From an uncultured Planctomycetota bacterium (GTDB lineage: Bacteria; Planctomycetota; Phycisphaerae; UBA1845; UTPLA1), in assembly GCA_900696465.1 (NCBI GenBank), contig CAADGE010000046.1:265858-329857 (forward strand): a stretch of DNA of 64,000 nt. Direction: 5' to 3'. Each line of letters begins with the position of its first letter. Position 1 is the stretch's first letter. This document shows positions 1-64,000 of this stretch, piece after piece. A program made the position numbers and the translations under genes. The notes beneath the pieces were generated by a model. That model had not been told where the DNA came from, ran no database searches, and worked only from the letters and a program-made list of their open reading frames with translations.

Positions 1-301
1 CCAGGACGGGAACAATGAAGAACAGGGCCTGCAAAAATCTCGACTCCGGAAATTCCTCCGGCGGTTCCGCGAAGACCAGGCACCAGGTGTAGTACGTCGC
101 CTTGGGAAGCGAATGTTCCTTCTCAGGTTCCAGATATTGAAATGCGAGTCCGCCGCCAAGGAGAATCGACGCCATGAGCAGCATGCGTATCCGCAGGTGC
201 TTGAAAGCGGCGCGAAGAAAGCACCACTCTCGCCAGAGACGCGATTGATGCAGTCCACGGCGAGCGGACGAGCGGAACGATGAAATGTTTCCGTGGTTCA
301 T
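1..301 (-). CDS. Ion-channel-like membrane protein, N-terminal part (runs off the window)
   Basis: One hundred codons are open from an ATG at 301 down to the left edge, so only the N-terminus is present. A basic N-terminal stretch is followed by a hydrophobic segment (MLLMASILLGGGLAF, about residues 40-54), an exposed loop containing KATYYTWCLVFAEPPEEFP, and the start of a second hydrophobic segment (LQALFFIVPVL). This hydrophobic-loop-hydrophobic order, with the EPPEEFP-type loop, resembles the pore region of TrkA-N or Castor/DMI1-like potassium channels as I remember them. That is an inference from a fragment without the selectivity filter or the NAD-binding domain. It is divergent from recA, with about 285 bases between them. 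Presence of a gene is fairly secure; its function is not. Confidence 0.5.
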   Translation of the reverse strand, partial: MNHGNISSFRSSARRGLHQSRLWREWCFLRAAFKHLRIRMLLMASILLGGGLAFQYLEPEKEHSLPKATYYTWCLVFAEPPEEFPESRFLQALFFIVPVL

Positions 302-490
302 TTCGCCCTGACGCGCCAACGACACCGCCGACTTCGATCGAATCCTCCGACGCCGGCGGCAAGATACGTCGCCGCGTTTCCGGCAACAAGCCGAGCGGCC
401 CTGCCAACTCGCCCGCCGAATGTATAACGCATTGTATTGATAAGACTTACAACCGCAAGCCACATACCTAACATTTTCCTAAAAATACGC

Positions 491-519
491 TTGTCAGCCC
501 GTCGATAACATGGCATGAT
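491..519 (+). promoter_or_regulatory. Candidate sigma70-type promoter of recA
   Basis: TTGTCA (491-496) and CATGAT (514-519) are separated by 17 bases, matching 5 of 6 and 4 of 6 consensus positions, about 60 bases upstream of recA. I looked for a LexA-type operator in 302-585 (CTGT-N8-ACAG or GAAC-N4-GTTC) and saw none. The rest of the 302-585 gap shows no gene. Confidence 0.5.
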
Positions 520-585
520 ACGCTGGGCATTCGAAGGGAACGGCCTTTCGAGCACCGATCATCGCGAACCCTACGCCACGCGGAG

Positions 586-1752
586 ATGCCATCGATGTCA
601 GCCAACACCAGCGACGGCAAACGACAGCAGGCCCTCGACCGGGCCCTTCAGCAGATCGAGAAGACCTACGGCAAAGGTGCCATCATGCAGATGGATGGCT
701 CGGTCGCCGCGGCCAAGGATGGTATCAGCACCGGCGCCCTCTCGCTGGACCTGGCCCTCGGCGGCTTCGGCGTGCCGCGCGGTCGCATCGTCGAAATCTT
801 CGGCCCCGAGTCCAGCGGCAAGACGACCCTTGCCCTGAACATCGTGGCTTCCGCCCAGCGGGCCGACGGCGTCGCCGCGTTTGTCGACGCCGAGCACGCC
901 CTCGACCCCGCCTGGATGAAGCGCTGCGGTGTCAACCCTGAGACCCTGCTTGTCAGCCAGCCCGACTGCGGCGAACAGGCCCTGGAGATCACCGACATGC
1001 TCGTGCGATCCAACGCGGTCGACGTCATCGTCGTGGACTCCGTCGCCGCGCTTACGCCCAAAAGCGAACTCGAAGGAGAGATGGGACAGTCGTCCGTCGG
1101 CGTTCAGGCCCGGCTTATGAGCCAGGGCATGCGCAAGCTCACGGCCGCCATTGCCAAGAGCCGCACCATCGTCATCTTCATCAACCAGATCCGCGAGAAG
1201 ATCGGCGTCATGTTCGGCAACCCGGAAACCACTCCCGGCGGCCGCGCCCTGAAGTTCTACAGCTCCCTGCGCATCGATGTCCGCCGCATCGCCTCCATCA
1301 AGGAGGGCGAGCGCGTCATCGGCAGCCAGGTCAAGGCCCGCGTGGTCAAGAACAAGGTCGCCCCCCCCTTCCGTGAGACAACCTTCGACATCATGTTCGA
1401 CAGCGGCATCAGCCGCGAAGGCGATCTGATTGACCTCGCTGTCAAGCACACGCTCATCGAGAAGCAGGGCGCGTGGCTTCGCTACGGCGATATCCAACTC
1501 GGCCAGGGCAAGGAAAACGCCAAGGTCTTCCTCAAGGACAACCCCGACCTCTGCGACGAAATCCGCCGCAAGGTCCTCGAAGTCAACGGCCTGCTCAACG
1601 GACAGAAAACCGCGGAATCAAAACCGGCAGCCGCCAAAGACGCCGAGGAGACCAGGGTAAAAAAAGCCGAAGCAGCGGTCGTGGGTAAGGGTACGCCGGC
1701 CAAGGGCAAGCCCCCGGTCGCCGGTCGTAAGCCCGCCACGGCCTCACGCTGA
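586..1752 (+). CDS. recA: Recombinase RecA
   Basis: RecA is the DNA-dependent ATPase that forms filaments on single-stranded DNA, drives strand exchange and stimulates LexA self-cleavage. The Walker A motif GPESSGKT is at residues 73-80 and the Walker B region [10 protein letters not shown] near residue 147. The core is canonical through loop L2 ([22 protein letters not shown]). The last 45 or so residues are rich in Lys and Ala instead of ending in the acidic tail usual in proteobacterial RecA. Two start codons are possible, ATG 586 and ATG 595; the second removes only three residues. It is monocistronic, with 227 bases before the next gene. Identification is very secure. Confidence 0.97.
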
Positions 1753-1979
1753 CGCACCGCCGGCGCACAATCCGCGCGCTCCGAATCTGACGATGGAAGT
1801 ATGCACCGCGCACGCCGGCATGCGCCGCGCGCCGATCACATCGAGCATGCAATTCCTGCCGTTGCTTACGGCTTGGCGAAGATACGACCGGTACCGTCGT
1901 CTGGCACGCAACACCCGCGACCGTGTATCATGCACGAATCAAGGAGTATCTTGGCTGCGCCCCATCATCGAGGATCACC

Positions 1980-3314
1980 ATGACACGACGCCGACCGTCC
2001 ATGCACACATTCATCTGCGTCATCTCGCTGGCGGCCGTCGTCTTCGCCTCCCATCCGACCACGGTACTCTGCGCCGAAGCCCCGATCTGTGGTCGCCTGA
2101 GCGAGATAGACGGCGTTCGCGTCCTGCATCTGTGGGGGTCGTCACACGAACGCGGCTACGCACACGGCTATCTCCTCGGCGAAGACATCCTGCGACTCTT
2201 CGACGGCTACCTGAAGGAAGTCCTTCACGAGGAGGACGCGCTGCGAGACTTCGAACAGGCCTCACGTACTCGCCTCCGCGCGATGAACATTCCGCGGCGC
2301 TATGCCGACGAGCTGCGCGGCATGCTCGCCGGCATTCAGACGCGACTCGGCGACAAGGCCCGGCTTGCCGCGTTTGACCGGCTCATCGAATACGACGACC
2401 TTGTCGCCATCAACTGCATCCCCGAACTGGGTCGCGTGTGCTGCTCTTCCTTCGCTGCGTGGGGCGCGATGACCGCCGACGGCGGCACGATCAGCGGCCG
2501 CAATCTCGACTGGCATCGCCTGCGCACCCTGCGCGGCACACATCTGATCATTGCCTACTGCGATGACGCGCCGAACGAAGCCAAAATCTCAGAACAACAC
2601 GGCTCCCTCGGATGGGTCAGCGTCACCTGGCCCGGCTTCATCGGCTGCCTCACCGGAATGAATGCCGACGGCGTGACCGTCAGCATGCACGACGCCCCCG
2701 GCCCTCGGCCCACCGCTCCGCTCGGCTTCACACCACGCGGCCTCGCATTGCGGCTGGCCATTGAGTCCGCCCGCGGCTCGACAGCATTCGAAGATGTCCG
2801 CGGGGTGCTCGCTTCGCATCTCGCAGCCGTCGGAAACAACGTGCCCGTCACATTCCCATCGATCAGAGGCAAGGCAGCAGCCGTCGTATTCGAATACGAC
2901 GGAGACCTGAAGAACAACATGGGGCTGACCGTCCGCCTCCCCGATCGCGCCGGCAGAAAGAAGTCGGCTGCCGACGCTGCGACGGCATTCCTCACCTGCA
3001 CGAATCATTACGTCAAGCGCGCGGCGCCGACCGCCTGCGAACGGTATGCTCGCATCGACCAGCGCCTCGCTTCGCTGGCCGGAAACGGCAAACCGGTCGA
3101 TCTGCCGGAAGCATGGTCGATTCTCCGAAGCGTCGCCTGTCGGGTCGCCCCCGGTCAGCCACTCGAAACCTACCACAGCGTCGTCTTCGAGCCGAACCGG
3201 CGCGTCATGCATGTTGCCTTCTCATCGGCCGATAAGCCCGCCGCCGACAATCCGCCGATCCGCCTTGATGTCGCTCAATTGCTCGAAGTGCAGAAAGTCT
3301 CCGCAAGTCGTTAG
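1980..3314 (+). CDS. Secreted C45-type (acyltransferase/Ntn-hydrolase) family protein
   Basis: The protein has 444 residues from ATG 1980. This start was chosen because it places a basic n-region (MTRRRPS) directly before a hydrophobic signal-peptide core (FICVISLAAVVFA); an upstream in-frame ATG at 1923 would bury the signal. The mature part has HERGYAHGYLLGEDI near residue 56 and CCSSFAAWGAMTADGG at 154-169, followed by GRNLDW. A Cys with a downstream GRN-D motif is the pattern of the C45 / choloylglycine-hydrolase Ntn superfamily, where the Cys becomes the nucleophile after self-cleavage; here that is probably Cys155. Substrate is unknown; amide or acyl-transfer chemistry outside the cytoplasm is likely. 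It stands alone between recA and cdsA. Confidence 0.6.
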   Translation: MTRRRPSMHTFICVISLAAVVFASHPTTVLCAEAPICGRLSEIDGVRVLHLWGSSHERGYAHGYLLGEDILRLFDGYLKEVLHEEDALRDFEQASRTRLRAMNIPRRYADELRGMLAGIQTRLGDKARLAAFDRLIEYDDLVAINCIPELGRVCCSSFAAWGAMTADGGTISGRNLDWHRLRTLRGTHLIIAYCDDAPNEAKISEQHGSLGWVSVTWPGFIGCLTGMNADGVTVSMHDAPGPRPTAPLGFTPRGLALRLAIESARGSTAFEDVRGVLASHLAAVGNNVPVTFPSIRGKAAAVVFEYDGDLKNNMGLTVRLPDRAGRKKSAADAATAFLTCTNHYVKRAAPTACERYARIDQRLASLAGNGKPVDLPEAWSILRSVACRVAPGQPLETYHSVVFEPNRRVMHVAFSSADKPAADNPPIRLDVAQLLEVQKVSASR

Positions 3315-3363
3315 CGCGGCGCCTGCACTGGCATCGCTCCGCGGCCGCCGCTAATCTTCCCCC

Positions 3364-4281
3364 ATGCTCTGGCAGCGCCTTCTCTTCGGCGGTCTTATGA
3401 TTGCGGCTCTTCTCGGCCTGCTGCATGTCGACGACCGCCTGCCCGAGTGGCTCCGCACGTCCGACGGCGGCCCGCAATGGGACGGCGTGCTCGTCGCTGC
3501 CGTTGTCATGGCACTCATCGTCCTCGCGACGCGAGAGCTCGCCGCGCTCTTCCGCGCCGCCGGTCATCGCCCGCTGGTCGTCTGGCCGGCCATGATCAGC
3601 GCCCTCCTCGTGCTCGTACCGTTTCTCCACCGCAACCGGCTTGCTGGCGGCGCCCTGCCCGCCGATGCGACTGCCGATGGCCAGACCGTAACCCTGCTGG
3701 TCATCGGCCTCTTCGGCACTGCTGTACTGATCGCATCTCGAAAGCAAACACAACGAGCCATCGCAGACCTCTCCGTCTCCCTCTGGCCGATTCTCTACCT
3801 CGGCCTGCTCGGTCAATTCATCGTCGCTTTGCGCACACACCCAACCGGCAGCGCCGGCCTCGTGCTCTACTATGTCGCGACGGTCAAAATCTGCGATATC
3901 GGAGCGTACTTCACCGGGTTGGCCATCGGCCGCCACAAGCTCATCGTCTGGCTCAGTCCCAAGAAGACCTGGGAGGGTCTCATTGGTGGTATCATCGCCT
4001 CCGTCGCCTTCGCCGTCGCCATCGCATGGATGATGTCGCCAGAAACGGCAACCATGACCGCACCCGCCCACGGTCCATGGCCGACCCCCGTGAAAGCCGC
4101 CGTTTTCGGACTGCTCATGGCCCTCTGTGGTCAGGCAGGCGACCTGCTGGAATCCCTCATCAAGCGGGACGCACAGTCAAAAGACTCGGCCCACGCCATA
4201 CCGGCCTTTGGCGGCGTGCTCGATATTCTCGATTCCATCCTGATCACCGCTCCCATTGCGTACCTGGTGCTCCTAAAATAA
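3364..4281 (+). CDS. cdsA: Phosphatidate cytidylyltransferase
   Basis: CdsA makes CDP-diacylglycerol from phosphatidic acid and CTP, the branch point for bacterial phospholipids. The 305-residue protein is almost entirely membrane-embedded, with about eight hydrophobic segments. The conserved C-terminal region is present: CDIGAYFTGLAIGRHKL, then SPKKTWEGLIGG, then SLIKRDAQSKDSAHAIP followed by FGGVLDILDS. The family signature usually reads KR-x4-KD-x5-P-GHGG-x-x-DR-x-D; here His-Gly-Gly is Phe-Gly-Gly and Asp-Arg is Asp-Ile, so the match is good but not perfect. No clear ribosome-binding site precedes ATG 3364. phoH follows 52 bases downstream and may be co-transcribed. Confidence 0.88.
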   Translation: MLWQRLLFGGLMIAALLGLLHVDDRLPEWLRTSDGGPQWDGVLVAAVVMALIVLATRELAALFRAAGHRPLVVWPAMISALLVLVPFLHRNRLAGGALPADATADGQTVTLLVIGLFGTAVLIASRKQTQRAIADLSVSLWPILYLGLLGQFIVALRTHPTGSAGLVLYYVATVKICDIGAYFTGLAIGRHKLIVWLSPKKTWEGLIGGIIASVAFAVAIAWMMSPETATMTAPAHGPWPTPVKAAVFGLLMALCGQAGDLLESLIKRDAQSKDSAHAIPAFGGVLDILDSILITAPIAYLVLLK

Positions 4282-4333
4282 ACACGAAGGCGGATCGGTC
4301 CGACGAACTCCTCGGAAAGGAGCGACGCCCGAC

Positions 4334-5299
4334 TTGGAATTGGTCCTCACACTCGATCTTCCGCTGGATCAGCGCATTCAGCTTTACGGCCCGCAGGATC
4401 GAAACCTCCGCGCCCTCCGGGAGGCCCTCGGCGTAAAAATCTTCGCCCGCGATTCCACCCTCAAGCTCGTCGGCGAAAGCGAAGCCGTCAACAAGACCGC
4501 CTCCGTCATCGACGTGCTCACGGAGAAACTTCGCCACGCCTCAAACCTGGGCGAACACGACCTGTCCGACGCCCTCGTCGAGATCGCCGCACGGCACGCC
4601 CGCCACGACAGCAGCGTCATCCACGTCTTCCGGCAGTCCGCCTCCATCCGCCCGAAGACCCCCGGTCAGGAGGAATACGTCCGCGCCATCGCCGAAAACG
4701 ACCTGTGCTTCTGCCTCGGCCCTGCAGGCACCGGAAAAACCTACCTCGCCGTGGCCATGGCCCTGTCACTGCTCAAAGTCGGCCGGCTCAAGCGCATCGT
4801 CCTCGCACGGCCCGCCGTCGAGGCCGGCGAGAAGCTCGGCTTCCTGCCGGGCGACATGCAGGCCAAGGTCAACCCCTACCTCCGCCCGCTCTTCGACGCC
4901 ATGCACGACATGATGGAGTTCGAGCAGATCAAGCGCTTCATGGTCAACGACGCCATCGAGGTCATCCCCCTGGCCTTCATGCGCGGCCGCACCCTCAACA
5001 ACGCCGCCGTCATCCTCGACGAAGCACAGAACGCCACCATCCAGCAGATGCTCATGTTCCTCACCCGACTCGGTGAACACAGCAAGATGATCATCACCGG
5101 TGACGACAGCCAATCCGACCTCGGCCACTGGTCCAAGAGCGGCCTGGCCGACGCCGTCAAACGCCTCCAGGGCCTCGCCGGCATCAGTGTCGTCCGGCTG
5201 ACACAAGCCGACATCGTCCGTCATAAACTCGTCACCCAGATCGTCCAGGCCTACGCCGACCTCCCCACCGGCCCCGCCACCAGGAAACGCCCCCTGTGA
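4334..5299 (+). CDS. phoH: PhoH-family ATPase (PhoH/PhoL)
   Basis: This is a 321-residue P-loop ATPase of the PhoH/PhoL family, thought to act in RNA metabolism and found near ybeY in many bacteria. An N-terminal KH-like region (residues 1-100) precedes the ATPase core with Walker A GPAGTGKT at 129-136 and Walker B VILDEAQN near 226-233. GRTLNNAAVILDEAQN and ITGDDSQSDL are family hallmarks. The start is TTG 4334, chosen because AAGGAG lies 11 bases upstream at 4317-4322 and no in-frame ATG is near. No ybeY follows in this window; the next plus-strand gene is cas9, and the tracrRNA ends just downstream of the stop codon. Confidence 0.9.
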   Translation: MELVLTLDLPLDQRIQLYGPQDRNLRALREALGVKIFARDSTLKLVGESEAVNKTASVIDVLTEKLRHASNLGEHDLSDALVEIAARHARHDSSVIHVFRQSASIRPKTPGQEEYVRAIAENDLCFCLGPAGTGKTYLAVAMALSLLKVGRLKRIVLARPAVEAGEKLGFLPGDMQAKVNPYLRPLFDAMHDMMEFEQIKRFMVNDAIEVIPLAFMRGRTLNNAAVILDEAQNATIQQMLMFLTRLGEHSKMIITGDDSQSDLGHWSKSGLADAVKRLQGLAGISVVRLTQADIVRHKLVTQIVQAYADLPTGPATRKRPL

Positions 5300-5322
5300 C
5301 ACGCTTCCGGCATCCCGGCGCA

Positions 5323-5460
5323 TAAAAAAAGCCCCCATCGAGGGGGCTTAGCGGGCAGACTCTTTCGAGTTTACCCTGGGCGCTCACAGGGAGCGTTGCC
5401 TTACGCGGACGTTTGTCCACTTACTATGAATTGCGGGACAAGCGTCGCTCAGATACACTA
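5323..5460 (-). ncRNA. tracrRNA of the type II-C CRISPR system
   Basis: Read leftward from about 5459, the RNA opens with an anti-repeat: its first 20 nt (complement of AAGCGTCGCTCAGATACACT at 5440-5459) pair perfectly with the 3' part of the crRNA repeat. After a short bulge, CCCGCAA and CATAGT pair with the 5' part of the repeat, partly through G-U pairs. A stem GGAC-AAAC-GTCC follows, then GCAACGCTC and a CCCTG...CAGGG stem, and finally a terminator hairpin with a U-run. The order anti-repeat, nexus-like stem, GCAACGCUC and terminator resembles the Neisseria-type II-C tracrRNA. It is divergent from cas9 and has its own promoter. Exact ends are inferred from promoter and terminator positions. 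Confidence 0.88.
5324..5349 (-). terminator. Rho-independent terminator of the tracrRNA
   Basis: AAGCCCCC (5329-5336) and GGGGGCTT (5342-5349) form an 8-bp stem with a 5-nt loop. On the minus strand the stem is followed directly by a run of T (complement of 5324-5330), the classic layout for leftward termination. It could also help stop phoH read-through, but on the plus strand no T-run follows. Confidence 0.85.
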
Positions 5461-5465
5461 ATGTC

Positions 5466-5495
5466 ATTCTAGATCGGGCACCATAATTTTGTCAA
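5466..5495 (-). promoter_or_regulatory. Promoter of the tracrRNA
   Basis: On the minus strand a perfect TTGACA (complement of 5490-5495) and TAGAAT (complement of 5466-5471, 5 of 6) are 18 bases apart. The predicted start is at about 5459-5460, exactly where the anti-repeat begins. It lies back to back with cas9, whose ATG is at 5506. Confidence 0.8.
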
Positions 5496-5505
5496 GGGGC
5501 CGCTC

Positions 5506-8500
5506 ATGAACACGTTTAAACACGTGCAACCTTTTGTATTAGGGCTCGATATCGGTGTGGCGTCGATTGGATGGACGCTGATCGGGCTTGATGATTCTGG
5601 TAATCCCGTGCGCTTGCTTCGAACCGGTGCACACACCTTCGATCCAAGTGTCGAAGGCGACATTGAAAGCGGGAGAGACGAGGCACGCGGCGCTGCCCGT
5701 CGAATGGCTCGAATGCCGCGCCGCATGTTCGAGCGTCGGCAGCGCCGGCGTAAAAAACTCTTGCGATTGTTACAGCGATCTGCCCTCTTGCCACCCGGGA
5801 AGATCGGTTCGCCGCAGGAGATTCACGAATACCTGCTTGCGCTCGACACACAACTTCGCAATCGATTCAATCCGAAGAACGAACGCGTAACTTCACATGT
5901 ACTGCCCTATCGACTTCGCGCAGCAGCATTGGACGGGAAACTTGATCCTTATGAACTGGGCCGGGCAATCTACCATCTGGCCCAGCGACGAGGATTCCTC
6001 TCCAATCGCAAATCCCTGAAGAAGGATGAAGACGAAGGTGTCGTCCAGCAGGGCATCACCGAGTTACAGGCGGAAATGAACACCACCGGCGCTCGTACAC
6101 TGGGCGAGTATTTCGCCAGTCTCGACCCGGAACTCGAGCGCATCCGGCGACGATGGACGGCGCGATCCATGTACGTCGATGAGTTCAACCAAATATGGAC
6201 TGCGCAAGGAACGCATCATCCTGAAATATTGACTGACGCGCTGCGGAAGCAAGTCTATCGAGCGATCTTTTTCCAGCGCCCGCTCAAGTCGGCGCGGCAC
6301 CTGATCGGTCGCTGCGAACTCGTCCCCAATGCGCGACGCGCGGCGCTGGCGGACCGGCTCGTGCAGCGTTTCCGCATGTTGCAGAAGGTCAATGATTTGG
6401 AAATCATTCCGCACGACGCCCCGAAGCGTCGGCTGACCGATGTCGAACGCGCCAAGCTCCTCGATGCTCTCAACAAAAACGGCGACCTCACTTTTTCCAG
6501 GATCAAGTCGAAGGCGGTCCTCGAGTTACCCAAGGCGACTACCTTTAATTTCGAGCAGCGCGACGAGGAAAAGAAGCTCCCCGGTCATCGCACGGACGAA
6601 AAAATGCGCGCCGTGTTCGGCGACCGGTGGGACGCTATGGAAGACGAGGAGCGCGATGCCGTCGTTCTTGAAGTCCTGAGCTTCCAGAACCCGGACGCGC
6701 TGGCCCGCCGTGCCGTCAAGGCGTGGGGGCTCGATGAAAAGGCCGCCAGATTGCTGGCCGATACCCGTCTCGAACAGGGCTACGCTTCGCACAGTCGGAG
6801 CGCCCTGAAGAAGCTCGTCGCGAAAATGGAAAACGGCACGCCGTATGCAACAGCACGCCGGGAATTATTCCCGGAGAGCTTCAAGGCGGTCGAGCCAACG
6901 GACAGACTCCCGCCGGTCTACAAGGCGATGGGAGCGATTCGCAATCCGGCCGTTGAGCGCGCATTGACCGAGTTGCGTAAACTCGTGAACGAGATCATCC
7001 GTGTCCACGGTAAGCCCGAGTGCATCCGCATCGAACTCGCTCGCGACCTCAAGCGCGCCCGCAAGGAACGCGAACGCAAGAGCAGGGAAATCGCCGAACA
7101 GACGAAACTGCGCGACCAGGCCAAGGCGAAGATTCTCAGGGATATGAACATCGCTGAACCGAGACGCTCCGACGTGGAGAAAGTCTTGCTTGCCGAGGAG
7201 TGCGGCTGGCAGTGCCCCTACACCGGCCGTCAAATCTCCATGCGCGCGCTCTTCGGCGAACATCCGCAATTCGACATCGAGCACATCATTCCCTTCAGCC
7301 GATCGCTCGACAACAGTTTCCTGAACAAGACGCTCTGCCACCACCAGGAAAACCGCGACCACAAGCGCAATCGAACACCCTTCGAGGCCTACGGCCGCGA
7401 TGAGAAACGATACGACGAAATCCTGGCCCGTGTCCGCCGCTTTCAGGGAAAGGCCGCCGATGCCAAGCTCCGCCGCTTTGAAATGCAGGAAATCCCCGAC
7501 GATTTCGTCAATCGCCAATTGAATGACACCCGTTATGCGTCCCGGCTCGCCGGTGATTACTTGGCAGTCCTCTACGGTGGCCGCAGCGATGCGTCCGGCA
7601 CTCTGCGCATTCAGATCAGCACCGGCGGCATCACCGCCCACCTGCGAAATGAATGGCTGCTCAACAGCATCCTCGGACAGGGCGAAAAGAACCGAGAGGA
7701 CCACCGCCACCACGCCGTAGACGCCCTCGCCGTCGCCCTGGCATCCCCCGGCCTCGTAGCGCGACTCCAACGCGCGGCGGAGAGAGCATCCGATGAGGGC
7801 CGCCGTCTCTTCGCCCGCGTCCCGGAGCCGTGGCCCGGCTTTCTGGAGCAGGCGCGAGAGAAAATCATGGCGATTAACGTCTCCCGTCGACAGGCGAAGA
7901 AACTCGCCGGCGACCTCCATGAAGACACAAACTACAGCAAAGAGTACACGTGGACGGACGAGAACGGGAAAACGAAACCCATCCGCCACGTCAAGAAACG
8001 CATCGACGCCATGAACGAGAGCCAGGTCGACGACATCGTAGACCCCGTTGTTCGGGAAAAAGTCCGCGTCTGGGTCAAGGCCCAGGAAGGCAAGAGCAAG
8101 AAGGAAATCGGCCCGCCACCCACCATCAAGACCCGCGATGGCCGCGAAATCCCCATCAAGTCCGTGCGTATCCGCAAAGTCATCGGCGCCGTCGCGGTCG
8201 GCAAGGGTCCGCGCACGCGTTACGTCAAACCGGGAGCAAACCACCACTCCGTCATCGTCGCCGTCCTCGACAAGGATGGAAACGAAATCGCTTGGGAAGA
8301 CTACCCGGTAACCCGGCTCGAGGTCCACCAGCGCAAGGCCGAAGGGCGGCCGATCATTCAAAAAGACTGGGATCCTGGAAAGGTGTTCAAGTTCACACTG
8401 ACAGCGAATGACTTCTTACTCTTGAAACAGAGAGACGGAGAGGACCTGCTTTGTCGGCTACTTTCATTATCTGAAGGAGCATATGAAGGGCGTGTCCATT

Positions 8501-8640
8501 ACGACGCACGGATGGCGTCCGAAGCGAGAAAAAAAGGAAGCGACGCCAGAATCCGACTAACTGCTGATTCCATGCGACAGCGTCATGCTAGAAAAGTACG
8601 TGTAACCTATCTCGGCGAGATCGTCCCCGCCAATGACTGA
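5506..8640 (+). CDS. cas9: CRISPR-associated endonuclease Cas9, type II-C
   Basis: Cas9 is the RNA-guided double-strand DNA nuclease that uses the crRNA:tracrRNA duplex. At 1044 residues it is in the compact II-C size class. RuvC-I is GLDIGVASIGW (Asp15). The Arg-rich bridge helix spans about 58-92. RuvC-II is IRIELARD (Glu510). The HNH domain contains FDIEHIIPFS with His593 and the paired Asn616. RuvC-III is HHAVDALAVAL (His736, Asp739). All expected catalytic residues are present, so it should be an active nuclease. The C-terminal third should hold the WED and PAM-interacting domains, which cannot be assigned by eye. ATG 5506 precedes MNTFKHVQPF. The stop overlaps the cas1 start by 8 bases. 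Codon use and GC content resemble neighbouring genes. Confidence 0.97.
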   Translation: MNTFKHVQPFVLGLDIGVASIGWTLIGLDDSGNPVRLLRTGAHTFDPSVEGDIESGRDEARGAARRMARMPRRMFERRQRRRKKLLRLLQRSALLPPGKIGSPQEIHEYLLALDTQLRNRFNPKNERVTSHVLPYRLRAAALDGKLDPYELGRAIYHLAQRRGFLSNRKSLKKDEDEGVVQQGITELQAEMNTTGARTLGEYFASLDPELERIRRRWTARSMYVDEFNQIWTAQGTHHPEILTDALRKQVYRAIFFQRPLKSARHLIGRCELVPNARRAALADRLVQRFRMLQKVNDLEIIPHDAPKRRLTDVERAKLLDALNKNGDLTFSRIKSKAVLELPKATTFNFEQRDEEKKLPGHRTDEKMRAVFGDRWDAMEDEERDAVVLEVLSFQNPDALARRAVKAWGLDEKAARLLADTRLEQGYASHSRSALKKLVAKMENGTPYATARRELFPESFKAVEPTDRLPPVYKAMGAIRNPAVERALTELRKLVNEIIRVHGKPECIRIELARDLKRARKERERKSREIAEQTKLRDQAKAKILRDMNIAEPRRSDVEKVLLAEECGWQCPYTGRQISMRALFGEHPQFDIEHIIPFSRSLDNSFLNKTLCHHQENRDHKRNRTPFEAYGRDEKRYDEILARVRRFQGKAADAKLRRFEMQEIPDDFVNRQLNDTRYASRLAGDYLAVLYGGRSDASGTLRIQISTGGITAHLRNEWLLNSILGQGEKNREDHRHHAVDALAVALASPGLVARLQRAAERASDEGRRLFARVPEPWPGFLEQAREKIMAINVSRRQAKKLAGDLHEDTNYSKEYTWTDENGKTKPIRHVKKRIDAMNESQVDDIVDPVVREKVRVWVKAQEGKSKKEIGPPPTIKTRDGREIPIKSVRIRKVIGAVAVGKGPRTRYVKPGANHHSVIVAVLDKDGNEIAWEDYPVTRLEVHQRKAEGRPIIQKDWDPGKVFKFTLTANDFLLLKQRDGEDLLCRLLSLSEGAYEGRVHYDARMASEARKKGSDARIRLTADSMRQRHARKVRVTYLGEIVPAND

Positions 8641-9577
8641 TCGAATCCTCGACTTCGCCGACGGTGCCGCGTACCTCCGCGTGCGCAACGACCAGCTCGT
8701 CGTCGAGCGAAAAGACCAGCCCGATGTGTCGACCCCGATGGCCGAAGTCGCCGCGATCATCCTCGCCCACCCGCAGGCGACGTGCTCCCAGCCGACCATC
8801 GCCCGGCTCATGACCTGCGGCGGGGCACTCGTCGTCTGCGACGATTCGCACCTGCCCGTCGGTGTGATGCTGCCACTCGTCGCCCACACCACGCAGACTG
8901 AGCGGCTCGCCGCCCAGGCCGCCGCGCCGCTCCCCATGCGCAAGCAACTCTGGAAGCAGATCGTCCGCCGGAAAATCCTCGCCCAGGCCGACCTGCTCCG
9001 CCAGCTTCACGACGACGACTTCGGCCTCGCCGAACTCGCCCGTTCCGTCCGATCCGGCGACCCCTCCAACCGCGAAGCCGTCGCCTCGCGCCGCTACTGG
9101 CCCGCCATCTTCGACACCCGAAACACAAGAATGGGTGGTACCTGCGTCCCGCTCGTCGAACCCTTTCGCCGCCGCTTCGACGCCCCCGATGCCAACCGCC
9201 TGCTCAATTACGGCTATGCCGTCCTCCGCGCTGTCGTCGGGCGCGCCATCTGCGCCGCCGGGCTGCACCCCTCGCTGGGCCTGCACCACCACAATCGCTA
9301 CAACGCCTTCTGCCTCGCCGATGATCTCATGGAGCCCTATCGGCCTCTGGTCGATGCCGCCGTCGTGGACCATGTCCGGTGCCACGGACATGACGCCCCG
9401 CTCGACCGGTCCGCGAAACAGGCCATTCTCGAGGCCGTATTGCGACGCTACAGGGCCGACGGCGAAGTCCGCACCCTCTTCGACATCGTCGCACGAACGG
9501 CCGCTTCGCTGGCGCGGGCTTACCTGAAGCAAAGCACCCTGCTGGATTATCCGAAAATGATCGAGGAATGCGTGTAG
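8633..9577 (+). CDS. cas1: CRISPR-associated endonuclease Cas1
   Basis: Cas1 is the integrase subunit that, with Cas2, inserts new spacers. The 314-residue protein matches subtype II Cas1: FADGAAYLRVRNDQLVVER at the N-terminus, SNREAVASRRYWP with the metal-binding Glu148, GLHHHNRYNAF with the catalytic His near 218, and CLADDLMEPYRP with the Asp near 231. All three acidic/His ligands are present. It overlaps the cas9 stop by 8 bases and its own stop lies inside the start region of cas2, so the three genes form one translationally coupled operon. Absence of csn2 and cas4 supports subtype II-C. Confidence 0.96.
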   Translation: MTDRILDFADGAAYLRVRNDQLVVERKDQPDVSTPMAEVAAIILAHPQATCSQPTIARLMTCGGALVVCDDSHLPVGVMLPLVAHTTQTERLAAQAAAPLPMRKQLWKQIVRRKILAQADLLRQLHDDDFGLAELARSVRSGDPSNREAVASRRYWPAIFDTRNTRMGGTCVPLVEPFRRRFDAPDANRLLNYGYAVLRAVVGRAICAAGLHPSLGLHHHNRYNAFCLADDLMEPYRPLVDAAVVDHVRCHGHDAPLDRSAKQAILEAVLRRYRADGEVRTLFDIVARTAASLARAYLKQSTLLDYPKMIEECV

Positions 9578-9960
9578 TCCGGCCGCACCCGGCCGGTTCG
9601 TTCGGGCCGTCCACGATGCCGCGCGACCGATTCGCACTTTCGGGATACCGACCGGTGTGGCTCTTCGCCATGTTCGATTTGCCCGTCAAGACCCAGGCGC
9701 AGCGGAGGCGGTATGCGCAGTTTCGCAAGTTGCTTTTGAAGGACGGATTCTGTCAAATGCAGTATTCGGTCTATGCCCGCTACTGCCCGAGCGAGGAGGC
9801 GGCGCAGGTCCATCGGGACTTGGTTCGCGCCGGCCTGCCGGATGAGGGACAGGTGCGGCTCCTGGCCGTGACGGATCGGCAGTTCGGGAAGATGGAGAAT
9901 TACGTTGGAAAAAGGCGCAGGGAAACCGAGGAAGCCCCGAAGCAACTCATGCTTTTTTGA
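9568..9960 (+). CDS. cas2: CRISPR-associated protein Cas2
   Basis: Cas2 is the dimeric scaffold of the Cas1-Cas2 integration complex. The core is clear: VWLFAMFDLPVKTQAQRRRY, then FRKLLLKDGFCQMQYSVYARYC, with the first-strand Asp typical of the family. From ATG 9568 the protein has 130 residues and an N-terminal extension of about 28 before the first beta strand. An internal ATG at 9616 would give 115 residues, closer to the family norm. Neither start has a good ribosome-binding site, and 9568 overlaps the cas1 stop, which suits coupling. The first CRISPR repeat begins 50 bases after the stop codon. Confidence 0.92.
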   Translation: MRVVRPHPAGSFGPSTMPRDRFALSGYRPVWLFAMFDLPVKTQAQRRRYAQFRKLLLKDGFCQMQYSVYARYCPSEEAAQVHRDLVRAGLPDEGQVRLLAVTDRQFGKMENYVGKRRRETEEAPKQLMLF

Positions 9961-10009
9961 GCGCCGCTCGCTTGCTACTCGCTGTTATGTCGCCGGTTAC
10001 GCGAGGACG
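9961..10009. promoter_or_regulatory. Short cas2-to-array spacer, possible CRISPR leader (acquisition end)
   Basis: Only 49 bases separate the cas2 stop from repeat 1. The repeat at this end is intact, while the repeat at the far end is degenerate, which by the usual rule marks this side as the insertion (leader) end. It is not AT-rich and shows no promoter, consistent with crRNAs being transcribed towards it from promoters inside the repeats. Confidence 0.4.
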
Positions 10010-13000
10010 AGTGTATCTGAGCGACGCTTCCCGGCAAACCACAGCGACTCCGGTGAAGGTGTCGGACGCCCAGCTAGTGTATCTGAGCGACGCTTCCCGG
10101 CAAACCACAGCCGCTTCTGTGCGGTGCTCAGCTTGGTCAGTAGTGTATCTGAGCGACGCTTCCCGGCAAACCACAGCGAGGCCTCGCTGGCGCCGCACCT
10201 GGATGATAGTGTATCTGAGCGACGCTTCCCGGCAAACCACAGCTTGTGCGGCCAATGGCCGCGCGCACATCGAAGTGTATCTGAGCGACGCTTCCCGGCA
10301 AACCACAGCTTGCTGGGCCCTTGACCGCTCGCGCGTCGTAGTGTATCTGAGCGACGCTTCCCGGCAAACCACAGCTTCGGCGGCGTGGCGCCGCAGATTG
10401 AGAGCAGTGTATCTGAGCGACGCTTCCCGGCAAACCACAGCGCGCGATCTCGCGCTTCGCATCATGGGTGCAGTGTATCTGAGCGACGCTTCCCGGCAAA
10501 CCACAGCGACCCGCACATCGACGGCACCAGCAGGATGAGTGTATCTGAGCGACGCTTCCCGGCAAACCACAGCAAGAACCACGTACGCCAGCTTGGTAAT
10601 CAGAGTGTATCTGAGCGACGCTTCCCGGCAAACCACAGCCATGATTCGCCTGGGCAGCGCGGGTGCCCTAGTGTATCTGAGCGACGCTTCCCGGCAAACC
10701 ACAGCTGCCCCTGCAGTTCGCCCATCCGCTTGAAAAGTGTATCTGAGCGACGCTTCCCGGCAAACCACAGCCCGTAGTTACACTAGTCGCAACCGGAGCC
10801 AAGTGTATCTGAGCGACGCTTCCCGGCAAACCACAGCTGATCCAGTGGGGGCCCTACGCGGTCTGGGAGTGTATCTGAGCGACGCTTCCCGGCAAACCAC
10901 AGCCGGCGCGCACGCTGTGGAATGCGATCAACGAGTGTATCTGAGCGACGCTTCCCGGCAAACCACAGCTGCAAGTACAACCCGTGCTGTTTTTCAAGTA
11001 GTGTATCTGAGCGACGCTTCCCGGCAAACCACAGCCCGCGCGTCGGGCTGCGCGAATGGTTTCGGAGTGTATCTGAGCGACGCTTCCCGGCAAACCACAG
11101 CGTCCCGACGGCGAGCTGCGCGAGATTCGGCAGTGTATCTGAGCGACGCTTCCCGGCAAACCACAGCTCGCCGTCGAGGCGGGCAAAGGTCTCGGGGAGT
11201 GTATCTGAGCGACGCTTCCCGGCAAACCACAGCAAACATTTTTATTTCATCTATCCCTATCAAAGTGTATCTGAGCGACGCTTCCCGGCAAACCACAGCT
11301 CAGCGTGAGTGAGGTCACCATCGAGGATAGTGTATCTGAGCGACGCTTCCCGGCAAACCACAGCGCAACGTCGACACCATCCTCGCGCAGTCGGAGTGTA
11401 TCTGAGCGACGCTTCCCGGCAAACCACAGCCGGTCGATGCGGACGATGCGGACGATCCTTAGTGTATCTGAGCGACGCTTCCCGGCAAACCACAGCAACC
11501 GATAACACTTCATCGGCGGCGCGCGAGTGTATCTGAGCGACGCTTCCCGGCAAACCACAGCCCGAATGACGAGCGCGCCGCATTGGAGGGAAGTGTATCT
11601 GAGCGACGCTTCCCGGCAAACCACAGCCTCGCCCGCGCACGACTCCTCGATGCCATGAGTGTATCTGAGCGACGCTTCCCGGCAAACCACAGCGGCGGAT
11701 GACGCCGGGGGCGGCGCGCGGGCAGTGTATCTGAGCGACGCTTCCCGGCAAACCACAGCGTATCCGTCGCCGAGCGCGGAGAAATCGACAGTGTATCTGA
11801 GCGACGCTTCCCGGCAAACCACAGCGGCGCGCGCCGCCATCAAACGACTGCTCTCAGTGTATCTGAGCGACGCTTCCCGGCAAACCACAGCAGATAGGCG
11901 GCGCGTCGGTCGCGCTGGCGGAGTGTATCTGAGCGACGCTTCCCGGCAAACCACAGCTTGTGCGGCCATTGGCCGCGCGCACATTGAAGTGTATCTGAGC
12001 GACGCTTCCCGGCAAACCACAGCAAACCTAAAAGTTACCGAACGCCCCCCCAAGTGTATCTGAGCGACGCTTCCCGGCAAACCACAGCACCGCCGCGAAG
12101 AGCTTGTCGGTCATGTCGAGTGTATCTGAGCGACGCTTCCCGGCAAACCACAGCCTTGGCGACCGTAGCTTCTGCAAGCTTTCCAGTGTATCTGAGCGAC
12201 GCTTCCCGGCAAACCACAGCATCGTCGTATTGCGGCGGTTTTTCGTATGGAGTGTATCTGAGCGACGCTTCCCGGCAAACCACAGCAACGAATACTGGGC
12301 CCAGCTTCGATGCGTTAGTGTATCTGAGCGACGCTTCCCGGCAAACCACAGCTGATCTTGCGGCCGGAACAGACGAGCGGATAGTGTATCTGAGCGACGC
12401 TTCCCGGCAAACCACAGCAGAAAAACACCCACAACCGCCGCGGAACAAAGTGTATCTGAGCGACGCTTCCCGGCAAACCACAGCTGGGCGTGACACCGTC
12501 CTCCGCGCACCTCGAGTGTATCTGAGCGACGCTTCCCGGCAAACCACAGCTCGAGCTTCGAGGGCGCGGCAAACGGATCGAGTGTATCTGAGCGACGCTT
12601 CCCGGCAAACCACAGCCCGAATGACGAGCGTGCCGCATTGGAAGGAAGTGTATCTGAGCGACGCTTCCCGGCAAACCACAGCTGGATGCCCTCATTAAAG
12701 AGGGTGTCGAGTAGTGTATCTGAGCGACGCTTCCCGGCAAACCACAGCGTATTGGCTGAAGGTAAAAGAACTGCAGCCAGTGTATCTGAGCGACGCTTCC
12801 CGGCAAACCACAGCCTGGCCGAGATCAAGCCCTATGAGAAAAATAGTGTATCTGAGCGACGCTTCCCGGCAAACCACAGCTTGTGCGGCTGTTGGACGCT
12901 CGCGCATTGAGTGTATCTGAGCGACGCTTCCCGGCAAACCACAGCCTGGCCGAGATCAAGCCCTATGAGAAAAATAGTGTATCTGAGCGACGCTTCCCGG

Positions 13001-13671
13001 CAAACCACAGCAGAATCCACCGCATCGGCCAGCGAAGAAAAAGTGTATCTGAGCGACGCTTCCCGGCAAACCACAGCTACGGCCGCTCGCGCGTCGTGGT
13101 GCACGATAGTGTATCTGAGCGACGCTTCCCGGCAAACCACAGCCGTTGGATGTTCTGAATGGGAACATCCGTTAGTGTATCTGAGCGACGCTTCCCGGCA
13201 AACCACAGCGCTTTCCGCTGTCGGGGTTCAGCGCTCTGAAGTGTATCTGAGCGACGCTTCCCGGCAAACCACAGCCTGGAGCCATGAGCGGATCGCCGAA
13301 CCTGCAGTGTATCTGAGCGACGCTTCCCGGCAAACCACAGCGAGCCGACAACGCAGTGTTTTTCGTGTGAAAGTGTATCTGAGCGACGCTTCCCGGCAAA
13401 CCACAGCAAATGGATGGCGCGTTCATCCGTGCAAACAAGTGTATCTGAGCGACGCTTCCCGGCAAACCACAGCACGTGCAGCCGCCGACGTGGATCAACA
13501 GGTAGTGTATCTGAGCGACGCTTCCCGGCAAACCACAGCCTGCGAGAGTTATGGTCGCTCGCGCGTCGTAGTGTATCTGAGCGACGCTTCCCGGCAAACC
13601 ACAGCGACGTACGCGCTGGAAGCGCACGACGACGGAGTGTATCTGAGCGACGCTTCCCGGAAAAATCAGAA
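10010..13671 (-). CRISPR. Type II-C CRISPR array, 56 repeats and 55 spacers
   Basis: The 36-bp repeat reads, on the plus strand, AGTGTATCTGAGCGACGCTT followed by CCCGGCAAACCACAGC. Fifty-five copies are identical as far as I could read; copy 56 (from 13636) keeps its first 25 bases and then diverges. Spacers are 30 bp, except spacers 20, 23, 31 and 44, which are 29 bp. The tracrRNA anti-repeat fixes the crRNA strand as minus. Read leftward, each repeat holds TTGCCG and TACACT 16 bp apart, so each may be its own promoter. Spacers 43 (12815-12844) and 45 (12946-12975) are identical. Spacers 4, 5, 30, 44, 47 and 54 are related, as are 24 and 40. Because the unit is 66 bp, all frames stay open across the array; those reading frames are not genes. 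Confidence 0.99.
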
Positions 13672-13952
13672 GTCGCTAGAATCGCAGGGTGGAGGGTGGG
13701 GCGTAATCCAACGCCGCCCTCGCGCGCACAGCGAGCAAGACCTCTTCCGTATGCGAACAGCAGTGCAATCACGATTCTCAATCGCCGACAGCGATCGGCT
13801 CGCCGAGTTTCTTACCGAATGGTGTCCCACGCTCCGCAGGAGGTGCGCCCGCGGAGTAAGACCCGCGAATTCCCGAAACCCCGCACACTCCAGCGCGTAA
13901 GCGTCCTGGAGTTCGCGCGCCTCAGGATTTCGACGTTTCGATTCTTTGGCGT
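13672..13952. other. Intergenic region between the array and infA, no gene seen
   Basis: This 281-bp stretch holds no convincing reading frame. It contains a GC-rich imperfect inverted repeat around 13696-13723 (GGGGCGTAATCCAACGCCGCC), which may be a dispersed intergenic element or a weak terminator. It lies upstream of the array in the crRNA direction but shows no AT-rich leader. Confidence 0.5.
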
Positions 13953-14177
13953 TTACAGCCGACGGGTGATGCGCCCGCGGGTCAGGTCGTACGGCGAAAG
14001 CTCCACGCGGACCTTGTCGCCCGGCAGGATGCGGATGAAGTTCTTCCGGAGCCGGCCGGAGATGTGCCCCAGCACCAGATGCTTCTTGCCCGCGAGCTCG
14101 AACTCGCAGCGAAACATCGTGTTCGGCAGGGCCTGCACGACTTCGGCTTCCACTTCGATCGTCTCAGTCTTGGCCAT
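13953..14177 (-). CDS. infA: Translation initiation factor IF-1
   Basis: IF-1 binds the ribosomal A site and assists IF-2 and IF-3 during initiation. The 74-residue product matches the family along its whole length: [19 protein letters not shown], then [20 protein letters not shown], then [20 protein letters not shown] and a C-terminal [13 protein letters not shown], forming the S1-like OB fold. ATG 14177 was chosen over a longer upstream frame because it gives exactly the family length. It ends 282 bp from the CRISPR array and is not part of a ribosomal-protein operon here. Confidence 0.95.
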
Positions 14178-14399
14178 ACGTTCCTGTTCGGTTGTGCCGC
14201 GGGCGCCTGCAAATGGCCCGAGCATTTCTATCGGTCGGATCGACAATACGGGTCGATTCCGGATGTCCCGCCAGGGGCGACCGCGACAGACAGGGCTGAA
14301 AACCGCGAGCGGCTCGTCCCCGGGGTGCCGGGCAGGCCAATCATCGTACCCGAAAGGGTGTCCCCCGGCAACGCAGCCGCGCCGATCGGTCCCCGGCGG

Positions 14400-14428
14400 T
14401 TGACAGCACCGGAGGCGAGACTTAGCTT
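14400..14428 (+). promoter_or_regulatory. Candidate promoter of the small lipoprotein gene
   Basis: A perfect TTGACA (14400-14405) and TAGCTT (14423-14428) are 17 bases apart, about 64 bases upstream of ATG 14492. The -10 match is weak (3 of 6). The remainder of 14178-14491 contains no gene. Confidence 0.45.
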
Positions 14429-14491
14429 TCGCGCGGTCGAACGGCCGCGCGGCCGATCGTCGCGGAGGATTCAGCATCAGGAGTGTGTGCG

Positions 14492-14845
14492 ATGTTCAGG
14501 TCAGTGTCTGTCAAAATGGCCCTCTGTTTGATCGCGGTCTGCTTCGTGTTCGGCGGGTGCAGCTCATCGCTCGTCGGCACCTGGGAGAATCCGGAACCAA
14601 AAGCCGACGCCGGCGATTTCATCATCAACAACGCCACCTTCAAGGACGACGGCACCTACGTCGCCAGCGCCCGCAAAGGGGAGGAATCCGTCCGTCTGGC
14701 CGGCACCTACGAATTCAACGGATTCAACCTTAAGCTCAAGACCCCCGGCAAGCCGGAGCGCAACTACAACGCGACCTACCTGATGATGGGCCCGACCCTC
14801 GAACTGCGCGACGGCGAGATGAAGCAATCGCTCAAGAAGAAGTAA
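14492..14845 (+). CDS. Small lipoprotein of unknown function
   Basis: A 117-residue protein starts at ATG 14492, which has AGGAG 8 bases upstream (14479-14483); an in-frame GTG at 14483 falls within that site. A signal sequence ending in VFGGCSS gives a lipobox, so the protein is probably anchored in a membrane. The mature part, [17 protein letters not shown] onwards, then [13 protein letters not shown], looks like a small beta-rich domain with the pattern seen in lipocalin-like or META-like 'LxGTW' domains. That resemblance is weak and no function is assigned. A terminator hairpin follows 26 bases after the stop. Confidence 0.7.
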
Positions 14846-14871
14846 ACCGGCGAATGATCGAGCAAAGCAAA

Positions 14872-14905
14872 ACGACCCGGGCCGCATCGGAGCGACCCGG
14901 GTCGT
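14872..14905. terminator. Bidirectional terminator between convergent genes
   Basis: ACGACCCGGG (14872-14881) and CCCGGGTCGT (14896-14905) form a 10-bp perfect stem. On the minus strand it is followed by TTTTGCTTTG, so it best serves leftward transcription, but it sits between the convergent lipoprotein and DksA-like genes and may stop both. Confidence 0.6.
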
Positions 14906-14959
14906 GATGAATCAGCCGATGCTGCGACCTCGCGCATCTCCACTGCGAGACCGTGCGGT

Positions 14960-15601
14960 CTAATCCCAATCCTCCTCTTCCTCCTCGGCTTCGATCGCCT
15001 TGGGGCGGCGCTCGGCCTGACCCTCGCAGGCCAGACAACGCCGGGCAAAGGGCAGCACTTCGAGCCGCTTGCGGGGAATGGCTCGCTCACAATCAACACA
15101 AACGCCGTATTTGCCTTCGTCGATCCGGCGGATAGCCGCTTCGATGTCCTCGAGCTGGGCCGCTTCGATGGCAATAAGCCCCACGGCCAGTTCATCCTCA
15201 AAACCCTCGGACGCCCGATCGCTGACATCCGGCAAGTCGCCTGATTTCTCGGCCAGGGCCGCCTGCGTGTTCTGCACCACGGAGAGCAGGCGCTGCCGCT
15301 GGCCCGCCAGGGCATCGCGCATGCTCGCCACCCATTCCGGATCGAGATTGGGCTTGGCCGGCGCCGCGGTCTTCTCCGGCTTCGGGGCGATCGGACGCGC
15401 CGACGAACTCGATCCCGAACCGCCGACGACCGGTCGCGTCCGTGCCACGGGCTTGGCTTTCGGGGCGCTCTTGGCGGCCGGCTTCGGCTTGGCCGCGGCC
15501 TTGGAAATGGCCGCGGACTTGGAGGCCGGCTTGGCCTTCGGCTTCGCTCCGCTGCTCTTGGCCGGAGATGCCTTCTTCGTTGCTTTTCGGGGTGTTGCCA
15601 T
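14960..15601 (-). CDS. DksA/TraR-family zinc-finger protein with histone-H1-like tail
   Basis: The C-terminal half is a DksA/TraR domain: a coiled-coil region (MRDALAGQRQRLLSVVQ), the motif DEGKYGVCVDCERAIPRKRL, and RCLACEGQAE, giving a four-Cys zinc site (168, 171, 189, 192 from ATG 15601). DksA-type proteins bind the RNA polymerase secondary channel or act as general stress regulators. The N-terminal 85 residues are an Ala/Lys/Pro-rich repeat-like tail (KPKAKPASKSAA, KPKPAAKSAPKAK), similar in composition to histone H1 tails. The C-terminus is a run of acidic residues. An in-frame TTG three codons earlier is possible. It is upstream of an HU gene on the same strand with 214 bases between. 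Confidence 0.85.
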   Translation of the reverse strand: MATPRKATKKASPAKSSGAKPKAKPASKSAAISKAAAKPKPAAKSAPKAKPVARTRPVVGGSGSSSSARPIAPKPEKTAAPAKPNLDPEWVASMRDALAGQRQRLLSVVQNTQAALAEKSGDLPDVSDRASEGFEDELAVGLIAIEAAQLEDIEAAIRRIDEGKYGVCVDCERAIPRKRLEVLPFARRCLACEGQAERRPKAIEAEEEEEDWD

Positions 15602-15815
15602 CGTTGTCAATACCGCCTTGCTTGCTCCGGGTGTTGTGTGGTTCCGGATCAGCGCCCCGCCGTTGGCCCGTACAACCCGGAAGAATGGTATCTCCGGATG
15701 GCCGCGTCAAGCGACCGTCGGCCAAAAGTTCAGACCTGCTCCACGCCGCCGGAAATCGTCGATGCACACGGTCGGCGCGGCCGCCAGCGTTTCGTACACC
15801 AATCGCCCGCTTGTT

Positions 15816-16124
15816 CTAGCGTTTGCCTTTCTTCTTCGGCGCGGCGCCCAGAATGGCATCCTTCGCGGCCTTGGCTACGCGGAATTTCACGACCTTCTTC
15901 GCCGGAATCTTGATCGCCTCGCCCGTGGCGGGATTTCGACCCATGCGGGCCTTGCGATTGACCAGCACAAGCTTGCCCAGGCCGGGAAGCATGAAACCGT
16001 TCTTGGCTTCCTTGTAGGCCGTGGAGACCAGCGTGTCCATAAATTGGACGACCTGAGCACGGGTCAGTTCGTTCTTTTCGGCCAGCAGTCGAATCAACGC
16101 GCTCTTGCTCATTGCAGCAGCCAT
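15816..16124 (-). CDS. HU-family DNA-binding protein (copy 1)
   Basis: HU is a small dimeric nucleoid protein that bends DNA. This 102-residue protein has the HU fold signature: SKSALIRLLAEKNELTRAQV, FMDTLVSTAYKEAKNG, LPGLGKLVLVNRKARMGRNP, then ATGEAIKIPAKKVVKFRVAK. ATG 16124 was chosen because AGGAG lies 7 bases upstream; a longer frame starting at 16193 has no ribosome-binding site. A short Lys-rich tail (APKKKGKR) ends the protein. A second HU copy is at 31520-31810; they are close paralogues, sharing the NRKARMGRNPATGEAIKIP core. Confidence 0.93.
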   Translation of the reverse strand: MAAAMSKSALIRLLAEKNELTRAQVVQFMDTLVSTAYKEAKNGFMLPGLGKLVLVNRKARMGRNPATGEAIKIPAKKVVKFRVAKAAKDAILGAAPKKKGKR

Positions 16125-16173
16125 GTTCACTCCTTCGATAAAACGGACACGATGCCGTACAACAAACGGTTTC

Positions 16174-16191
16174 GCGGCCGATTTCGGCCGC
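16174..16191. repeat. Perfect palindrome in the upstream region of HU copy 1
   Basis: GCGGCCGATTTCGGCCGC is an 8-bp perfect inverted repeat with a 2-bp centre, 50 bases upstream of the HU start. It could be an operator or a hairpin in the transcript leader; I cannot tell which. Confidence 0.4.
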
Positions 16192-16389
16192 ATGGGCAGG
16201 ACAAGTTAGCAATGTCGGACCGTTGAATCAATGGCCGATCCGCAGGAATTCGCCACAAAAACGACCGATTTCCCCGGACCGGGGAACGGCGGCACCAACG
16301 ACCCCATCCGGCTCGACCCCAACGCGGGGCACAACGGACGGGGCGGATGCTGCGGAAAAAGACCCGCTGGCCGAGCCGGCGGATCATTC

Positions 16390-16419
16390 TTGACACGGCC
16401 GGTACCGGCCCCCTAGTTT
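16390..16419 (+). promoter_or_regulatory. Candidate purC promoter with internal palindrome
   Basis: A perfect TTGACA (16390-16395) is followed 18 bases later by TAGTTT (16414-16419). The spacer contains GGCCGGTACCGGCC (16397-16410), a perfect 14-bp palindrome, a position typical for a repressor site. Otherwise the region from 16192 to 16475 holds no gene. Confidence 0.4.
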
Positions 16420-16475
16420 CGACGGCCGGGAGTGAACCGGGGTCGGCCAAGATAATCACGGAAGGAGAAGAAGCG

Positions 16476-17381
16476 ATGGCGATCGAAGCACTGCGACAGA
16501 CGGAACTGGCGGGTTGGAAGGTACGGCGCGGCAAGGTCCGCGATATCTACGATCTGGGCGATGAACTTCTGATCGTCGCAACGGATCGGCTCAGCGCGTT
16601 CGATTGCGTGTTGCCGAGCCCGATCCCGCACAAGGGCCGGGTGCTGACGCTTCTTTCGCGATTCTGGTTTCACTATTTTGCCGACCGGTGCCGGCACCAT
16701 CTGATCGCGGTAGTTGACCGCGACGTGCCGCAGGGTTTTGAGCCGATCGCCGATCAGATTCGCGGTCGCAGCATGCGATGCCGCAAGACTGAAGTCGTTC
16801 CGATCGAGTGCGTTGCGCGGGGCTACCTGGCGGGCAGCGGCTGGAAGGAGTATCAGCAGCGCGGCACGGTCTGCGGCATCCAACTGCCGCCCGGCCTTCG
16901 ACAGTGTGATCCGCTGCCCGAGCCGATCTTCACACCGGCCACGAAGGCCGAGACCGGCCACGATGAGAACATCTCCTTTGAGGAGGCCTGTCGCATTGCC
17001 GGCCGCGAAACGATGACCGAACTACGTGACAAGACGTTGACACTCTATCGCGATGCGGCGCGCTATGCGAAGGGCCGGGGCATTGTGCTGGCGGACACCA
17101 AGTTTGAGTTCGGCCGGACACCGGATGGGATTCTCCTGATCGACGAGGTGCTCACCCCGGATTCGAGCCGGTTCTGGCCTGCCGATCGCTACGAACCCGG
17201 CCGTGACCAGGAGAGCTACGACAAGCAGTTCGTGCGCAACTACTTGCAGGCGCTGTGCGACCGCGGCGAATGGGACAAGACAGACCCCGCCCCGTCGCTG
17301 CCGCAGGACGTGATCCAGGCGACGAGCGGCCGCTACATCGAGGCGTATGAACGCATCACCGGCGAGCACTTTGAGACGTGA
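16476..17381 (+). CDS. purC: Phosphoribosylaminoimidazole-succinocarboxamide synthase
   Basis: PurC (SAICAR synthetase) joins aspartate to CAIR with ATP in purine synthesis. The 301-residue protein has the family motifs: WKVRRGKVRDIYDLGDELL, ATDRLSAFDCVLPSPIPHKG, VVPIECVARGYLAGSGWKEY and DTKFEFG followed by IDEVLTPDSSRFWP. It belongs to the longer class of about 300 residues, seen in yeast and many bacteria, not the 240-residue form of E. coli. ATG 16476 is preceded by GGAAGGAG; an upstream in-frame ATG at 16347 would add 43 unlikely residues. Its stop overlaps the next start (GTGA), which suggests coupled expression with the permease. Confidence 0.96.
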   Translation: MAIEALRQTELAGWKVRRGKVRDIYDLGDELLIVATDRLSAFDCVLPSPIPHKGRVLTLLSRFWFHYFADRCRHHLIAVVDRDVPQGFEPIADQIRGRSMRCRKTEVVPIECVARGYLAGSGWKEYQQRGTVCGIQLPPGLRQCDPLPEPIFTPATKAETGHDENISFEEACRIAGRETMTELRDKTLTLYRDAARYAKGRGIVLADTKFEFGRTPDGILLIDEVLTPDSSRFWPADRYEPGRDQESYDKQFVRNYLQALCDRGEWDKTDPAPSLPQDVIQATSGRYIEAYERITGEHFET

Positions 17382-18820
17382 CGGCCCGCGATCCAGCGCA
17401 GCGCACAACGCATCCTTCTCGCGCAGACTCCCCTTCGCTGAAACGCCTGCTTGGTCCGGTCAGCGTTGCGTGTGTCGGCGTCGGCGGCGCGATCGGGTCA
17501 GGCATCTTCGCGGCACCCGGTGAAAGCGCCAATTACCTGCATACGCCCTGGGCCATCCTGAGCGTCTGGGTGCTGGCCGGCATCATCACGCTGCTGCAAA
17601 GCTTTGTGACGGCGGAACTGGCCACGCGCTTTCCACGGGCGGGTGGCGAGTACCAGTATCTCAAGGAGGCGTACGGCGATTTCGCCGCATTCTTTTTTGG
17701 GTGGTCGTTCACGGTGTTCATCGTTGGCGCCGGCGGTGCGACGATCGCGGCGGCCTTCGGCGACTTCGTCGCCGAGCTACTGGTCATGGATCAGCCCTGG
17801 GCGCCGCCGAGCTTCGGCTGCGGGGCGATCCTCGCCGTTTGCATGATTAACGCGATCGGGCTGCGGACCGGCGCGGTCACGCTCAACATCCTGACGCTGC
17901 TCAAGACGGCAGCGCTGGTGGCCATCGCGATTGGGGTTGTGGCGGTGGCCGGCCGGATCACCTTTGCACCACCGCGGCAACTTGCCGAAAGCGCACCGGC
18001 GGCGCGGCCGTTCCTGGAGGCCTATCTGCTGGCTCTGATGCCAGCGTTCTGGGCGTACACCGGAGCGACGGACTCCGCCAAGCTGGCCGAAGAAACGCGC
18101 GACGTGAAGCGTGCCCTGCCACTGGCACTGATCCTGACCGTGACCATCCTGACGATCGTCTATTGTCTCTACAATTATGCCCTGTTGTGCGCCGTCAGCC
18201 CCGACGAGATGGCCGGACATCGCAGTGTGCCGGCGCTGGTGTTTCGCGGCGTGACGGGCTACCCGATCAACGACCTGATCCTGATCGCCAGCGCGTTGAT
18301 CTGCCTGGGCGCGATCAGCAGCGTGTTTCTCGCCAATGTCCGGGTCACCTATGCCCTGGCCCGCGACGGACTGACGTTTCGCTTTCTCTCAAAAATGAGT
18401 AGTCGGCAGGCGCCGGTCGCATCCATCGCCGTCGGCGGAGCGCTGGCGTGTGCGTTCGTGATTCAGCGGCGGTTCGGGGAGATTCTGCGCATCTATTTTC
18501 TCGCCAGCGCAATTCTCTTCGGCCTGACCTATCTGAGTCTGATCATATTTCGGCTTCGTGACCGGCGCGAATGTCGCGGCTGGCCCGAAAGCGTGTTCCG
18601 CACACCGGCGGGCTACGTTGTGGCTGTCGTGCTGATCGTGATTGAGCTGGCCATCGCAGCCAGCATTCTACTGTCCGACGCGCGGGAGGGCCGGCGCGAC
18701 AGCATCTGGACGGCCGCCCTGCTTGCGGCACTGGCCGTTTTTTACCTGATCTGGAAGCAGGTGTATCCGACGGGGCAAGGCGCGGAGAAGCGACGAATAC
18801 CCGGAAACGACGACGGATAA
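17378..18820 (+). CDS. Amino acid permease, APC superfamily
   Basis: A 480-residue membrane protein with about 12 hydrophobic segments. The first segment carries VGVGGAIGSGIFAAPGE, the glycine-rich substrate-binding motif of APC-family amino-acid/polyamine/organocation transporters, and FPRAGGEYQYLKEAYG is the usual loop after TM2. PAFWAYTGATDSAKLAEETRDVKRALP is the conserved TM6-loop region. Substrate cannot be read from sequence; the nearest patterns are those of the LAT-like and APA-like groups. It starts at GTG 17378, overlapping the purC stop by 4 bases, although a purine-related role is only a contextual guess. Confidence 0.9.
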   Translation: MTARDPAQRTTHPSRADSPSLKRLLGPVSVACVGVGGAIGSGIFAAPGESANYLHTPWAILSVWVLAGIITLLQSFVTAELATRFPRAGGEYQYLKEAYGDFAAFFFGWSFTVFIVGAGGATIAAAFGDFVAELLVMDQPWAPPSFGCGAILAVCMINAIGLRTGAVTLNILTLLKTAALVAIAIGVVAVAGRITFAPPRQLAESAPAARPFLEAYLLALMPAFWAYTGATDSAKLAEETRDVKRALPLALILTVTILTIVYCLYNYALLCAVSPDEMAGHRSVPALVFRGVTGYPINDLILIASALICLGAISSVFLANVRVTYALARDGLTFRFLSKMSSRQAPVASIAVGGALACAFVIQRRFGEILRIYFLASAILFGLTYLSLIIFRLRDRRECRGWPESVFRTPAGYVVAVVLIVIELAIAASILLSDAREGRRDSIWTAALLAALAVFYLIWKQVYPTGQGAEKRRIPGNDDG

Positions 18821-18837
18821 GGAAGAAGGAATGGTCG

Positions 18838-19080
18838 TCAGGCGCCGAGCTTGCTGTGGGTGCCGTCGCACCAGGGAAGAGTGCCGCTCTTGTGGCACTG
18901 GCAGACGGCTTTCTTTCCCGCGTCGGTCACTTCGATCACGATGGGCGTTACGCCGGTCTGAAGCCGGGAATGAGCGCCGTCACAATAGGGCAGCTTCTCA
19001 CTGTGGCCGCACTGGCAGTAGGCCTTTTTGCCGGGGCTTTCATCGCAGACGATCGGCTTCGATCCGTGTCGGGGATTCAT
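18838..19080 (-). CDS. Double CDGSH-type iron-sulfur protein
   Basis: An 80-residue protein consisting of two CDGSH zinc-finger-like modules. Each module carries the 2Fe-2S pattern C-x-C-x-n-C-D-G-x-H: YCQCGHSEKLPYCDGAH, then VCQCHKSGTLPWCDGTH. Each cluster would be held by three Cys and one His, as in mitoNEET-type proteins, which pass electrons or clusters. The start at ATG 19080 is preceded by an AGGAAGG-type ribosome-binding site. It converges with the permease gene, 17 bases apart, and lies downstream of the unknown protein at 19113-19934 on the same strand. Confidence 0.92.
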   Translation of the reverse strand: MNPRHGSKPIVCDESPGKKAYCQCGHSEKLPYCDGAHSRLQTGVTPIVIEVTDAGKKAVCQCHKSGTLPWCDGTHSKLGA

Positions 19081-19112
19081 ATTTCCGCCTTCCTCTCTTG
19101 CTGATGCGGGAC

Positions 19113-19934
19113 TTACTCGTCCTGCTTTTCGTCCTGCTCCGCAGGGTAGGACGCTTCGGCTTCGGGCGCGTCCGACTTGAAGGGCCGTCGATCGAGGACA
19201 CTCACATCGGGCGGCTCTCGAGTCACGGAATCGGCACGTTGGGCGTCGTGATCGTAACCGAGCAGGCCGCGGCTCAGGTAACCGTCGCTTTCCATGAGGG
19301 TGCCCGGCGGCGTGACCACCGCGCTGACCGGCCAGCCGATCGTGTTTAGAAAGTATCGCGCGGGGCCGTAGCCCATGTGCAGATAGTCGACCCAGTTCCA
19401 TGCGAAGACGTTGTCCGGCTCGTTTTCATCGCCGGAGATCGGAGGACGGTCGCGATTGCCCTTGTCTTCGAAGGGGTCCTCCCACCAGAGGGGCCAGTGA
19501 GTAACCGCCCCGTTGGCGTAGGTCACGTGCGACCGTTCCCAGGAGCGTGCGACCGGGCGACCGAACTCGGAAGCACCGCGGTAGTCCTGAGCCGTGGGCG
19601 TCGTCATGTCTGCGTCGATGGCGGCACTGGAGTCCTTGTAGGGATCGTTCACGTGGGCACAACCCGCCGCGCCAAGCATCGCAACGGCCAGCAGCAGAAA
19701 TCCGTATCCCAGCCGCGAGCTGAGCCGGTCGAAGAGAGACAGGAGCTTGTTGACCCTCGTCCGATCGCGTCGCGCTGGGGACGATACGGGATGCCAGGCG
19801 AACGATTTCGGAGCGAAGGCGCCGCAGTCGATGAAGCGTCGGCGATTGATATCCCAGTGCGGTGCGTTCCAGAAGCGCGGATCCCAGACGATCGGAGAGC
19901 GCGATCTAAATTTCGACAATGTGTTCCGTCGCAT
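19113..19934 (-). CDS. Conserved-looking protein of unknown function
   Basis: A 273-residue protein I do not recognise. From ATG 19934 there are about 75 residues before a hydrophobic segment [15 protein letters not shown] that looks like a lipoprotein signal with a lipobox; such a long pre-sequence is unusual, so the true start may lie downstream, though no ATG, GTG or TTG is obvious there. The mature part has [34 protein letters not shown] and [19 protein letters not shown], rich in aromatic residues, and an acidic C-terminus. The 5' end overlaps the guaB stop region by 29 bases, suggesting an operon with guaB. Confidence 0.6.
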
Positions 19935-21426
19935 AGTTTGGAGATTCCTCGGTAATGTACAGGTTGTGTGGATGCGACTCCGTCATGCCGGCGCCAGACA
20001 CCCGGACAAATCGGGCATTCGCCCGGAGGTCTTCGATGCAGGCCGCGCCACAGTATCCCATGCCGGCCCGAAGACCGCCAACGAGCTGATACGTCAGCTC
20101 CGCGAGCCGCCCACGATAAGGCACCCTGCCTTCGACGCCCTCGGGCACGAGCTTGTCCCGGTCGGACTCGCCCTTCTGACTGTATCGGTCGGCACTGCCT
20201 GAAACCATTGCCCCGAGCGAGCCCATGCCGCGATATTCCTTGAAACGCCGGCCTTTCCAGTAGATCACGCTGCCCGGGCTTTCTTCGAGCCCGGCGAAAA
20301 GGGAGCCCATCATCACCGCATGGGCACCGGCGGCGATGGCCTTGGTGATGTCGCCGGAGAAGCGGATTCCGCCGTCGGCAATGACGGGGATGCCGGCATC
20401 CTGTGCGACGGCGACGACATTGAAGATGGCGGTCATCTGCGGCATGCCGACGCCGGAAACGATTCGAGTGGTGCAGATTGAGCCGGGCCCGATGCCGACC
20501 TTGAGGGCGTCGGCGCCGGCGTCAATGAGTTCCTGCGCGGCTTCGGCCGTGGCAATGTTTCCGGCGATCAGGTCGATGTCGTAGCGCTTGCGGATATCGC
20601 GAACGGTGCGGATGACGTTCTCGCTGTGTCCGTGGGCACTATCGACAGCGATGACGTCGACGTCGTTTTCGATGAGGGCGGCGACGCGCTCCAGATCATT
20701 CACGCCGACGGCGGCACCAATGCGAAGGCGGCCGCGTGCGTCGCGGCAACTGTTGGGAAACTCCCGGTTCTTGTCGATGTCCTTGATGGTGATCAGGCCG
20801 ACGAGCTTGAAATCGCCGTCGACGAGCAGGAGCTTCTCGACCTTGTGGCGCTGGAGTATGCGATCCGCATCGTCGAGCGATGTATTCGGCGGCGCGGTGA
20901 CCAGGTTCTCCTTGGTCATCACGTCCGAGACAGGCAGCGTCGCGTATTTCGGTTTATTCGAGTTCTGGCGTTTGGACGAATCGTGCGGCCCGTGCTCCAT
21001 GAATTTCATGTCGCGCCGGGTGAGGATGCCGACCAGTCGGCCGTCCTCGTGCGTGATGGGCACGCCGGAGATGTTGTGCAGGCGCATCAGCTCGGCGGCG
21101 CGTTCGACTGTGTCATCCGGACGAAGCGAGACCGGATCGAGAATGACACCGTTGGCACTGCGTTTGACTTTATCGACCTCGCGGCACTGGGCCTCGATCG
21201 ACATGTTCTTGTGGATGATACCGATGCCGCCTTCCTGCGCGAGTGCGATGGCCAGACTGGCCTCGGTGACGGTGTCCATCGGAGCGGAGATCAGTGGGAT
21301 GTTGAGCGGGATGTTGCGGGTCAGGCGGGTTCGGACATCGGCATCCCGGGGAACCACACTGCTGCGCGCGGGAACCAGCAAAACATCGTCGAAGGTGATG
21401 GCGTCCCCAATGATCTTGTGGTGCAT
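19906..21426 (-). CDS. guaB: Inosine-5'-monophosphate dehydrogenase
   Basis: GuaB oxidises IMP to XMP with NAD, the committed step to GMP. The 506-residue protein has the expected order: N-terminal barrel strand ([13 protein letters not shown]), two CBS domains in the middle (about residues 95-215), the catalytic loop [18 protein letters not shown] with the active-site Cys, [18 protein letters not shown] for phosphate binding, and the flap region. Length and motifs match the bacterial family. It stands as the probable first gene of a leftward pair with the unknown protein downstream. About 76 bases separate it from the next minus-strand gene upstream. Confidence 0.97.
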
Positions 21427-21502
21427 GACCGGTTACCCTGGTCGCGGTGAGTGTAACGCACGGCATGTTCGATCGCAAGATGATGCCGACTCTCCGGCGG
21501 CT

Positions 21503-24436
21503 TCATTGTGAGCTGCCCGGCGGCGGCGCGGGGGTCAGTTCGGGAAAGCGGTGCTCTAAGTCTGCCCAGACCGATCGATCCGAATACTGAGCACGCAGGC
21601 GTCGGAGGCCCTCAATCGCGAGGGTGCGATCCGGCGCGATCTCCAGAAACCGCTCCATCGCAGACCGCGACGCTTCATCTTCTCCGGCGGCGAGATGGGC
21701 TCGGATCAACAGAAACCATGCGTCGGGCAGATCGGGTACGAGTTCCAGGGCGCGGTGACAACCTGTGACGCCGCGCTGAATGTACCGATCGCCGGTCAGG
21801 AGAGAATTGGCCAGCTCTAGGTAAAGTCCGGCGATTGCGACATCGTAGGGGTCCTGCACGGCAGTTGGGTCCGGCGATTGTATCATTTCGCGGGGGAAGA
21901 TGGCCTTCAACTGGTCTCGCGCTTCGGCTTCGCGCTGCGCAGACAGCAGCACAATGGCCCGGGTGCGACCGAGCGAGACATCCTGCAGGATCGTGTCGCG
22001 ATCCGCCGGGCCATAGGCGATGGAAAAGGCCTGTGCGAGCAAATCGAGGCAGGCCTCGGTCTGGTCGATCGGGTCGCTGGAGAAGAGGTATCGCACCTCT
22101 TCGTGAATGGCCGCACTGTGCCCGGCGAAGAGCCGCGGACCAGCGGCCTCGTACATCCGGCGGGCGTTCTGTGCCAGAGAGATGGCTCTGGGAAGCTGCC
22201 CGCTGACGGCGTGAATCATGGCGAGCAGTCTCCAGCTTTCGGGTGAAAGTCGATCGTTCCACTGCGACGGTAGAAGGGGCAGATCGTGATCGGCCGTGCG
22301 ATGAAGCTGCTCCAGGACCTCACCGACCCCGGACATGCCGATCAACCGCTGGACCAGCGGCAGGAATCGCGCTTCGACCTCGCCGCCGCGCATCAGGGAG
22401 CGCAACCAACTGAGTCGGTCCGTCAGAGAAGCGCCACCGTCGACGACCCATAGATGTTCGACGCGTTCGATGAGAAAGGGTTCGTCTTCCCGTGCCTGTC
22501 GCAGCGCCAGGAGAAAGCGTTCCTGGCAGTGGGCTTCGTTGGCGGACTCGCCGCGTCGCTGGTAGGCGCGTGCCCGATTGAGTTCCAGTTCGGCTTCCAG
22601 CCGCGAGGCGCGCAGGAATCTCGGGGCCGCCTGTTTGAGGCGATTCAACCGTGCGAGCGCTTCGCTCGTGATTTCAAGCTGTTCGTTCGTCGGGGCTTCG
22701 GAACCAGCGGCCAGAAGCTGATCGAAGGACTGCGAGCGTGCCATAATTGCGTACATGGCGGCGAGTGATCTGCGAAAGGGGTCCAGGGTATGCGCCGCGG
22801 CGAAGTCGGACTGTGCGACTGCGTCTGAAAAGTCTGCCTGTTCCATTCGGCGGCCGGCTTCAAAATAAGCGCGAGCGGCAAGCCAGTCCTGAATGCCGCG
22901 GTGACCCAGCAGGAGGGCCGCGAAGCAGACGGCAGCGCCAAAAAGCCGAACGGTCGGACGCGCCAGCGGTTTTTCGTCGGGGATCGGCGGTCGCTGCGGT
23001 GTTTCTTCGCGCACGAGCGCCCACAGGCACGCCCAGACGGTGAGGAAAATCGGCATCGCGCCGGGTTCGCGGATGGCGGGCGTCCCGCAGGCCTCGACGA
23101 CCATCGCCACGAGCGCGGCAGCACTGAACATGGCGAGACGCCGATTGCCGACGGCAGCGGGAGTGTCTCGAAGGTGATCGCAGTATTGCATCGCGCGGTA
23201 GAGAGGAATGGCTAGCGCAAGCAGGAAGGCGATCGCCCCGACCAGTCCGACGTCGGCCAACAGTTCGAGAAATTCGTTATGGGCGTGGCTCGGCCAGCTT
23301 GTTTCATCGAGCCGCATGATGCTGGGGTCGTCGAGTTGATCCTCTCGGGCGAACTGACCCGCAAGGACAGAGTATGCGCCGTCGCCGTTGCCACCGACGG
23401 GCTTTTCGAAGAACAGTCGTATCGCGTAGGGCCATTCGTAATCGAGCCGGGCGCGGATGGAATGGGCGCGCTGGCCTACGGAACCCTCGGTCCGTGCCTG
23501 CTGCAACGCGATGACTGCCAGACTCAAGAGAAGGAGCAGTACCAGGGCCACGGTCCAGCGTCGTTTTCGCGAGCAATACAGGAGGATGATCGTGCACAGT
23601 CCGGCAGCCACGCCTGTCGCCGCGGAACGCGAGCGCGTCAGCACGAGCGCCGCCACGGTAGAGATACCGGCGACGAGAAGGAATGCCTTAATCAGGATGT
23701 CGTGGCGTGCGGCGGGTTGATGCGGACGTTGAGCGCTTCGGCTGGTCAACACCCCGGCCGAAAGGAAGACACCCGGAAGAAGACAGGCGGCCAGCCAGAG
23801 TTCATTACCGATCGGGTAGCGCATTCTGGCAGATGGCACATCCGGCAACACACGAGCGACGTGGTACCAGAGCCCGACGACGGCCATGAGGCCCAACGAG
23901 CAGGCCACTGCTGTGCAAAGCGTTCGTGCATACTTCGAGGGCAGCAGGGCCGCGATCGGCCACCACCATGCGAGCTGGAGTACGCGGAGGATGGTCTGTC
24001 CCTGACAGACATCCGGCGCGTGCGAGAACATTGATGCCAGGAAGCTGACCGCGACGAGAACGATCCACCAGAAGAACGGGCTGGCGGCGCGGTCTCGGAA
24101 CTCGAGCAGGTCTTCCAGCGAGAGCCGGGTACGGACCTGACCCACGAGCAGGTGCATGCCGGCGAGGATGGCCAGGGCTGCTGCACCGAGGCAGAAGATG
24201 AGATTGCGAATCTCGACACCTCGCGCCGTCGGAAACTTGCCGCCCAGCGCGAGTGCGTCGACAACCGAACGGAGCAGCGAGGTATCTTGCAGATGCTTGT
24301 CGGAAAAGCGCGGAGGACTGTTGAGAAGGCAGATACCGACGAGCGCCACGACGACGACCGCAAGGATGCCTGCGCCGAAGGGTGACGGGGCAATTACCTT
24401 GCTTACCGGGATCTCAGGCGAGTTGTCGGATGGCAT
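21503..24436 (-). CDS. O-antigen-ligase-like (Wzy_C) membrane protein with C-terminal helical repeats
   Basis: A 977-residue protein in two parts. Residues 1-480 contain about a dozen hydrophobic segments; near residue 335-390 is the Wzy_C-type periplasmic region with GGNGDGAYSVLAGQF and SHAHNEFLELLADVGLVG, the hallmark of the O-antigen ligase/polymerase family. Residues 510-977 are soluble and Ala/Leu/Arg-rich with helical repeats reminiscent of TPR units. The protein probably polymerises or transfers a surface glycan, but the specific substrate is unknown. It overlaps the 3' end of radA by 23 bases, so the two are likely co-transcribed, although functionally unrelated. Confidence 0.8.
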   Translation of the reverse strand: MPSDNSPEIPVSKVIAPSPFGAGILAVVVVALVGICLLNSPPRFSDKHLQDTSLLRSVVDALALGGKFPTARGVEIRNLIFCLGAAALAILAGMHLLVGQVRTRLSLEDLLEFRDRAASPFFWWIVLVAVSFLASMFSHAPDVCQGQTILRVLQLAWWWPIAALLPSKYARTLCTAVACSLGLMAVVGLWYHVARVLPDVPSARMRYPIGNELWLAACLLPGVFLSAGVLTSRSAQRPHQPAARHDILIKAFLLVAGISTVAALVLTRSRSAATGVAAGLCTIILLYCSRKRRWTVALVLLLLLSLAVIALQQARTEGSVGQRAHSIRARLDYEWPYAIRLFFEKPVGGNGDGAYSVLAGQFAREDQLDDPSIMRLDETSWPSHAHNEFLELLADVGLVGAIAFLLALAIPLYRAMQYCDHLRDTPAAVGNRRLAMFSAAALVAMVVEACGTPAIREPGAMPIFLTVWACLWALVREETPQRPPIPDEKPLARPTVRLFGAAVCFAALLLGHRGIQDWLAARAYFEAGRRMEQADFSDAVAQSDFAAAHTLDPFRRSLAAMYAIMARSQSFDQLLAAGSEAPTNEQLEITSEALARLNRLKQAAPRFLRASRLEAELELNRARAYQRRGESANEAHCQERFLLALRQAREDEPFLIERVEHLWVVDGGASLTDRLSWLRSLMRGGEVEARFLPLVQRLIGMSGVGEVLEQLHRTADHDLPLLPSQWNDRLSPESWRLLAMIHAVSGQLPRAISLAQNARRMYEAAGPRLFAGHSAAIHEEVRYLFSSDPIDQTEACLDLLAQAFSIAYGPADRDTILQDVSLGRTRAIVLLSAQREAEARDQLKAIFPREMIQSPDPTAVQDPYDVAIAGLYLELANSLLTGDRYIQRGVTGCHRALELVPDLPDAWFLLIRAHLAAGEDEASRSAMERFLEIAPDRTLAIEGLRRLRAQYSDRSVWADLEHRFPELTPAPPPGSSQ

Positions 24437-25817
24437 GTTGCAGATTCTCGCTGGCGATCAGTTCGATGCCTGCGGCCGGTTTGACGGAAGCGTCCGCCGC
24501 GCCCCGGGGCAGGATGAAACGGGAAAACCCCACGCGGGCCGCCTCGCCGATCCGCTGTCGAAGATGGTGCACCGGCCGCAGTTCCGCGCCCAGCCCCAAT
24601 TCACCGCAGACGACCGTGCCCACAGGAAGACTTCGATTCGTCAGGGTGCCGAGGACGGCGAGGGCGATGGCCAGGTCCGCGGCGGGCTCACTTACACGCA
24701 CGCCGCCTACAACGTTGACGAAGACATCCTGATCACCGAGGACGCAGTCAGCGTGTTTTTCCAATACGGCGAGGATCATCGCCACGCGCGCGGCATCGAC
24801 GCCCGTCGCTTTTCGCTTGGCGGCACCGAAGACGGACTGGGCACAGAGCGCCTGCACTTCGACGAGAAGCGTGCGCGTGCCCTCGCAGGCGGCGAGGATC
24901 ACTGAACCCGGCCGGGCCTCGCGCTGGTTTTGCAGAAAGAGCCGTGACGCATCCTCGACCGGCCGGAGGCCCGCGTCGGTCATCTCGAAAATACCGAGTT
25001 CGTCTGTGGAACCGAACCGGTTCTTCACGGCACGAATCAGCCGGTGGGCGTGATATCGATCGCCTTCGAAGTATGCCACGCAATCGACGAGATGCTCGAG
25101 GATCATCGGTCCGGCGATCGCGCCTTCCTTGGTGACGTGACCGACGAGCATCAGGGCAAAACCGAGCTGCTTGGCCAGCCAGATGAGGCGGGCGGCACTG
25201 TCGCGCAGTTGCGTGACTGATCCGGGGGCTGCGGCCGCGTCGGGACGATAGACCATCTGAATTGAATCAACGACGACCACATCGGGCCGCTCGTTGTGCA
25301 ACAGATTGCAGATGATATCGAGATTCGACTGCGCCGCGGCGAGCATGGCCGACTGATCGCCGCCGAGCCGCGCGGCGCGGAGGCGAAGCTGCCCGAGCGA
25401 TTCTTCGCTGCTAATGTAGATCGTCTTACGTCCGGCGCTGGCGAGTGAATGACCGACCTGAAGAAGCAGTGTCGATTTGCCAATGCCCGGATCGCCGCCG
25501 ATGAGGATCGCCGAACCGGGAACGATACCGCCGCCGAGGACGCGGTCGAATTCGCTGATTCCGGAAATGAATCGCCGCGTGGCATCGGGCTGTACCTTCG
25601 AGATCGGCACGAGGATGTCGGTAGGTGTGGAAGCAGTGCCCGATTCAAAGTCGCCGCGCTGCAACGGGATTGCCGGCCGATGCCGGTCTTCGGCTGCGTC
25701 CTGCACGACCTGCTCGACGAGGCAGTTCCACTCGCCGCAGTCCGGGCATTTGCCCATCCACTGGGCGTGAATGCGCCCGCAGCTTTCGCAGATGAATTGG
25801 GTATGTTTGCGTGCCAC
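24414..25817 (-). CDS. radA: DNA repair protein RadA
   Basis: RadA is a RecA-like ATPase/helicase that processes recombination branches. The 467-residue product begins with a four-Cys zinc finger (FICESCGRIHAQWMGKCPDC), then Walker A GGDPGIGKSTLLLQ, the RadA-specific motif VKNRFGSTDELG, and a C-terminal Lon-like domain (DVFVNVVGGVRVSEPAADL). The start chosen is GTG 25817 (GTG GCA CGC AAA), which fits the usual MAR/MAK beginning and has GGGAG 5 bases upstream; an ATG at 25853 would add 12 residues and overlap the hicA remnant. Identification is secure. Confidence 0.95.
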   Translation of the reverse strand: MARKHTQFICESCGRIHAQWMGKCPDCGEWNCLVEQVVQDAAEDRHRPAIPLQRGDFESGTASTPTDILVPISKVQPDATRRFISGISEFDRVLGGGIVPGSAILIGGDPGIGKSTLLLQVGHSLASAGRKTIYISSEESLGQLRLRAARLGGDQSAMLAAAQSNLDIICNLLHNERPDVVVVDSIQMVYRPDAAAAPGSVTQLRDSAARLIWLAKQLGFALMLVGHVTKEGAIAGPMILEHLVDCVAYFEGDRYHAHRLIRAVKNRFGSTDELGIFEMTDAGLRPVEDASRLFLQNQREARPGSVILAACEGTRTLLVEVQALCAQSVFGAAKRKATGVDAARVAMILAVLEKHADCVLGDQDVFVNVVGGVRVSEPAADLAIALAVLGTLTNRSLPVGTVVCGELGLGAELRPVHHLRQRIGEAARVGFSRFILPRGAADASVKPAAGIELIASENLQHAIRQLA

Positions 25818-25837
25818 GACTCTCCCGAGAGCGAAAG

Positions 25838-26065
25838 TCAACTCGTTTTCCATTCGCTCTCAGGGATTTCAGCACCAAGCAGGATACTACGCAACGTGCC
25901 AAGGGGCAGTTGCCGACCGCGATGATCGGGAACGACCGCCTGAAGCCCACTAGAAGGGTGACGCCATTATCGATGGCTGCCGCGTTGTGAGACGAGAACG
26001 AAACCATAACGACGCAAGATCGACTCGACTTCTCGCGCGTTCATCCGACGGATTCGCTCGCCCAT
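25838..26065 (-). pseudogene. hicA-type toxin gene interrupted by an in-frame stop
   Basis: Reading leftward from ATG 26065 (or 26044) gives MNAREVESILRRYGFVLVSQ, then RGSHR, then TAA at 25967-25969, then WRHPSSGLQAVVPDHRGRQL and PLGTLRSILLGAEIPESEW to a TGA at 25838-25840. This is the whole HicA/YcfA fold: the dsRNA-binding-like domain with the catalytic His in GSHR and the conserved PxGTLRSIL ending. The codon after GSHR is normally Lys (AAA), so a single A-to-T change would explain the stop. It begins at TGATG, overlapping the hicB stop by one base, and its end overlaps the possible upstream start of radA. It is either a genuine inactivation or a sequencing error. Confidence 0.75.
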
Positions 26066-26265
26066 CAGACGACAATCTCACGTGTGATTGCGCCGGGATC
26101 AAGGTCCAAGGGATTCGGCTCCAGGTAAAGCTCGATGGCCTCATGGATGTTGGCCAGCGCCTCATCCTCCGTCTCGCCTGCGGAGGCGCAGCCCGGCAGT
26201 TCCGGGCACCAGACGGCCCAGTCATGGGTCTCTGGATCGGGTTCAAGAACTACACGCCATTTCAT
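26065..26265 (-). CDS. hicB: HicB-family antitoxin
   Basis: The 66-residue protein MKWRVVLEPDPETHDWAVWC onwards, with PELPGCASAGETEDEALANI and HEAIELYLE, is the RNase-H-like HicB fold: a beta hairpin, the PELPGC-x-S-x-GET-x-DEA motif, then a helix. HicB binds and neutralises HicA. The protein lacks a separate C-terminal DNA-binding domain, as in the short HicB class. It precedes the interrupted hicA with a TGATG overlap, so order and coupling are those of a hicBA operon. GAGGAT is 6 bases upstream of ATG 26265 and lies inside a 19-bp tandem duplication. Confidence 0.88.
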   Translation of the reverse strand: MKWRVVLEPDPETHDWAVWCPELPGCASAGETEDEALANIHEAIELYLEPNPLDLDPGAITREIVV

Positions 26266-26266
26266 C

Positions 26267-26304
26267 GGGTATCCTCAAGAGATTGGGGTATCCTCAAGAG
26301 ATTG
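26267..26304. repeat. Perfect 19-bp tandem duplication upstream of hicB
   Basis: GGGTATCCTCAAGAGATTG occurs twice head to tail (26267-26285 and 26286-26304). On the minus strand each copy carries a TTGAGGAT ribosome-binding-like sequence, so the hicB translation signal is duplicated. It could be a slippage product or a double operator for autoregulation. Confidence 0.85.
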
Positions 26305-26382
26305 CCTTGGCATCGCACACCTTCGGCCTAGCACTCCTCAGCAGAATATTATATCACACAGACAACGGACAGGAACACCACG

Positions 26383-27390
26383 ATGGCCGTCAATCAATCA
26401 CCGATGTATCGCAAGGCCGAGGAGCGGTACCGCTCCGCGTCGTCGCCGTCTGAGAAAGTCGCGGCGCTGGAGGAGATGCTCCGGCTGGTCCCGAAACACA
26501 AAGCCAGCGAGAAACTTCAGGCGGCGCTCAAGCAAAAGCTCAAGAACGCCCGCGATGAGATGCAAAAAGGCGGACACGCCAAACACGGCGGCGGCCATCA
26601 CGACACCTACCAGGTGCCCAAGCAGGGTGCGGGGCAGGTCGTTCTGCTCGGTGAGGCGAATACCGGCAAGAGCAGCATCCTTGCGGCGCTGACCTCGGCA
26701 AAGGTCGAAGTGGCAGACTTTCCCTTCAGCACGCACGCCGCCGTCCCCGGAATGGCCCATCATGAAGACGTGCCCATCCAGCTGGTCGATATGCCGCCGC
26801 TCATGGCCGGCCACGCCCAGCCGGGCATGATCGCCGCCTACCGCGCCGCTGATGTCATCCTGCACGTCATCGACCTTTCCGCGATCGAGCTGATCGACCA
26901 GTACGAGCGCCCACTGGCGTGGCTGCGCGAACACAACCTTCGGCCCGTCTCGCAGGCGGATCTGGAGTTCGACGAAGATGAAGATGCTGCGCTGCCCAAG
27001 CGCTTGCTCGTCGTCGCCAACAAGAGCGACACGCCCGGCGCGGCGGACAATCTCGAAGGTCTGAAAGAACTGGTCGGTCCCGACCTGACGATCCTCCCCA
27101 TTTCAGCGAAGCGCGGCGACGGCCTGCCGGAGATGATGAAGGCGCTCTACGATCTGCTCAGCGTCATCCGTATCTATGCCAAGAAGCCCGGCAAACCCGT
27201 GGATAAGGAATCGCCATTCATCCTCCCCGTCGGCGCGACGGTCCACGATATGGCCCACCTCGTGCACCGCGACCTCGCGGAGAAATTGAAGAGTGCCCGA
27301 ATCTGGGGCGGCACCGTCCACGACGGCCAGCAGGTCCACGCGACGCACGTACTGACGGACAAGAACGTCGTTGAGCTGCATTTTCCATGA
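26383..27390 (+). CDS. OBG/DRG-type GTPase with C-terminal TGS domain
   Basis: A 335-residue TRAFAC-class GTPase. After a helical N-terminus (residues 1-80), G1 is LLGEANTGKSSILAAL, the switch region contains ADFPFSTHAAVPGM, G3 is QLVDMPPLM, and G4 is VVANKSD. The C-terminal 80 residues (ESPFILPVGATVHDMAHLVH to VLTDKNVVELH) form a TGS domain, as in DRG proteins and RelA/SpoT, often linked to ribosome or RNA binding. The arrangement is that of the DRG-like branch of Obg-family GTPases. The Gly of the DxxG G3 motif is replaced (DMPP), so nucleotide hydrolysis may differ. It stands alone. Confidence 0.85.
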   Translation: MAVNQSPMYRKAEERYRSASSPSEKVAALEEMLRLVPKHKASEKLQAALKQKLKNARDEMQKGGHAKHGGGHHDTYQVPKQGAGQVVLLGEANTGKSSILAALTSAKVEVADFPFSTHAAVPGMAHHEDVPIQLVDMPPLMAGHAQPGMIAAYRAADVILHVIDLSAIELIDQYERPLAWLREHNLRPVSQADLEFDEDEDAALPKRLLVVANKSDTPGAADNLEGLKELVGPDLTILPISAKRGDGLPEMMKALYDLLSVIRIYAKKPGKPVDKESPFILPVGATVHDMAHLVHRDLAEKLKSARIWGGTVHDGQQVHATHVLTDKNVVELHFP

Positions 27391-27501
27391 CCGCACAGCG
27401 TCCGCTTGCAGCTCGTTCTGTCATGCTGTCGAGACAATGCGTCGTCACCTGCGAGCGATGATGCTGCTGCGTTTTCTCGACCACTTGCTACAATCCCCGC
27501 C

Positions 27502-28293
27502 ATGCCGACGCCGCCGGTATCCATTATCGTGCCGACTTACAAAGAAGCGCTGAACATTCCCATCCTCGCCCGGCGGCTCTTCGACGCCCTCGCGAAGGCC
27601 GGCCTCACAGGCGAACTGATCTTCGTCGACGACAACAGCCGCGACGGCACCGAGGAGGCCGTCGCCGAATTGGCCCGCGAACTGCCCGTGCGGCTCATCA
27701 CGCGCACCGACGAACGCGGCCTGTCCTCCGCCGTCGTCCGCGGCTTTCACGAGGCGAAGCATGACGTGCTGCTCTGCATGGACGCTGACCTGTCCCACCC
27801 GCCGAAGTCCGTACCGGATGTGATCGCGCCGATCGCCGAAGGCCGCGCCGACTTCTGCATCGGCTCGCGCTACGTCGCCGGCGGCCGCACGAAGGAGGAC
27901 TGGGGCTTCTTTCGATGGCTTAACTCAAAGGTGGCAACTCTGCTGGCCCGGCCGCTCACATCCACGAGCGACCCGATGGCCGGCTTTTTCTGCATCCGTC
28001 GCGAGACGCTGCAGCGCGCCGAGCAAGCCGGTCTGAACCCGATCGGCTACAAGATCGCCCTCGAGATCATGATCAAAGCCCGCTGCGAGCAGGTCGTTGA
28101 AGTGCCGATCGAGTTCTCCGATCGGCTCCACGGCAAGAGCAAGCTGACCCTGCGACAGCAACTTGAGTATCTGCGTCATCTGTGGCGGTTGTATCGCTTC
28201 CGTTGGCCGATTGCAGCCCCGATGCTGATCGCGGGAATGCCGCTCGCGCTTGTCGCCACCGCGTACTGGTTTGTCCGACGCGTATACGAATGA
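27502..28293 (+). CDS. GT2 glycosyltransferase, polyprenol-phosphate mannose synthase-like
   Basis: A 263-residue protein with a GT2 (GT-A) fold: VSIIVPTYKEALNIPILARR, FVDDNSRDGT, the DXD-like CMDADLSHPP, and GSRYVAGGRT, followed by the amphipathic region GKSKLTLRQQLEYLRHLWRL and one C-terminal membrane segment (PIAAPMLIAGMPLALVATAYW). This order matches dolichol-phosphate mannose synthase-like enzymes, which load a sugar onto a polyprenyl phosphate. ATG 27502 starts the conserved region directly; upstream in-frame codons look non-coding. It could feed the GT39-like transferase at 32086-33825, but that is a guess from function only. Confidence 0.85.
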   Translation: MPTPPVSIIVPTYKEALNIPILARRLFDALAKAGLTGELIFVDDNSRDGTEEAVAELARELPVRLITRTDERGLSSAVVRGFHEAKHDVLLCMDADLSHPPKSVPDVIAPIAEGRADFCIGSRYVAGGRTKEDWGFFRWLNSKVATLLARPLTSTSDPMAGFFCIRRETLQRAEQAGLNPIGYKIALEIMIKARCEQVVEVPIEFSDRLHGKSKLTLRQQLEYLRHLWRLYRFRWPIAAPMLIAGMPLALVATAYWFVRRVYE

Positions 28294-28713
28294 GCGGATC
28301 GTTTTCCTCTCGGAGAGCTTGCGTTATCTTCGCAACAGGAAATGATTAAGAACATTTCCGCCGCCATCCTTAAGTCTCGCCGTGAGGTTCCTATAACCTG
28401 TTTTCGGGTAAGTCTTTTTTAACTTGAATCACCCCTTTCGCCCGATATCCTTACTGACCGGCCAGGGCTCCGGCGCCCCGCGTGTTTCCCCCCAGCACGC
28501 ACCCGGACCCTGGCCATTTTTCTGCGCTTTGATTGTGCGTTTTTGAAGCCGGCGACGGCCCTCAGGTCGTCATCACCGTCAAACTCCGCACAATCCGAAC
28601 GAGTCGCAGTTGATGGACGTACCTTCCCCGACGACTTGAGTATCCATACTGGCAGGCCGTTGGTCTGGAACCTATGCTAGCCGGTAGGCAATCATTGAGG
28701 AGTAACCGGTCCC
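28294..28713 (+). other. 420-bp intergenic region with a promoter-hairpin unit, no gene
   Basis: No reading frame here is convincing. A promoter-like pair (TTGAAT 28424-28429, TATCCT 28446-28451, 16-bp spacer) is followed directly by a long hairpin and T-run (28460-28521, listed separately). The 190 bases after it lead to the DHH gene, which has GAGGAG before its ATG. Confidence 0.5.
28460..28521 (+). terminator. Long terminator-like hairpin, possibly the body of a small RNA
   Basis: GGCCAGGG (28460-28467) pairs with CCCTGGCC (28508-28515), continued by TCCGG with CCGGA (one C bulged) and an inner GCGTG/CACGC stem; ATTTTT follows. It could terminate the upstream glycosyltransferase transcript, or, given the promoter-like sequence 8 bases before it, be a short structured RNA of about 60-65 nt. 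It lacks the GGAA-tetraloop domain of SRP RNA. Confidence 0.55.
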
Positions 28714-29757
28714 ATGTCGAACGCCGTCGCCGCACCCCGGACCCCGGAGGTCCGTTCCAACCGCAGTCCCACCCACGAGTTCGTGAAGCATCTGCAGACG
28801 GTACGGAAGCCGATCATCGTGGGCCATGTCACGCCGGATGCTGACTGCATCGGTTCGAATTTCGGTCTGGCCCTGGCCATGCGCGAGAACGGCATCGATG
28901 CAACCGTCGGCCTACCGACGGGCTGTGTGGCGAACAAGATTTCGTTCATGCTGGACTTGTCGAGGGGCGTCCCCACTACGGGCGAGCTGAACCCGAGCAT
29001 TTCGTTTGATTCGATCATCGTGATCGACACGGCCGCAGCCAAGCGGATCAACATTCAGCCGCTTCCGGACCTGGGCGGCCCGCTGGTGAGTTTCAACATC
29101 GACCACCATATCACGAACGATGACTTTGCCCGGCACAACTGGGTTGATCCTCACGCGTCGAGCAGTTGCGAGATGGTGTCGGTATTGGTGAATCGACTGG
29201 GATGGAAGATGTCAAAACCGGTGGCCTCGCTGCTGTACGCCGGACTCTATGGCGATACGGGGGGGTTTTCCCTGCCTTGCACGAGCGCGGAATCGCTCCG
29301 GATCGGGGCGGAACTGGTATCAGCCGGGGCCGATGTCGCGCATATCGGCGAGCAGTTGTGCCGTTCACAGAATCGCAGTGATTTTGAGTTGCTGCGTCGG
29401 GTCTACGACCATACCACTGTGGTCGCTGACGGTCGCATCGCCTACAGCCATCTGTCGTACAAGGACATCACCGACGCGGGATGCAAAGCCGACGACATCG
29501 ACGACCAGGTATCGATTCCTCGAGCGCTCAAAGGCGTGCGCCTGGCGATGCTCTTTTCGGAAGGCGAGCCGGGCGTCGTGCGGATCAACCTGCGCGGCGA
29601 AGGCACGGTGACGGTCGTCGAGCTGGCACAGCGTTTCGGGGGGGGCGGTCATGCCCAATCGGCCGGTGTGAAGATGAAGAACAAGCCGATGGAGCAAGTC
29701 ATCTCCGAGGTGGTCGCCGCCGCGGAAGAACACCTTCGAAACCTCGGCGTGAAGTGA
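28714..29757 (+). CDS. nrnA: DHH-family phosphoesterase, NrnA-like oligoribonuclease/pAp phosphatase
   Basis: A 347-residue DHH/DHHA1 protein. Residues 26-42 hold GHVTPDADCIGSNFGLALAM, residues 129 onwards hold VSFNIDHHITNDDFARHNWV (the DHH motif), and the DHHA1 domain ends with RFGGGGHAQSAGVKM. NrnA degrades nano-RNAs and dephosphorylates pAp; the length and motif order fit it better than RecJ, which is larger, or than GdpP, which has membrane and PAS domains. GAGGAG is upstream of ATG 28714. It stands just upstream of tRNA-Glu. Confidence 0.9.
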   Translation: MSNAVAAPRTPEVRSNRSPTHEFVKHLQTVRKPIIVGHVTPDADCIGSNFGLALAMRENGIDATVGLPTGCVANKISFMLDLSRGVPTTGELNPSISFDSIIVIDTAAAKRINIQPLPDLGGPLVSFNIDHHITNDDFARHNWVDPHASSSCEMVSVLVNRLGWKMSKPVASLLYAGLYGDTGGFSLPCTSAESLRIGAELVSAGADVAHIGEQLCRSQNRSDFELLRRVYDHTTVVADGRIAYSHLSYKDITDAGCKADDIDDQVSIPRALKGVRLAMLFSEGEPGVVRINLRGEGTVTVVELAQRFGGGGHAQSAGVKMKNKPMEQVISEVVAAAEEHLRNLGVK

Positions 29758-29806
29758 AGCGTCAGCGGATTCCTTGCGGGTCGCTCGTACGAATTGCCGC
29801 TTCCGG

Positions 29807-29835
29807 TTGACAAGGCCCTCGGATTGCCCTAAAAG
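29807..29835 (+). promoter_or_regulatory. Promoter of tRNA-Glu
   Basis: A perfect TTGACA (29807-29812) and TAAAAG (29830-29835, 4 of 6) are 17 bases apart; the expected start is about 12 bases before the mature tRNA. A T-rich stretch after the tRNA (GTTTTCC, CTCTTTTTG) may terminate it. Confidence 0.65.
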
Positions 29836-29853
29836 TCCCCGTCGTCACAGTTT

Positions 29854-29926
29854 GCCCCCATCGTCTAGTGGACTAGGACACCGGCTTTTCATGCCGGCGA
29901 CTGGGGTTCGAATCCCCATGGGGGTG
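29854..29926 (+). tRNA. tRNA-Glu, anticodon UUC
   Basis: The 73-nt sequence folds as a cloverleaf. The acceptor GCCCCCA (29854-29860) pairs with TGGGGGT (29919-29925) with a G-U first pair and discriminator G. The anticodon stem CCGGC/GCCGG encloses the loop TTTTCAT, giving anticodon TTC. The T arm is TGGGG-TTCGAAT-CCCCA. The 3' CCA is not encoded. Confidence 0.97.
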
Positions 29927-29936
29927 TTTTCCACTC

Positions 29937-30464
29937 TCTTTTTGCACACGCCTCCTGCTGTCACCTACTTTTTGTCGTGAAACATAGCCCGCAAGAGGCG
30001 CGCAAAAAAACGCGCTGCGCCCGACGAACCGTCGATGGCGCAGCGCGACTGGGCCGCGATCGATTGGGCGCTCGACCGCAGCGGGGCATTGAAGGTCGGA
30101 TAGAAATCCGACCTTGCGGGGGGTCATTCTGTATTCAGTGGTTCCCCAATGACGTCGGCGGCGATTCTCGTTCGATCCGACGCCTCCCCCCAGGCAACTA
30201 ACGTTACGCCCCCGGTACAAGCAGAGTCAATCTGACCGACGGTCGTCGTCTGCGCGGCGTTCAGATTGAAACATGCCGAGGGGTGAAGAAGTTGGACTTT
30301 ATCGGCCTGATATGATCCGATCGTCTAGAGTCGCATCCTGTCAGCGATTCGCCACGGGCCTAAAGAAACCTTAGGGGTCCACTAACCCACGCCGGTTGAG
30401 CGGTGTCTAATCGCTCGACGCACCGGGTTGCCCCCGGCGGATGACGCGTCGAGGAGGATTGATC
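29937..30464. other. 528-bp region with two strong hairpins, no gene seen
   Basis: CGCGCTGCGCC (30011-30021) and GGCGCAGCGCG (30037-30047) form an 11-bp stem preceded on the plus strand by seven A (30004-30010), so it is a good terminator for leftward transcription, although no minus-strand gene is obvious upstream. AAGGTCGGAT (30092-30101) and ATCCGACCTT (30106-30115) form a perfect 10-bp stem with a 4-nt loop. TCAATCTGA and TCAGATTGA flank 30223-30269. The stretch then leads to the small lipoprotein gene without a strong promoter. Confidence 0.5.
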
Positions 30465-30638
30465 ATGCGACACGCACTACGAAAACTGACACTTTCCGCT
30501 CTGCTGCTCGTGATGCCGCTGCTCTCGCTGGGCTGCGACGTGGATGACGATTTCTTCGAGGATGGACACCTGACCGATGCCATCTACGCGACGGGTGATG
30601 CCATCAGCCAGATCATTGTGGTCAGTGCAGCGGCCTAG
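30465..30638 (+). CDS. Very small lipoprotein-like peptide of unknown function
   Basis: A 57-residue product starts at ATG 30465 with GAGGAGG 8 bases upstream, a strong ribosome-binding site. MRHALRKLTLSALLLVMPLL followed by SLGCDVDDDFFEDG is a signal sequence ending in a lipobox Cys, then an acidic stretch (DVDDDFFED) and a short hydrophobic C-terminus (IYATGDAISQIIVVSAAA). It resembles no family I know. The good initiation signal and lipobox argue that it is real. Confidence 0.6.
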   Translation: MRHALRKLTLSALLLVMPLLSLGCDVDDDFFEDGHLTDAIYATGDAISQIIVVSAAA

Positions 30639-30783
30639 GGCCCCTTTGTCCATTGACGCGCGTTCGGGAAAGTTTCGCCGCATGCCCGACACGGGATACA
30701 ATCGACCATCAGGCAACGCGGAAGCTCAGGGACCACTACGACGCGTCGACGGGATGAGCGAGTCGCGATGCCGAGGCAGCGTC

Positions 30784-31359
30784 ATGACGCGATTACCACC
30801 ACAGCTTCTGATCGCCGCGTACCTGCAGGGCGTCTTTCCGATGGGCGTGGACGGGCGGATCGAATGGTTCTCGCCGGATCCGCGGGCGATCCTGCCGCTG
30901 GATGGTTTTCGTATCCCTCGCACACTGCGGCAACTGCTCCGGCAGGGTCGCTTCGAGCTTCGCATCAACACGGTCTTCAAGCAGGTGATGCTGGCCTGCA
31001 CGGAGCGCGAGGAAGGGACCTGGATCACGCCGGAGATCGTTCGGGCCTACGTCGAACTCCATCGCCTCGGGCTGGCGCACAGCGTCGAGGCGTGGAAAGA
31101 CGGCGAACTGGCCGGCGGTTTGTACGGCGTGGCGATCGGCGGTGCTTTCTTTGGTGAGAGCATGTTTCACCGGGTGCGCGATGCCAGCAAGGTGGCACTT
31201 TCAGCGCTCGTGGAACGCATGCGAACACGGGGCTATGCGCTGCTGGATGTGCAGTTCACCACGGCGCATCTGGCACGGTTCGGCGTGGTCGAAATCCCGC
31301 GAGACGAGTATCTGCGCCGCCTCGCAGAAGCGGTCGCGCTGCGGTGCGAGTTCGTCTGA
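30784..31359 (+). CDS. aat: Leucyl/phenylalanyl-tRNA--protein transferase
   Basis: Aat adds Leu or Phe to the N-terminus of proteins with basic N-terminal residues, marking them for ClpAP (N-end rule). The 191-residue product contains LLIAAYLQGVFPMG, EWFSPDPRAILPLDGF, TWITPEIVRAYVELHRLGLA and HSVEAWKDGELAGGLYGVAI, then GGAFFGESMFHRVRDASKVA, all typical of Aat. ATG 30784 has GAGG 7 bases upstream; ATG 30754 would add 10 residues and is an alternative. A terminator follows. It points towards the convergent HU gene. Confidence 0.94.
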   Translation: MTRLPPQLLIAAYLQGVFPMGVDGRIEWFSPDPRAILPLDGFRIPRTLRQLLRQGRFELRINTVFKQVMLACTEREEGTWITPEIVRAYVELHRLGLAHSVEAWKDGELAGGLYGVAIGGAFFGESMFHRVRDASKVALSALVERMRTRGYALLDVQFTTAHLARFGVVEIPRDEYLRRLAEAVALRCEFV

Positions 31360-31409
31360 GACGGCCAACCTCCAACCGCAGCATCGCCATCGACGATTCG
31401 ATCAAAAGA

Positions 31410-31448
31410 AAAACGCCCCGGATGCGGGTGCATCCATCGGGGCGTTTC
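31410..31448. terminator. Bidirectional terminator between aat and HU copy 2
   Basis: ACGCCCCGGATGC and GCATCCATCGGGGCGT form a long stem with a small bulge around 31412-31446. The minus strand continues with TTTTTC (complement of 31406-31413), so it should end HU transcription; the plus strand has a shorter T-run (GTTTCC). Confidence 0.7.
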
Positions 31449-31519
31449 CAGACTGCAAGCAATCTGTTCGTCTTGTGCCGCAGGCGCTTTTTGTTCGTCC
31501 GACGGAAACAAGCCGCGCG

Positions 31520-31810
31520 TTAGCGCTTGCCGGTCAAGACCGCGTCCTTGCAGGCCTTGGCCACGCGGAACTTGACAACCTTCTTGGCCGGAATCTTGAT
31601 CGCTTCGCCGGTGGCGGGATTGCGACCCATGCGTGCCTTGCGATTCACCAGGACCAGCTTGCCGACGCCGGGAAGGGTGAAGCCGTTCTTGGCCTGCTTG
31701 TAGGCCGTATCGACGAGGGTGTCCATGAATGCGATGACCTGCTTTCGTGTCATCTCGTTCTGCTCGGCCAGGTGACTGATCAGTGCTGACTTGCTCATTG
31801 CTTTGGCCAT
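31520..31810 (-). CDS. HU-family DNA-binding protein (copy 2)
   Basis: A 96-residue HU protein: MAKAMSKSALISHLAEQNEM, then FMDTLVDTAYKQAKNGF, LPGVGKLVLVNRKARMGRNP, and KIPAKKVVKFRVAKACKDAV. It is a close paralogue of the HU at 15816-16124, differing mainly in the first helix and in lacking the APKKKGKR tail. ATG 31810 has AAAGGAG 6 bases upstream. Two near-identical HU genes could form homo- and heterodimers, as HU-alpha and HU-beta do. Confidence 0.93.
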   Translation of the reverse strand: MAKAMSKSALISHLAEQNEMTRKQVIAFMDTLVDTAYKQAKNGFTLPGVGKLVLVNRKARMGRNPATGEAIKIPAKKVVKFRVAKACKDAVLTGKR

Positions 31811-32085
31811 ATTGACTCCTTTATTGAGGATGCCGTTTGCGATTCGGGTCGCAACTCCACGACCCTTCCGCCGCGGGAATCTACAACCGACCGGCGGCGA
31901 TGACAAGCGAAAAACCCTTTATTTCCTAGCTTTTTTGAATCAGCGGTTGCCGCGAGCCGCCAAAACCGGGACTTTTGGCAAGTCTCGCCGAACCGAACTC
32001 GATGAATCGGGGAGGTACCGACGCCTTTGGATTGAGGTCTTCACCAGCCATGCCAAGCCGCCGAAACATGCCTGCGACGGCCGGT

Positions 32086-33825
32086 TCAGTGTGCGGCATA
32101 GACCCATGCAACGGCAAGAGGACCGCGGCGGACCGTATGGATCACCTCAAACCGACTGGTGAGGAGGTCGGGCGGCGGCCAGTCCGGGGGCCGATCGCCG
32201 TATCCGAGCAGGTTATTGATGTGCAGGAGGACGTAATCGGCTGATTCAATGGAGGGCGGCGGAGGCACCTCGTCGCTCTCGGGCGTCACACCGCGGGGTA
32301 TCAGCACGTAATGCGGGTCGTCGGGGAGGACATCCTGAATGATGCGATGCTCCCAGAGGTAGCTCACTACGATGTCGCCTCGACGGACTCGGGGATCGGT
32401 ATTGCACCACCGGATCAGGGACTCGACGCCGTCGCTGGGGGTCTGGATGAGATTTCGATACCCGCGAGACTCTGCACCGAGCCAGCGGTCGCCGACCAAC
32501 TCATAACCATAGAGGTGGTAATGGGGGTGGGTTTCGTACAACTGGACGCCGAGATGGATCAGGAGAATGGCGAGCAGGATCGTCCACGCCTTCGCCAGGG
32601 CCGGGGCGAAGCGTCGGAGGCCGCGACCGATCTCAACGGCAAGGGCCGCAGTGAGAATCATGATGAGTGGATATACACCGATCAGGTAGAAGCTCTGCCG
32701 AAGCGGCAGGAGGCAGATGAGCGCGATGTAGAAGACGACAGAGAGAATGGCGGCGCGCCAGCGGCCGTCGTCGCGTTCACGAAAGGCGGCGTAGACGAGT
32801 GCGATGGCGGTAAGCACTCCCCAGGGGACAGTCAGCTTGACGAGAACAATTCCGGCATAGAGCCGGAGATGATCGCTCCAGAGGGCGAGCGGAAAGGAGT
32901 TATCCCATCGGAGAATACGCCGGGCAATTTCCTGAGCAATTCGGTACTCGGTGACATGGACAGGCATGAGGACGCCGCAAGCAATCAGTGAGAAGGCAAC
33001 CAGACCTGCATAACGAGTGATACGACCCGGCGCGAGGACCCGTCGGCGGATGACGTGGACGAAAGCGGTGATCCAGAGGATGAAGGCGATCGCCCATGCG
33101 ACGGCGGCCCAGGCACCACGATAGCGGGCGAGGACCAGGGCGAGCACGAGTGCTGTCGCAGCGAGCAGCAGAAGGCGATGCAGCCGACGGACATCTTCCG
33201 GGCGACCGGCGAGATCCGATGAGCGGGCGGGGCCGGATGCCATTATCATGACACCACCCACGAGGTACAGGAATCCACCGAAAAGCTTGGAGCCGACGGC
33301 CAGGGCCGCCAGCACGGCGGCGAGGATCCAGTTTTCGGGGGATGGTCGTCGCAGGTAACGCACGAGCGCGTAGAGCGACCAGGTCACGAAACAGGCGAAA
33401 AAGATGTCGCCCTCGGTCATGGCGATGCGGGCGTAGGCAAGGAAGTATGGCGAAAAGCCCAGGATAACGACGGCGAGCGCGGCGGCAAGCGGGCCGAAGC
33501 AGGCGCGGGCCAGGGCACCGGTACCGATGATCGTGGCGGCGCCGACGAGCAGACTCACAGCGCGAAACATGCGAAGGTCGTCTCGGCCGGTCAGCCGAAT
33601 GGCCAGGGCATTGACGTACATCGGCAGGCGCATCTGCGAGGGATCGAGCGTGGGCGGCTGGCCGAGGATGGGGTTTCGGGCGAGTCCGACGGCGATGTCG
33701 TGGTCGACGGCTTCGTCCCAGAGGGTTTCCAGATTTCGCGCGGAATGCCAACCGATGACGGCGGAGAAGATCGCAACGGCGATACTGAGCAGCAGCGAGG
33801 CGCGGTTGGCGGACTCGGGCGTCAT
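32086..33825 (-). CDS. GT39/ArnT-like membrane glycosyltransferase
   Basis: A 579-residue protein with about 11-12 membrane segments. An N-terminal LETLWDEAVDHDIAVGLAR places two acidic residues in the first external loop, where PMT/ArnT-type glycosyltransferases keep the catalytic Asp-Glu; LGFSPYFLAYARIAMTEGDI is also a typical stretch. The C-terminal 120 residues are a soluble external domain. Such enzymes move a sugar from a polyprenyl-phosphate donor to protein or lipid outside the membrane. The acceptor is unknown. It ends about 275 bases from the HU gene and has the unknown protein 33890-34645 upstream. Confidence 0.78.
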   Translation of the reverse strand: MTPESANRASLLLSIAVAIFSAVIGWHSARNLETLWDEAVDHDIAVGLARNPILGQPPTLDPSQMRLPMYVNALAIRLTGRDDLRMFRAVSLLVGAATIIGTGALARACFGPLAAALAVVILGFSPYFLAYARIAMTEGDIFFACFVTWSLYALVRYLRRPSPENWILAAVLAALAVGSKLFGGFLYLVGGVMIMASGPARSSDLAGRPEDVRRLHRLLLLAATALVLALVLARYRGAWAAVAWAIAFILWITAFVHVIRRRVLAPGRITRYAGLVAFSLIACGVLMPVHVTEYRIAQEIARRILRWDNSFPLALWSDHLRLYAGIVLVKLTVPWGVLTAIALVYAAFRERDDGRWRAAILSVVFYIALICLLPLRQSFYLIGVYPLIMILTAALAVEIGRGLRRFAPALAKAWTILLAILLIHLGVQLYETHPHYHLYGYELVGDRWLGAESRGYRNLIQTPSDGVESLIRWCNTDPRVRRGDIVVSYLWEHRIIQDVLPDDPHYVLIPRGVTPESDEVPPPPSIESADYVLLHINNLLGYGDRPPDWPPPDLLTSRFEVIHTVRRGPLAVAWVYAAH

Positions 33826-33889
33826 TCAGACATCATCGGATGACCAGTCGCACAAAGCACGCACCAAGTTTCGATGGCGCATCTCACCG

Positions 33890-34645
33890 CTACGGTCGGG
33901 AGGCGATGGCGTGGGCCAGCGGGTTGACCAGGAGAGGCACGACACGGTTGGCGGCCCAGTCCTCGGCACGCTCGGAAAGCTCGCGATGGGCCTCGAGCAG
34001 CGACTCACCGGATCGGAAGCCCCAGTACCGGCGAAGGGTGAGAAAGACGCTCAGGGGCTGCTGGTCGTACTGGCCGGTGCGAACTTCGTAGGTGGAGGTG
34101 CGGCTCTTGATTTCCAGATAGACCTGGGTGTCGCAGGCCTCGCTCAGTGAAAGACCGAGGAAGGGCTGGGAATCAATCACCTGATGGACACCCTCGTGGC
34201 CGAGCAGTCCGGCAAGAGGCCCTTCGGAGAAGAAGGTATCCGCGACGAGCTGGTCGTGGTTTCCGCGATATTCGAGGTCGAAGCCGAAGACGACTTCGAG
34301 GTGATCGTAGTCAAGGTCGCCGAGAGTCAGGTGGTACGGAGCCATTTTGAGGACGACCTGCCCGAAGCGCTCGGCCTCCTCCAGACTGGGAGGGTTGTAA
34401 TGCCCGAGACGCAGGGCTGAGCCATCGAGACGAAGCCAGCGTTTGGCGCCTTCTTCATCCTCGTCTTCCTCGAGCAGGAGGGAGGCATCCTCCCGGCGGC
34501 GGAGCTTGCGCAGCAGGGGAAACTCCCTCCGAACGCTGTCGAAGAAATGGAGAACGGTTTCGCGTTCCAGACCGAGGTCAAGCTTCAGGAACAATCGCGT
34601 GGCGACATGGAAGTCGTCACAATGCGCTCCGAATTCAACGCTCAT
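33890..34645 (-). CDS. Protein of unknown function
   Basis: A 251-residue protein from ATG 34645, which has GGAGGAG 8-9 bases upstream; an earlier ATG at 34726 lacks such a site. It has no signal peptide or membrane segment. It contains an acidic run (EEDEDEEGAKRW) near residue 68, HYNPPSLEEAERFGQVVLKM, DYDHLEVVFGFDLEYRGNHD and QPLSVFLTLRRYWGFRSGES. The pattern of alternating strands and a conserved-looking SRTSTYEVRTGQY stretch suggests a folded enzyme or binding domain, but I recognise no family. It is separated from the GT39 gene by about 65 bases. Confidence 0.6.
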   Translation of the reverse strand: MSVEFGAHCDDFHVATRLFLKLDLGLERETVLHFFDSVRREFPLLRKLRRREDASLLLEEDEDEEGAKRWLRLDGSALRLGHYNPPSLEEAERFGQVVLKMAPYHLTLGDLDYDHLEVVFGFDLEYRGNHDQLVADTFFSEGPLAGLLGHEGVHQVIDSQPFLGLSLSEACDTQVYLEIKSRTSTYEVRTGQYDQQPLSVFLTLRRYWGFRSGESLLEAHRELSERAEDWAANRVVPLLVNPLAHAIASRP

Positions 34646-34903
34646 CGCACCTGCTCCTCCCTGAAACATAACGAAGCGGCGGCGCGCTCCACACTGCATT
34701 ATGCAGGGCTGACGCTGGGTGTTCAATATCGGGAAGAGATTTTTTCAACCGGCATGTAAAAAGCATCCGCGCCGTTGCACAGTGAATCGGGAATGGCGAG
34801 GCCACGATCCGATGGTGGCGATCGAAGTTGACGCGGACCCTACCCATCGCCAAGATGTATCCTCTCATCCCGCGCCACGGCCCGCACGCGTGCTGGAGGA
34901 CCC

Positions 34904-36346
34904 ATGCCCAAGCGTAATCTCGCCTGGATTCTACTGATTGCCATGATCACCCTGATGATGTGGCAATTGCCGCAGACGATTGCCGGGCGTGACGCGGTGT
35001 ACAAGGCCTTCGGACCGCTGGCGGATGTAAAGGCGCAGATCCGAAAACGCTTCGTGCACGATCTGGACGACGGTGAACTGAACCGGGTGGCCGTGGAGGC
35101 GGGAATTCGCGCGATGGTGGAGCGTCTGGGTGATCCGCACGCGGTCTATCTAAACCCGAGTGAATACGAGCGCTTCAAGCGCCGGACGGACGGCTCCTTT
35201 GGCGGGATCGGTGTGGATGTAGGTGCGACGCCGCTGGGCCTGGAGGTCCTGAGCCGCGATCCGCACTCACCGGCCGCTGATGCGGACATTCTACCCGGCG
35301 ACATCATCACGCACGTGGACGGACACGCGACGGCGGACATCCCGCTGGTGGAAGCGGTGGGCGGCCTGCTCAACGGCCCTCCGGGAACGGAAGTCGTACT
35401 GACGATCGCGAGACCTACCGGGGGCAAGCTGGGAGCGCCGCGCGACCTGACGCTGCAGCGGGCGATTATCCAGTTCAATCCGGTACGTGGCTGGTCGCGA
35501 TCGCCCGAGGGCGGCTGGCGATACCTGCTCGATCCGGAGCTTCGGATCGGCTACATCCGGCTGACGAAGTTTACGCAGGACGCGGTGCAGAAGCTGGACC
35601 TGGCGATGCAGCGGCTGCTGGGTGCCGGGGCGCGCGGGCTGATTCTCGATCTGCGCGAGAATACGGGCGGGCTGCTCGACAGCGCCCGGGACGTGACGGA
35701 TCGATTTCTGGATTCCGGGTTGATTGTACGAGTGAGCGGCCGCCGGGCGGACGAGAAGCAGTGGTTCGCGATGCGCGACGGGACCTACCCGAATCTGCCG
35801 ATGGTGGTGCTGATCAACGGCTCGAGCGCGAGCGCGGCAGAGATCGTCGCCGGGGCGCTGCGCGACCATCATCGGGCGGAGGTCGTCGGCGAACGATCGT
35901 ATGGCAAGGGGAGCGTACAGGAAGTGGTCGAACTGGACGGCGGCCACGGCGCCATCAAGCTGACGACGGCATACTATTATCTGCCTGGTGGAAGCAGCAT
36001 CGATCGGACCTCGCGTGCCGGCCGCTCGGGTGACTGGGGCGTGACACCGACGGTGGCGGTGCCGCTCACGGAAGAGCAGCGGCGCACGTGGCTGGCCATC
36101 TGGCGCGAGGTAGGTCGGGAAGTGACGAGCCGGCCCTCGACGGCCGAAGCGGAGCCGGTCGGGGAGACGGGCGAAGAATGGTCGGGCGAGCGCGAATCGG
36201 ACCCGGAATGGTCGGCGGCAGCCCGAGCGGTGCTTGAAGGTGATCTTCAGCTTCGCGCCGGGCTGGAGCTGCTGCAGCGACGGCTTGCTCAACCCGCCAC
36301 CCGTGAGCATGGCGGCGAGGAGACGGCAGCCGGAGGCGCTGATTAG
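34904..36346 (+). CDS. S41-family C-terminal processing protease (CtpA/Prc-like)
   Basis: A 480-residue exported serine protease. An N-terminal membrane segment (LAWILLIAMITLMMWQL) is followed by a helical region, a PDZ domain (GGIGVDVGATPLGLEVLSRD to LPGDIITHVDG), and the S41 catalytic core: IGYIRLTKFTQDAV, LILDLRENTGGLLDSA, INGSSASAAEIVAGAL with the nucleophile Ser in SSASAAE, and SYGKGSVQEVVEL with the general-base Lys. The tail beyond residue 400 is rich in Glu and Arg. CtpA-type proteases trim or degrade envelope proteins. tsaD follows after 27 bases, so the pair is probably an operon. Confidence 0.93.
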   Translation: MPKRNLAWILLIAMITLMMWQLPQTIAGRDAVYKAFGPLADVKAQIRKRFVHDLDDGELNRVAVEAGIRAMVERLGDPHAVYLNPSEYERFKRRTDGSFGGIGVDVGATPLGLEVLSRDPHSPAADADILPGDIITHVDGHATADIPLVEAVGGLLNGPPGTEVVLTIARPTGGKLGAPRDLTLQRAIIQFNPVRGWSRSPEGGWRYLLDPELRIGYIRLTKFTQDAVQKLDLAMQRLLGAGARGLILDLRENTGGLLDSARDVTDRFLDSGLIVRVSGRRADEKQWFAMRDGTYPNLPMVVLINGSSASAAEIVAGALRDHHRAEVVGERSYGKGSVQEVVELDGGHGAIKLTTAYYYLPGGSSIDRTSRAGRSGDWGVTPTVAVPLTEEQRRTWLAIWREVGREVTSRPSTAEAEPVGETGEEWSGERESDPEWSAAARAVLEGDLQLRAGLELLQRRLAQPATREHGGEETAAGGAD

Positions 36347-36373
36347 GCAATCTCGACCTCTGCGAGAACGATC

Positions 36374-37396
36374 ATGACGACGATACTGGGGATCGAGACT
36401 TCCTGCGACGAAACCTCGGTCGCGGTAGTTGATGATGGTCGACGGGTACGATGCAACCTGACGGCGACCCAGTTCGATCTGCACGCGAAGTACGGTGGAG
36501 TTGTTCCGGAAATTGCCTCTCGCGCTCATCTCGAACAGCTCGACTTGCTGATCGAAGAAGCCCTTGCACAGGCAACGATCGCACCGGAACAAATTGATGC
36601 CATCGCGGTCACACAGATGCCCGGCCTGATCGGCTCGCTGCTGATCGGAGTCAGCGCGGCCAAGACGCTGGCGTGGGCGTGGGATCGGCCGCTGGTCGGT
36701 GTCAATCACATCCACGCACACGCGACCAGTGCGGCCATTGATCTGACCGGCGATCCGTGGCCGGCGGTGGCCCTGGTGGTCTCGGGCGGACATACTTCGC
36801 TCTACCACGTGCGCGATTACGATGCGATCGAGCTGCTCGGCGCCACGATCGACGACGCCGCAGGCGAGGCCTTCGACAAGGTGGTGAGCATCCTGGGGCT
36901 GGGCTTTCCGGGCGGACCGATCGTCGATCGCCGCGCCGCCGGAGGTCGAGCAGATGCGATTCGCCTGCCGCGGACGATGCTCGACGAGGGCTCGCTGGAC
37001 TTTTCCTTCAGTGGTCTGAAAACGGCCGTACTCTACCACGTGCACGGCCCGGGAAAGGTCAGCGGCGGGCTGGAGAAACTCAGCGAGCAGGATGTCAGCG
37101 ACTTGTGTGCATCGTTCAGCGCGGCGGTGGTGGATGTGCTCGTCGAGAAGACGCTCCGCGCGGTGGCGCGGACGGGCGTGCAAACGGTGGTAGTCGGCGG
37201 CGGGGTCGCGGCCAATTCGATGTTGCGCCGCCGACTGGGCGAGCGCTGCGCAGCCGAGGGCCTGGCCCTGCACCTGACGCCGATGAAATACTGCACCGAC
37301 AACGCGGCGATGATTGCCGCGCACGGATACTACCAATTTGTCAGAGGCAAGCGAGACGATCTCGGGCTGTCCGCACGGGCTTCGGTCGGCGTGTGA
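36374..37396 (+). CDS. tsaD: tRNA N6-adenosine threonylcarbamoyltransferase
   Basis: TsaD transfers the threonylcarbamoyl group onto A37 of ANN-decoding tRNAs. The 340-residue product has ILGIETSCDETSVAVVDDG, then GGVVPEIASRAHLEQL, VNHIHAHATSA (the metal-binding His pair), VALVVSGGHTSLYHV, DDAAGEAFDKVVSILGLGFP, and the C-terminal VVGGGVAANSMLRRRL and KYCTDNAAMIA. The ASKHA fold and all signature motifs are intact. It follows the S41 protease gene by 27 bases and converges with nadB 16 bases downstream. Confidence 0.97.
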   Translation: MTTILGIETSCDETSVAVVDDGRRVRCNLTATQFDLHAKYGGVVPEIASRAHLEQLDLLIEEALAQATIAPEQIDAIAVTQMPGLIGSLLIGVSAAKTLAWAWDRPLVGVNHIHAHATSAAIDLTGDPWPAVALVVSGGHTSLYHVRDYDAIELLGATIDDAAGEAFDKVVSILGLGFPGGPIVDRRAAGGRADAIRLPRTMLDEGSLDFSFSGLKTAVLYHVHGPGKVSGGLEKLSEQDVSDLCASFSAAVVDVLVEKTLRAVARTGVQTVVVGGGVAANSMLRRRLGERCAAEGLALHLTPMKYCTDNAAMIAAHGYYQFVRGKRDDLGLSARASVGV

Positions 37397-37412
37397 CTGT
37401 CTCGGCATCCAC

Positions 37413-39062
37413 CTAAGCACGGAGCGGTTCGAAGGAGGTTGCGATGCCCCCTTCGCTACGCCGGAGTGTAACGTGCCCCCGGAAGCGACGGTCATCCTGC
37501 GCGGGGAAGTCATTTCGAAAATGGACGCCGCGTGATTCTTCCCGGGCGCGAGCCGCTTCGGCGATCAGCCGAGCGGCCGTGAGCATGTTCTGCGTTTCCC
37601 ATCCGGCACGGTCTGAGAGGACCTTGTCCATGACGTAGCGTGCCCAGAAGTCGACGATCTCGATGGTTTCAGCAAGGCGGTCGCGAGATCGTTCAATTCC
37701 CAGGTTTCGCCAGCAGAGTGCTCGCAGACTGTTGCGAACATCGGCCAGGTCAAGCTCGGTGCGCGGGCTCGGCTCGAGGAAGCTGCGAAAGGCGCTCGGC
37801 CCGGCGGCGCTGTGCCGTTGCAGGGCCGTTTGCGCGGCCATGGCACCTGCGCGCTGACCGAAGACGAGGCCTTCGAGCAGCGAGTTGCTGGCGAGCCGAT
37901 TGGCGCCATGGACACCCGTGGACGCGGCCTCACCGCAAGCCCAGAGGCCATCAATCGAGCTGCGGCCGTCGGCATCGACGGCAACTCCGCCGATCATGTA
38001 GTGCGCGGCAGGACGGACGGGAATCAGGTCGCGTTCGACGTTGATGTCAAAATCGCGGCAGAGCGCGGCGATGTTGGGGAAGCGCTCAGCGAAACGCCCC
38101 CTGGGGAAGTGACGGACATCGAGGTACACGCAGGTTGCCGAAGTGGCGACGATCTGCCGAAGAATCGAGCGACTGACGACGTCGCGCGGGGCGAGTTCGC
38201 CGTCCGGGTGATAATTCTGCATAAACCGGTTGCCGTCGCGATCGACGAGGTAGGCACCCTCGCCGCGGACGGCCTCGCTGATCAGGGCGCGGGCGGCTCC
38301 GGCGACGTAGAGTGCGGTCGGATGGAACTGCACGAATTCCATGTCGCGCAGCAGCGCGCCGGCGCGGAAGGCCAGTGCGTGGCCGTCGGCCGTAGCTGCG
38401 GGACTGTTGGTCGTCTCGCGAAAGAGGCAGCCCGCTCCGCCGGAGGCGAGCACGGTCTGCCGAGCCCAGATGATCTGATGACCGTACTTGGGGTGAAAGG
38501 TCAGCGCGGCCAGGCAGCGGCCCTCGTCGACGACAAGATCGATCACGAAGCACTGATCAAAGAGACGAACGCTTTCCATCGACGCGACCTTGCGCGCCAG
38601 GGCGCGGCTGACTTCGCGACCGGTCGCGTCGCCGCGCGCGTGCACGATGCGCCGCGCGGAGTGGCCGCCTTCGATGCCGAGGGCGACGGCGCCGTTTTCC
38701 AGATCAAACGTCGCGCCCCAACTGGTCAATTCCTGAATTCGTCGCGGGCCTTCCGCGGCCATCCGCTGAATGAGCGATTTATCACCGAGACCGCAAGCAA
38801 CTTCGAGCGTGTCTCGGACGTGGGCCTCGATCGAGTCCTCAGGATTCGACACGACGGCGATACCGCCTTGTGCGTAGGCGGTGTTGCACTCCGCGGGCTG
38901 GTCCTTGGTAATGAGCACAACTTGCGCGGAATCGGCGGCTTCGATGGCGGCGCGAAGTCCGGCGACGCCTGCGCCGATCACAAGCACGTCGGTGAAGACC
39001 TGCCCAAGGCGCTGGCTGTCGAAGTTGAGGAGGTAACGACGTCTTGCGAAGTGTTCGCTCAT
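37413..39062 (-). CDS. nadB: L-aspartate oxidase
   Basis: NadB oxidises aspartate to iminoaspartate for quinolinate and NAD synthesis. The 549-residue flavoprotein has the FAD dinucleotide motif VLVIGAGVAGLRAAIEAA near residue 28, NTAYAQGGIAVV, IEGGHSARRIVHARGDATGR (substrate-binding region), MEFVQFHPTALY, and the second FAD region GLWACGEAASTGVHGANRLA followed by SNSLLEGLVFG. These distinguish it from succinate dehydrogenase flavoproteins by context and size. nadA and nadC are not in the window. It is divergent from the small membrane protein at 39138. Confidence 0.95.
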   Translation of the reverse strand: MSEHFARRRYLLNFDSQRLGQVFTDVLVIGAGVAGLRAAIEAADSAQVVLITKDQPAECNTAYAQGGIAVVSNPEDSIEAHVRDTLEVACGLGDKSLIQRMAAEGPRRIQELTSWGATFDLENGAVALGIEGGHSARRIVHARGDATGREVSRALARKVASMESVRLFDQCFVIDLVVDEGRCLAALTFHPKYGHQIIWARQTVLASGGAGCLFRETTNSPAATADGHALAFRAGALLRDMEFVQFHPTALYVAGAARALISEAVRGEGAYLVDRDGNRFMQNYHPDGELAPRDVVSRSILRQIVATSATCVYLDVRHFPRGRFAERFPNIAALCRDFDINVERDLIPVRPAAHYMIGGVAVDADGRSSIDGLWACGEAASTGVHGANRLASNSLLEGLVFGQRAGAMAAQTALQRHSAAGPSAFRSFLEPSPRTELDLADVRNSLRALCWRNLGIERSRDRLAETIEIVDFWARYVMDKVLSDRAGWETQNMLTAARLIAEAARAREESRGVHFRNDFPAQDDRRFRGHVTLRRSEGGIATSFEPLRA

Positions 39063-39137
39063 GGCAGGATATGTTAGTATCCAGCGGACGGAACTGCGAG
39101 GATGCGTGCACGATGCAGGGCGTGGAGACCGGCCGGC

Positions 39138-39716
39138 ATGAGCGGGCGGTGTGCGATGACGACGGAATCGAACTCGACCGAACTTCCGACGTTTGAGCTG
39201 CCGGTTGAGCGTTCTGCCGCACTGATGCGGGCGGTATGGCGGCTGCTGATCGTGACGATCATCGCGATCGTGTTGTTGAGCATACGGCCGGATTGGCGTT
39301 TGCTCTGGCTGACGGACCGTGCATCGCTTGTCGGGCTTGGTGTGATCTGGACGGGTATGCTGCTGACCACCGCGATGCTGGCGTATTCAGCCGGTCGCTG
39401 GATCACGCTGGCCGTCTGGCGGCGACCGGTAGGTATTCGCGTGTCACCGGAAGCGATCGAGATGCGCCTCGGTCCGTTCGGCGAGCGGCGTTACGCATGG
39501 AAGGACATTCGCGTGTCTCTACCGGAGTCGGTCGATGCGGAACTGATATCGTCCATGCCGGATGATGCGTTTGTCCCGCAGCTTCGACATCCGGCAGAGG
39601 AGGAAGACCTGGCGATTCTTATGCTGCGATTTTCCCGCACTCGGCCGGAAGCGCTGACTCGACTGCTCCGGCCGTACATGGCGTGGGGTATGCAGCGATC
39701 GCGGCATGGTAACTGA
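39138..39716 (+). CDS. Small membrane protein of unknown function
   Basis: A 192-residue protein with two membrane segments (LMRAVWRLLIVTIIAIVLLS, then LVGLGVIWTGMLLTTAMLAY) followed by a soluble part: WRRPVGIRVSPEAIEMRLG, PFGERRYAWKDIRVSLPES. The second half has the feel of a bacterial PH-like (bPH2) domain, in which two membrane helices precede a small beta barrel, but this is only by pattern. ATG 39138 is used; ATG 39156 is also possible. It is divergent from nadB and 126 bases before glyA. Confidence 0.6.
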   Translation: MSGRCAMTTESNSTELPTFELPVERSAALMRAVWRLLIVTIIAIVLLSIRPDWRLLWLTDRASLVGLGVIWTGMLLTTAMLAYSAGRWITLAVWRRPVGIRVSPEAIEMRLGPFGERRYAWKDIRVSLPESVDAELISSMPDDAFVPQLRHPAEEEDLAILMLRFSRTRPEALTRLLRPYMAWGMQRSRHGN

Positions 39717-39842
39717 AAGGATGCTGATTGCTTACGGCGACGGCCCGCCGCTTCGCAGCGGCGACCGGGGAGGTGCACGTTGCCCGAGCAGGCGCCCGGT
39801 CGTAAAATGCCTTCGTGAATCAAGCATAAACACATAGCTCGG

Positions 39843-41177
39843 ATGGATCATCGAATGAGTGAACCCTTCAAGAACCCGATCGCGGCGCAGGATCCGGACG
39901 TGTGGAAGGCCTTCGTCGCCGAGGAAGAGCGCCAGGCCACGACACTGGAGCTTATCGCCTCGGAGAACCATGTCAGCGCGGCAGTGCTGGCAGCGGCCGG
40001 CAGCATTTTCACCAACAAGTATGCTGAGGGTTATCCCGGCCGGCGCTATTACGGCGGCTGCGAAAACATGGACACGATCGAGCGGCTGGCCATCGATCGG
40101 GCCAAGCAGCTCTTCGGTTGTGAACACGCGAACGTGCAGCCGCATTCGGGCAGCCAGGCGAACCAGGCCGTGCTGCTGGCGGCGATGAACCCCGGCTCGC
40201 GATTCGACGAGGCCGAGCAGAAAGAGAAGAACCCCGGCGAGGCGGTCCGTACGCCGGGTGACATGATCCTGTCGCTCCACCTCGACCACGGCGGTCACCT
40301 GTCGCACGGGAAGAATGTGAACATCAGCGGCAAGTGGTTCCGCGTAACGCATTACTTCGTGGACCGTGAGACCGGCCGCATCAACATGAGCGAGGTCCGG
40401 CGGATCGCGCTGGACTGCAAGCCGAAACTGATCATCACCGGCGCGAGCGCTTATCCGCGGCTCTGGGACTGGGCGGCTTTTGCCGAGATCGCGAAAGAGG
40501 TCGGCGCACTGCTGATGGCGGACATTGCCCATATCGCCGGACTGGTGGCCGCCGGGCTTCATCCATCGCCGGTGCCGTACGCGGAGTTTGTCACGACGAC
40601 AACGCACAAGACCCTGCGCGGTCCGCGCGCCGGGCTGACGATGTGCCGCGAATCATGGGCGAAAAAGATAGACTCGGCAGTGTTTCCCGGCCTTCAGGGC
40701 GGACCGCTCATGCACATCATCGCTGCCAAGGCGGTGGCATTCGGCGAGGCCCTGCGTCCCGAGTTCAAGGTCTACCAGCAGCTCGTCCTCGACAACGCCA
40801 AGGCGCTGGCCGAATCGCTGGTCAGCCGCGGCTTGTCGCTGGTCTCCGGCGGTACGGACAATCATCTCATGCTCGTCGATCTGCGCAAGCAGTATCCGAA
40901 CGTCTCGGGAGCGATGGCGGAGGATTGGCTGGGACAGTCGGGCATCGTGGTCAATAAGAACATGATCCCGTTTGACGAACGCAAGCCCATGGAGACCAGT
41001 GGGCTGCGGCTGGGCACACCGGCACTTTCCACCCGCGGCATGGGACCGGACGAGATGCGGACCATCGCCGGGCTGATCGACAAGGTGCTTGCCTCGGGCG
41101 GTGACAAGTCCACCCTTCAGGGTGTCCGCAGCGAAGTGCTGGCGATGTGCCGACAGTTCCCATTACCGGCTCATTAG
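39843..41177 (+). CDS. glyA: Serine hydroxymethyltransferase
   Basis: GlyA interconverts serine and glycine, supplying one-carbon units. The 444-residue PLP enzyme has [61 protein letters not shown], and [14 protein letters not shown] with the PLP-binding Lys. Compared with E. coli it carries about 20 extra residues after AAMNPG ([17 protein letters not shown]), and GPRGG reads GPRAG. ATG 39843 and ATG 39855 are both possible; the second removes four residues. Confidence 0.96.
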
Positions 41178-41470
41178 GGCTGCCAACCGATCGATCGTCG
41201 ATCCTCTCGCGGAAATCCGACAACTGAGATTTGTTTTTTTCTGTTGATCGGACAATAAGCTCATTTGAGCAGCGTTGTTCTTTTCGTGCATCGTGCCAGG
41301 CGAGGTGAGGATGATCGCCCCACCTGCCAACGATGCTCCATGCGGAGGTCCTGCATTGCGGGGCCTGCCGAATCGTGGGAGACAGGAAGGCCCTGAGGCG
41401 GGCTACCGGGCGAAAGCGCTCCCGGCGGGTCCATCGCTGGGCGTGTGGCGGGTCGGTGGAGTGAGGGATC

Positions 41471-43291
41471 ATGTCTGATTTTCTGCGCTCGCGTGGTTGG
41501 ATTCCCTTTATTCTGATCTGGTCGCTTGCGGGGATTGTTCAAGGGCAGCCGCCACCGCAGCCGCTTCCACCGCCTCCTGTTCCGCCCGAAAACCCAATCA
41601 CGGAACCGAAGCGCGTGCTGGGCAAGATGTTGTTCTGGGACGAGCAACTCTCGAGTGACAACACCATTTCTTGCGGAACGTGCCATCGACCGGGGCGCGG
41701 CGGCGCTGACCCGCGGATCGCCCGGCATCCGGGCAATGACAGTCTTCTCAACACGCCGGACGACGTGTTCGGTTCGCCGGGTGTCATCCGCTCCGATGCG
41801 ATCAATCGTTATCTGCGCGATCCGGTCTTCGGCCTGTTGCCACAGATAACGCCGCGGGCTGCGAATCCTGCGATCACGGCGATGTATGCACCGGACCTTT
41901 TCTGGGATGGGCGGGCTCGCACGACCTTTTTGAACCCGGAGACCGGTGTGGTGAGCATCGCAACGGGCGGCGGTCTGGAAAGTCAGGCGGTGGGGCCGAT
42001 CCTGAGCAGCGTGGAAATGGCCCATGACGGCCGGACGTGGAGCCAGGTTATCCAGAAGCTCAGTATCGTCGAGCCGATGATCCTGGCATCCAACCTGCCG
42101 GCGGACGTGGCCGAAGCGCTGGATAATCAGCCGTCGTATCCCGACCTGTTCGAGGCGGCCTTCGGCGACCCGGCCATTACGGCGGAGCGGATCGGCTTTG
42201 CTATCGCAACGTACGAACGGACCCTGGTGCCTAATCAGACGCCCTGGGATCGGTTCATCGCCGGGGATGCCGGAGCGATGACACCTGGCCAGGTGCAGGG
42301 GTGGAACACGCTGCGGGCTTCGCCCTGCGTCATTTGCCATGCGCCGCCGCTTTTTTCCGACAACACGTTCCAGAACCTGGGGCTGCGGCCGGTACCCGAA
42401 GATCGGGGTCGGCAGAATGTCACCGGGCTGCCGGGGGACCGCGGACGCTTCAAGACGCCGACGCTGCGCAATGTCGGGCTCAAGCCCACGTTCATGCATA
42501 CGGGCGTCTTTACCGCGCTGAACCAGGTTATCGCGTTCTATGCCAACGGTGCGGCACAATTCCCGGATAATAAGTCGCCGCTGCTGCCGATCGCCCTGCC
42601 GCCGCAGGCCGTGCCCGCGGTGATCGACTTCATGGCCAACGGGCTGACGGATCCTCGCGTTGCCGCGGAGACATTTCCGTTTGATCGACCGACGCTGCAC
42701 ACTGAAAGGCCGCAGCCGAATCCTTCACTGCTGGGCGGCGCCGTACCTGGCAGCAATGGGATCGTACCGTTGATGATCGCCGTGAGTCCGCCGAACCGGT
42801 GGAATATCGACTTCAAGATCGGCGTGACCGCCGCGCTGGGCGGCGCGGAGGCCTTCGTGGCGTTTTCCACTGTTCCGCCGGTGGGTGGGCAACTGATCAA
42901 TCCGACGCTGCATGGTCCGATGCAACTCTCTGGTGTCGGACCCGGCAACGGTGTTGGAACGTGGCAATGGCCGATCGATCAGGCAGCGGTCGAGAACTGT
43001 GACGTGTACCTGCAATGGCTGGTGACGGACCCGGCCGCGGCCGGCGGCATTGCCCGATCGCGCATCGCGCATCTGAGGATGATCCCCTACCTCTGCGCCG
43101 GTGACATGAATTGTGATGGCAATACCGACGCCCTGGACATTCAGGCGATGGTTCTCGCGCTGATGGACCCGACGGTCTATGCCGCAAGTTACCCGGACTG
43201 CAACCCGGCCCACGGCGATCTGAACGGAGATAACCTTCTGAACCTGGTGGATGTCGGGCTCTTCGCGCAGGAGGTGGTCGGATTGCCGTAG
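41471..43291 (+). CDS. Di-haem cytochrome c peroxidase-like protein with C-terminal dockerin-like module
   Basis: A 606-residue exported protein. The signal peptide (FILIWSLAGIVQG) is followed by a Pro-rich linker. The peroxidase domain has two CxxCH haem motifs: NTISCGTCHRPGRGG near residue 57 and SPCVICHAPPLF near 287, with the DRFIAGDAGAMTPGQ region between. The last 60 residues hold two EF-hand-like calcium loops, DMNCDGNTDALDIQAM and DLNGDNLLNLVDVG, the dockerin type I pattern common in planctomycete secreted proteins. Between them is a region of about 150 residues of unknown type. The protein may reduce peroxide or oxidise an organic substrate in the periplasm. GGAG is upstream of ATG 41471. 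Confidence 0.85.
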   Translation: MSDFLRSRGWIPFILIWSLAGIVQGQPPPQPLPPPPVPPENPITEPKRVLGKMLFWDEQLSSDNTISCGTCHRPGRGGADPRIARHPGNDSLLNTPDDVFGSPGVIRSDAINRYLRDPVFGLLPQITPRAANPAITAMYAPDLFWDGRARTTFLNPETGVVSIATGGGLESQAVGPILSSVEMAHDGRTWSQVIQKLSIVEPMILASNLPADVAEALDNQPSYPDLFEAAFGDPAITAERIGFAIATYERTLVPNQTPWDRFIAGDAGAMTPGQVQGWNTLRASPCVICHAPPLFSDNTFQNLGLRPVPEDRGRQNVTGLPGDRGRFKTPTLRNVGLKPTFMHTGVFTALNQVIAFYANGAAQFPDNKSPLLPIALPPQAVPAVIDFMANGLTDPRVAAETFPFDRPTLHTERPQPNPSLLGGAVPGSNGIVPLMIAVSPPNRWNIDFKIGVTAALGGAEAFVAFSTVPPVGGQLINPTLHGPMQLSGVGPGNGVGTWQWPIDQAAVENCDVYLQWLVTDPAAAGGIARSRIAHLRMIPYLCAGDMNCDGNTDALDIQAMVLALMDPTVYAASYPDCNPAHGDLNGDNLLNLVDVGLFAQEVVGLP

Positions 43292-43339
43292 CGTTCGTGC
43301 CTCGTTGACCGAGCGCAGTTCTCTGGCGACGATGGCGCG

Positions 43340-43936
43340 ATGAACACACGCGCGATCCTGCTTGTCCTCTGGGTGATGCCGCTCGCAACCGGATGCACCG
43401 GCTCGGCGAGGGTCGGTTTTGTCTCGCTCAACAGTCAGGCGATCGATCCTCCGCGGGTGGAGCCGTATGAACTGGCGGCCCAGGAATGCTACTGGTGGCT
43501 GGATGATGCCGGAGACTTGAATCTTGCGCTGCGCTGCCGACGGAGCAACGTGCTGCTCGGGGCGTACGGTCATCTCGACGTAGAAATCTCCTTTGCGTTG
43601 GATCGTCCGCCGGCGGGCAGCGGGCGGGATTATCCGCTCCGGCACCGGGAAGTACGAGTCGTCGTCCGTTCGGCGCTGCAACATCAGCGTTTTACGCCCA
43701 TCAGCGGAATCCTGTGCGTGCTGGTCAAGGACGGCGACGCGCGTCACGGGAGCTTCCGAATCTGGTTAAACACCGTAGCTGAGGTTGGTCTGCTGTCGTT
43801 TCTACCGCAGCGGCCTGGGCCGGTACTTTGCTATGGAACCTTTCGTGCCGTCCACAATCGGGAGCGCGGCCAAGCCATCCTGCTGCGCACGGAGGAAGGC
43901 GGCTGGGCTCGACCTCCCAAAGGCACCGGCCCATAA
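43340..43936 (+). CDS. Lipoprotein of unknown function
   Basis: A 198-residue protein with a lipoprotein signal (AILLVLWVMPLATGCTGS, lipobox LATGC). The mature part contains PYELAAQECYWWLDDAGDL, LALRCRRSNVLLGAYGHLDV and EISFALDRPPAGSGRDYPL, probably a beta-sandwich. I recognise no family. It begins 48 bases after the peroxidase-dockerin gene on the same strand, so the two may be co-transcribed, which would put it in the same envelope process. Confidence 0.65.
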   Translation: MNTRAILLVLWVMPLATGCTGSARVGFVSLNSQAIDPPRVEPYELAAQECYWWLDDAGDLNLALRCRRSNVLLGAYGHLDVEISFALDRPPAGSGRDYPLRHREVRVVVRSALQHQRFTPISGILCVLVKDGDARHGSFRIWLNTVAEVGLLSFLPQRPGPVLCYGTFRAVHNRERGQAILLRTEEGGWARPPKGTGP

Positions 43937-44211
43937 GTCACCCTGTCGATGCTGGGGAACAATTGATCTGCATGTCGTCCGGACGAAAATCATACCTCCG
44001 GCGAGGGGATATAATTCAACACTTCATGGCAACTATCGGACGCATAAGCAGAGATCACATTTCATTTTCAGGGTGATTCGACGTCGGTCCGATCACGAAT
44101 AGCGGGAAATCTCGTCGATCACGCCGGTCACAAGCGGATCGATGCCTGGAGTTGGCCGACGGTGGTCGTGCGCGCCGTCCAGTCCTGTTAGTTTGCGGAG
44201 GTTTGAGTTGC

Positions 44212-45687
44212 ATGCGACCGCAGAAGCTGTCACTGGGCCATTGCCTCTGCATCGGCATGATCGGGAGTCTCCTGCTCGTGGCGATCGTTGCCATCGTCGT
44301 GCACGACCGGCACCGCAATTGCCTGCGCCGCGTGGAGCAGGCGAAACAGGTTCGACTCATCACGGAAGGTTTGATCGCCATGTGCAGCGGCGCGGATGAG
44401 GTTACCACCTCACAGCTGCGCCGCTTGGGACACCTGCTGGTCGGCAAGTCGGGCGTACTGGCGGTGCGGTTCTGGGATGGTTCGGGTGCGGTACTGGCGG
44501 ATTCCTCGGCATACGATCAACATCTGGAATATCTTGAATCGCCACCACCGCAAGGGCAAACGCAGCTTTCCGTTTCCGCCGTTCGAGAGATGAGAGAATG
44601 CACGTCTCTTCCGTTGCAGCGGGTGGATCTTGGACTTGGCATACATCAGGCCAGTCGAACGCCGGTACGGGCATCCCTGCTCTTTCAGGATCGCACGACG
44701 ATCAAGCCGATCGATCGGAAGTTCGCCGCAATCGTGCTGCTGGCAGCGGTGATCCCCTCAGTCCTGCTGACCTGGCGCGTGAATCGAAACGTGACTCGAC
44801 CGCTGACAACTCTCACAAGCACCGTCAGCAACGCGGAGTTCTTCTCGGCCGGCACCAAGCTGGCGCATCGATGTGATGCGTGGGGCGAACTGGCGCGGCG
44901 GATTCATCTGCTGCAGCACGAGGTGATGCTTTCGCGCGAGAAGGCCGATCACACCGAACGGCGCGTGACACGCCAAATGACGAGTCAGATCGGTCAGGTC
45001 ATCCACAATCTTCGCCGATTGCAGCGCGAATCACAGATCGATCCTCTGACCGGTGTGCAAAATCGTCGCATGCTGGAGGAGAAGCTGCCCGTCGTATTTG
45101 AGGAGCAGCGTAAAGCGCGGGAAGACCTGAGCATCGTGATGATCGATCTGGATCATTTCAAGACGCTCAATGACACGGCCGGTCATCAGGCCGGCGACGG
45201 GGTCCTGCGTGTTGCCGGCGACTTGTTGAAACAATGCGTCCGGTCAAGCGATCTGATCGTGCGATACGGCGGTGATGAGTTTGTGCTGATACTGCCGGGC
45301 GTTGATGTGAAGTCGGCGTTTATGCTCACGCAACGGATCTCACGCATGTTCGCCCAGCGAATCAAGATGATGAATTTCTCGCAGCCCCTGCCGACGATGA
45401 CCGCGGGAATCGCCAGTCTGAAGTACAATCGATCGAATCGTCCCGACGACCTTCTGGCCAGCGCGGACCATGCGCTCTACCGCGCGAAGCAAACCGGGCG
45501 TGGTCGGGCACTGGTCTGTCCCACAAATTATCACCATCCCGATGAGGCCACCGCACCGAAGGCACCAGGTGAGAGACCGCCGGCTGGAACCGCATCGCGC
45601 GAAAAGCTCTTGACTGGGCAAGGCGTCAAGTCGAGTCTCTCTCCCAGTCGCAAAAAAAGCACCGTCGGTCCCAAGAAAATCGGTTGA
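44212..45687 (+). CDS. Membrane-bound diguanylate cyclase (GGDEF)
   Basis: A 491-residue protein that should make cyclic di-GMP. Two membrane segments (MIGSLLLVAIVAIVV and FAAIVLLAAVIPSVLLTW) enclose a periplasmic sensor domain of about 150 residues; a HAMP-like linker (RNVTRPLTTLTSTVSNAEFF) and a coiled coil lead to the GGDEF domain. DPLTGVQNRRMLEEKL opens the domain, and RSSDLIVRYGGDEFVLILPG carries both an intact GGDEF signature and an RxxD inhibitory site five residues before it, so it should be active and product-inhibited. ATG 44212 has GGAGG upstream. No EAL domain is present. Confidence 0.92.
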   Translation: MRPQKLSLGHCLCIGMIGSLLLVAIVAIVVHDRHRNCLRRVEQAKQVRLITEGLIAMCSGADEVTTSQLRRLGHLLVGKSGVLAVRFWDGSGAVLADSSAYDQHLEYLESPPPQGQTQLSVSAVREMRECTSLPLQRVDLGLGIHQASRTPVRASLLFQDRTTIKPIDRKFAAIVLLAAVIPSVLLTWRVNRNVTRPLTTLTSTVSNAEFFSAGTKLAHRCDAWGELARRIHLLQHEVMLSREKADHTERRVTRQMTSQIGQVIHNLRRLQRESQIDPLTGVQNRRMLEEKLPVVFEEQRKAREDLSIVMIDLDHFKTLNDTAGHQAGDGVLRVAGDLLKQCVRSSDLIVRYGGDEFVLILPGVDVKSAFMLTQRISRMFAQRIKMMNFSQPLPTMTAGIASLKYNRSNRPDDLLASADHALYRAKQTGRGRALVCPTNYHHPDEATAPKAPGERPPAGTASREKLLTGQGVKSSLSPSRKKSTVGPKKIG

Positions 45688-45774
45688 CTTGGCGACGTCA
45701 CCCCGCTTGTAAAGAGATCTTCATCTGTCTGCAATTCACGTGATACAAGGCATCTTTCGGTGAAGACGATGGCG

Positions 45775-45803
45775 CTCGACTTCCCCTTGTTGTTGCGTAT
45801 AAT
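45775..45803 (+). promoter_or_regulatory. Candidate promoter with a perfect -10 box
   Basis: TATAAT (45798-45803) is preceded by TCGACT (45776-45781, 4 of 6) with a 16-bp spacer. It would give a leader of about 160 bases before the TTG start of the lipoprotein at 45973. Confidence 0.45.
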
Positions 45804-45972
45804 CCCTGCCGGTAACTTCCTCGCGAAACAGACCCGTTGTACGGCTGCTGACCGCGTTCTTCCATCGGGAAGTCGGAGGTAAGGTGTTACCCGGCAATGT
45901 CGGCGTCCGGCTCCTGACTCGGACATACTGTTGGTGTATGCCGCAGCATTCAACGAGTCGAAATAAATAACT

Positions 45973-46908
45973 TTGACACGGAATACAACTCGATTGACCT
46001 CCCCCTTGCGAACCATCTGCCTGCTGCATCTTACGGCCGTGTCCGCGTTCCTGTACTCGGGCTGTGGTCCGGCCGTACGCTTCATGGCAAACACCGGCGA
46101 CCAGAGCAAGGGAATTACTTATTACATCGGCGGCGCCGGCCCGATCGGCAACGTGGGGTCGCTGGACATTCCCAACGGCCTGCAGGATGCGGGCTACGAG
46201 GGAGCCATCGAGGTGTTCACCTGGCAGGGATTCACCCATGCCGGCGACCAGATCAACCTCTCCCGGAATCGCTCCAAGGCCGCGGAGTTGTCGACAAAGA
46301 TTCGCAACTACCGGCGAAGATATCCGAACAACGAGATTCACATCATCGCCCTTTCCGCGGGGACGGGAATCGCCACGTTCGCGCTGGAGTATCTGCCTCA
46401 GGACGTTCACATCGACCAGATGGTGTTCCTTGGTTGCAGCATGTCGAGTCGATACGATCTGACCCGGGCGCTACGGCGGGTTCAGGGGCGATTGTACGTG
46501 ATCTACTCCCCGCGTGATCCGATCCTCTCGAAAGTCGTTTGGTATACCGGCACGGTGGACCGTGCTTCGGCGGCGGAGGACGGGATCGCTGGCCTTCGGG
46601 GATTCCGCATGCCGCACTCGATGGGGCCGGATACGGAACGGCAGTACACGAAACTGTACAATGTCCCCTGGCGGATCGATTTCTCTGACGCCGGTTACGA
46701 TGGACTGCACACGGACTCCACCAAGCGGGACTTCATCCGCCGATACATCGGACCGCTGATCCTCGGGGAGGATGAAAACCTGATCGGTCCCGGCGGACAG
46801 TACGCGGATGTCCCCTTCGGAGCGGCGCAGCGTCCTTCGGGCTCGGGCGCAGCAACCAGCCGGCCAGCCGAGCAGGCAAGTGCAGTTGAGTCGCAGGTCA
46901 ACCGATGA
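45973..46908 (+). CDS. Lipoprotein with alpha/beta-hydrolase-like fold
   Basis: A 311-residue protein. The best start is TTG 45973, as no in-frame ATG precedes the signal sequence (ICLLHLTAVSAFLYSGCG, lipobox YSGC). The mature part has ITYYIGGAGPIGNVGSL, then IHIIALSAGTGIATFALEYL, where A-L-S-A-G resembles the nucleophile elbow of alpha/beta hydrolases, YSPRDPILSKVVWYTG with an Asp at the position of the family acid, and DGLHTDS with a possible catalytic His. An esterase or lipase-like role at the cell surface is plausible but not proven. Its stop overlaps the next ATG (ATGA), coupling it to the TetR gene. Confidence 0.68.
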   Translation: MTRNTTRLTSPLRTICLLHLTAVSAFLYSGCGPAVRFMANTGDQSKGITYYIGGAGPIGNVGSLDIPNGLQDAGYEGAIEVFTWQGFTHAGDQINLSRNRSKAAELSTKIRNYRRRYPNNEIHIIALSAGTGIATFALEYLPQDVHIDQMVFLGCSMSSRYDLTRALRRVQGRLYVIYSPRDPILSKVVWYTGTVDRASAAEDGIAGLRGFRMPHSMGPDTERQYTKLYNVPWRIDFSDAGYDGLHTDSTKRDFIRRYIGPLILGEDENLIGPGGQYADVPFGAAQRPSGSGAATSRPAEQASAVESQVNR

Positions 46909-47630
46909 GCCGGTCACCGCAAAAAGCAGTACGCTCTCCTGCCGAGCGCATCCGCGACCGCGCGACCCCACGGAGACGTGAAAGGGCCGACACGGCGAGT
47001 TCACCTGTCACATCACGCATGTCAGCGACCGCCCGGCGGCATCAACTGCTGGAGGCGTCAATCGCCTGTTTCGCCGAGTTCGGCTACCAGGGCACGACGA
47101 CGGCGCAACTGGCCCGCGCGGCACGCATCAGCGAACCGGTGCTTTACCAGCACTTCCCGAGCAAGCGCGATCTCTTTGTCGCGCTGGTGGATCAGGTCGG
47201 CCGGGAGGTACTGCGCGAATGGAGAAAAGCCATCGCCCCGCTGCGCTCACCGATGGATCAGCTCCGGGTGCTCCTGCGACTGAATCCGGCTACGACGGAC
47301 CCGCGGACGGGCCATCTCTATCGAGTCATCTTCGCGGCCCAGGCGGAATTGCACGACCCGGAGATTCTCGGGGCCATCCGCCGTCACTATCAGCAGTACG
47401 CGAAGTTTCTGACGAATCTTCTCAAGCGCGCCCAGCGTGCCGGGCAGGTGCGAAAGGACGTTTCGGCAGCCGGGCTGGCCTGGCAGCTCATTCACGCCGG
47501 CATCGGCTTTGCGCTGATCAAGCCGCTGGAGATCCCCGGTCACGCCTCACCGGCGACCGTCGAGCAAGCCATCGGATTGCTGATGGAACAACTCGCCGGC
47601 GACCGCGGCAATGCTGGCACGCCCGACTGA
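46905..47630 (+). CDS. TetR-family transcriptional regulator
   Basis: A 241-residue protein with a 40-residue Arg-rich N-terminal extension, then the TetR helix-turn-helix: RRHQLLEASIACFAEFGYQG, TTTAQLARAARISEPVLYQH, FPSKRDLFVALV. The C-terminal half is a TetR_C-like ligand-binding domain. ATG 46905 overlaps the stop of the hydrolase-like lipoprotein gene by 4 bases, so the regulator and the lipoprotein are produced together; it may regulate its own operon. A ligand cannot be predicted. Confidence 0.92.
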   Translation: MSRSPQKAVRSPAERIRDRATPRRRERADTASSPVTSRMSATARRHQLLEASIACFAEFGYQGTTTAQLARAARISEPVLYQHFPSKRDLFVALVDQVGREVLREWRKAIAPLRSPMDQLRVLLRLNPATTDPRTGHLYRVIFAAQAELHDPEILGAIRRHYQQYAKFLTNLLKRAQRAGQVRKDVSAAGLAWQLIHAGIGFALIKPLEIPGHASPATVEQAIGLLMEQLAGDRGNAGTPD

Positions 47631-47695
47631 GAATACATGACTTGCTACACGATAAGAACGCCCATTACGGAACAGTTGGCGTGCGTGCGGAGCAG

Positions 47696-47965
47696 TTAGT
47701 CGCCGGATTTGGCGGTTGATTCGACCTTCTTGCCGGCGTCGGCGCTGATGCCGCTGCTCGAGGAGTCGGGCTTGGATGACATCTGCTTGATGTCGTCGCC
47801 GGTGTCCTGCAGGCCCTTCTTGAACTCAACGATACCCTTGCCGAGGGAACGGCCGACTTCGGGGAGTCGTTTGCCGAAGATAAGCAGCGCAATAACGCCG
47901 ATGATGACCAGCTCGGGCCAGCCGAGATTCTGCAGGAAGGCGAGGATGTGAGGCGTCGGCGTCAT
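47696..47965 (-). CDS. tatA: Sec-independent translocase protein TatA
   Basis: TatA forms the pore-like component of the twin-arginine export system. The 89-residue product has one N-terminal membrane helix (LGWPELVIIGVIALLIFG), the FGKRLPEVGRSLGKGIVEFK amphipathic helix, and a polar Ser/Lys-rich tail, the standard TatA/E layout. Gly and Phe of the FGxxxLP motif are present. tatB and tatC are not in this window. It converges with the TetR gene and is divergent from the CapK-like gene. Confidence 0.94.
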   Translation of the reverse strand: MTPTPHILAFLQNLGWPELVIIGVIALLIFGKRLPEVGRSLGKGIVEFKKGLQDTGDDIKQMSSKPDSSSSGISADAGKKVESTAKSGD

Positions 47966-48146
47966 GATGCGTCTCCTTGAGCCCGTGGCTCTTGCAGGCC
48001 GCCAATTCCACTCCTGATTGTATCTCCTATCGGAAAGGGCTGCCAGACGGTCCAGCGCGGAATCGAACAGGCCGATAGATAAGGGACGAGCGCGGGCCGA
48101 CCGGCTGTTTCGGCGTGCCCGGGCACGTGAATTACCGAGTCCTGCC

Positions 48147-49481
48147 GTGAATCCGTCGTTCGTGAAACATCTGATCTGGCCGGTGCATGAACTGCTGCTC
48201 CGGCGTCCGACGCGGCGTTACCTGCAGCAACTGGAGGCCTCGCAGTGGTGGTCGCGTCAGCGGCTGCACGATCTTCAGGAGCAAAAACTCCGGCGTCTCC
48301 TGCAACATGCACGGATGCACTGCCCGTTTTATGCGCGGCGACTGCACGATGCGGGCATTGAGCCGCTCCGATTTCGGCTGGACGATCTGGCCCGCATCCC
48401 GACCTTGACAAAAGACGAGATAGCCGTGAACGGACCGGACCTGCGCAGTGCGCGCGCGGGGCGACTCGTCGCCACGTGCACCGGCGGTTCGACCGGAGCG
48501 CCGCTGCAATTCTGGATCTGTCGTCGTCGGCAGGCCTCTGACCAGGCGGCGAGGGCCCGCACGCGAAGATGGTTCGGTATCGATGTCGGTCAGCGCGAGC
48601 TGTATCTCTGGGGTTCGCCGCTGGAGAATAAGGCGCAGGACCGTGTCCGTGCGATCCGTGATCGGCTGACGAATCAACATCTGCTCGATGCCTTCAACAT
48701 GACGCCGGCACGAATGCTCGAATATCTATCCGTGATCCGCCGCTTTGATCCGGTTCATCTGTTCGCCTATCCGAGCAGTCTGGCGCGACTGATTCGATTT
48801 GCCGCGGAGTCGGGACGGCGCTTCGAGGCGCCCTCACTCAAAGCGGTTTTCGTGACCGGCGAGGTCTTCGACCGTGAGGACCGGGCGGTGATCGAGGAGT
48901 TCGTATCGGTTCCCGTAGCCGACGGCTACGGCTCGCGCGAAGGCGGCTTTGTAGCACATCAATGCCCCGTGGGGAGCTACCACGTCACGATGGAGAGTCA
49001 CGTGGTGGAACTCCTGGATGCCGAGGGGCGAACCGTTCGTGCGGGCGAGACCGGGGAAATCACCTTGACGCATCTTGACGCGCTGGGCATGCCGTTTCTT
49101 CGGTATCGCACGGGTGATATGGCGCGGTTTACGGATGCGCACTGTCCCTGCGGCCGCGGGCTGATGCTGCTGCAAGGCATCGAGGGACGGCGTACGGACA
49201 TGCTGCGAACTACGGCCGGCGGATTGGCGCACGGGCTTTCGGTGGTGTACGTGTTGCGGGAATCGGCTGCGGTGCGGGAGTTTCGCGTCGTGCAGTCCGC
49301 CAACTGTGATCTGGATGTCGCAATCGTGCCGCGCGGGTCTCTGAGTGAAACCCAGATCGAACATATGGCCCGACAAATGCGCCGCCGCATCGGCGAAAGA
49401 GCGGACGTTCGAATTCGGCTTGTGGATCACATCCCGCCGGACCCGTCGGGAAAGCATCGTCACGTCGTATCGTTGTCGTAG
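48147..49481 (+). CDS. CapK/PaaK-like adenylate-forming enzyme
   Basis: A 444-residue protein of the phenylacetate-CoA ligase/CapK family. KLRRLLQHARMHCPFYARRL, the ATP-binding loop TCTGGSTGAPLQFWI, VADGYGSREGGFVAHQC and MPFLRYRTGDMARF are the family's characteristic stretches, with C-P-C-G-R-G near residue 347. CapK-type proteins are found in capsule and exopolysaccharide loci where the reaction is not settled. GTG 48147 was chosen since it starts a conserved N-terminus; a TTG at 48018 would add 43 Arg-rich residues. Its 3' end overlaps the convergent VanZ-like gene by 22 bases. Confidence 0.8.
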   Translation: MNPSFVKHLIWPVHELLLRRPTRRYLQQLEASQWWSRQRLHDLQEQKLRRLLQHARMHCPFYARRLHDAGIEPLRFRLDDLARIPTLTKDEIAVNGPDLRSARAGRLVATCTGGSTGAPLQFWICRRRQASDQAARARTRRWFGIDVGQRELYLWGSPLENKAQDRVRAIRDRLTNQHLLDAFNMTPARMLEYLSVIRRFDPVHLFAYPSSLARLIRFAAESGRRFEAPSLKAVFVTGEVFDREDRAVIEEFVSVPVADGYGSREGGFVAHQCPVGSYHVTMESHVVELLDAEGRTVRAGETGEITLTHLDALGMPFLRYRTGDMARFTDAHCPCGRGLMLLQGIEGRRTDMLRTTAGGLAHGLSVVYVLRESAAVREFRVVQSANCDLDVAIVPRGSLSETQIEHMARQMRRRIGERADVRIRLVDHIPPDPSGKHRHVVSLS

Positions 49482-51076
49482 CCGGTCCGTGTTATACGGG
49501 GGGCGACTTTCTGCTTTGAATTCGGTGCAGCGGCATCCGCCGGCGATGGAAGGGGCTGATAGGTGGCGCCCTCGATGAGCTGTCGCGTGAGCAGATCGTC
49601 CGCCACGACCACTCCCAGTGTTCTGCGCATGTCGCAGACCCAGCGCAGGGCAACGGCACCAGCCAATGAAGACATCGCAGCGAGCAGCAGCGTGGTCACG
49701 TCCGCATGGCGGCTGGGCATGAAGAGATGTGCGAATTCAAAGAATGAGGCGGCACCGGTAGAAAGCGCCATGGTGGCAAGCAATTGCCTGAGCCAGGATT
49801 TTTTAGAGCCAAGTCGCAGCAGCCATGCAATGGCGGCACCCACGGCAGCGTAGCGCAGCGCGTCGCCAGAAAGATCGTAAAAGGCCACATTCGGCTTGCT
49901 GTTGAAATGGGCCTTGAAGGGCATGAGACAGATTCGATCTGCGCTGAAGCTTTCCAGAGCGGAAAAATCGAACGGCAGCAACTCGTAAAGTGCGACAAGA
50001 CCGAGGCAGGCCAGCGCGACGCCGCCCGAAACGGTGAAGGCGGAATGTTGGTTCGGCAAGGAATGTGCGCGGCACACAACGGCAAGCAGCCCACCGATCG
50101 CCCAGCCGATGAGGGCGCAGTAGAGATGCGAGGCGTCAAATCCGTGAGAGATCAGAAACGCTCGAATGAGTGTGATGATCGCCGCCACGCTGCCGGTGAC
50201 GCAACCGGCATAGAGTAAGTCCGCCCAACGCCGCGAGCCGGACCGGTCGAGTCCGACGACTACGAGCGCGGCCATGGCCGCGTAGATCAGGATGTCGACG
50301 AGGCGATCGACCGCGTACTCCCATTTCAAGCGGGCGAGGTGTCCTGTGTCGTCTACCCGGCCATGGGCAACGTCGATACTGAACTTCTGATTCAGGGCTC
50401 GCCAGGCGGCGAGCGGATGAAAATCAGCGGTTTCATGCAACTGTGCGCCGGTACGGACGACATCGACGGTTACGTCGTAGGGTCGAAGATTCACGACTAG
50501 CACCAGGCATACGAATGCCTTGCAGACGGCCAGCCACCAGCGATGCCGGGCGTCGTTTCTCGCCTCTCGAGCGGCCGCGCGGAACCAGGATTCACAGATC
50601 AGGTAGCTGATCGCTCCGAGTACAGCGCCAAGGCCGTTGGCGCAGACATCGATCCAGGAGCTGACGCGCGACTGGATGAAGAGTTGCCCGTATTCGACCG
50701 CCACGCTCAGAATTGTCGAGAATGTGACCGCTGCGAGGATGGCGAGGAATCGACCGATTTCTCTCCTCCGGAGGGCGGAGCAGAAGAGGGCGGACAGCAG
50801 CGCATAGAGAGCGAGGTTGGAGAAGATGTCCCTCATGCTGAGCGGGGCGATTTTCAGGCCGGCGAAGTACCCGGGCCCAGTCGGCAAGTGATCGACCCGG
50901 ACCAGATCGAAAGGGACGAAGCACATGTACACCAAAACCAACATGAACAGGCCGAGGAGCACGTCCGGGAGACGACGATGGATCGTGTTGACGATCGGTT
51001 CTTCGGAGACGTGGAGGAGGGGTGCATCCAAGCCGGGCGTACGGGCCGGTGAAGAGGTCCGCGTTGGGTGGGTCAT
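49460..51076 (-). CDS. Large VanZ-like membrane protein (two VanZ-type halves)
   Basis: A 538-residue protein with about 12 hydrophobic segments. The first half has FVPFDLVRVDHLP, SNLALYALLSALFCSALRRR and VEYGQLFIQSRVSSWIDVCA with NGLGAVLG, the VanZ pattern (E-x-x-Q-x-F...D-x-x-N-x-x-G). The second half repeats a weaker version: LLPFDFSALESFSADRICLM, FFEFAHLFMPSRHADVTTLL. VanZ-like proteins occur with glycan, teicoplanin-resistance and exosortase loci, and their reaction is unknown. ATG 51076 was preferred over ATG 51190 because the latter adds non-conserved sequence. It overlaps the convergent CapK-like gene by 22 bases. Confidence 0.8.
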   Translation of the reverse strand: MTHPTRTSSPARTPGLDAPLLHVSEEPIVNTIHRRLPDVLLGLFMLVLVYMCFVPFDLVRVDHLPTGPGYFAGLKIAPLSMRDIFSNLALYALLSALFCSALRRREIGRFLAILAAVTFSTILSVAVEYGQLFIQSRVSSWIDVCANGLGAVLGAISYLICESWFRAAAREARNDARHRWWLAVCKAFVCLVLVVNLRPYDVTVDVVRTGAQLHETADFHPLAAWRALNQKFSIDVAHGRVDDTGHLARLKWEYAVDRLVDILIYAAMAALVVVGLDRSGSRRWADLLYAGCVTGSVAAIITLIRAFLISHGFDASHLYCALIGWAIGGLLAVVCRAHSLPNQHSAFTVSGGVALACLGLVALYELLPFDFSALESFSADRICLMPFKAHFNSKPNVAFYDLSGDALRYAAVGAAIAWLLRLGSKKSWLRQLLATMALSTGAASFFEFAHLFMPSRHADVTTLLLAAMSSLAGAVALRWVCDMRRTLGVVVADDLLTRQLIEGATYQPLPSPADAAAPNSKQKVAPRITRTGYDNDTT

Positions 51077-51116
51077 GTTTCGCACCGCTCGGAAATGCTC
51101 GCGTGTGCTGCGCGGT

Positions 51117-51923
51117 TTATTCCTGCTGCTTACGCAGCATCTCTTCGATGCGACGCAGGGGATCGCGGTCGCGTGGCATGAGGGCATCATCGCCGCGCCA
51201 GGGACTCGGCTGGGTCGTGGTCACGGCCTCATCGCGCTTGACCATGTCCCAGATTGTGTTGCGAACCATCGCGCGGAGTTCCTGTTCGGCGCTCATTTCC
51301 GCGATCAGCTCGGCACGACGTCGTACTTCGGGCTTATCTTCACGATCGCCCAGGGCAGCTTCCAAGTCGATCGGTGAGAGGAAGGCCGCAAGAGGCCGCT
51401 GTTCGTTGGAATCCCACAGGACACCGAGGAGCCCGATCTGGCCGCGGGCGTCCTCTCCCTTGCCGAAGACCAGGCAAAGATTGCAATTGATCTTTGCGGC
51501 TTCCCGCAGGAAATCACCGTAGCCCGAGCCGCGGGGGTCAATCCCCAGATCGCGTAGCAGCGTAACTTCGCGCACGGGCGGCAAGGTATCCATGACCTGA
51601 TTCCAGTAGGCGGCCCGATCGACAGACATCTCACCGGGGCGAAGCAGGCGTCGTCCCGAGGTCTCATCGAGGGTGGTGACCACCTTTGCGACGGCAAGTC
51701 CAGCCGGAAAGCGGCCGGTCGTGCGCGTGGTATCGAGGGGATGTTCGCCGGGACGATCGACGCTACCAGTCGGCACGCCGAGGTCCGAAGACGAGAGTGC
51801 AATGACATCGAGGTCTTCGGAGATGCTCGGACGCTCGCTGCGCTGACATCCCACGGGCAGGAGCATCGCTGCCAGGATCACGATCCGTCGCCAGAGGTGT
51901 CGAGTTGAAGTCAGTGCGTGCAT
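51117..51923 (-). CDS. Lipoprotein of unknown function
   Basis: A 268-residue protein from ATG 51923 with a lipoprotein signal (RIVILAAMLLPVGCQRSERP, lipobox LPVGC). The mature part contains VREVTLLRDLGIDPRGSGYG, AKINCNLCLVFGKGEDARGQ and ELRAMVRNTIWDMVKRDEAV, and ends in a coiled-coil-like segment. The stretch INCNLCLVFG followed by GLLGVLWDSNEQ could be a nucleotide- or metal-binding fold but I do not recognise a family. It lies 40 bases upstream of the VanZ-like gene on the same strand, so both may form an operon in the polysaccharide region. Confidence 0.6.
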   Translation of the reverse strand: MHALTSTRHLWRRIVILAAMLLPVGCQRSERPSISEDLDVIALSSSDLGVPTGSVDRPGEHPLDTTRTTGRFPAGLAVAKVVTTLDETSGRRLLRPGEMSVDRAAYWNQVMDTLPPVREVTLLRDLGIDPRGSGYGDFLREAAKINCNLCLVFGKGEDARGQIGLLGVLWDSNEQRPLAAFLSPIDLEAALGDREDKPEVRRRAELIAEMSAEQELRAMVRNTIWDMVKRDEAVTTTQPSPWRGDDALMPRDRDPLRRIEEMLRKQQE

Positions 51924-52174
51924 CAACGGGTGATCTCTCGAACGGCACCGTGCGAATCGTCGCACAGAATGCTTATCGGAGGTCGCGGGGCGCTTCTTGC
52001 GTACGGTCCATCGAGTTCGTTGTGCACCGGCGGAAGAATGTTCGGCACGCGCAAAGAATGCCGATTCGCACCGATTGAAGGTCGCCGGAAACGTGCGGAG
52101 CGAAGCTCAGGCCGGGTTGTTACGCGTCCGATACCCACTAGGGGCTTTCCCCGGTATTTGATCGGAGTTTTATC

Positions 52175-53662
52175 GTGAGTGCACATGCGACGCTTGCACT
52201 TGGACTGACCGGACCGCCGCCGGAAGGTGTGGCCGAGCTGCCGTTGCGATCCGCCGAAGCGATCGACACGAGGCGCCGCCTGTCAGTGGGCGGGTTTCTG
52301 CTGACGCTTCCGCGCATGGTGTGGATGCTGCTCGACGCGTTTCTTGTCTGCTCGGGAACCGTACTGGGGCATGAGCTTCTTGTCTGGTGGGTGGATACGG
52401 TTGGATATACGGGTGAATACCACTTGTGGCTGTCGAATACCGTGCTGGCGTCGTCGGTCATCGTGGCTGGCGCCGCGGTGGGCCTCTATGAACCGTGCAC
52501 GCTCTGGGCGCGATCCCGGATTCTCGTGCGTTGTCTGCTGGCGATCACCATCGCGATGCTCGCAACCTGGCTGTTTCTGCATCTGTTCATGTACTCGGGC
52601 TTAAGCCGACGCGCGGCGGCCTGCGGGACGGTCTTTTACCTGCTGACGGCCCCTGTTGTCCGGCTGATCTGCCATCGCGCGGTTCAGGAAGTTCGCCGCG
52701 GACTGCTGGTCATGGGTCAGGGCCCGCTCACGGGGATGATCATCCGGTCGGTTCGGCGCGGCCGCATGCCGGGCTTTCGACTGATCGGCGTGGTTTCATG
52801 TCAGTCCACAGAGACACAAGGATCGCTTTCGAGTGACATCCCGATCGTCGGGGCACTGAGTGATGTTGAGAAGCTCTGCCGGCAACACGAAGTGGAAGAG
52901 ATCGTGGTTGCGGACTCGGCCTTGAGAAACCCGCGTACCCAAAAGGCGGCCCTTTCCTGCCTGCGGCTGGGTTGTCGGGTGACGGACGAGACGACGTTCT
53001 ACGAAACGATGTTCGGCGAGGTGCCGGTCTCACATATTTCGCCCCACTGGTTTCTGGCCGCGAACCTGAAAGGCCATCGACCGGAGCACGCTGTTCTCAA
53101 GCGGTTGTTCGATGTGGTGTTAGCCACCACGGCGCTGGTGGCAACGGCCCCGCTCTTTCTGCTGATCGCCATCGCGATCCGCCTCGAGAGCCGAGGCGGC
53201 GCGTTTTACTCGCAACGGCGTGTCGGCCAGGGCGGGAAAGTGTTCGTCCTCCATAAGTTCCGCACCATGCATCGACACGCCGAGTCCAACGGCTTGGTCT
53301 GGGCCACGGACAATGATCCGCGCGTCACGCGGGTCGGGCGGGTGCTGCGGCGACTGCGACTCGACGAACTTCCGCAACTTTGGAATATCGTTCGCGGAGA
53401 AATGTCACTGGTGGGCCCGCGACCGGAACGACCGGAATTCGTCGGGCCGCTGGCGCGGCTGATCCCCTACTACGAAGAGCGGCACCTGACCAAGCCGGGG
53501 CTGACCGGATGGGCTCAGATTAACTATCGCTATGGTGCGTCGGTCGCCGATGCGCGGCAGAAGCTCCAACTTGATCTGTACTACATCAAGCACACTTCGC
53601 TCGAACTTGATCTTGTCATCCTGCTTCGGACGCTGGGCACGTTCTTCCGTGGCGCTCGCTGA
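52175..53662 (+). CDS. Undecaprenyl-phosphate sugar phosphotransferase (WbaP/WcaJ type)
   Basis: A 495-residue priming glycosyltransferase that would start assembly of a polysaccharide by moving a sugar-1-phosphate to undecaprenyl phosphate. The N-terminal half has four membrane segments and a CoA-binding-like domain (GLLVMGQGPLTGMIIRSVRR). The C-terminal half is the bacterial sugar transferase domain: AVLKRLFDVVLATTALVATA, RRVGQGGKVFVLHKFRTM, RLDELPQLWNIVRGEMSLVG, PRPERPEFV, then KPGLTGWAQINYRYG and DLYYIKHTSLELDLVILLRT. All signature blocks are present. GTG 52175 has GGAG 8 bases upstream. Confidence 0.92.
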   Translation: MSAHATLALGLTGPPPEGVAELPLRSAEAIDTRRRLSVGGFLLTLPRMVWMLLDAFLVCSGTVLGHELLVWWVDTVGYTGEYHLWLSNTVLASSVIVAGAAVGLYEPCTLWARSRILVRCLLAITIAMLATWLFLHLFMYSGLSRRAAACGTVFYLLTAPVVRLICHRAVQEVRRGLLVMGQGPLTGMIIRSVRRGRMPGFRLIGVVSCQSTETQGSLSSDIPIVGALSDVEKLCRQHEVEEIVVADSALRNPRTQKAALSCLRLGCRVTDETTFYETMFGEVPVSHISPHWFLAANLKGHRPEHAVLKRLFDVVLATTALVATAPLFLLIAIAIRLESRGGAFYSQRRVGQGGKVFVLHKFRTMHRHAESNGLVWATDNDPRVTRVGRVLRRLRLDELPQLWNIVRGEMSLVGPRPERPEFVGPLARLIPYYEERHLTKPGLTGWAQINYRYGASVADARQKLQLDLYYIKHTSLELDLVILLRTLGTFFRGAR

Positions 53663-53710
53663 TACGGCACCGCACCATTTTAATAACAACGCGCCTGTAC
53701 AACCGGCACC

Positions 53711-54721
53711 TCATTTTTCGTCACGTGGTGATCGCTGCCCGAGCCGCCAGGCCTCCCAGCGGCGCTCAAGCTGTGGCAGCTCCTTGTAGGTGATGATCTC
53801 TGAGGGAATCGTGATCTCTCGCTCCAGGCGGGCGGCTTCCCCGGTCACAAGCCGGACGCATCGAAAGAAAGCCGCCTCGACGGCCTCCTGAACGTCGTAG
53901 GCGATCAAGGCCTGAATCTCACCATTCCTGAGACGAGGCCAATGGCGCGGGTCGGCACCGCACATAACGATGGACACACCGAGAGGTAGGAGCTGTTCAT
54001 CGGGTCGCAGATCACGCAACGGCCAATCATCCAGAAAGACCCAGCAGCCGATTCGCGGGTATCGCCGGGACACCGAGCGGACCAACCTGACGGCCTCGTA
54101 GCGATCCGCGCCACAGTCAACCTCGCGAATGATCTCCAGCGGGCCAGAAAAGGGGGCTTCCTGCTTGAAACCGTGATAACGACGGCCGTAGAGCTCATGA
54201 TCCATGCCAGCGTGGAGCAGCATGACCGTCCGCGAGCGATCCTTCAGGACGATCTCACAGGCCTGCGCTGCCGCACGCCCCATCTCTATCTGAGAGGGCC
54301 CGCAGTAGGCATCGCGTCGATCGCCGGGTACGTCCCACCCGACGACCACAACGGATATGCCTGAGACCGAGATTTCGCTGACGGCGGACCGGATGGCGGA
54401 GGGATCAATCGGCAGGATGCAGACGGCCTGCGCCTGTCGCGGGCGCGCGGTTTTGAGCACTTCGAGCTGAAGCGTCGGCGAACGCGTCGTAGGGGCAATC
54501 ACATCGATTTGAACATCCTGAAAGCGGCTCATGAAGGACTGGGCGCTTGCCTCGACGACAGGCCAGACGGCGTCGTCGGTCGATGGTGCGATGCAGAGGA
54601 TGCGAATCGGCTGATCGCGGCGAGCCGGGCCTCGTTGTTTCTGCTCGCACGCGATGCCGAGCAGTCCCAGAATACCGGTAAGGCCGCAGAGGAGAATGCT
54701 TCTTGCAATGGTCGACTTCAT
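53711..54721 (-). CDS. Periplasmic sugar-binding-like lipoprotein (Peripla_BP_4 type)
   Basis: A 336-residue protein with a lipoprotein signal (SILLCGLTGILGLLGIACEQ, lipobox LGIAC). The mature part is a type I periplasmic binding fold: IRILCIAPSTDDAVWPVVEA, QAVCILPIDPSAIRSAVSEI, SVVVVGWDVPGDRRDAYCGP, SQIEMGRAAAQACEI. This is the pattern of ribose/galactose-binding proteins that feed ABC transporters or sensors. No permease or ATPase gene is adjacent, so it may act with a distant transporter or as a sensor subunit. It converges with the WbaP-like gene. Confidence 0.85.
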   Translation of the reverse strand: MKSTIARSILLCGLTGILGLLGIACEQKQRGPARRDQPIRILCIAPSTDDAVWPVVEASAQSFMSRFQDVQIDVIAPTTRSPTLQLEVLKTARPRQAQAVCILPIDPSAIRSAVSEISVSGISVVVVGWDVPGDRRDAYCGPSQIEMGRAAAQACEIVLKDRSRTVMLLHAGMDHELYGRRYHGFKQEAPFSGPLEIIREVDCGADRYEAVRLVRSVSRRYPRIGCWVFLDDWPLRDLRPDEQLLPLGVSIVMCGADPRHWPRLRNGEIQALIAYDVQEAVEAAFFRCVRLVTGEAARLEREITIPSEIITYKELPQLERRWEAWRLGQRSPRDEK

Positions 54722-54810
54722 GCAACTGCCCAGACTACGCGCTCACCGGTCGATCCGTGAATGACTCGAAGTGTGCTGCCGGCATCGGGGCAACGGCACC
54801 CGCAGTTGGC

Positions 54811-55218
54811 TCATGCGCCAGAGGGTACCGTCTGTCGCACCGTGTAGCGATGGCACAGGATGCCGATCGTCATTCCGAACGCAGCGCCGAGGATGTCAGC
54901 CAGCCAGTCGCCCCACTCGAAGGTCCGCCCGACGAGCTCCTGCGTGGCTTCGTCGAAGAGCCCGTAGGTGACGAGCAGGAGGTAGTAAAAGACGAGGCGA
55001 AGCGGGTTTATTGTGTGGCGATTTTCTCCAAGGCGCCAGACGGTCAGCAACCCCAGGGCGGCAAAGCCGATGAAGTGCAACAATTTATCGTTGAGGATCA
55101 TCGGAGCCGGTTTTGGCGGTGGCGGCAGGTGTGTGACGATGAACGCGGCGAAGATGCAGAGCAGCCACAGCAGGGTGCGCGAGAGATACCAGGGTCGTCT
55201 CGGCAGTTCGGCGTTCAT
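54811..55218 (-). CDS. Small VanZ-family membrane protein
   Basis: A 135-residue protein with four hydrophobic segments: TLLWLLCIFAAFIVTHLPPP, LLHFIGFAALGLLTVWRLGE, LRLVFYYLLLVTYGLFDEAT, and WLADILGAAFGMTIGILC. NDKLLHFIGFAALG and DEATQELV with a following DWLADILGAAFG are the VanZ signature (K-x-x-H-F..., E-x-x-Q..., D-x-x-A-N/D). ATG 55218 was chosen because the conserved part begins there; ATG 55260 is possible. It lies 89 bases downstream of nothing on its strand except parA, which is 135 bases upstream. It is the second VanZ-type protein in the region. Confidence 0.82.
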   Translation of the reverse strand: MNAELPRRPWYLSRTLLWLLCIFAAFIVTHLPPPPKPAPMILNDKLLHFIGFAALGLLTVWRLGENRHTINPLRLVFYYLLLVTYGLFDEATQELVGRTFEWGDWLADILGAAFGMTIGILCHRYTVRQTVPSGA

Positions 55219-55352
55219 CGCGGCTCGCGTGGGATGATTGGGTTGATCCTGAAGATACATGCCGAGTGGAGACGGATCACGCCATTCCCGGCTACCGGGC
55301 TTATTTATCACGCACCGGGTCGAAGCCGTCAAAGGGCGACTGGGGCGACCAC

Positions 55353-56312
55353 CTACCGGGCAGGTGCAGATGCAGCGACCAGCGGTTCATCGGCCGCGGC
55401 GCTGGACGGTCCGGGCGAGGCCAGTCTGGCGTGCGCTGCCTTCTCGGCCGCTGATCGCTCTGTCACCGGTGCACGTGCCGGTTCAGTGGCCGGCGTTGTC
55501 TGCGCCGCGGGCGCTGCTGGCGGATAGAGGAGGCCGAGCAATTCATCAGCCAGGGCGAGGTAATCCTGCGCGCCGTTGCTCTTCGGGGCGTATTCAAAGA
55601 TGGATTGCCCGTAGCTCGGCGATTCGGCGAGTTTCACATTTCGCCGGATTCGGGCGTTCATGATGCGTGCGTCGGACCAGGGGACGGCGGTATGACGAGC
55701 AGCGTCGAGGAAGCCGGAAAGATCGTCGATGACTTCGCCTGCGAGGCGCGTGCCGGTCTCGTACATGGAGATGACCATTCCCAGAACGCGCAGGCCTGGA
55801 TTGATGCGGCGGGAAACCAGCATGACGGTCTCGAGGAGCTTGCCCACTCCCTGGAGGGCGAGGAAGTGCGCCTGGAGGGGAATCAGCACGCGTGTTGCCG
55901 CACTGAGGGCGTTGAGCGTCAGAACGCCAAGGGACGGCGGGCAGTCGATGATCGCCACGTCGTACGGCTGCTGTGCCGCCAGCAGAGTATCCCGCAGGAT
56001 GGACTCGCGGCCGACAACGCTGACGAGTTCCATCTCGGCTGCAGCGAGATCAATTTGTGCGGGAATGATGGAGACCGATTCAGAGTAGTCGTGAATAGCG
56101 GACTCGATCGGAAGGTTCGCTGTGAGGACTTCGTAGATGCCAGCTCCCCGGGCCTTCGCATCCATTCCAAGATGGGTCGTCAGGTGGCCCTGCGGGTCGA
56201 GATCGATCAGGAGGGCTCGAAGGCCGCGTTGCCCGAGGGCAACACCCAAGTTGACGGCGGTAGAGGTCTTACCGACTCCGCCCTTTTGATTGATGACGGC
56301 GATGCATTCCAT
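55353..56312 (-). CDS. parA: ParA/Soj-family ATPase
   Basis: A 319-residue deviant-Walker ATPase. From ATG 56312 it starts MECIAVINQKGGVGKTSTAV with the signature Lys of KGGVGKT, then LLIDLDPQGHLTTHLG, VAIIDCPPSLGVLTLNAL and PLQAHFLALQGVGKLL. This is the ParA/Soj chromosome-partition group; the last 60 residues are an Ala/Pro/Thr-rich extension (APAAQTTPATEPARAPVTER). No parB follows here, so it may partner a ParB elsewhere or act in positioning other cargo. A TATAAT promoter is 45 bases upstream. Confidence 0.9.
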   Translation of the reverse strand: MECIAVINQKGGVGKTSTAVNLGVALGQRGLRALLIDLDPQGHLTTHLGMDAKARGAGIYEVLTANLPIESAIHDYSESVSIIPAQIDLAAAEMELVSVVGRESILRDTLLAAQQPYDVAIIDCPPSLGVLTLNALSAATRVLIPLQAHFLALQGVGKLLETVMLVSRRINPGLRVLGMVISMYETGTRLAGEVIDDLSGFLDAARHTAVPWSDARIMNARIRRNVKLAESPSYGQSIFEYAPKSNGAQDYLALADELLGLLYPPAAPAAQTTPATEPARAPVTERSAAEKAAHARLASPGPSSAAADEPLVAASAPAR

Positions 56313-56356
56313 TGCAGGCAGCGATCCTTCGATAGGGCAGGTATCTGCCAACACGA

Positions 56357-56383
56357 ATTATACAGCAGTTTCTGCGCGTGCAA
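56357..56383 (-). promoter_or_regulatory. Candidate parA promoter
   Basis: On the minus strand a perfect TATAAT (complement of 56357-56362) is preceded by TTGCAC (complement of 56378-56383) with a 15-bp spacer. The expected start is about 40 bases upstream of the parA ATG. Confidence 0.5.
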
Positions 56384-56534
56384 CAGGAATCGCCAACTGC
56401 CCGGCCGGGGTCGCGGCAATCGCCGGCCGGAATTGACCGCCGAGCGTGGTATCGGAAGCGATCAGCAGGAGGGAGGAGTCCCGCTCGGGGGCAAAAAAAA
56501 TAATTATTGCCGGGTATGAGAAGGGGCGTCGCGC

Positions 56535-56575
56535 AAAAAAATATGGAAGGTGCCGCCGTGGCAAGAGCACCTTCC
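56535..56575 (-). terminator. Rho-independent terminator of the lysine-rich peptide gene
   Basis: On the minus strand GGAAGGTGC (complement of 56567-56575) pairs with GCACCTTCC (complement of 56545-56553), a 9-bp perfect stem, followed by ATATTTTTTT. This is a strong leftward terminator about 100 bases after the peptide's stop codon. Confidence 0.85.
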
Positions 56576-56676
56576 ATTCGATTGGAAGTCTTCACACTCG
56601 TGAAGACCCGGGCTTTTTGCTTAATGATGCGAATTCGCCATCATCTCAGCATAGGCCCATGTTTGTTGGCTGTTGG

Positions 56677-56751
56677 CTACTTCTTCCTCTTCTTCTTGGA
56701 GGCCTTCTTCGTAGCCTTCTTGGTGGCGCTTTTCTTCTTGCGTTTAGCCAT
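56677..56751 (-). CDS. 24-residue lysine-rich basic peptide
   Basis: ATG 56751 to TAG 56677 encodes 24 residues: MAKRKKKSATKK followed by ATKKASKKKRKK. Fourteen residues are Lys and two are Arg, with Ala, Ser and Thr between, as in histone H1 tails. AGGAGGTGA, close to a full complement of the 16S rRNA 3' end, ends 5 bases before the ATG. A consensus promoter lies just upstream and a strong terminator follows, so the unit looks designed for high expression despite its size. It may bind DNA, RNA or ribosomes; I know no named family. Such a gene is too short for normal gene finders, but the initiation and promoter signals argue strongly that it is real. Confidence 0.8.
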   Translation of the reverse strand: MAKRKKKSATKKATKKASKKKRKK

Positions 56752-56777
56752 TAGCGTCACCTCCTTTCAGGTGAAAG

Positions 56778-56805
56778 AGTCTAGGGTACCGTCAGGCTTT
56801 GTCAA
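56778..56805 (-). promoter_or_regulatory. Consensus promoter of the lysine-rich peptide gene
   Basis: On the minus strand TTGACA (complement of 56800-56805, perfect) and TAGACT (complement of 56778-56783, 4 of 6) are 16 bases apart. Transcription should start near 56771, leaving a leader of about 20 bases that is mostly ribosome-binding site. Confidence 0.8.
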
Positions 56806-56890
56806 CAAAAAACTTGCCGACGCCGCCAATTGTTTTTTCGGCGCGCAAGGGGCAAGATCATGACCGAAACCGACCAGCGAGGGGTATGAA

Positions 56891-57556
56891 GTGGGCAAAT
56901 CGGGTTCTCTCCGCGCGTTGATCTTCGATCTTGACGGCACGCTCGTCGATTCGCTTGATGATATTTCGTCGGCGTTGAACACTGCTCTTCACGCGATGGG
57001 ACGCCCCGCCGCACCGCGTGAAAGCGTGCGCCGCTGGGTCGGCGATGGACTTCCCACGCTCTGTCATCGTGCATGGTCGGATGCCGATGAACCCGCGCTC
57101 GCGCAACTAATCGATCGCGCCGCAGAGGCGTATCGCGAAGGTTGTCTCGCGCAGACACGTCCTTACGACAAGATATTGGAATTACTTGAGTTACTGAAGC
57201 GCGACGGCATTGTGACGGCCGTGCTTTCGAACAAGCCGCACGCGCTGACGGTGCAGGTGGTCGAGGGTCTTGGCCTCCGCTCATACTTCCGCGATGTACG
57301 CGGCTATCAGCACGAGGAATTAAAAAAGCCGAACCCGACGATCGCGCTCGAAATGGCCCGCGAGCTGGGCAACACGCCGGAGCGGATCGGCATCGTCGGC
57401 GATTCCGTGGCGGATATCCGGACGGCGCGAAACGCCGGAATGCGCAGCGTGGCGGTCACCTGGGGATTTCAGGAAAAAAATCTGCTGGAAGCCGAGCAGC
57501 CGGACCATCTCGTCGATGCCCCCCTGCTGATACGTGAGCTGACCTGCGAAAAATAA
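56891..57556 (+). CDS. gph: HAD-family hydrolase, phosphoglycolate phosphatase-like
   Basis: A 221-residue HAD-superfamily phosphatase. Motif I is LIFDLDGTLVDSLDDI (nucleophile Asp and Asp+2), motif II is VLSNKPHA, motif III includes LKKPNPTIALEMA, and motif IV is IGIVGDSVADIRTARNAGM. The alpha-helical cap of about 65 residues and overall length fit Gph, which removes 2-phosphoglycolate; related phosphatases (pyrophosphatase PpaX, beta-phosphoglucomutase) are alternatives. GTG 56891 has GAGGGG 8 bases upstream. It is divergent from the lysine-rich peptide gene and converges with pyrK. Confidence 0.85.
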   Translation: MGKSGSLRALIFDLDGTLVDSLDDISSALNTALHAMGRPAAPRESVRRWVGDGLPTLCHRAWSDADEPALAQLIDRAAEAYREGCLAQTRPYDKILELLELLKRDGIVTAVLSNKPHALTVQVVEGLGLRSYFRDVRGYQHEELKKPNPTIALEMARELGNTPERIGIVGDSVADIRTARNAGMRSVAVTWGFQEKNLLEAEQPDHLVDAPLLIRELTCEK

Positions 57557-57572
57557 TTATTTTCGACCGCGG

Positions 57573-58475
57573 CTACGCCCAGCGGATCCGCTCCGCTGCG
57601 AAGATCGGCCCCTCGGTGCAACACAGGGCGTAGCGCCAGCCGGTATCGTGCGTTGGATCAATGACCGGCAAGACGCAAGACTGGCAGGTACCCATGCCAC
57701 AGGCCATGACGCGCTCCATGGCCAACTCGCAGGGCATCCCGTGCGCGCCGCACATCTCACCGACGGCGCGGAGCATCGGCTCCGGACCACACGCGTAGAC
57801 GCGCGACGGAAGATCAGACGTGTTCAACAGGCACACAAGCGCGTCGGTGACACGACCGTGCAATCCGCATGAACCGTCGTCCGTGGTGATGATCGTGTCG
57901 ATCTCCTCACAAGCGAACTCCTCGACGCAACGAGTCGGTCGACCGGACGGATCGGGTTCTTGCGTAAGCGTCAACGGGATGAAATCTTTCGTCTGGGCCC
58001 CGAAGATCGCGGTCGCCGGGATGCTATTTTCATGGAGTATTTCCGCAAACCAGCGGATCGGCGGCAGACCGATTCCACCGGCGATCAACAGTGCGCGATC
58101 CGACGGAGCGGGTATCGAAAAACAATTGCCAAGCGGACCGAGTAGATCGACCTTATCGCCCGGTCGACGCGCGCTGAGCCAGGTGGTCCCCGGTCCGACG
58201 ACTCTGCCGAGCAGGTCGATTTCAACTACGCCGGTGCGGCGGCGCAGTCCACCGATGCTGAATGGCCGGCGCAGTATGGGGACCGCCACAGAACCTGCAC
58301 TGCTGCCTGCATCCGGCGCGGAGCAACGGACCTGGAGGAACTGACCTGGCGAGGCCGGTGGGAAGTTCGGCAGCGAGAGGGTGATCTCGAAATGTTCTCT
58401 GCACAGCATGCGGACATTCCGGACGGTGGAAAGGTAGATGCCGCGGGAACTATTTGAATGCTGTGTGGTGGACAT
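57573..58475 (-). CDS. pyrK: Dihydroorotate dehydrogenase electron transfer subunit
   Basis: PyrK carries electrons from the class 1B dihydroorotate dehydrogenase PyrD to NAD via FAD and a 2Fe-2S cluster. The 300-residue protein has an FAD-binding barrel (PGQFLQVRCSAPDAG, LRRPFSIGGLRRRTG), an NAD-binding region (LLIAGGIGLPPIRWFAEIL) and a C-terminal cluster site, ACGMGTCQSCVLPV with a fourth Cys in YALCCTEGP. ATG 58475 was chosen as first good start. Its leader contains an intrinsic terminator (58568-58609). pyrD is not adjacent in this window. Confidence 0.93.
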   Translation of the reverse strand: MSTTQHSNSSRGIYLSTVRNVRMLCREHFEITLSLPNFPPASPGQFLQVRCSAPDAGSSAGSVAVPILRRPFSIGGLRRRTGVVEIDLLGRVVGPGTTWLSARRPGDKVDLLGPLGNCFSIPAPSDRALLIAGGIGLPPIRWFAEILHENSIPATAIFGAQTKDFIPLTLTQEPDPSGRPTRCVEEFACEEIDTIITTDDGSCGLHGRVTDALVCLLNTSDLPSRVYACGPEPMLRAVGEMCGAHGMPCELAMERVMACGMGTCQSCVLPVIDPTHDTGWRYALCCTEGPIFAAERIRWA

Positions 58476-58567
58476 CTTTTGTTTGCCGGTGAACCGTGAA
58501 ATGCTCTATACCGGCGTTTTGAATGCGTTCCAAGCTCGTAGAGGCGGAGAGTCCTGCGACACGGGCG

Positions 58568-58685
58568 AAAAAAAACCTCCGGATCAAAATTTTCGTTTCG
58601 ATCCGGAGGAGCGCCACGGCTAAAACAGCCGTTTCTCGTGGCGATTGCCTTCGATGTTGAAAGTGGCCCCATTCACGGGGCAACG
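58568..58685 (-). ncRNA. Structured leader RNA (attenuator or small RNA) upstream of pyrK
   Basis: From the promoter at 58692-58720, transcription should start near 58685 and meet an intrinsic terminator about 110 bases later: CCTCCGGATC (complement of 600-609 end) pairs with GATCCGGAGG across 58576-58609, followed by eight T on the minus strand (58568-58575). Between them, GCCCC-GTGAAT-GGGGC and CGCCACG...CGTGGCG (with alternative ACGGCT-GTTTT-AGCCGT) can form stems that exclude each other. This is the layout of a transcription-attenuation leader; an independent small RNA of about 118 nt is the alternative. pyrK starts about 93 bases further on. No PyrR-box consensus was recognised. Confidence 0.6.
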
Positions 58686-58691
58686 TGGTGA

Positions 58692-58720
58692 ACTGTAGCA
58701 CGCGACTGGTAGAGTGTCAA
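58692..58720 (-). promoter_or_regulatory. Consensus promoter of the pyrK leader
   Basis: On the minus strand a perfect TTGACA (complement of 58715-58720) and TACAGT (complement of 58692-58697, 4 of 6) are exactly 17 bases apart. Confidence 0.78.
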
Positions 58721-58729
58721 CGAAACAAT

Positions 58730-59113
58730 CCTGTAGACCTCTTAAGTTGTAAGATTATTTTATACAAATAGTTAAAGAAATACAGAGGACGCGGGATACA
58801 ACTGTCGCTCCCGCAAACAGATGGGGTAAGTATTCGCTAAAATGCTTGAAATTCAGAAGAAGTGAGGAATATTACCAATATACTGCCATTGTGGCACTTG
58901 CGTGTTGTAAGATATTATAGTTACTTATATTACGATATTTGATCCTAGGTCGAGCTTTCGTGCCAGGTCTTAAGTTCGTAAAGCGATACACGCCTGGTAC
59001 TCGTTCTGCCGTATCCACACTCTTCACAGCTAAACTCCATGGTGCGCCGGAGCGCAGAGGGGCGCTGCTCTGGAAATGAGAGCGCAGCGTACCTGTGATA
59101 CACTGACTCAACT
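58730..59113. other. AT-rich intergenic region upstream of ffh
   Basis: The stretch 58735-58960 is far richer in A and T than the surrounding DNA and holds no gene. It contains GTTGTAAGATTATTTTATAC (about 58747) and a related GTTGTAAGATATTATAG (about 58904), one near-DnaA-box TTATACAAA, and TGCCA-TTG-TGGCA. Candidate promoter elements for ffh (TTGTAA, TATATT) fall here, but spacing is not ideal. Confidence 0.5.
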
Positions 59114-60556
59114 ATGTTCGACACTCTGAGCGATCGATTCAGCGAAGTTTTCCGCAAGATGCGCGGACGCGGGCGCATCACGGAGGAGAATGTACGCGAA
59201 GTAATGCGCGATGTGCGCACCGCCCTGCTTGAGGCCGACGTGCATCTGGACGTCGTGAAGGATTTTTGCGCGCGGGTGACGGAACAAGCCATCGGCTCCG
59301 AAGTCATCAAGACGCTCCATCCTGAGCAGGTGATGATCAAGATCGTGCATGATGAGCTGGTGCAGCTCATGGGGCCGGTCGATTCCCGCATTCCCTGGGT
59401 AGCGAACGCACCGACGATCATCCTGATGGCCGGGTTGCAGGGCTCCGGCAAAACGACGACCTGCGGCAAGCTGGCAAAATACTGTCTGGACCGAAACAAG
59501 AAGCCGCTCCTGGTTGCCGCAGACCTGAAGCGCCCTGCGGCCATCGACCAGCTCGAAGTGCTGGGCCAGCAGCTCGGCGTGCCGGTTCATACCGAGCGAG
59601 ATCACCAGAACCCGGTAAAGGTGTGTCGCAACGGCGTAGCCGCGGCTCAGCGGCAGCTACGCGATGTGGTGATCCTCGATACGGCCGGCCGTTTGGCGAT
59701 CGACGAAGAGCTGATGCAGGAAGTGGCGAACGTCGCACAGACCGTTTCTCCGCACCAGATTTACCTGGTGCTGGACGCCATGACCGGTCAGGACGCGGTC
59801 AATACGGCGAAGCATTTCAATGAACGGCTCGAACTGGACGGCGTGATCTTCACGAAATTTGATTCCGACACGCGCGGCGGCGCGGTCCTGTCGGTCAAGC
59901 GTATCACGACGAAACCGGTGAAATTCATCGGCGTGGGCGAAAAGCTGGATCGATTGGAAGAGTTCCATCCGGAGCGGATGGCGGGCCGGATCCTCGGAAT
60001 GGGCGACGTCGTATCGCTTGTCGAGCACGCACAGAAGCAGGTCGACGCAGAAGAGGCGGCCAAGCTCGAAGCCAAGATGAAGAAGGGCCAGCTCTCACTG
60101 GACGATTTCATCAGCCAGATGGAAAAGGTGATGGGCGGACGGTCGTTGAAGGACATGCTGAAGATGATTCCCGGGGTCGGCAGCATGATGCGGCAGGCCG
60201 ACATGGAGATCGACGAGGGCGAGATCAAGCGAATGAAGGCCATCGTGCAGTCGATGACACCCAAGGAGCGTGCGAACCCGAAACTGCTCGATGCCTCGCG
60301 CCGTCGTCGGATCGCCCGGGGAAGCGGCACGGACCCGGAGGACGTGAGTGGTCTTTGCAAGCAGTTCCTTCAGGCGCGGGACATGATGAAGCACATGGCG
60401 GGCCTGTCGATGACGGATCGGATGAAGTTCGGTTCGCAAATGGCACAGATGTCGATGGCCGGCGGCAGGATGCCGACCTTCAAGTCGGCGAGCAAGCCCA
60501 AGTTTCAGCCGAGCAAAAAAGACCGCCGGAAAGAGCGAAAACGCAAGAGCCGATAG
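59114..60556 (+). CDS. ffh: Signal recognition particle GTPase Ffh (SRP54)
   Basis: Ffh binds signal sequences emerging from the ribosome and, with SRP RNA, delivers them to FtsY. The 480-residue protein has the N domain (residues 1-90), the G domain with LMAGLQGSGKTTTCGKLA, VAADLKRPAAIDQLEVLG, VVILDTAGRLAIDEELM, FTKFDSDTRGGAVLSVKRIT (canonical DARGGAALS with substitutions), and KFIGVGEKLDRLEEFHPERM, then the Met-rich M domain and a Lys/Arg-rich tail (KPKFQPSKKDRRKERKRK). The SRP RNA gene was not found in the window. Confidence 0.97.
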   Translation: MFDTLSDRFSEVFRKMRGRGRITEENVREVMRDVRTALLEADVHLDVVKDFCARVTEQAIGSEVIKTLHPEQVMIKIVHDELVQLMGPVDSRIPWVANAPTIILMAGLQGSGKTTTCGKLAKYCLDRNKKPLLVAADLKRPAAIDQLEVLGQQLGVPVHTERDHQNPVKVCRNGVAAAQRQLRDVVILDTAGRLAIDEELMQEVANVAQTVSPHQIYLVLDAMTGQDAVNTAKHFNERLELDGVIFTKFDSDTRGGAVLSVKRITTKPVKFIGVGEKLDRLEEFHPERMAGRILGMGDVVSLVEHAQKQVDAEEAAKLEAKMKKGQLSLDDFISQMEKVMGGRSLKDMLKMIPGVGSMMRQADMEIDEGEIKRMKAIVQSMTPKERANPKLLDASRRRRIARGSGTDPEDVSGLCKQFLQARDMMKHMAGLSMTDRMKFGSQMAQMSMAGGRMPTFKSASKPKFQPSKKDRRKERKRKSR

Positions 60557-61268
60557 AATCGACTCGGCCTTGTGCGGTCCTGCATAAATCGAGCAAACAC
60601 GTTCCGTACCGGTCAATGACTTGCCATCGCTTCCGAACGGGGCTAAATTGACAGGTGTTCAGCGAGCCGCTTCGCACCTTTTATCGAGCAGCATCCATGC
60701 ATGCGATCAGCAAACATGCGACGCCTGACTTCCCACATCGGCGATTCGCCGTGACGGGAATCATGCTCGGTGTGGTTGCGCTGCTTGGAGTTGACCTCTT
60801 CTTTTCGTTCAAGCATGCCGGCAAGCATCCTCGCTCGCATGCAGCAGCTGTGCGAATGGTCGGCACGGCGGAATCCGCGTTGCTGGTCGGCTCGACAAGC
60901 TCGGCCTGCATGGCGTTGACCCTGGCTTTGCTACTCTGGCTTGGTCGGCGATCGGTCAGTTCGATGCCAGGTTCCTTCGTTTGTTCTCGTATTCCCGCGC
61001 CGGACGACTTTCTCGCCACCGGCATCACTCATCGGTTTTCCATCTCCTATCGAAGCGGCGGTCTTTACGGCCCCTAGGCGAAGCACCGGCGGACGTATGC
61101 TCCGTCGATTCAGGCCGTGCGCCATTCTGCGTGAATTCGCAGGTCCGCGGCCGGATGCGGCGAGACACGTACCCTCCTGCCGAGCGCGCCGTACAGAGGA
61201 CCATCCTCGTAGTTTCCCCCGACCGTGTATCGTCGATTTGAATCAAGCACGATTTGTCAGGTGGCATC
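60557..61268. other. Long gap between ffh and secA
   Basis: Apart from the weak reading frame listed at 60697-61077, these 712 bases show no gene, RNA or strong hairpin. No clear promoter for secA stands out; secA starts at ATG 61269. Confidence 0.4.
60697..61077 (+). CDS. Possible small membrane protein, weak
   Basis: A 126-residue frame from ATG 60697 has two hydrophobic stretches, VTGIMLGVVALLGVDLFFSF and ACMALTLALLLWLG. The rest has low conservation character (Arg/Ser/His-rich), no strong ribosome-binding site precedes the ATG, and a GTG at 60655 is an alternative start. It may be a real membrane peptide or chance. Its position between ffh and secA would suit an export-related role, but nothing in the sequence supports that. 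Confidence 0.3.
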   Translation: MHAISKHATPDFPHRRFAVTGIMLGVVALLGVDLFFSFKHAGKHPRSHAAAVRMVGTAESALLVGSTSSACMALTLALLLWLGRRSVSSMPGSFVCSRIPAPDDFLATGITHRFSISYRSGGLYGP

Positions 61269-64000
61269 ATGGGCGTAATGGCAGTCTTTGGCGCGGGGTT
61301 CCGCAAGTTTTTCGGATCGCGGAACGACCGCCTGCTCAAGGGATATCAGCGATTCGTCGTCGAGATCAACGCACTGGAGCAGGAGGTACGCGGGGACTAT
61401 GACCGGCTTTTTGCCGAGGCGTCGGCGAAGCTGGCGGCCGATCTGCCGGAGGAACAGCGGCCGGCAGAGCTTCAGCGCATACGCGTGGAGTTAAGCGCCG
61501 ATCTTCGCGAACGGGCCGACCGGCTGCGCGAACGACTCGGCGCCGGTGAGGACGTCTATCAGGTGCTGCCGGAGGCCTTTGCGGTGCTGCGGGAGGCCTC
61601 ACGCCGTGCGCAGAACCACCGACATTTCGACTGCCAGCTCATCGGCGGCATGGTGCTATACGAAGGCAAGATCTCAGAAATGAAGACCGGCGAGGGCAAG
61701 ACGATCGTCTGCCATCTGGCCGCCTTCCTGAAGTGTTTGCAAGGTCTCAAGGTCCACATCGTCACGGTCAACGACTACCTTGTGCAGCGCGACGCCGAAT
61801 TCGCGCGCCCGATTTTCGAGCTGGTGGGTATGACCGTGGGTTATATCCAGTCGCAGGTGGACCCCGGCGGTCGAGAAGGCGTGCGCCGGACGGCCTATGC
61901 CTCGAATATCACGTATGGCACCAACAACGAATTCGGCTTCGATTACCTGCGCGACAACATGAAGATCGCGGTCGAGGAGCAGGTGCAGGGGCGGCTGGAC
62001 TTCGCCATCATCGACGAAGTGGACTCGATCCTGATCGACGAGGCCCGGACGCCGCTGATTATCTCCGGCCCGGCAGATGACGATGTGAGCCGTTATCGAA
62101 CGGCCGACGCGGTGGCCCGGCAACTGATCACACGACAGACGCAGGCGAATACCGAAACGGCGCGGCGGCTGAAGGAATGGGGAGATCATCCACCGAAGGA
62201 GTGGGCCGAGCTGCCGAAATTCGCGGACGCGGTACGCAAGTTCCGGATCGACCCCAACTGGATCAAGGAGGAAGAAGCCGAGGCGATCGGGCACAAACAG
62301 TATTACGTGGTTTCCAAGGAGCGCAAGCACGTCGCCATCACCCACGACGGCATCACGGTCGCGCAGGAGCAGCTCGGGGTCGGCTCGCTGTATGTGGGTG
62401 CGAACATGGAATGGCCGCACCTGATCGAGAATGCCGTACGGGCGCATGTCGTCTATGAGAAAGACGTGGACTACGTCGTCAAGGACGGCGACGTGATCAT
62501 CGTCGACTCGTTTACCGGCCGTTTGATGCACGGGCGGCAATGGTCGGACGGACTGCACCAGGCAGTGGAGGCGAAGGAGGGCGTCAAGGTCAAGGAGGAG
62601 ACCCAGACGCTGGCAACGATCACGCTGCAGAACTTCTTCAAGCTTTACTCGCGTATCGCCGGCATGACCGGTACGGCGATGACGGAAGCCGACGAGTTCA
62701 TGAAAATCTACAAGCTGGAAGTCGTGGCGATCCCGACCAATCGGCCGGTCAATCGGCAGGATTATCACGATCGCATCTACAAGACGGTGGAGGACAAGTA
62801 CAACGCGATCGTCGAGGAGATCCACGACATCCACACGCGCGGGCGACCCCGGGATGCCTTCGTGCTGGAGCCGGTGCTTCGCAGTCTGAAGCCGATCCTC
62901 GCCCGCCAGGGCCGCTCGACCGATCAGATCGACAAAGCGCTGGCCGAATGGACCGACGAGAAGAACGGCGGTACGGGTCAGTACATGGCGGACGCGTACG
63001 ACGACGCGATGGGCGACCTGGCCCGCGGTCGGCCGGTGCTGGTGGGCACGATCTCGATTGAGAATTCCGAAAAGCTTTCGAACATGCTGACGCGCAAGTA
63101 CGGGATCGAGCACGAGGTGCTCAACGCCAAGCAGCACGCGCGCGAGGCGGAGATCGTGAAGAAGGCGGGCGAGCGGCATCCGCTGAGCGGTGCGGCGACG
63201 AAGGGCAAGTCGAAAGAAAGCGATCTGGTCGGCAATGTAACGATCGCGACGAACATGGCCGGCCGCGGAACGGACATCAAGCTTCAGCAGGGCGTGGTGT
63301 ACGAGAAGTGCATCGGTGATCTGGGCCCGCCGGAAAGCGACAACGGCCGGGGCTCCTGGGCCTGGCGCGAAAAAGGCGTGATCGGTACGAAGTGCTGCAT
63401 CAACTGTCCGGACTATGACCCGCGGACAAACTGCGCCCACTGCTGGAAGCCGAAGGTCGATTCACGGTTTCCGGAGATCGGCCGCAAAGTCTGCCCGCTG
63501 AACGTGCCCTGCGGATTGCACATCATCGGAACGGAGCGGCACGAATCCCGACGTATCGACAACCAGCTTCGCGGGCGAGCGGGCCGCCAGGGCGATCCGG
63601 GATCCAGCAGGTTCTTTCTGTCACTGGGCGACGATCTGCTGCGGATGTTTATGGGCGAGTGGACATTGAAGATGCTCGAACGCATGGGTTTCGAGGACGG
63701 CATGGCCATTGAAGCCAAGAGTATCAACAAGGGCATCGAGCGCGCCCAGAAAAAGGTGGAGGAGAAGAACTTCGCTGCCCGTAAGCACCTGCTGGAATAC
63801 GACGAGGTCATGGACCACCAGAGACAGGTGTTCTATTCGCAGCGGCAGGAGATTCTGTCGGCGTCGCAACCGGGCCAATCCAAGCTCCTCGTGGATCGCA
63901 TCTGGCGGATGATCGACCAGACGATCGATGCAGCGGCGCTGAAGTTCCTGGCGAAAGATTACAACGCACAATGTATCTGTGAGTGGGTGCGCGGCGCGAT
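61269..64000 (+). CDS. secA: Preprotein translocase ATPase SecA (3' end outside window)
   Basis: SecA drives Sec-dependent protein export. The reading frame is open for 910 codons to the right edge. MKTGEGKT (residues 138-145) is Walker A, VNDYLVQRDAEF and YGTNNEFGFDYLRDNM follow, AIIDEVDSILIDEARTPLII is motif II, and TIATNMAGRGTDIKL and IGTERHESRRIDNQLRGRAG are motifs V and VI. Two insertions stand out: about 60 residues (528-584) before RPVLVGTISIENSEKL, and about 60 residues before GLHIIGTERHE with seven Cys (709, 710, 713, 722, 725, 742, 748) that look metal-binding. The usual C-terminal zinc finger would lie beyond the window. ATG 61269 and ATG 61278 are both possible starts. Confidence 0.96.
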   Translation, partial: MGVMAVFGAGFRKFFGSRNDRLLKGYQRFVVEINALEQEVRGDYDRLFAEASAKLAADLPEEQRPAELQRIRVELSADLRERADRLRERLGAGEDVYQVLPEAFAVLREASRRAQNHRHFDCQLIGGMVLYEGKISEMKTGEGKTIVCHLAAFLKCLQGLKVHIVTVNDYLVQRDAEFARPIFELVGMTVGYIQSQVDPGGREGVRRTAYASNITYGTNNEFGFDYLRDNMKIAVEEQVQGRLDFAIIDEVDSILIDEARTPLIISGPADDDVSRYRTADAVARQLITRQTQANTETARRLKEWGDHPPKEWAELPKFADAVRKFRIDPNWIKEEEAEAIGHKQYYVVSKERKHVAITHDGITVAQEQLGVGSLYVGANMEWPHLIENAVRAHVVYEKDVDYVVKDGDVIIVDSFTGRLMHGRQWSDGLHQAVEAKEGVKVKEETQTLATITLQNFFKLYSRIAGMTGTAMTEADEFMKIYKLEVVAIPTNRPVNRQDYHDRIYKTVEDKYNAIVEEIHDIHTRGRPRDAFVLEPVLRSLKPILARQGRSTDQIDKALAEWTDEKNGGTGQYMADAYDDAMGDLARGRPVLVGTISIENSEKLSNMLTRKYGIEHEVLNAKQHAREAEIVKKAGERHPLSGAATKGKSKESDLVGNVTIATNMAGRGTDIKLQQGVVYEKCIGDLGPPESDNGRGSWAWREKGVIGTKCCINCPDYDPRTNCAHCWKPKVDSRFPEIGRKVCPLNVPCGLHIIGTERHESRRIDNQLRGRAGRQGDPGSSRFFLSLGDDLLRMFMGEWTLKMLERMGFEDGMAIEAKSINKGIERAQKKVEEKNFAARKHLLEYDEVMDHQRQVFYSQRQEILSASQPGQSKLLVDRIWRMIDQTIDAAALKFLAKDYNAQCICEWVRGA

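Follow-up and report, generated by a model that had tools for sequence, protein, structure and literature searches.

Why does one CRISPR array hold several spacers that appear to sample the same short stretch of foreign DNA? The array lies in the window, the 64,000-nucleotide stretch of DNA from an uncultured Planctomycetota bacterium analysed here. A sequence-only reading had singled out spacers 4, 5, 30, 44, 47 and 54, assigned each a peptide in one common frame, and proposed that they target variants of a conserved coding motif in diverging mobile elements. Positions and peptides were both reproduced for all six (Table 1), and we examined the locus that carries them, their relationship in DNA, the frame that they share and the sources from which they may derive.

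A type II-C-like CRISPR-Cas locus

Beginning 49 bases after cas2, the array comprises spacers of 29-30 nt and a 36-nt repeat whose full copies are identical in 55 of 55 cases; the last repeat, at 13636-13671, is degenerate. The Cas9 protein matches TIGR01865 (E = 9.6e-206), and the solved chains that match it best, 8ja0 and 6kc8, are both Cas9. Adjoining cas9 are cas1, which overlaps both of its neighbours, and cas2, each with a match to type II models. On the question of csn2 or cas4, four neighbouring ORFs were scanned in addition to the cas genes. Overall, the locus has the look of an ordinary type II-C system.

A tracrRNA is predicted beside cas9 on the minus strand. Its anti-repeat (5459-5424) is followed by hairpins and then by a terminator, read by eye at about 5348-5324, and promoter-like boxes, also picked out by eye, lie nearby (TTGACA, 5495-5490; TAGAAT, 5471-5466). 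An anti-repeat-like match of 35 bases is also present in four related genomes (L019, L020, L022 and L023). Because the predicted tracrRNA lies on the minus strand, the guides would be read as the reverse complement of each spacer given here, which would make the left end of the spacers the PAM side. At the other flank, a comparison by eye of six array pieces found the bases immediately preceding the first repeat to be alike in four (the window, L020, L022 and L023), alike only in part in L019 and unlike the window in L021; this similarity is consistent with a leader next to cas2.

We take the system to be akin to type II-C of the Neisseria and Campylobacter kind, with which it shares cas9-cas1-cas2 plus array, a tracrRNA beside cas9, guides opposite in strand to the cas genes and a leader-like array end at cas2. 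Among the features compared (cas genes, array, predicted tracrRNA, guide strand and leader-like end), there was no difference. According to an excerpt of PMC12638026, type II-C arrays carry promoters inside their repeats and acquire spacers at the 3′ end; from the acquisition polarity reported in that excerpt, the cas2 end of the array would be the young end, and we infer that, of the six, spacer 54 was acquired first and spacer 4 last.

Table 1 Positions of the cas genes, predicted RNA and flank, array and resampled spacers in the window
Feature	Positions	Strand	Remark
Predicted tracrRNA	5324-5459	-	Anti-repeat, hairpins, terminator; fold z-score -3.23 for 5300-5462
cas9, 1044 aa	5506-8640	+	Type II model match
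cas1, type II	8633-9577	+	Type II model match
cas2, type II	9568-9960	+	Type II model match
Leader-like flank, cas2 side of array	9961-10009		Compared by eye
CRISPR array, 55 spacers	10010-13671	-	Minus-strand guides inferred
Spacer 4, family of six	10244-10273	-	Profile score 31.5
Spacer 5, family of six	10310-10339	-	Profile score 23.7
Spacer 24, second resampled site with spacer 40	11562-11591	-	
Spacer 30, family of six	11958-11987	-	Profile score 30.7
Spacer 40	12617-12646	-	Two changes relative to spacer 24, synonymous in frame 1
Spacer 43	12815-12844	-	Resembles phage parB-methyltransferase genes
Spacer 44 (29 nt), family of six	12881-12909	-	Profile score 28.3
Spacer 45	12946-12975	-	Identical to spacer 43
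Spacer 47, family of six	13078-13107	-	Profile score 19.6; 10-nt shift
Spacer 54, family of six	13540-13569	-	Profile score 19.7

Six spacers related in DNA

Each of the six spacers was scored against a profile built from the remaining five. All scored between 19.6 and 31.5 in the expected register, whereas the best non-member among the 49 other spacers, taken on both strands, reached at most 13.8 and the shuffles, 2000 per member, peaked at 11.5-14.1. Spacer 5, the most divergent of the six, kept its high score (23.7) although it was left out of the profile. An ungapped comparison of all spacer pairs, with the best score of 30 shuffled sets as reference, placed five pairs above that reference: the identical spacers 43 and 45, then 24/40, 4/30 (28 of 30 bases identical), 30/44 (24 of 29) and 47/54 (18 of 20 overlapping bases). 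Judged by their sequences, the six spacers are real and related in DNA. No further member was recognizable by DNA among 86 spacers from five array pieces in four related genomes, where the best pair listed with any of the six scores 5.0.

The left end is exactly common to spacers 4, 5, 30, 44 and 54, while spacer 47 is shifted by 10 nt; the base missing from spacer 44 is at the opposite end. Members with the same start differ from one another by 2-14 bases. Over the ten same-start pairs, which are not independent of one another, the 12 PAM-side columns differ in 50 of 120 cells versus 39 of 176 elsewhere, an excess that fits escape in the seed half and also fits a protein with a more conserved second half.

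A favoured coding frame

The proposal of a single coding frame was borne out in part. The proposed frame is the best of the six, with a mean BLOSUM62 score of 3.03 against 1.94-2.31 in the others; it contains no stops, whereas two other frames of the alignment do, and 19 of its 74 codon differences are synonymous. However, 487 of 3000 column permutations reach the same mean score, so the coding frame is favoured but not proven. The six spacers likely derive from protein-coding sequence.

Although the ten-residue translations are as the sequence-only reading gave them, part of the tenth codon belongs to the repeat: spacers 4, 5, 30 and 54 end in GA or GT, with the repeat supplying the A of the tenth codon, and spacer 44 ends in G, with the repeat supplying AG. 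The final E in spacers 4, 30 and 44 therefore does not come from the target alone. The proposed consensus, C-x-x-x-[GD]-R-[SA]-[RH]-[IV]-[EV], holds except that its C is missing from spacer 47, which begins downstream of that residue. A diversity-generating retroelement was considered as the source of a variable codon of the form NNT/NNC present in all six and was set aside on the many C/T differences among them; to our knowledge, such retroelements do not make C/T changes.

Other resampled sites in the array

The six-spacer motif is not the only site to have been resampled. Spacers 24 and 40 are identical at 28 of 30 bases and both changes are synonymous in the frame PNDERAALEG, which suggests that alleles get resampled in this array. 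The identical spacers 43 and 45 form the third site; together the three hold 10 of the 55 spacers. Among 1485 spacer pairs we counted 12 with the same start, against about 0.02 expected by our own estimate, which assumes that spacers are drawn at random from both strands of one 40-kb phage.

A pattern for the peptide of spacers 43 and 45, LAEIKPYEKN, matched 11 viral contigs (L043-L053; L044 and L048 look identical). All 11 matches lie in frame in similar ParB-like ORFs with 24-27 of 30 bases identical, an identity in which codon choice alone is free, since the pattern fixes the amino acids. ParB_N and N6_N4_Mtase domains were found in each of the three proteins scanned. The other spacers match these contigs with at least 8 mismatches, no better than reversed controls, so the array sampled other invaders than these. 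Left of the ParB sites and left of spacer 47 (bases taken there from spacer 54), a comparison by eye for the shared PAM that the sequence-only reading had suggested checking gave no clear common motif.

Probable repeated acquisition from diverging versions of one site

We consider it probable that a type II-C-like system acquired spacers six times, on separate occasions, from one PAM-anchored site of roughly 40 nt in diverging versions of an invader. The site would probably be a coding sequence of the host's phages. A PAM beside the left end would fix where a spacer starts, which would explain why five spacers begin at the same base and spacer 47 at a second site 10 nt on. A version carrying sufficient mismatches against an older guide could get through and be sampled anew. 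Repeated sampling of one site from differing sources, as the sequence-only reading proposed, is well supported by the DNA family of six members, the PAM-side end that five of them share and the 55 unchanged repeats; orthologous sites in diverging elements, the further claim of that reading, look the same in these data as paralogous copies in one element.

Such copies are the strongest competing source. The six spacers could come from paralogous occurrences of the motif within a single element, in a repeat protein or a multicopy gene; a repeated motif would raise the chance of being sampled, and spacers 4 and 5, neighbours in the array, differ at as many as 10 of 30 positions. Against this, two bases separate spacer 4 from 30 and spacer 47 from 54, as between alleles, and spacers 24 and 40 point to resampling of alleles in the same array. 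We regard paralogous copies as unlikely. Duplication of spacers inside the array followed by mutation is far less likely again, even though identical duplicates do exist, as with spacers 43 and 45 here and the neighbouring spacers 8 and 9 of the L020 array: all 55 repeats are unchanged while same-start members of the family differ, the neighbours of related spacers are not co-duplicated, and spacer 47, through its shift, brings 10 nt of new sequence. With no mutation in 55 repeats, the differences among the spacers come from their sources and hardly from the array. Least probable is that G+C-rich coding sequence produced the similarity by chance. That view could point to spacers 14 and 16, not added to the family, whose scores of about 12-14 in most profile tests come near the shuffle maximum (scores near 13 that may themselves be chance), but not to the six, which clearly outscore both controls and do so in the expected register.

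Returning to six acquisitions from diverging versions of one site, we can offer a further step only tentatively. The array may be a fossil record of an arms race, in which guides at the same position were taken up after each change in the seed half of the phage site, and spacers 54, 47, 44, 30, 5 and 4 would then form a time series of escape; we hold this to be possible, though rather less likely than not.

Searches for the targeted gene

The sequence-only reading had also held that the targeted protein must be common in the viruses or plasmids of this host, a claim that is not carried, because no close protospacer turned up in the collections searched. Seven motif-pattern scans of viral_contigs gave no close protospacer for the six, three of them with zero matches, and the whole array had zero matches in the phage collection. 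A pattern of the spacer 4 type had no hit in genome_contigs. When 3 mismatches were allowed, the array was its sole hit in 61 genomes, those of relatives together with the array's own; at the same tolerance, the array was likewise the sole hit of a spacer 47-type pattern in 294 genomes of the phylum, a set that again contains its own. A looser pattern, unfit for spacers 47 and 54, had four places in the array's own genome, all inside the array. Since each pattern fits only some members, a diverged protospacer could be missed.

The nearest place, the single hit of its pattern and on the IMG/VR contig L005, lies in frame in an ATPase-domain gene (HATPase_c_2, PF13581, E = 5e-16) and reads DAVPGRARVEVHD. 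Spacer 47 agrees with it at 23 of 30 bases, the other five members at 15-18. The place has no C at its start, and it sits on a contig that the other 54 spacers match no better than with 8 mismatches. As the search pattern forces most of this match, we treat it as a weak lead and not as the target. Two further pattern scans gave one place and two places (L024, L025 and L026) and a single scan gave six (L027-L032); at all of these the matching frames, inspected by eye, were judged probably non-genic because their open stretches are short or rich in arginine, those of L024 and L025 running to about 100 codons.

Candidate genes were weighed as well. A composite of spacers 51, 54 and 47 pointed to a T7-like primase/helicase through six records, from Synechococcus phages S-CBP1 and S-CBP4, at E values of 6-7. 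The zinc site of this primase/helicase was rejected as the target because the stretch past its fourth cysteine is not conserved, GR[SA] following that cysteine in none of 10 phage sequences. Spacer 51 (13342-13371) reads EPTTQCFSCE, with a C-x-x-C knuckle; its seeming join to spacer 54 is unsupported. The methyltransferase part of the ParB genes was likewise rejected as the target of the six, as C-x-x-x-G-R-[SA]-[RH] does not occur in the protein. The closest segment reads CWREGAAH in L044, L045, L048 and L053 and GWREGAAH in L046, L047, L049 and L050; in L043, L051 and L052 the ORF stops short of this segment. The pattern C-x3-G-x-S-R is presumably similar to the helix-turn-helix found in small subunits of phage terminases. 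Pfam and PHROG searches with padded peptides of 10-16 residues gave zero matches, the peptides being too short to decide on a helix-turn-helix, and the six peptides, run as a profile against solved structures, had no match.

In the plasmid collection, the whole array met two Streptomyces mobaraensis records through one 35-base match (88.6%, E = 0.3). The match is to spacer 26 (11694-11723) with adjoining bases, and the gene there is annotated as a DnaB-like helicase.

Relation to reported cases

For pink-berry phages, the available part of PMC10370329 describes a conserved gene at which several spacers are directed and whose protospacers vary among related phages. We likewise see several spacers against a single site; unlike there, where protospacers were found, none was found here, and here six variants stand in one array. 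The portion of PMC6401485 available to us reports that certain viral genes, terminase and methyltransferase among them, are preferentially targeted. The resemblance of spacers 43 and 45 to ParB-methyltransferase genes is in keeping with the preference described in that portion. Repeated sampling in this array is a clear but ordinary example of a phenomenon known in kind. Once the phage is found, the six protospacer versions in one array would allow phage escape and re-vaccination of the host to be traced at one position.

Observations on single spacers

Compared on opposite strands, spacer 14 (10904-10933) and spacer 4 of the L020 array share 15 bases of a 17-base overlap, which may be chance. 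In the L020 array, spacers 8 and 9 are identical over 29 nt. Spacer 16 (11036-11065), with a borderline score, reads PRVGLREWFR and may share the frame of the motif and overlap it in its downstream part. Spacer 46 (13012-13041) reads RIHRIGQRRK in frame 1, a peptide that we take to be like motif VI of SNF2-type helicases.
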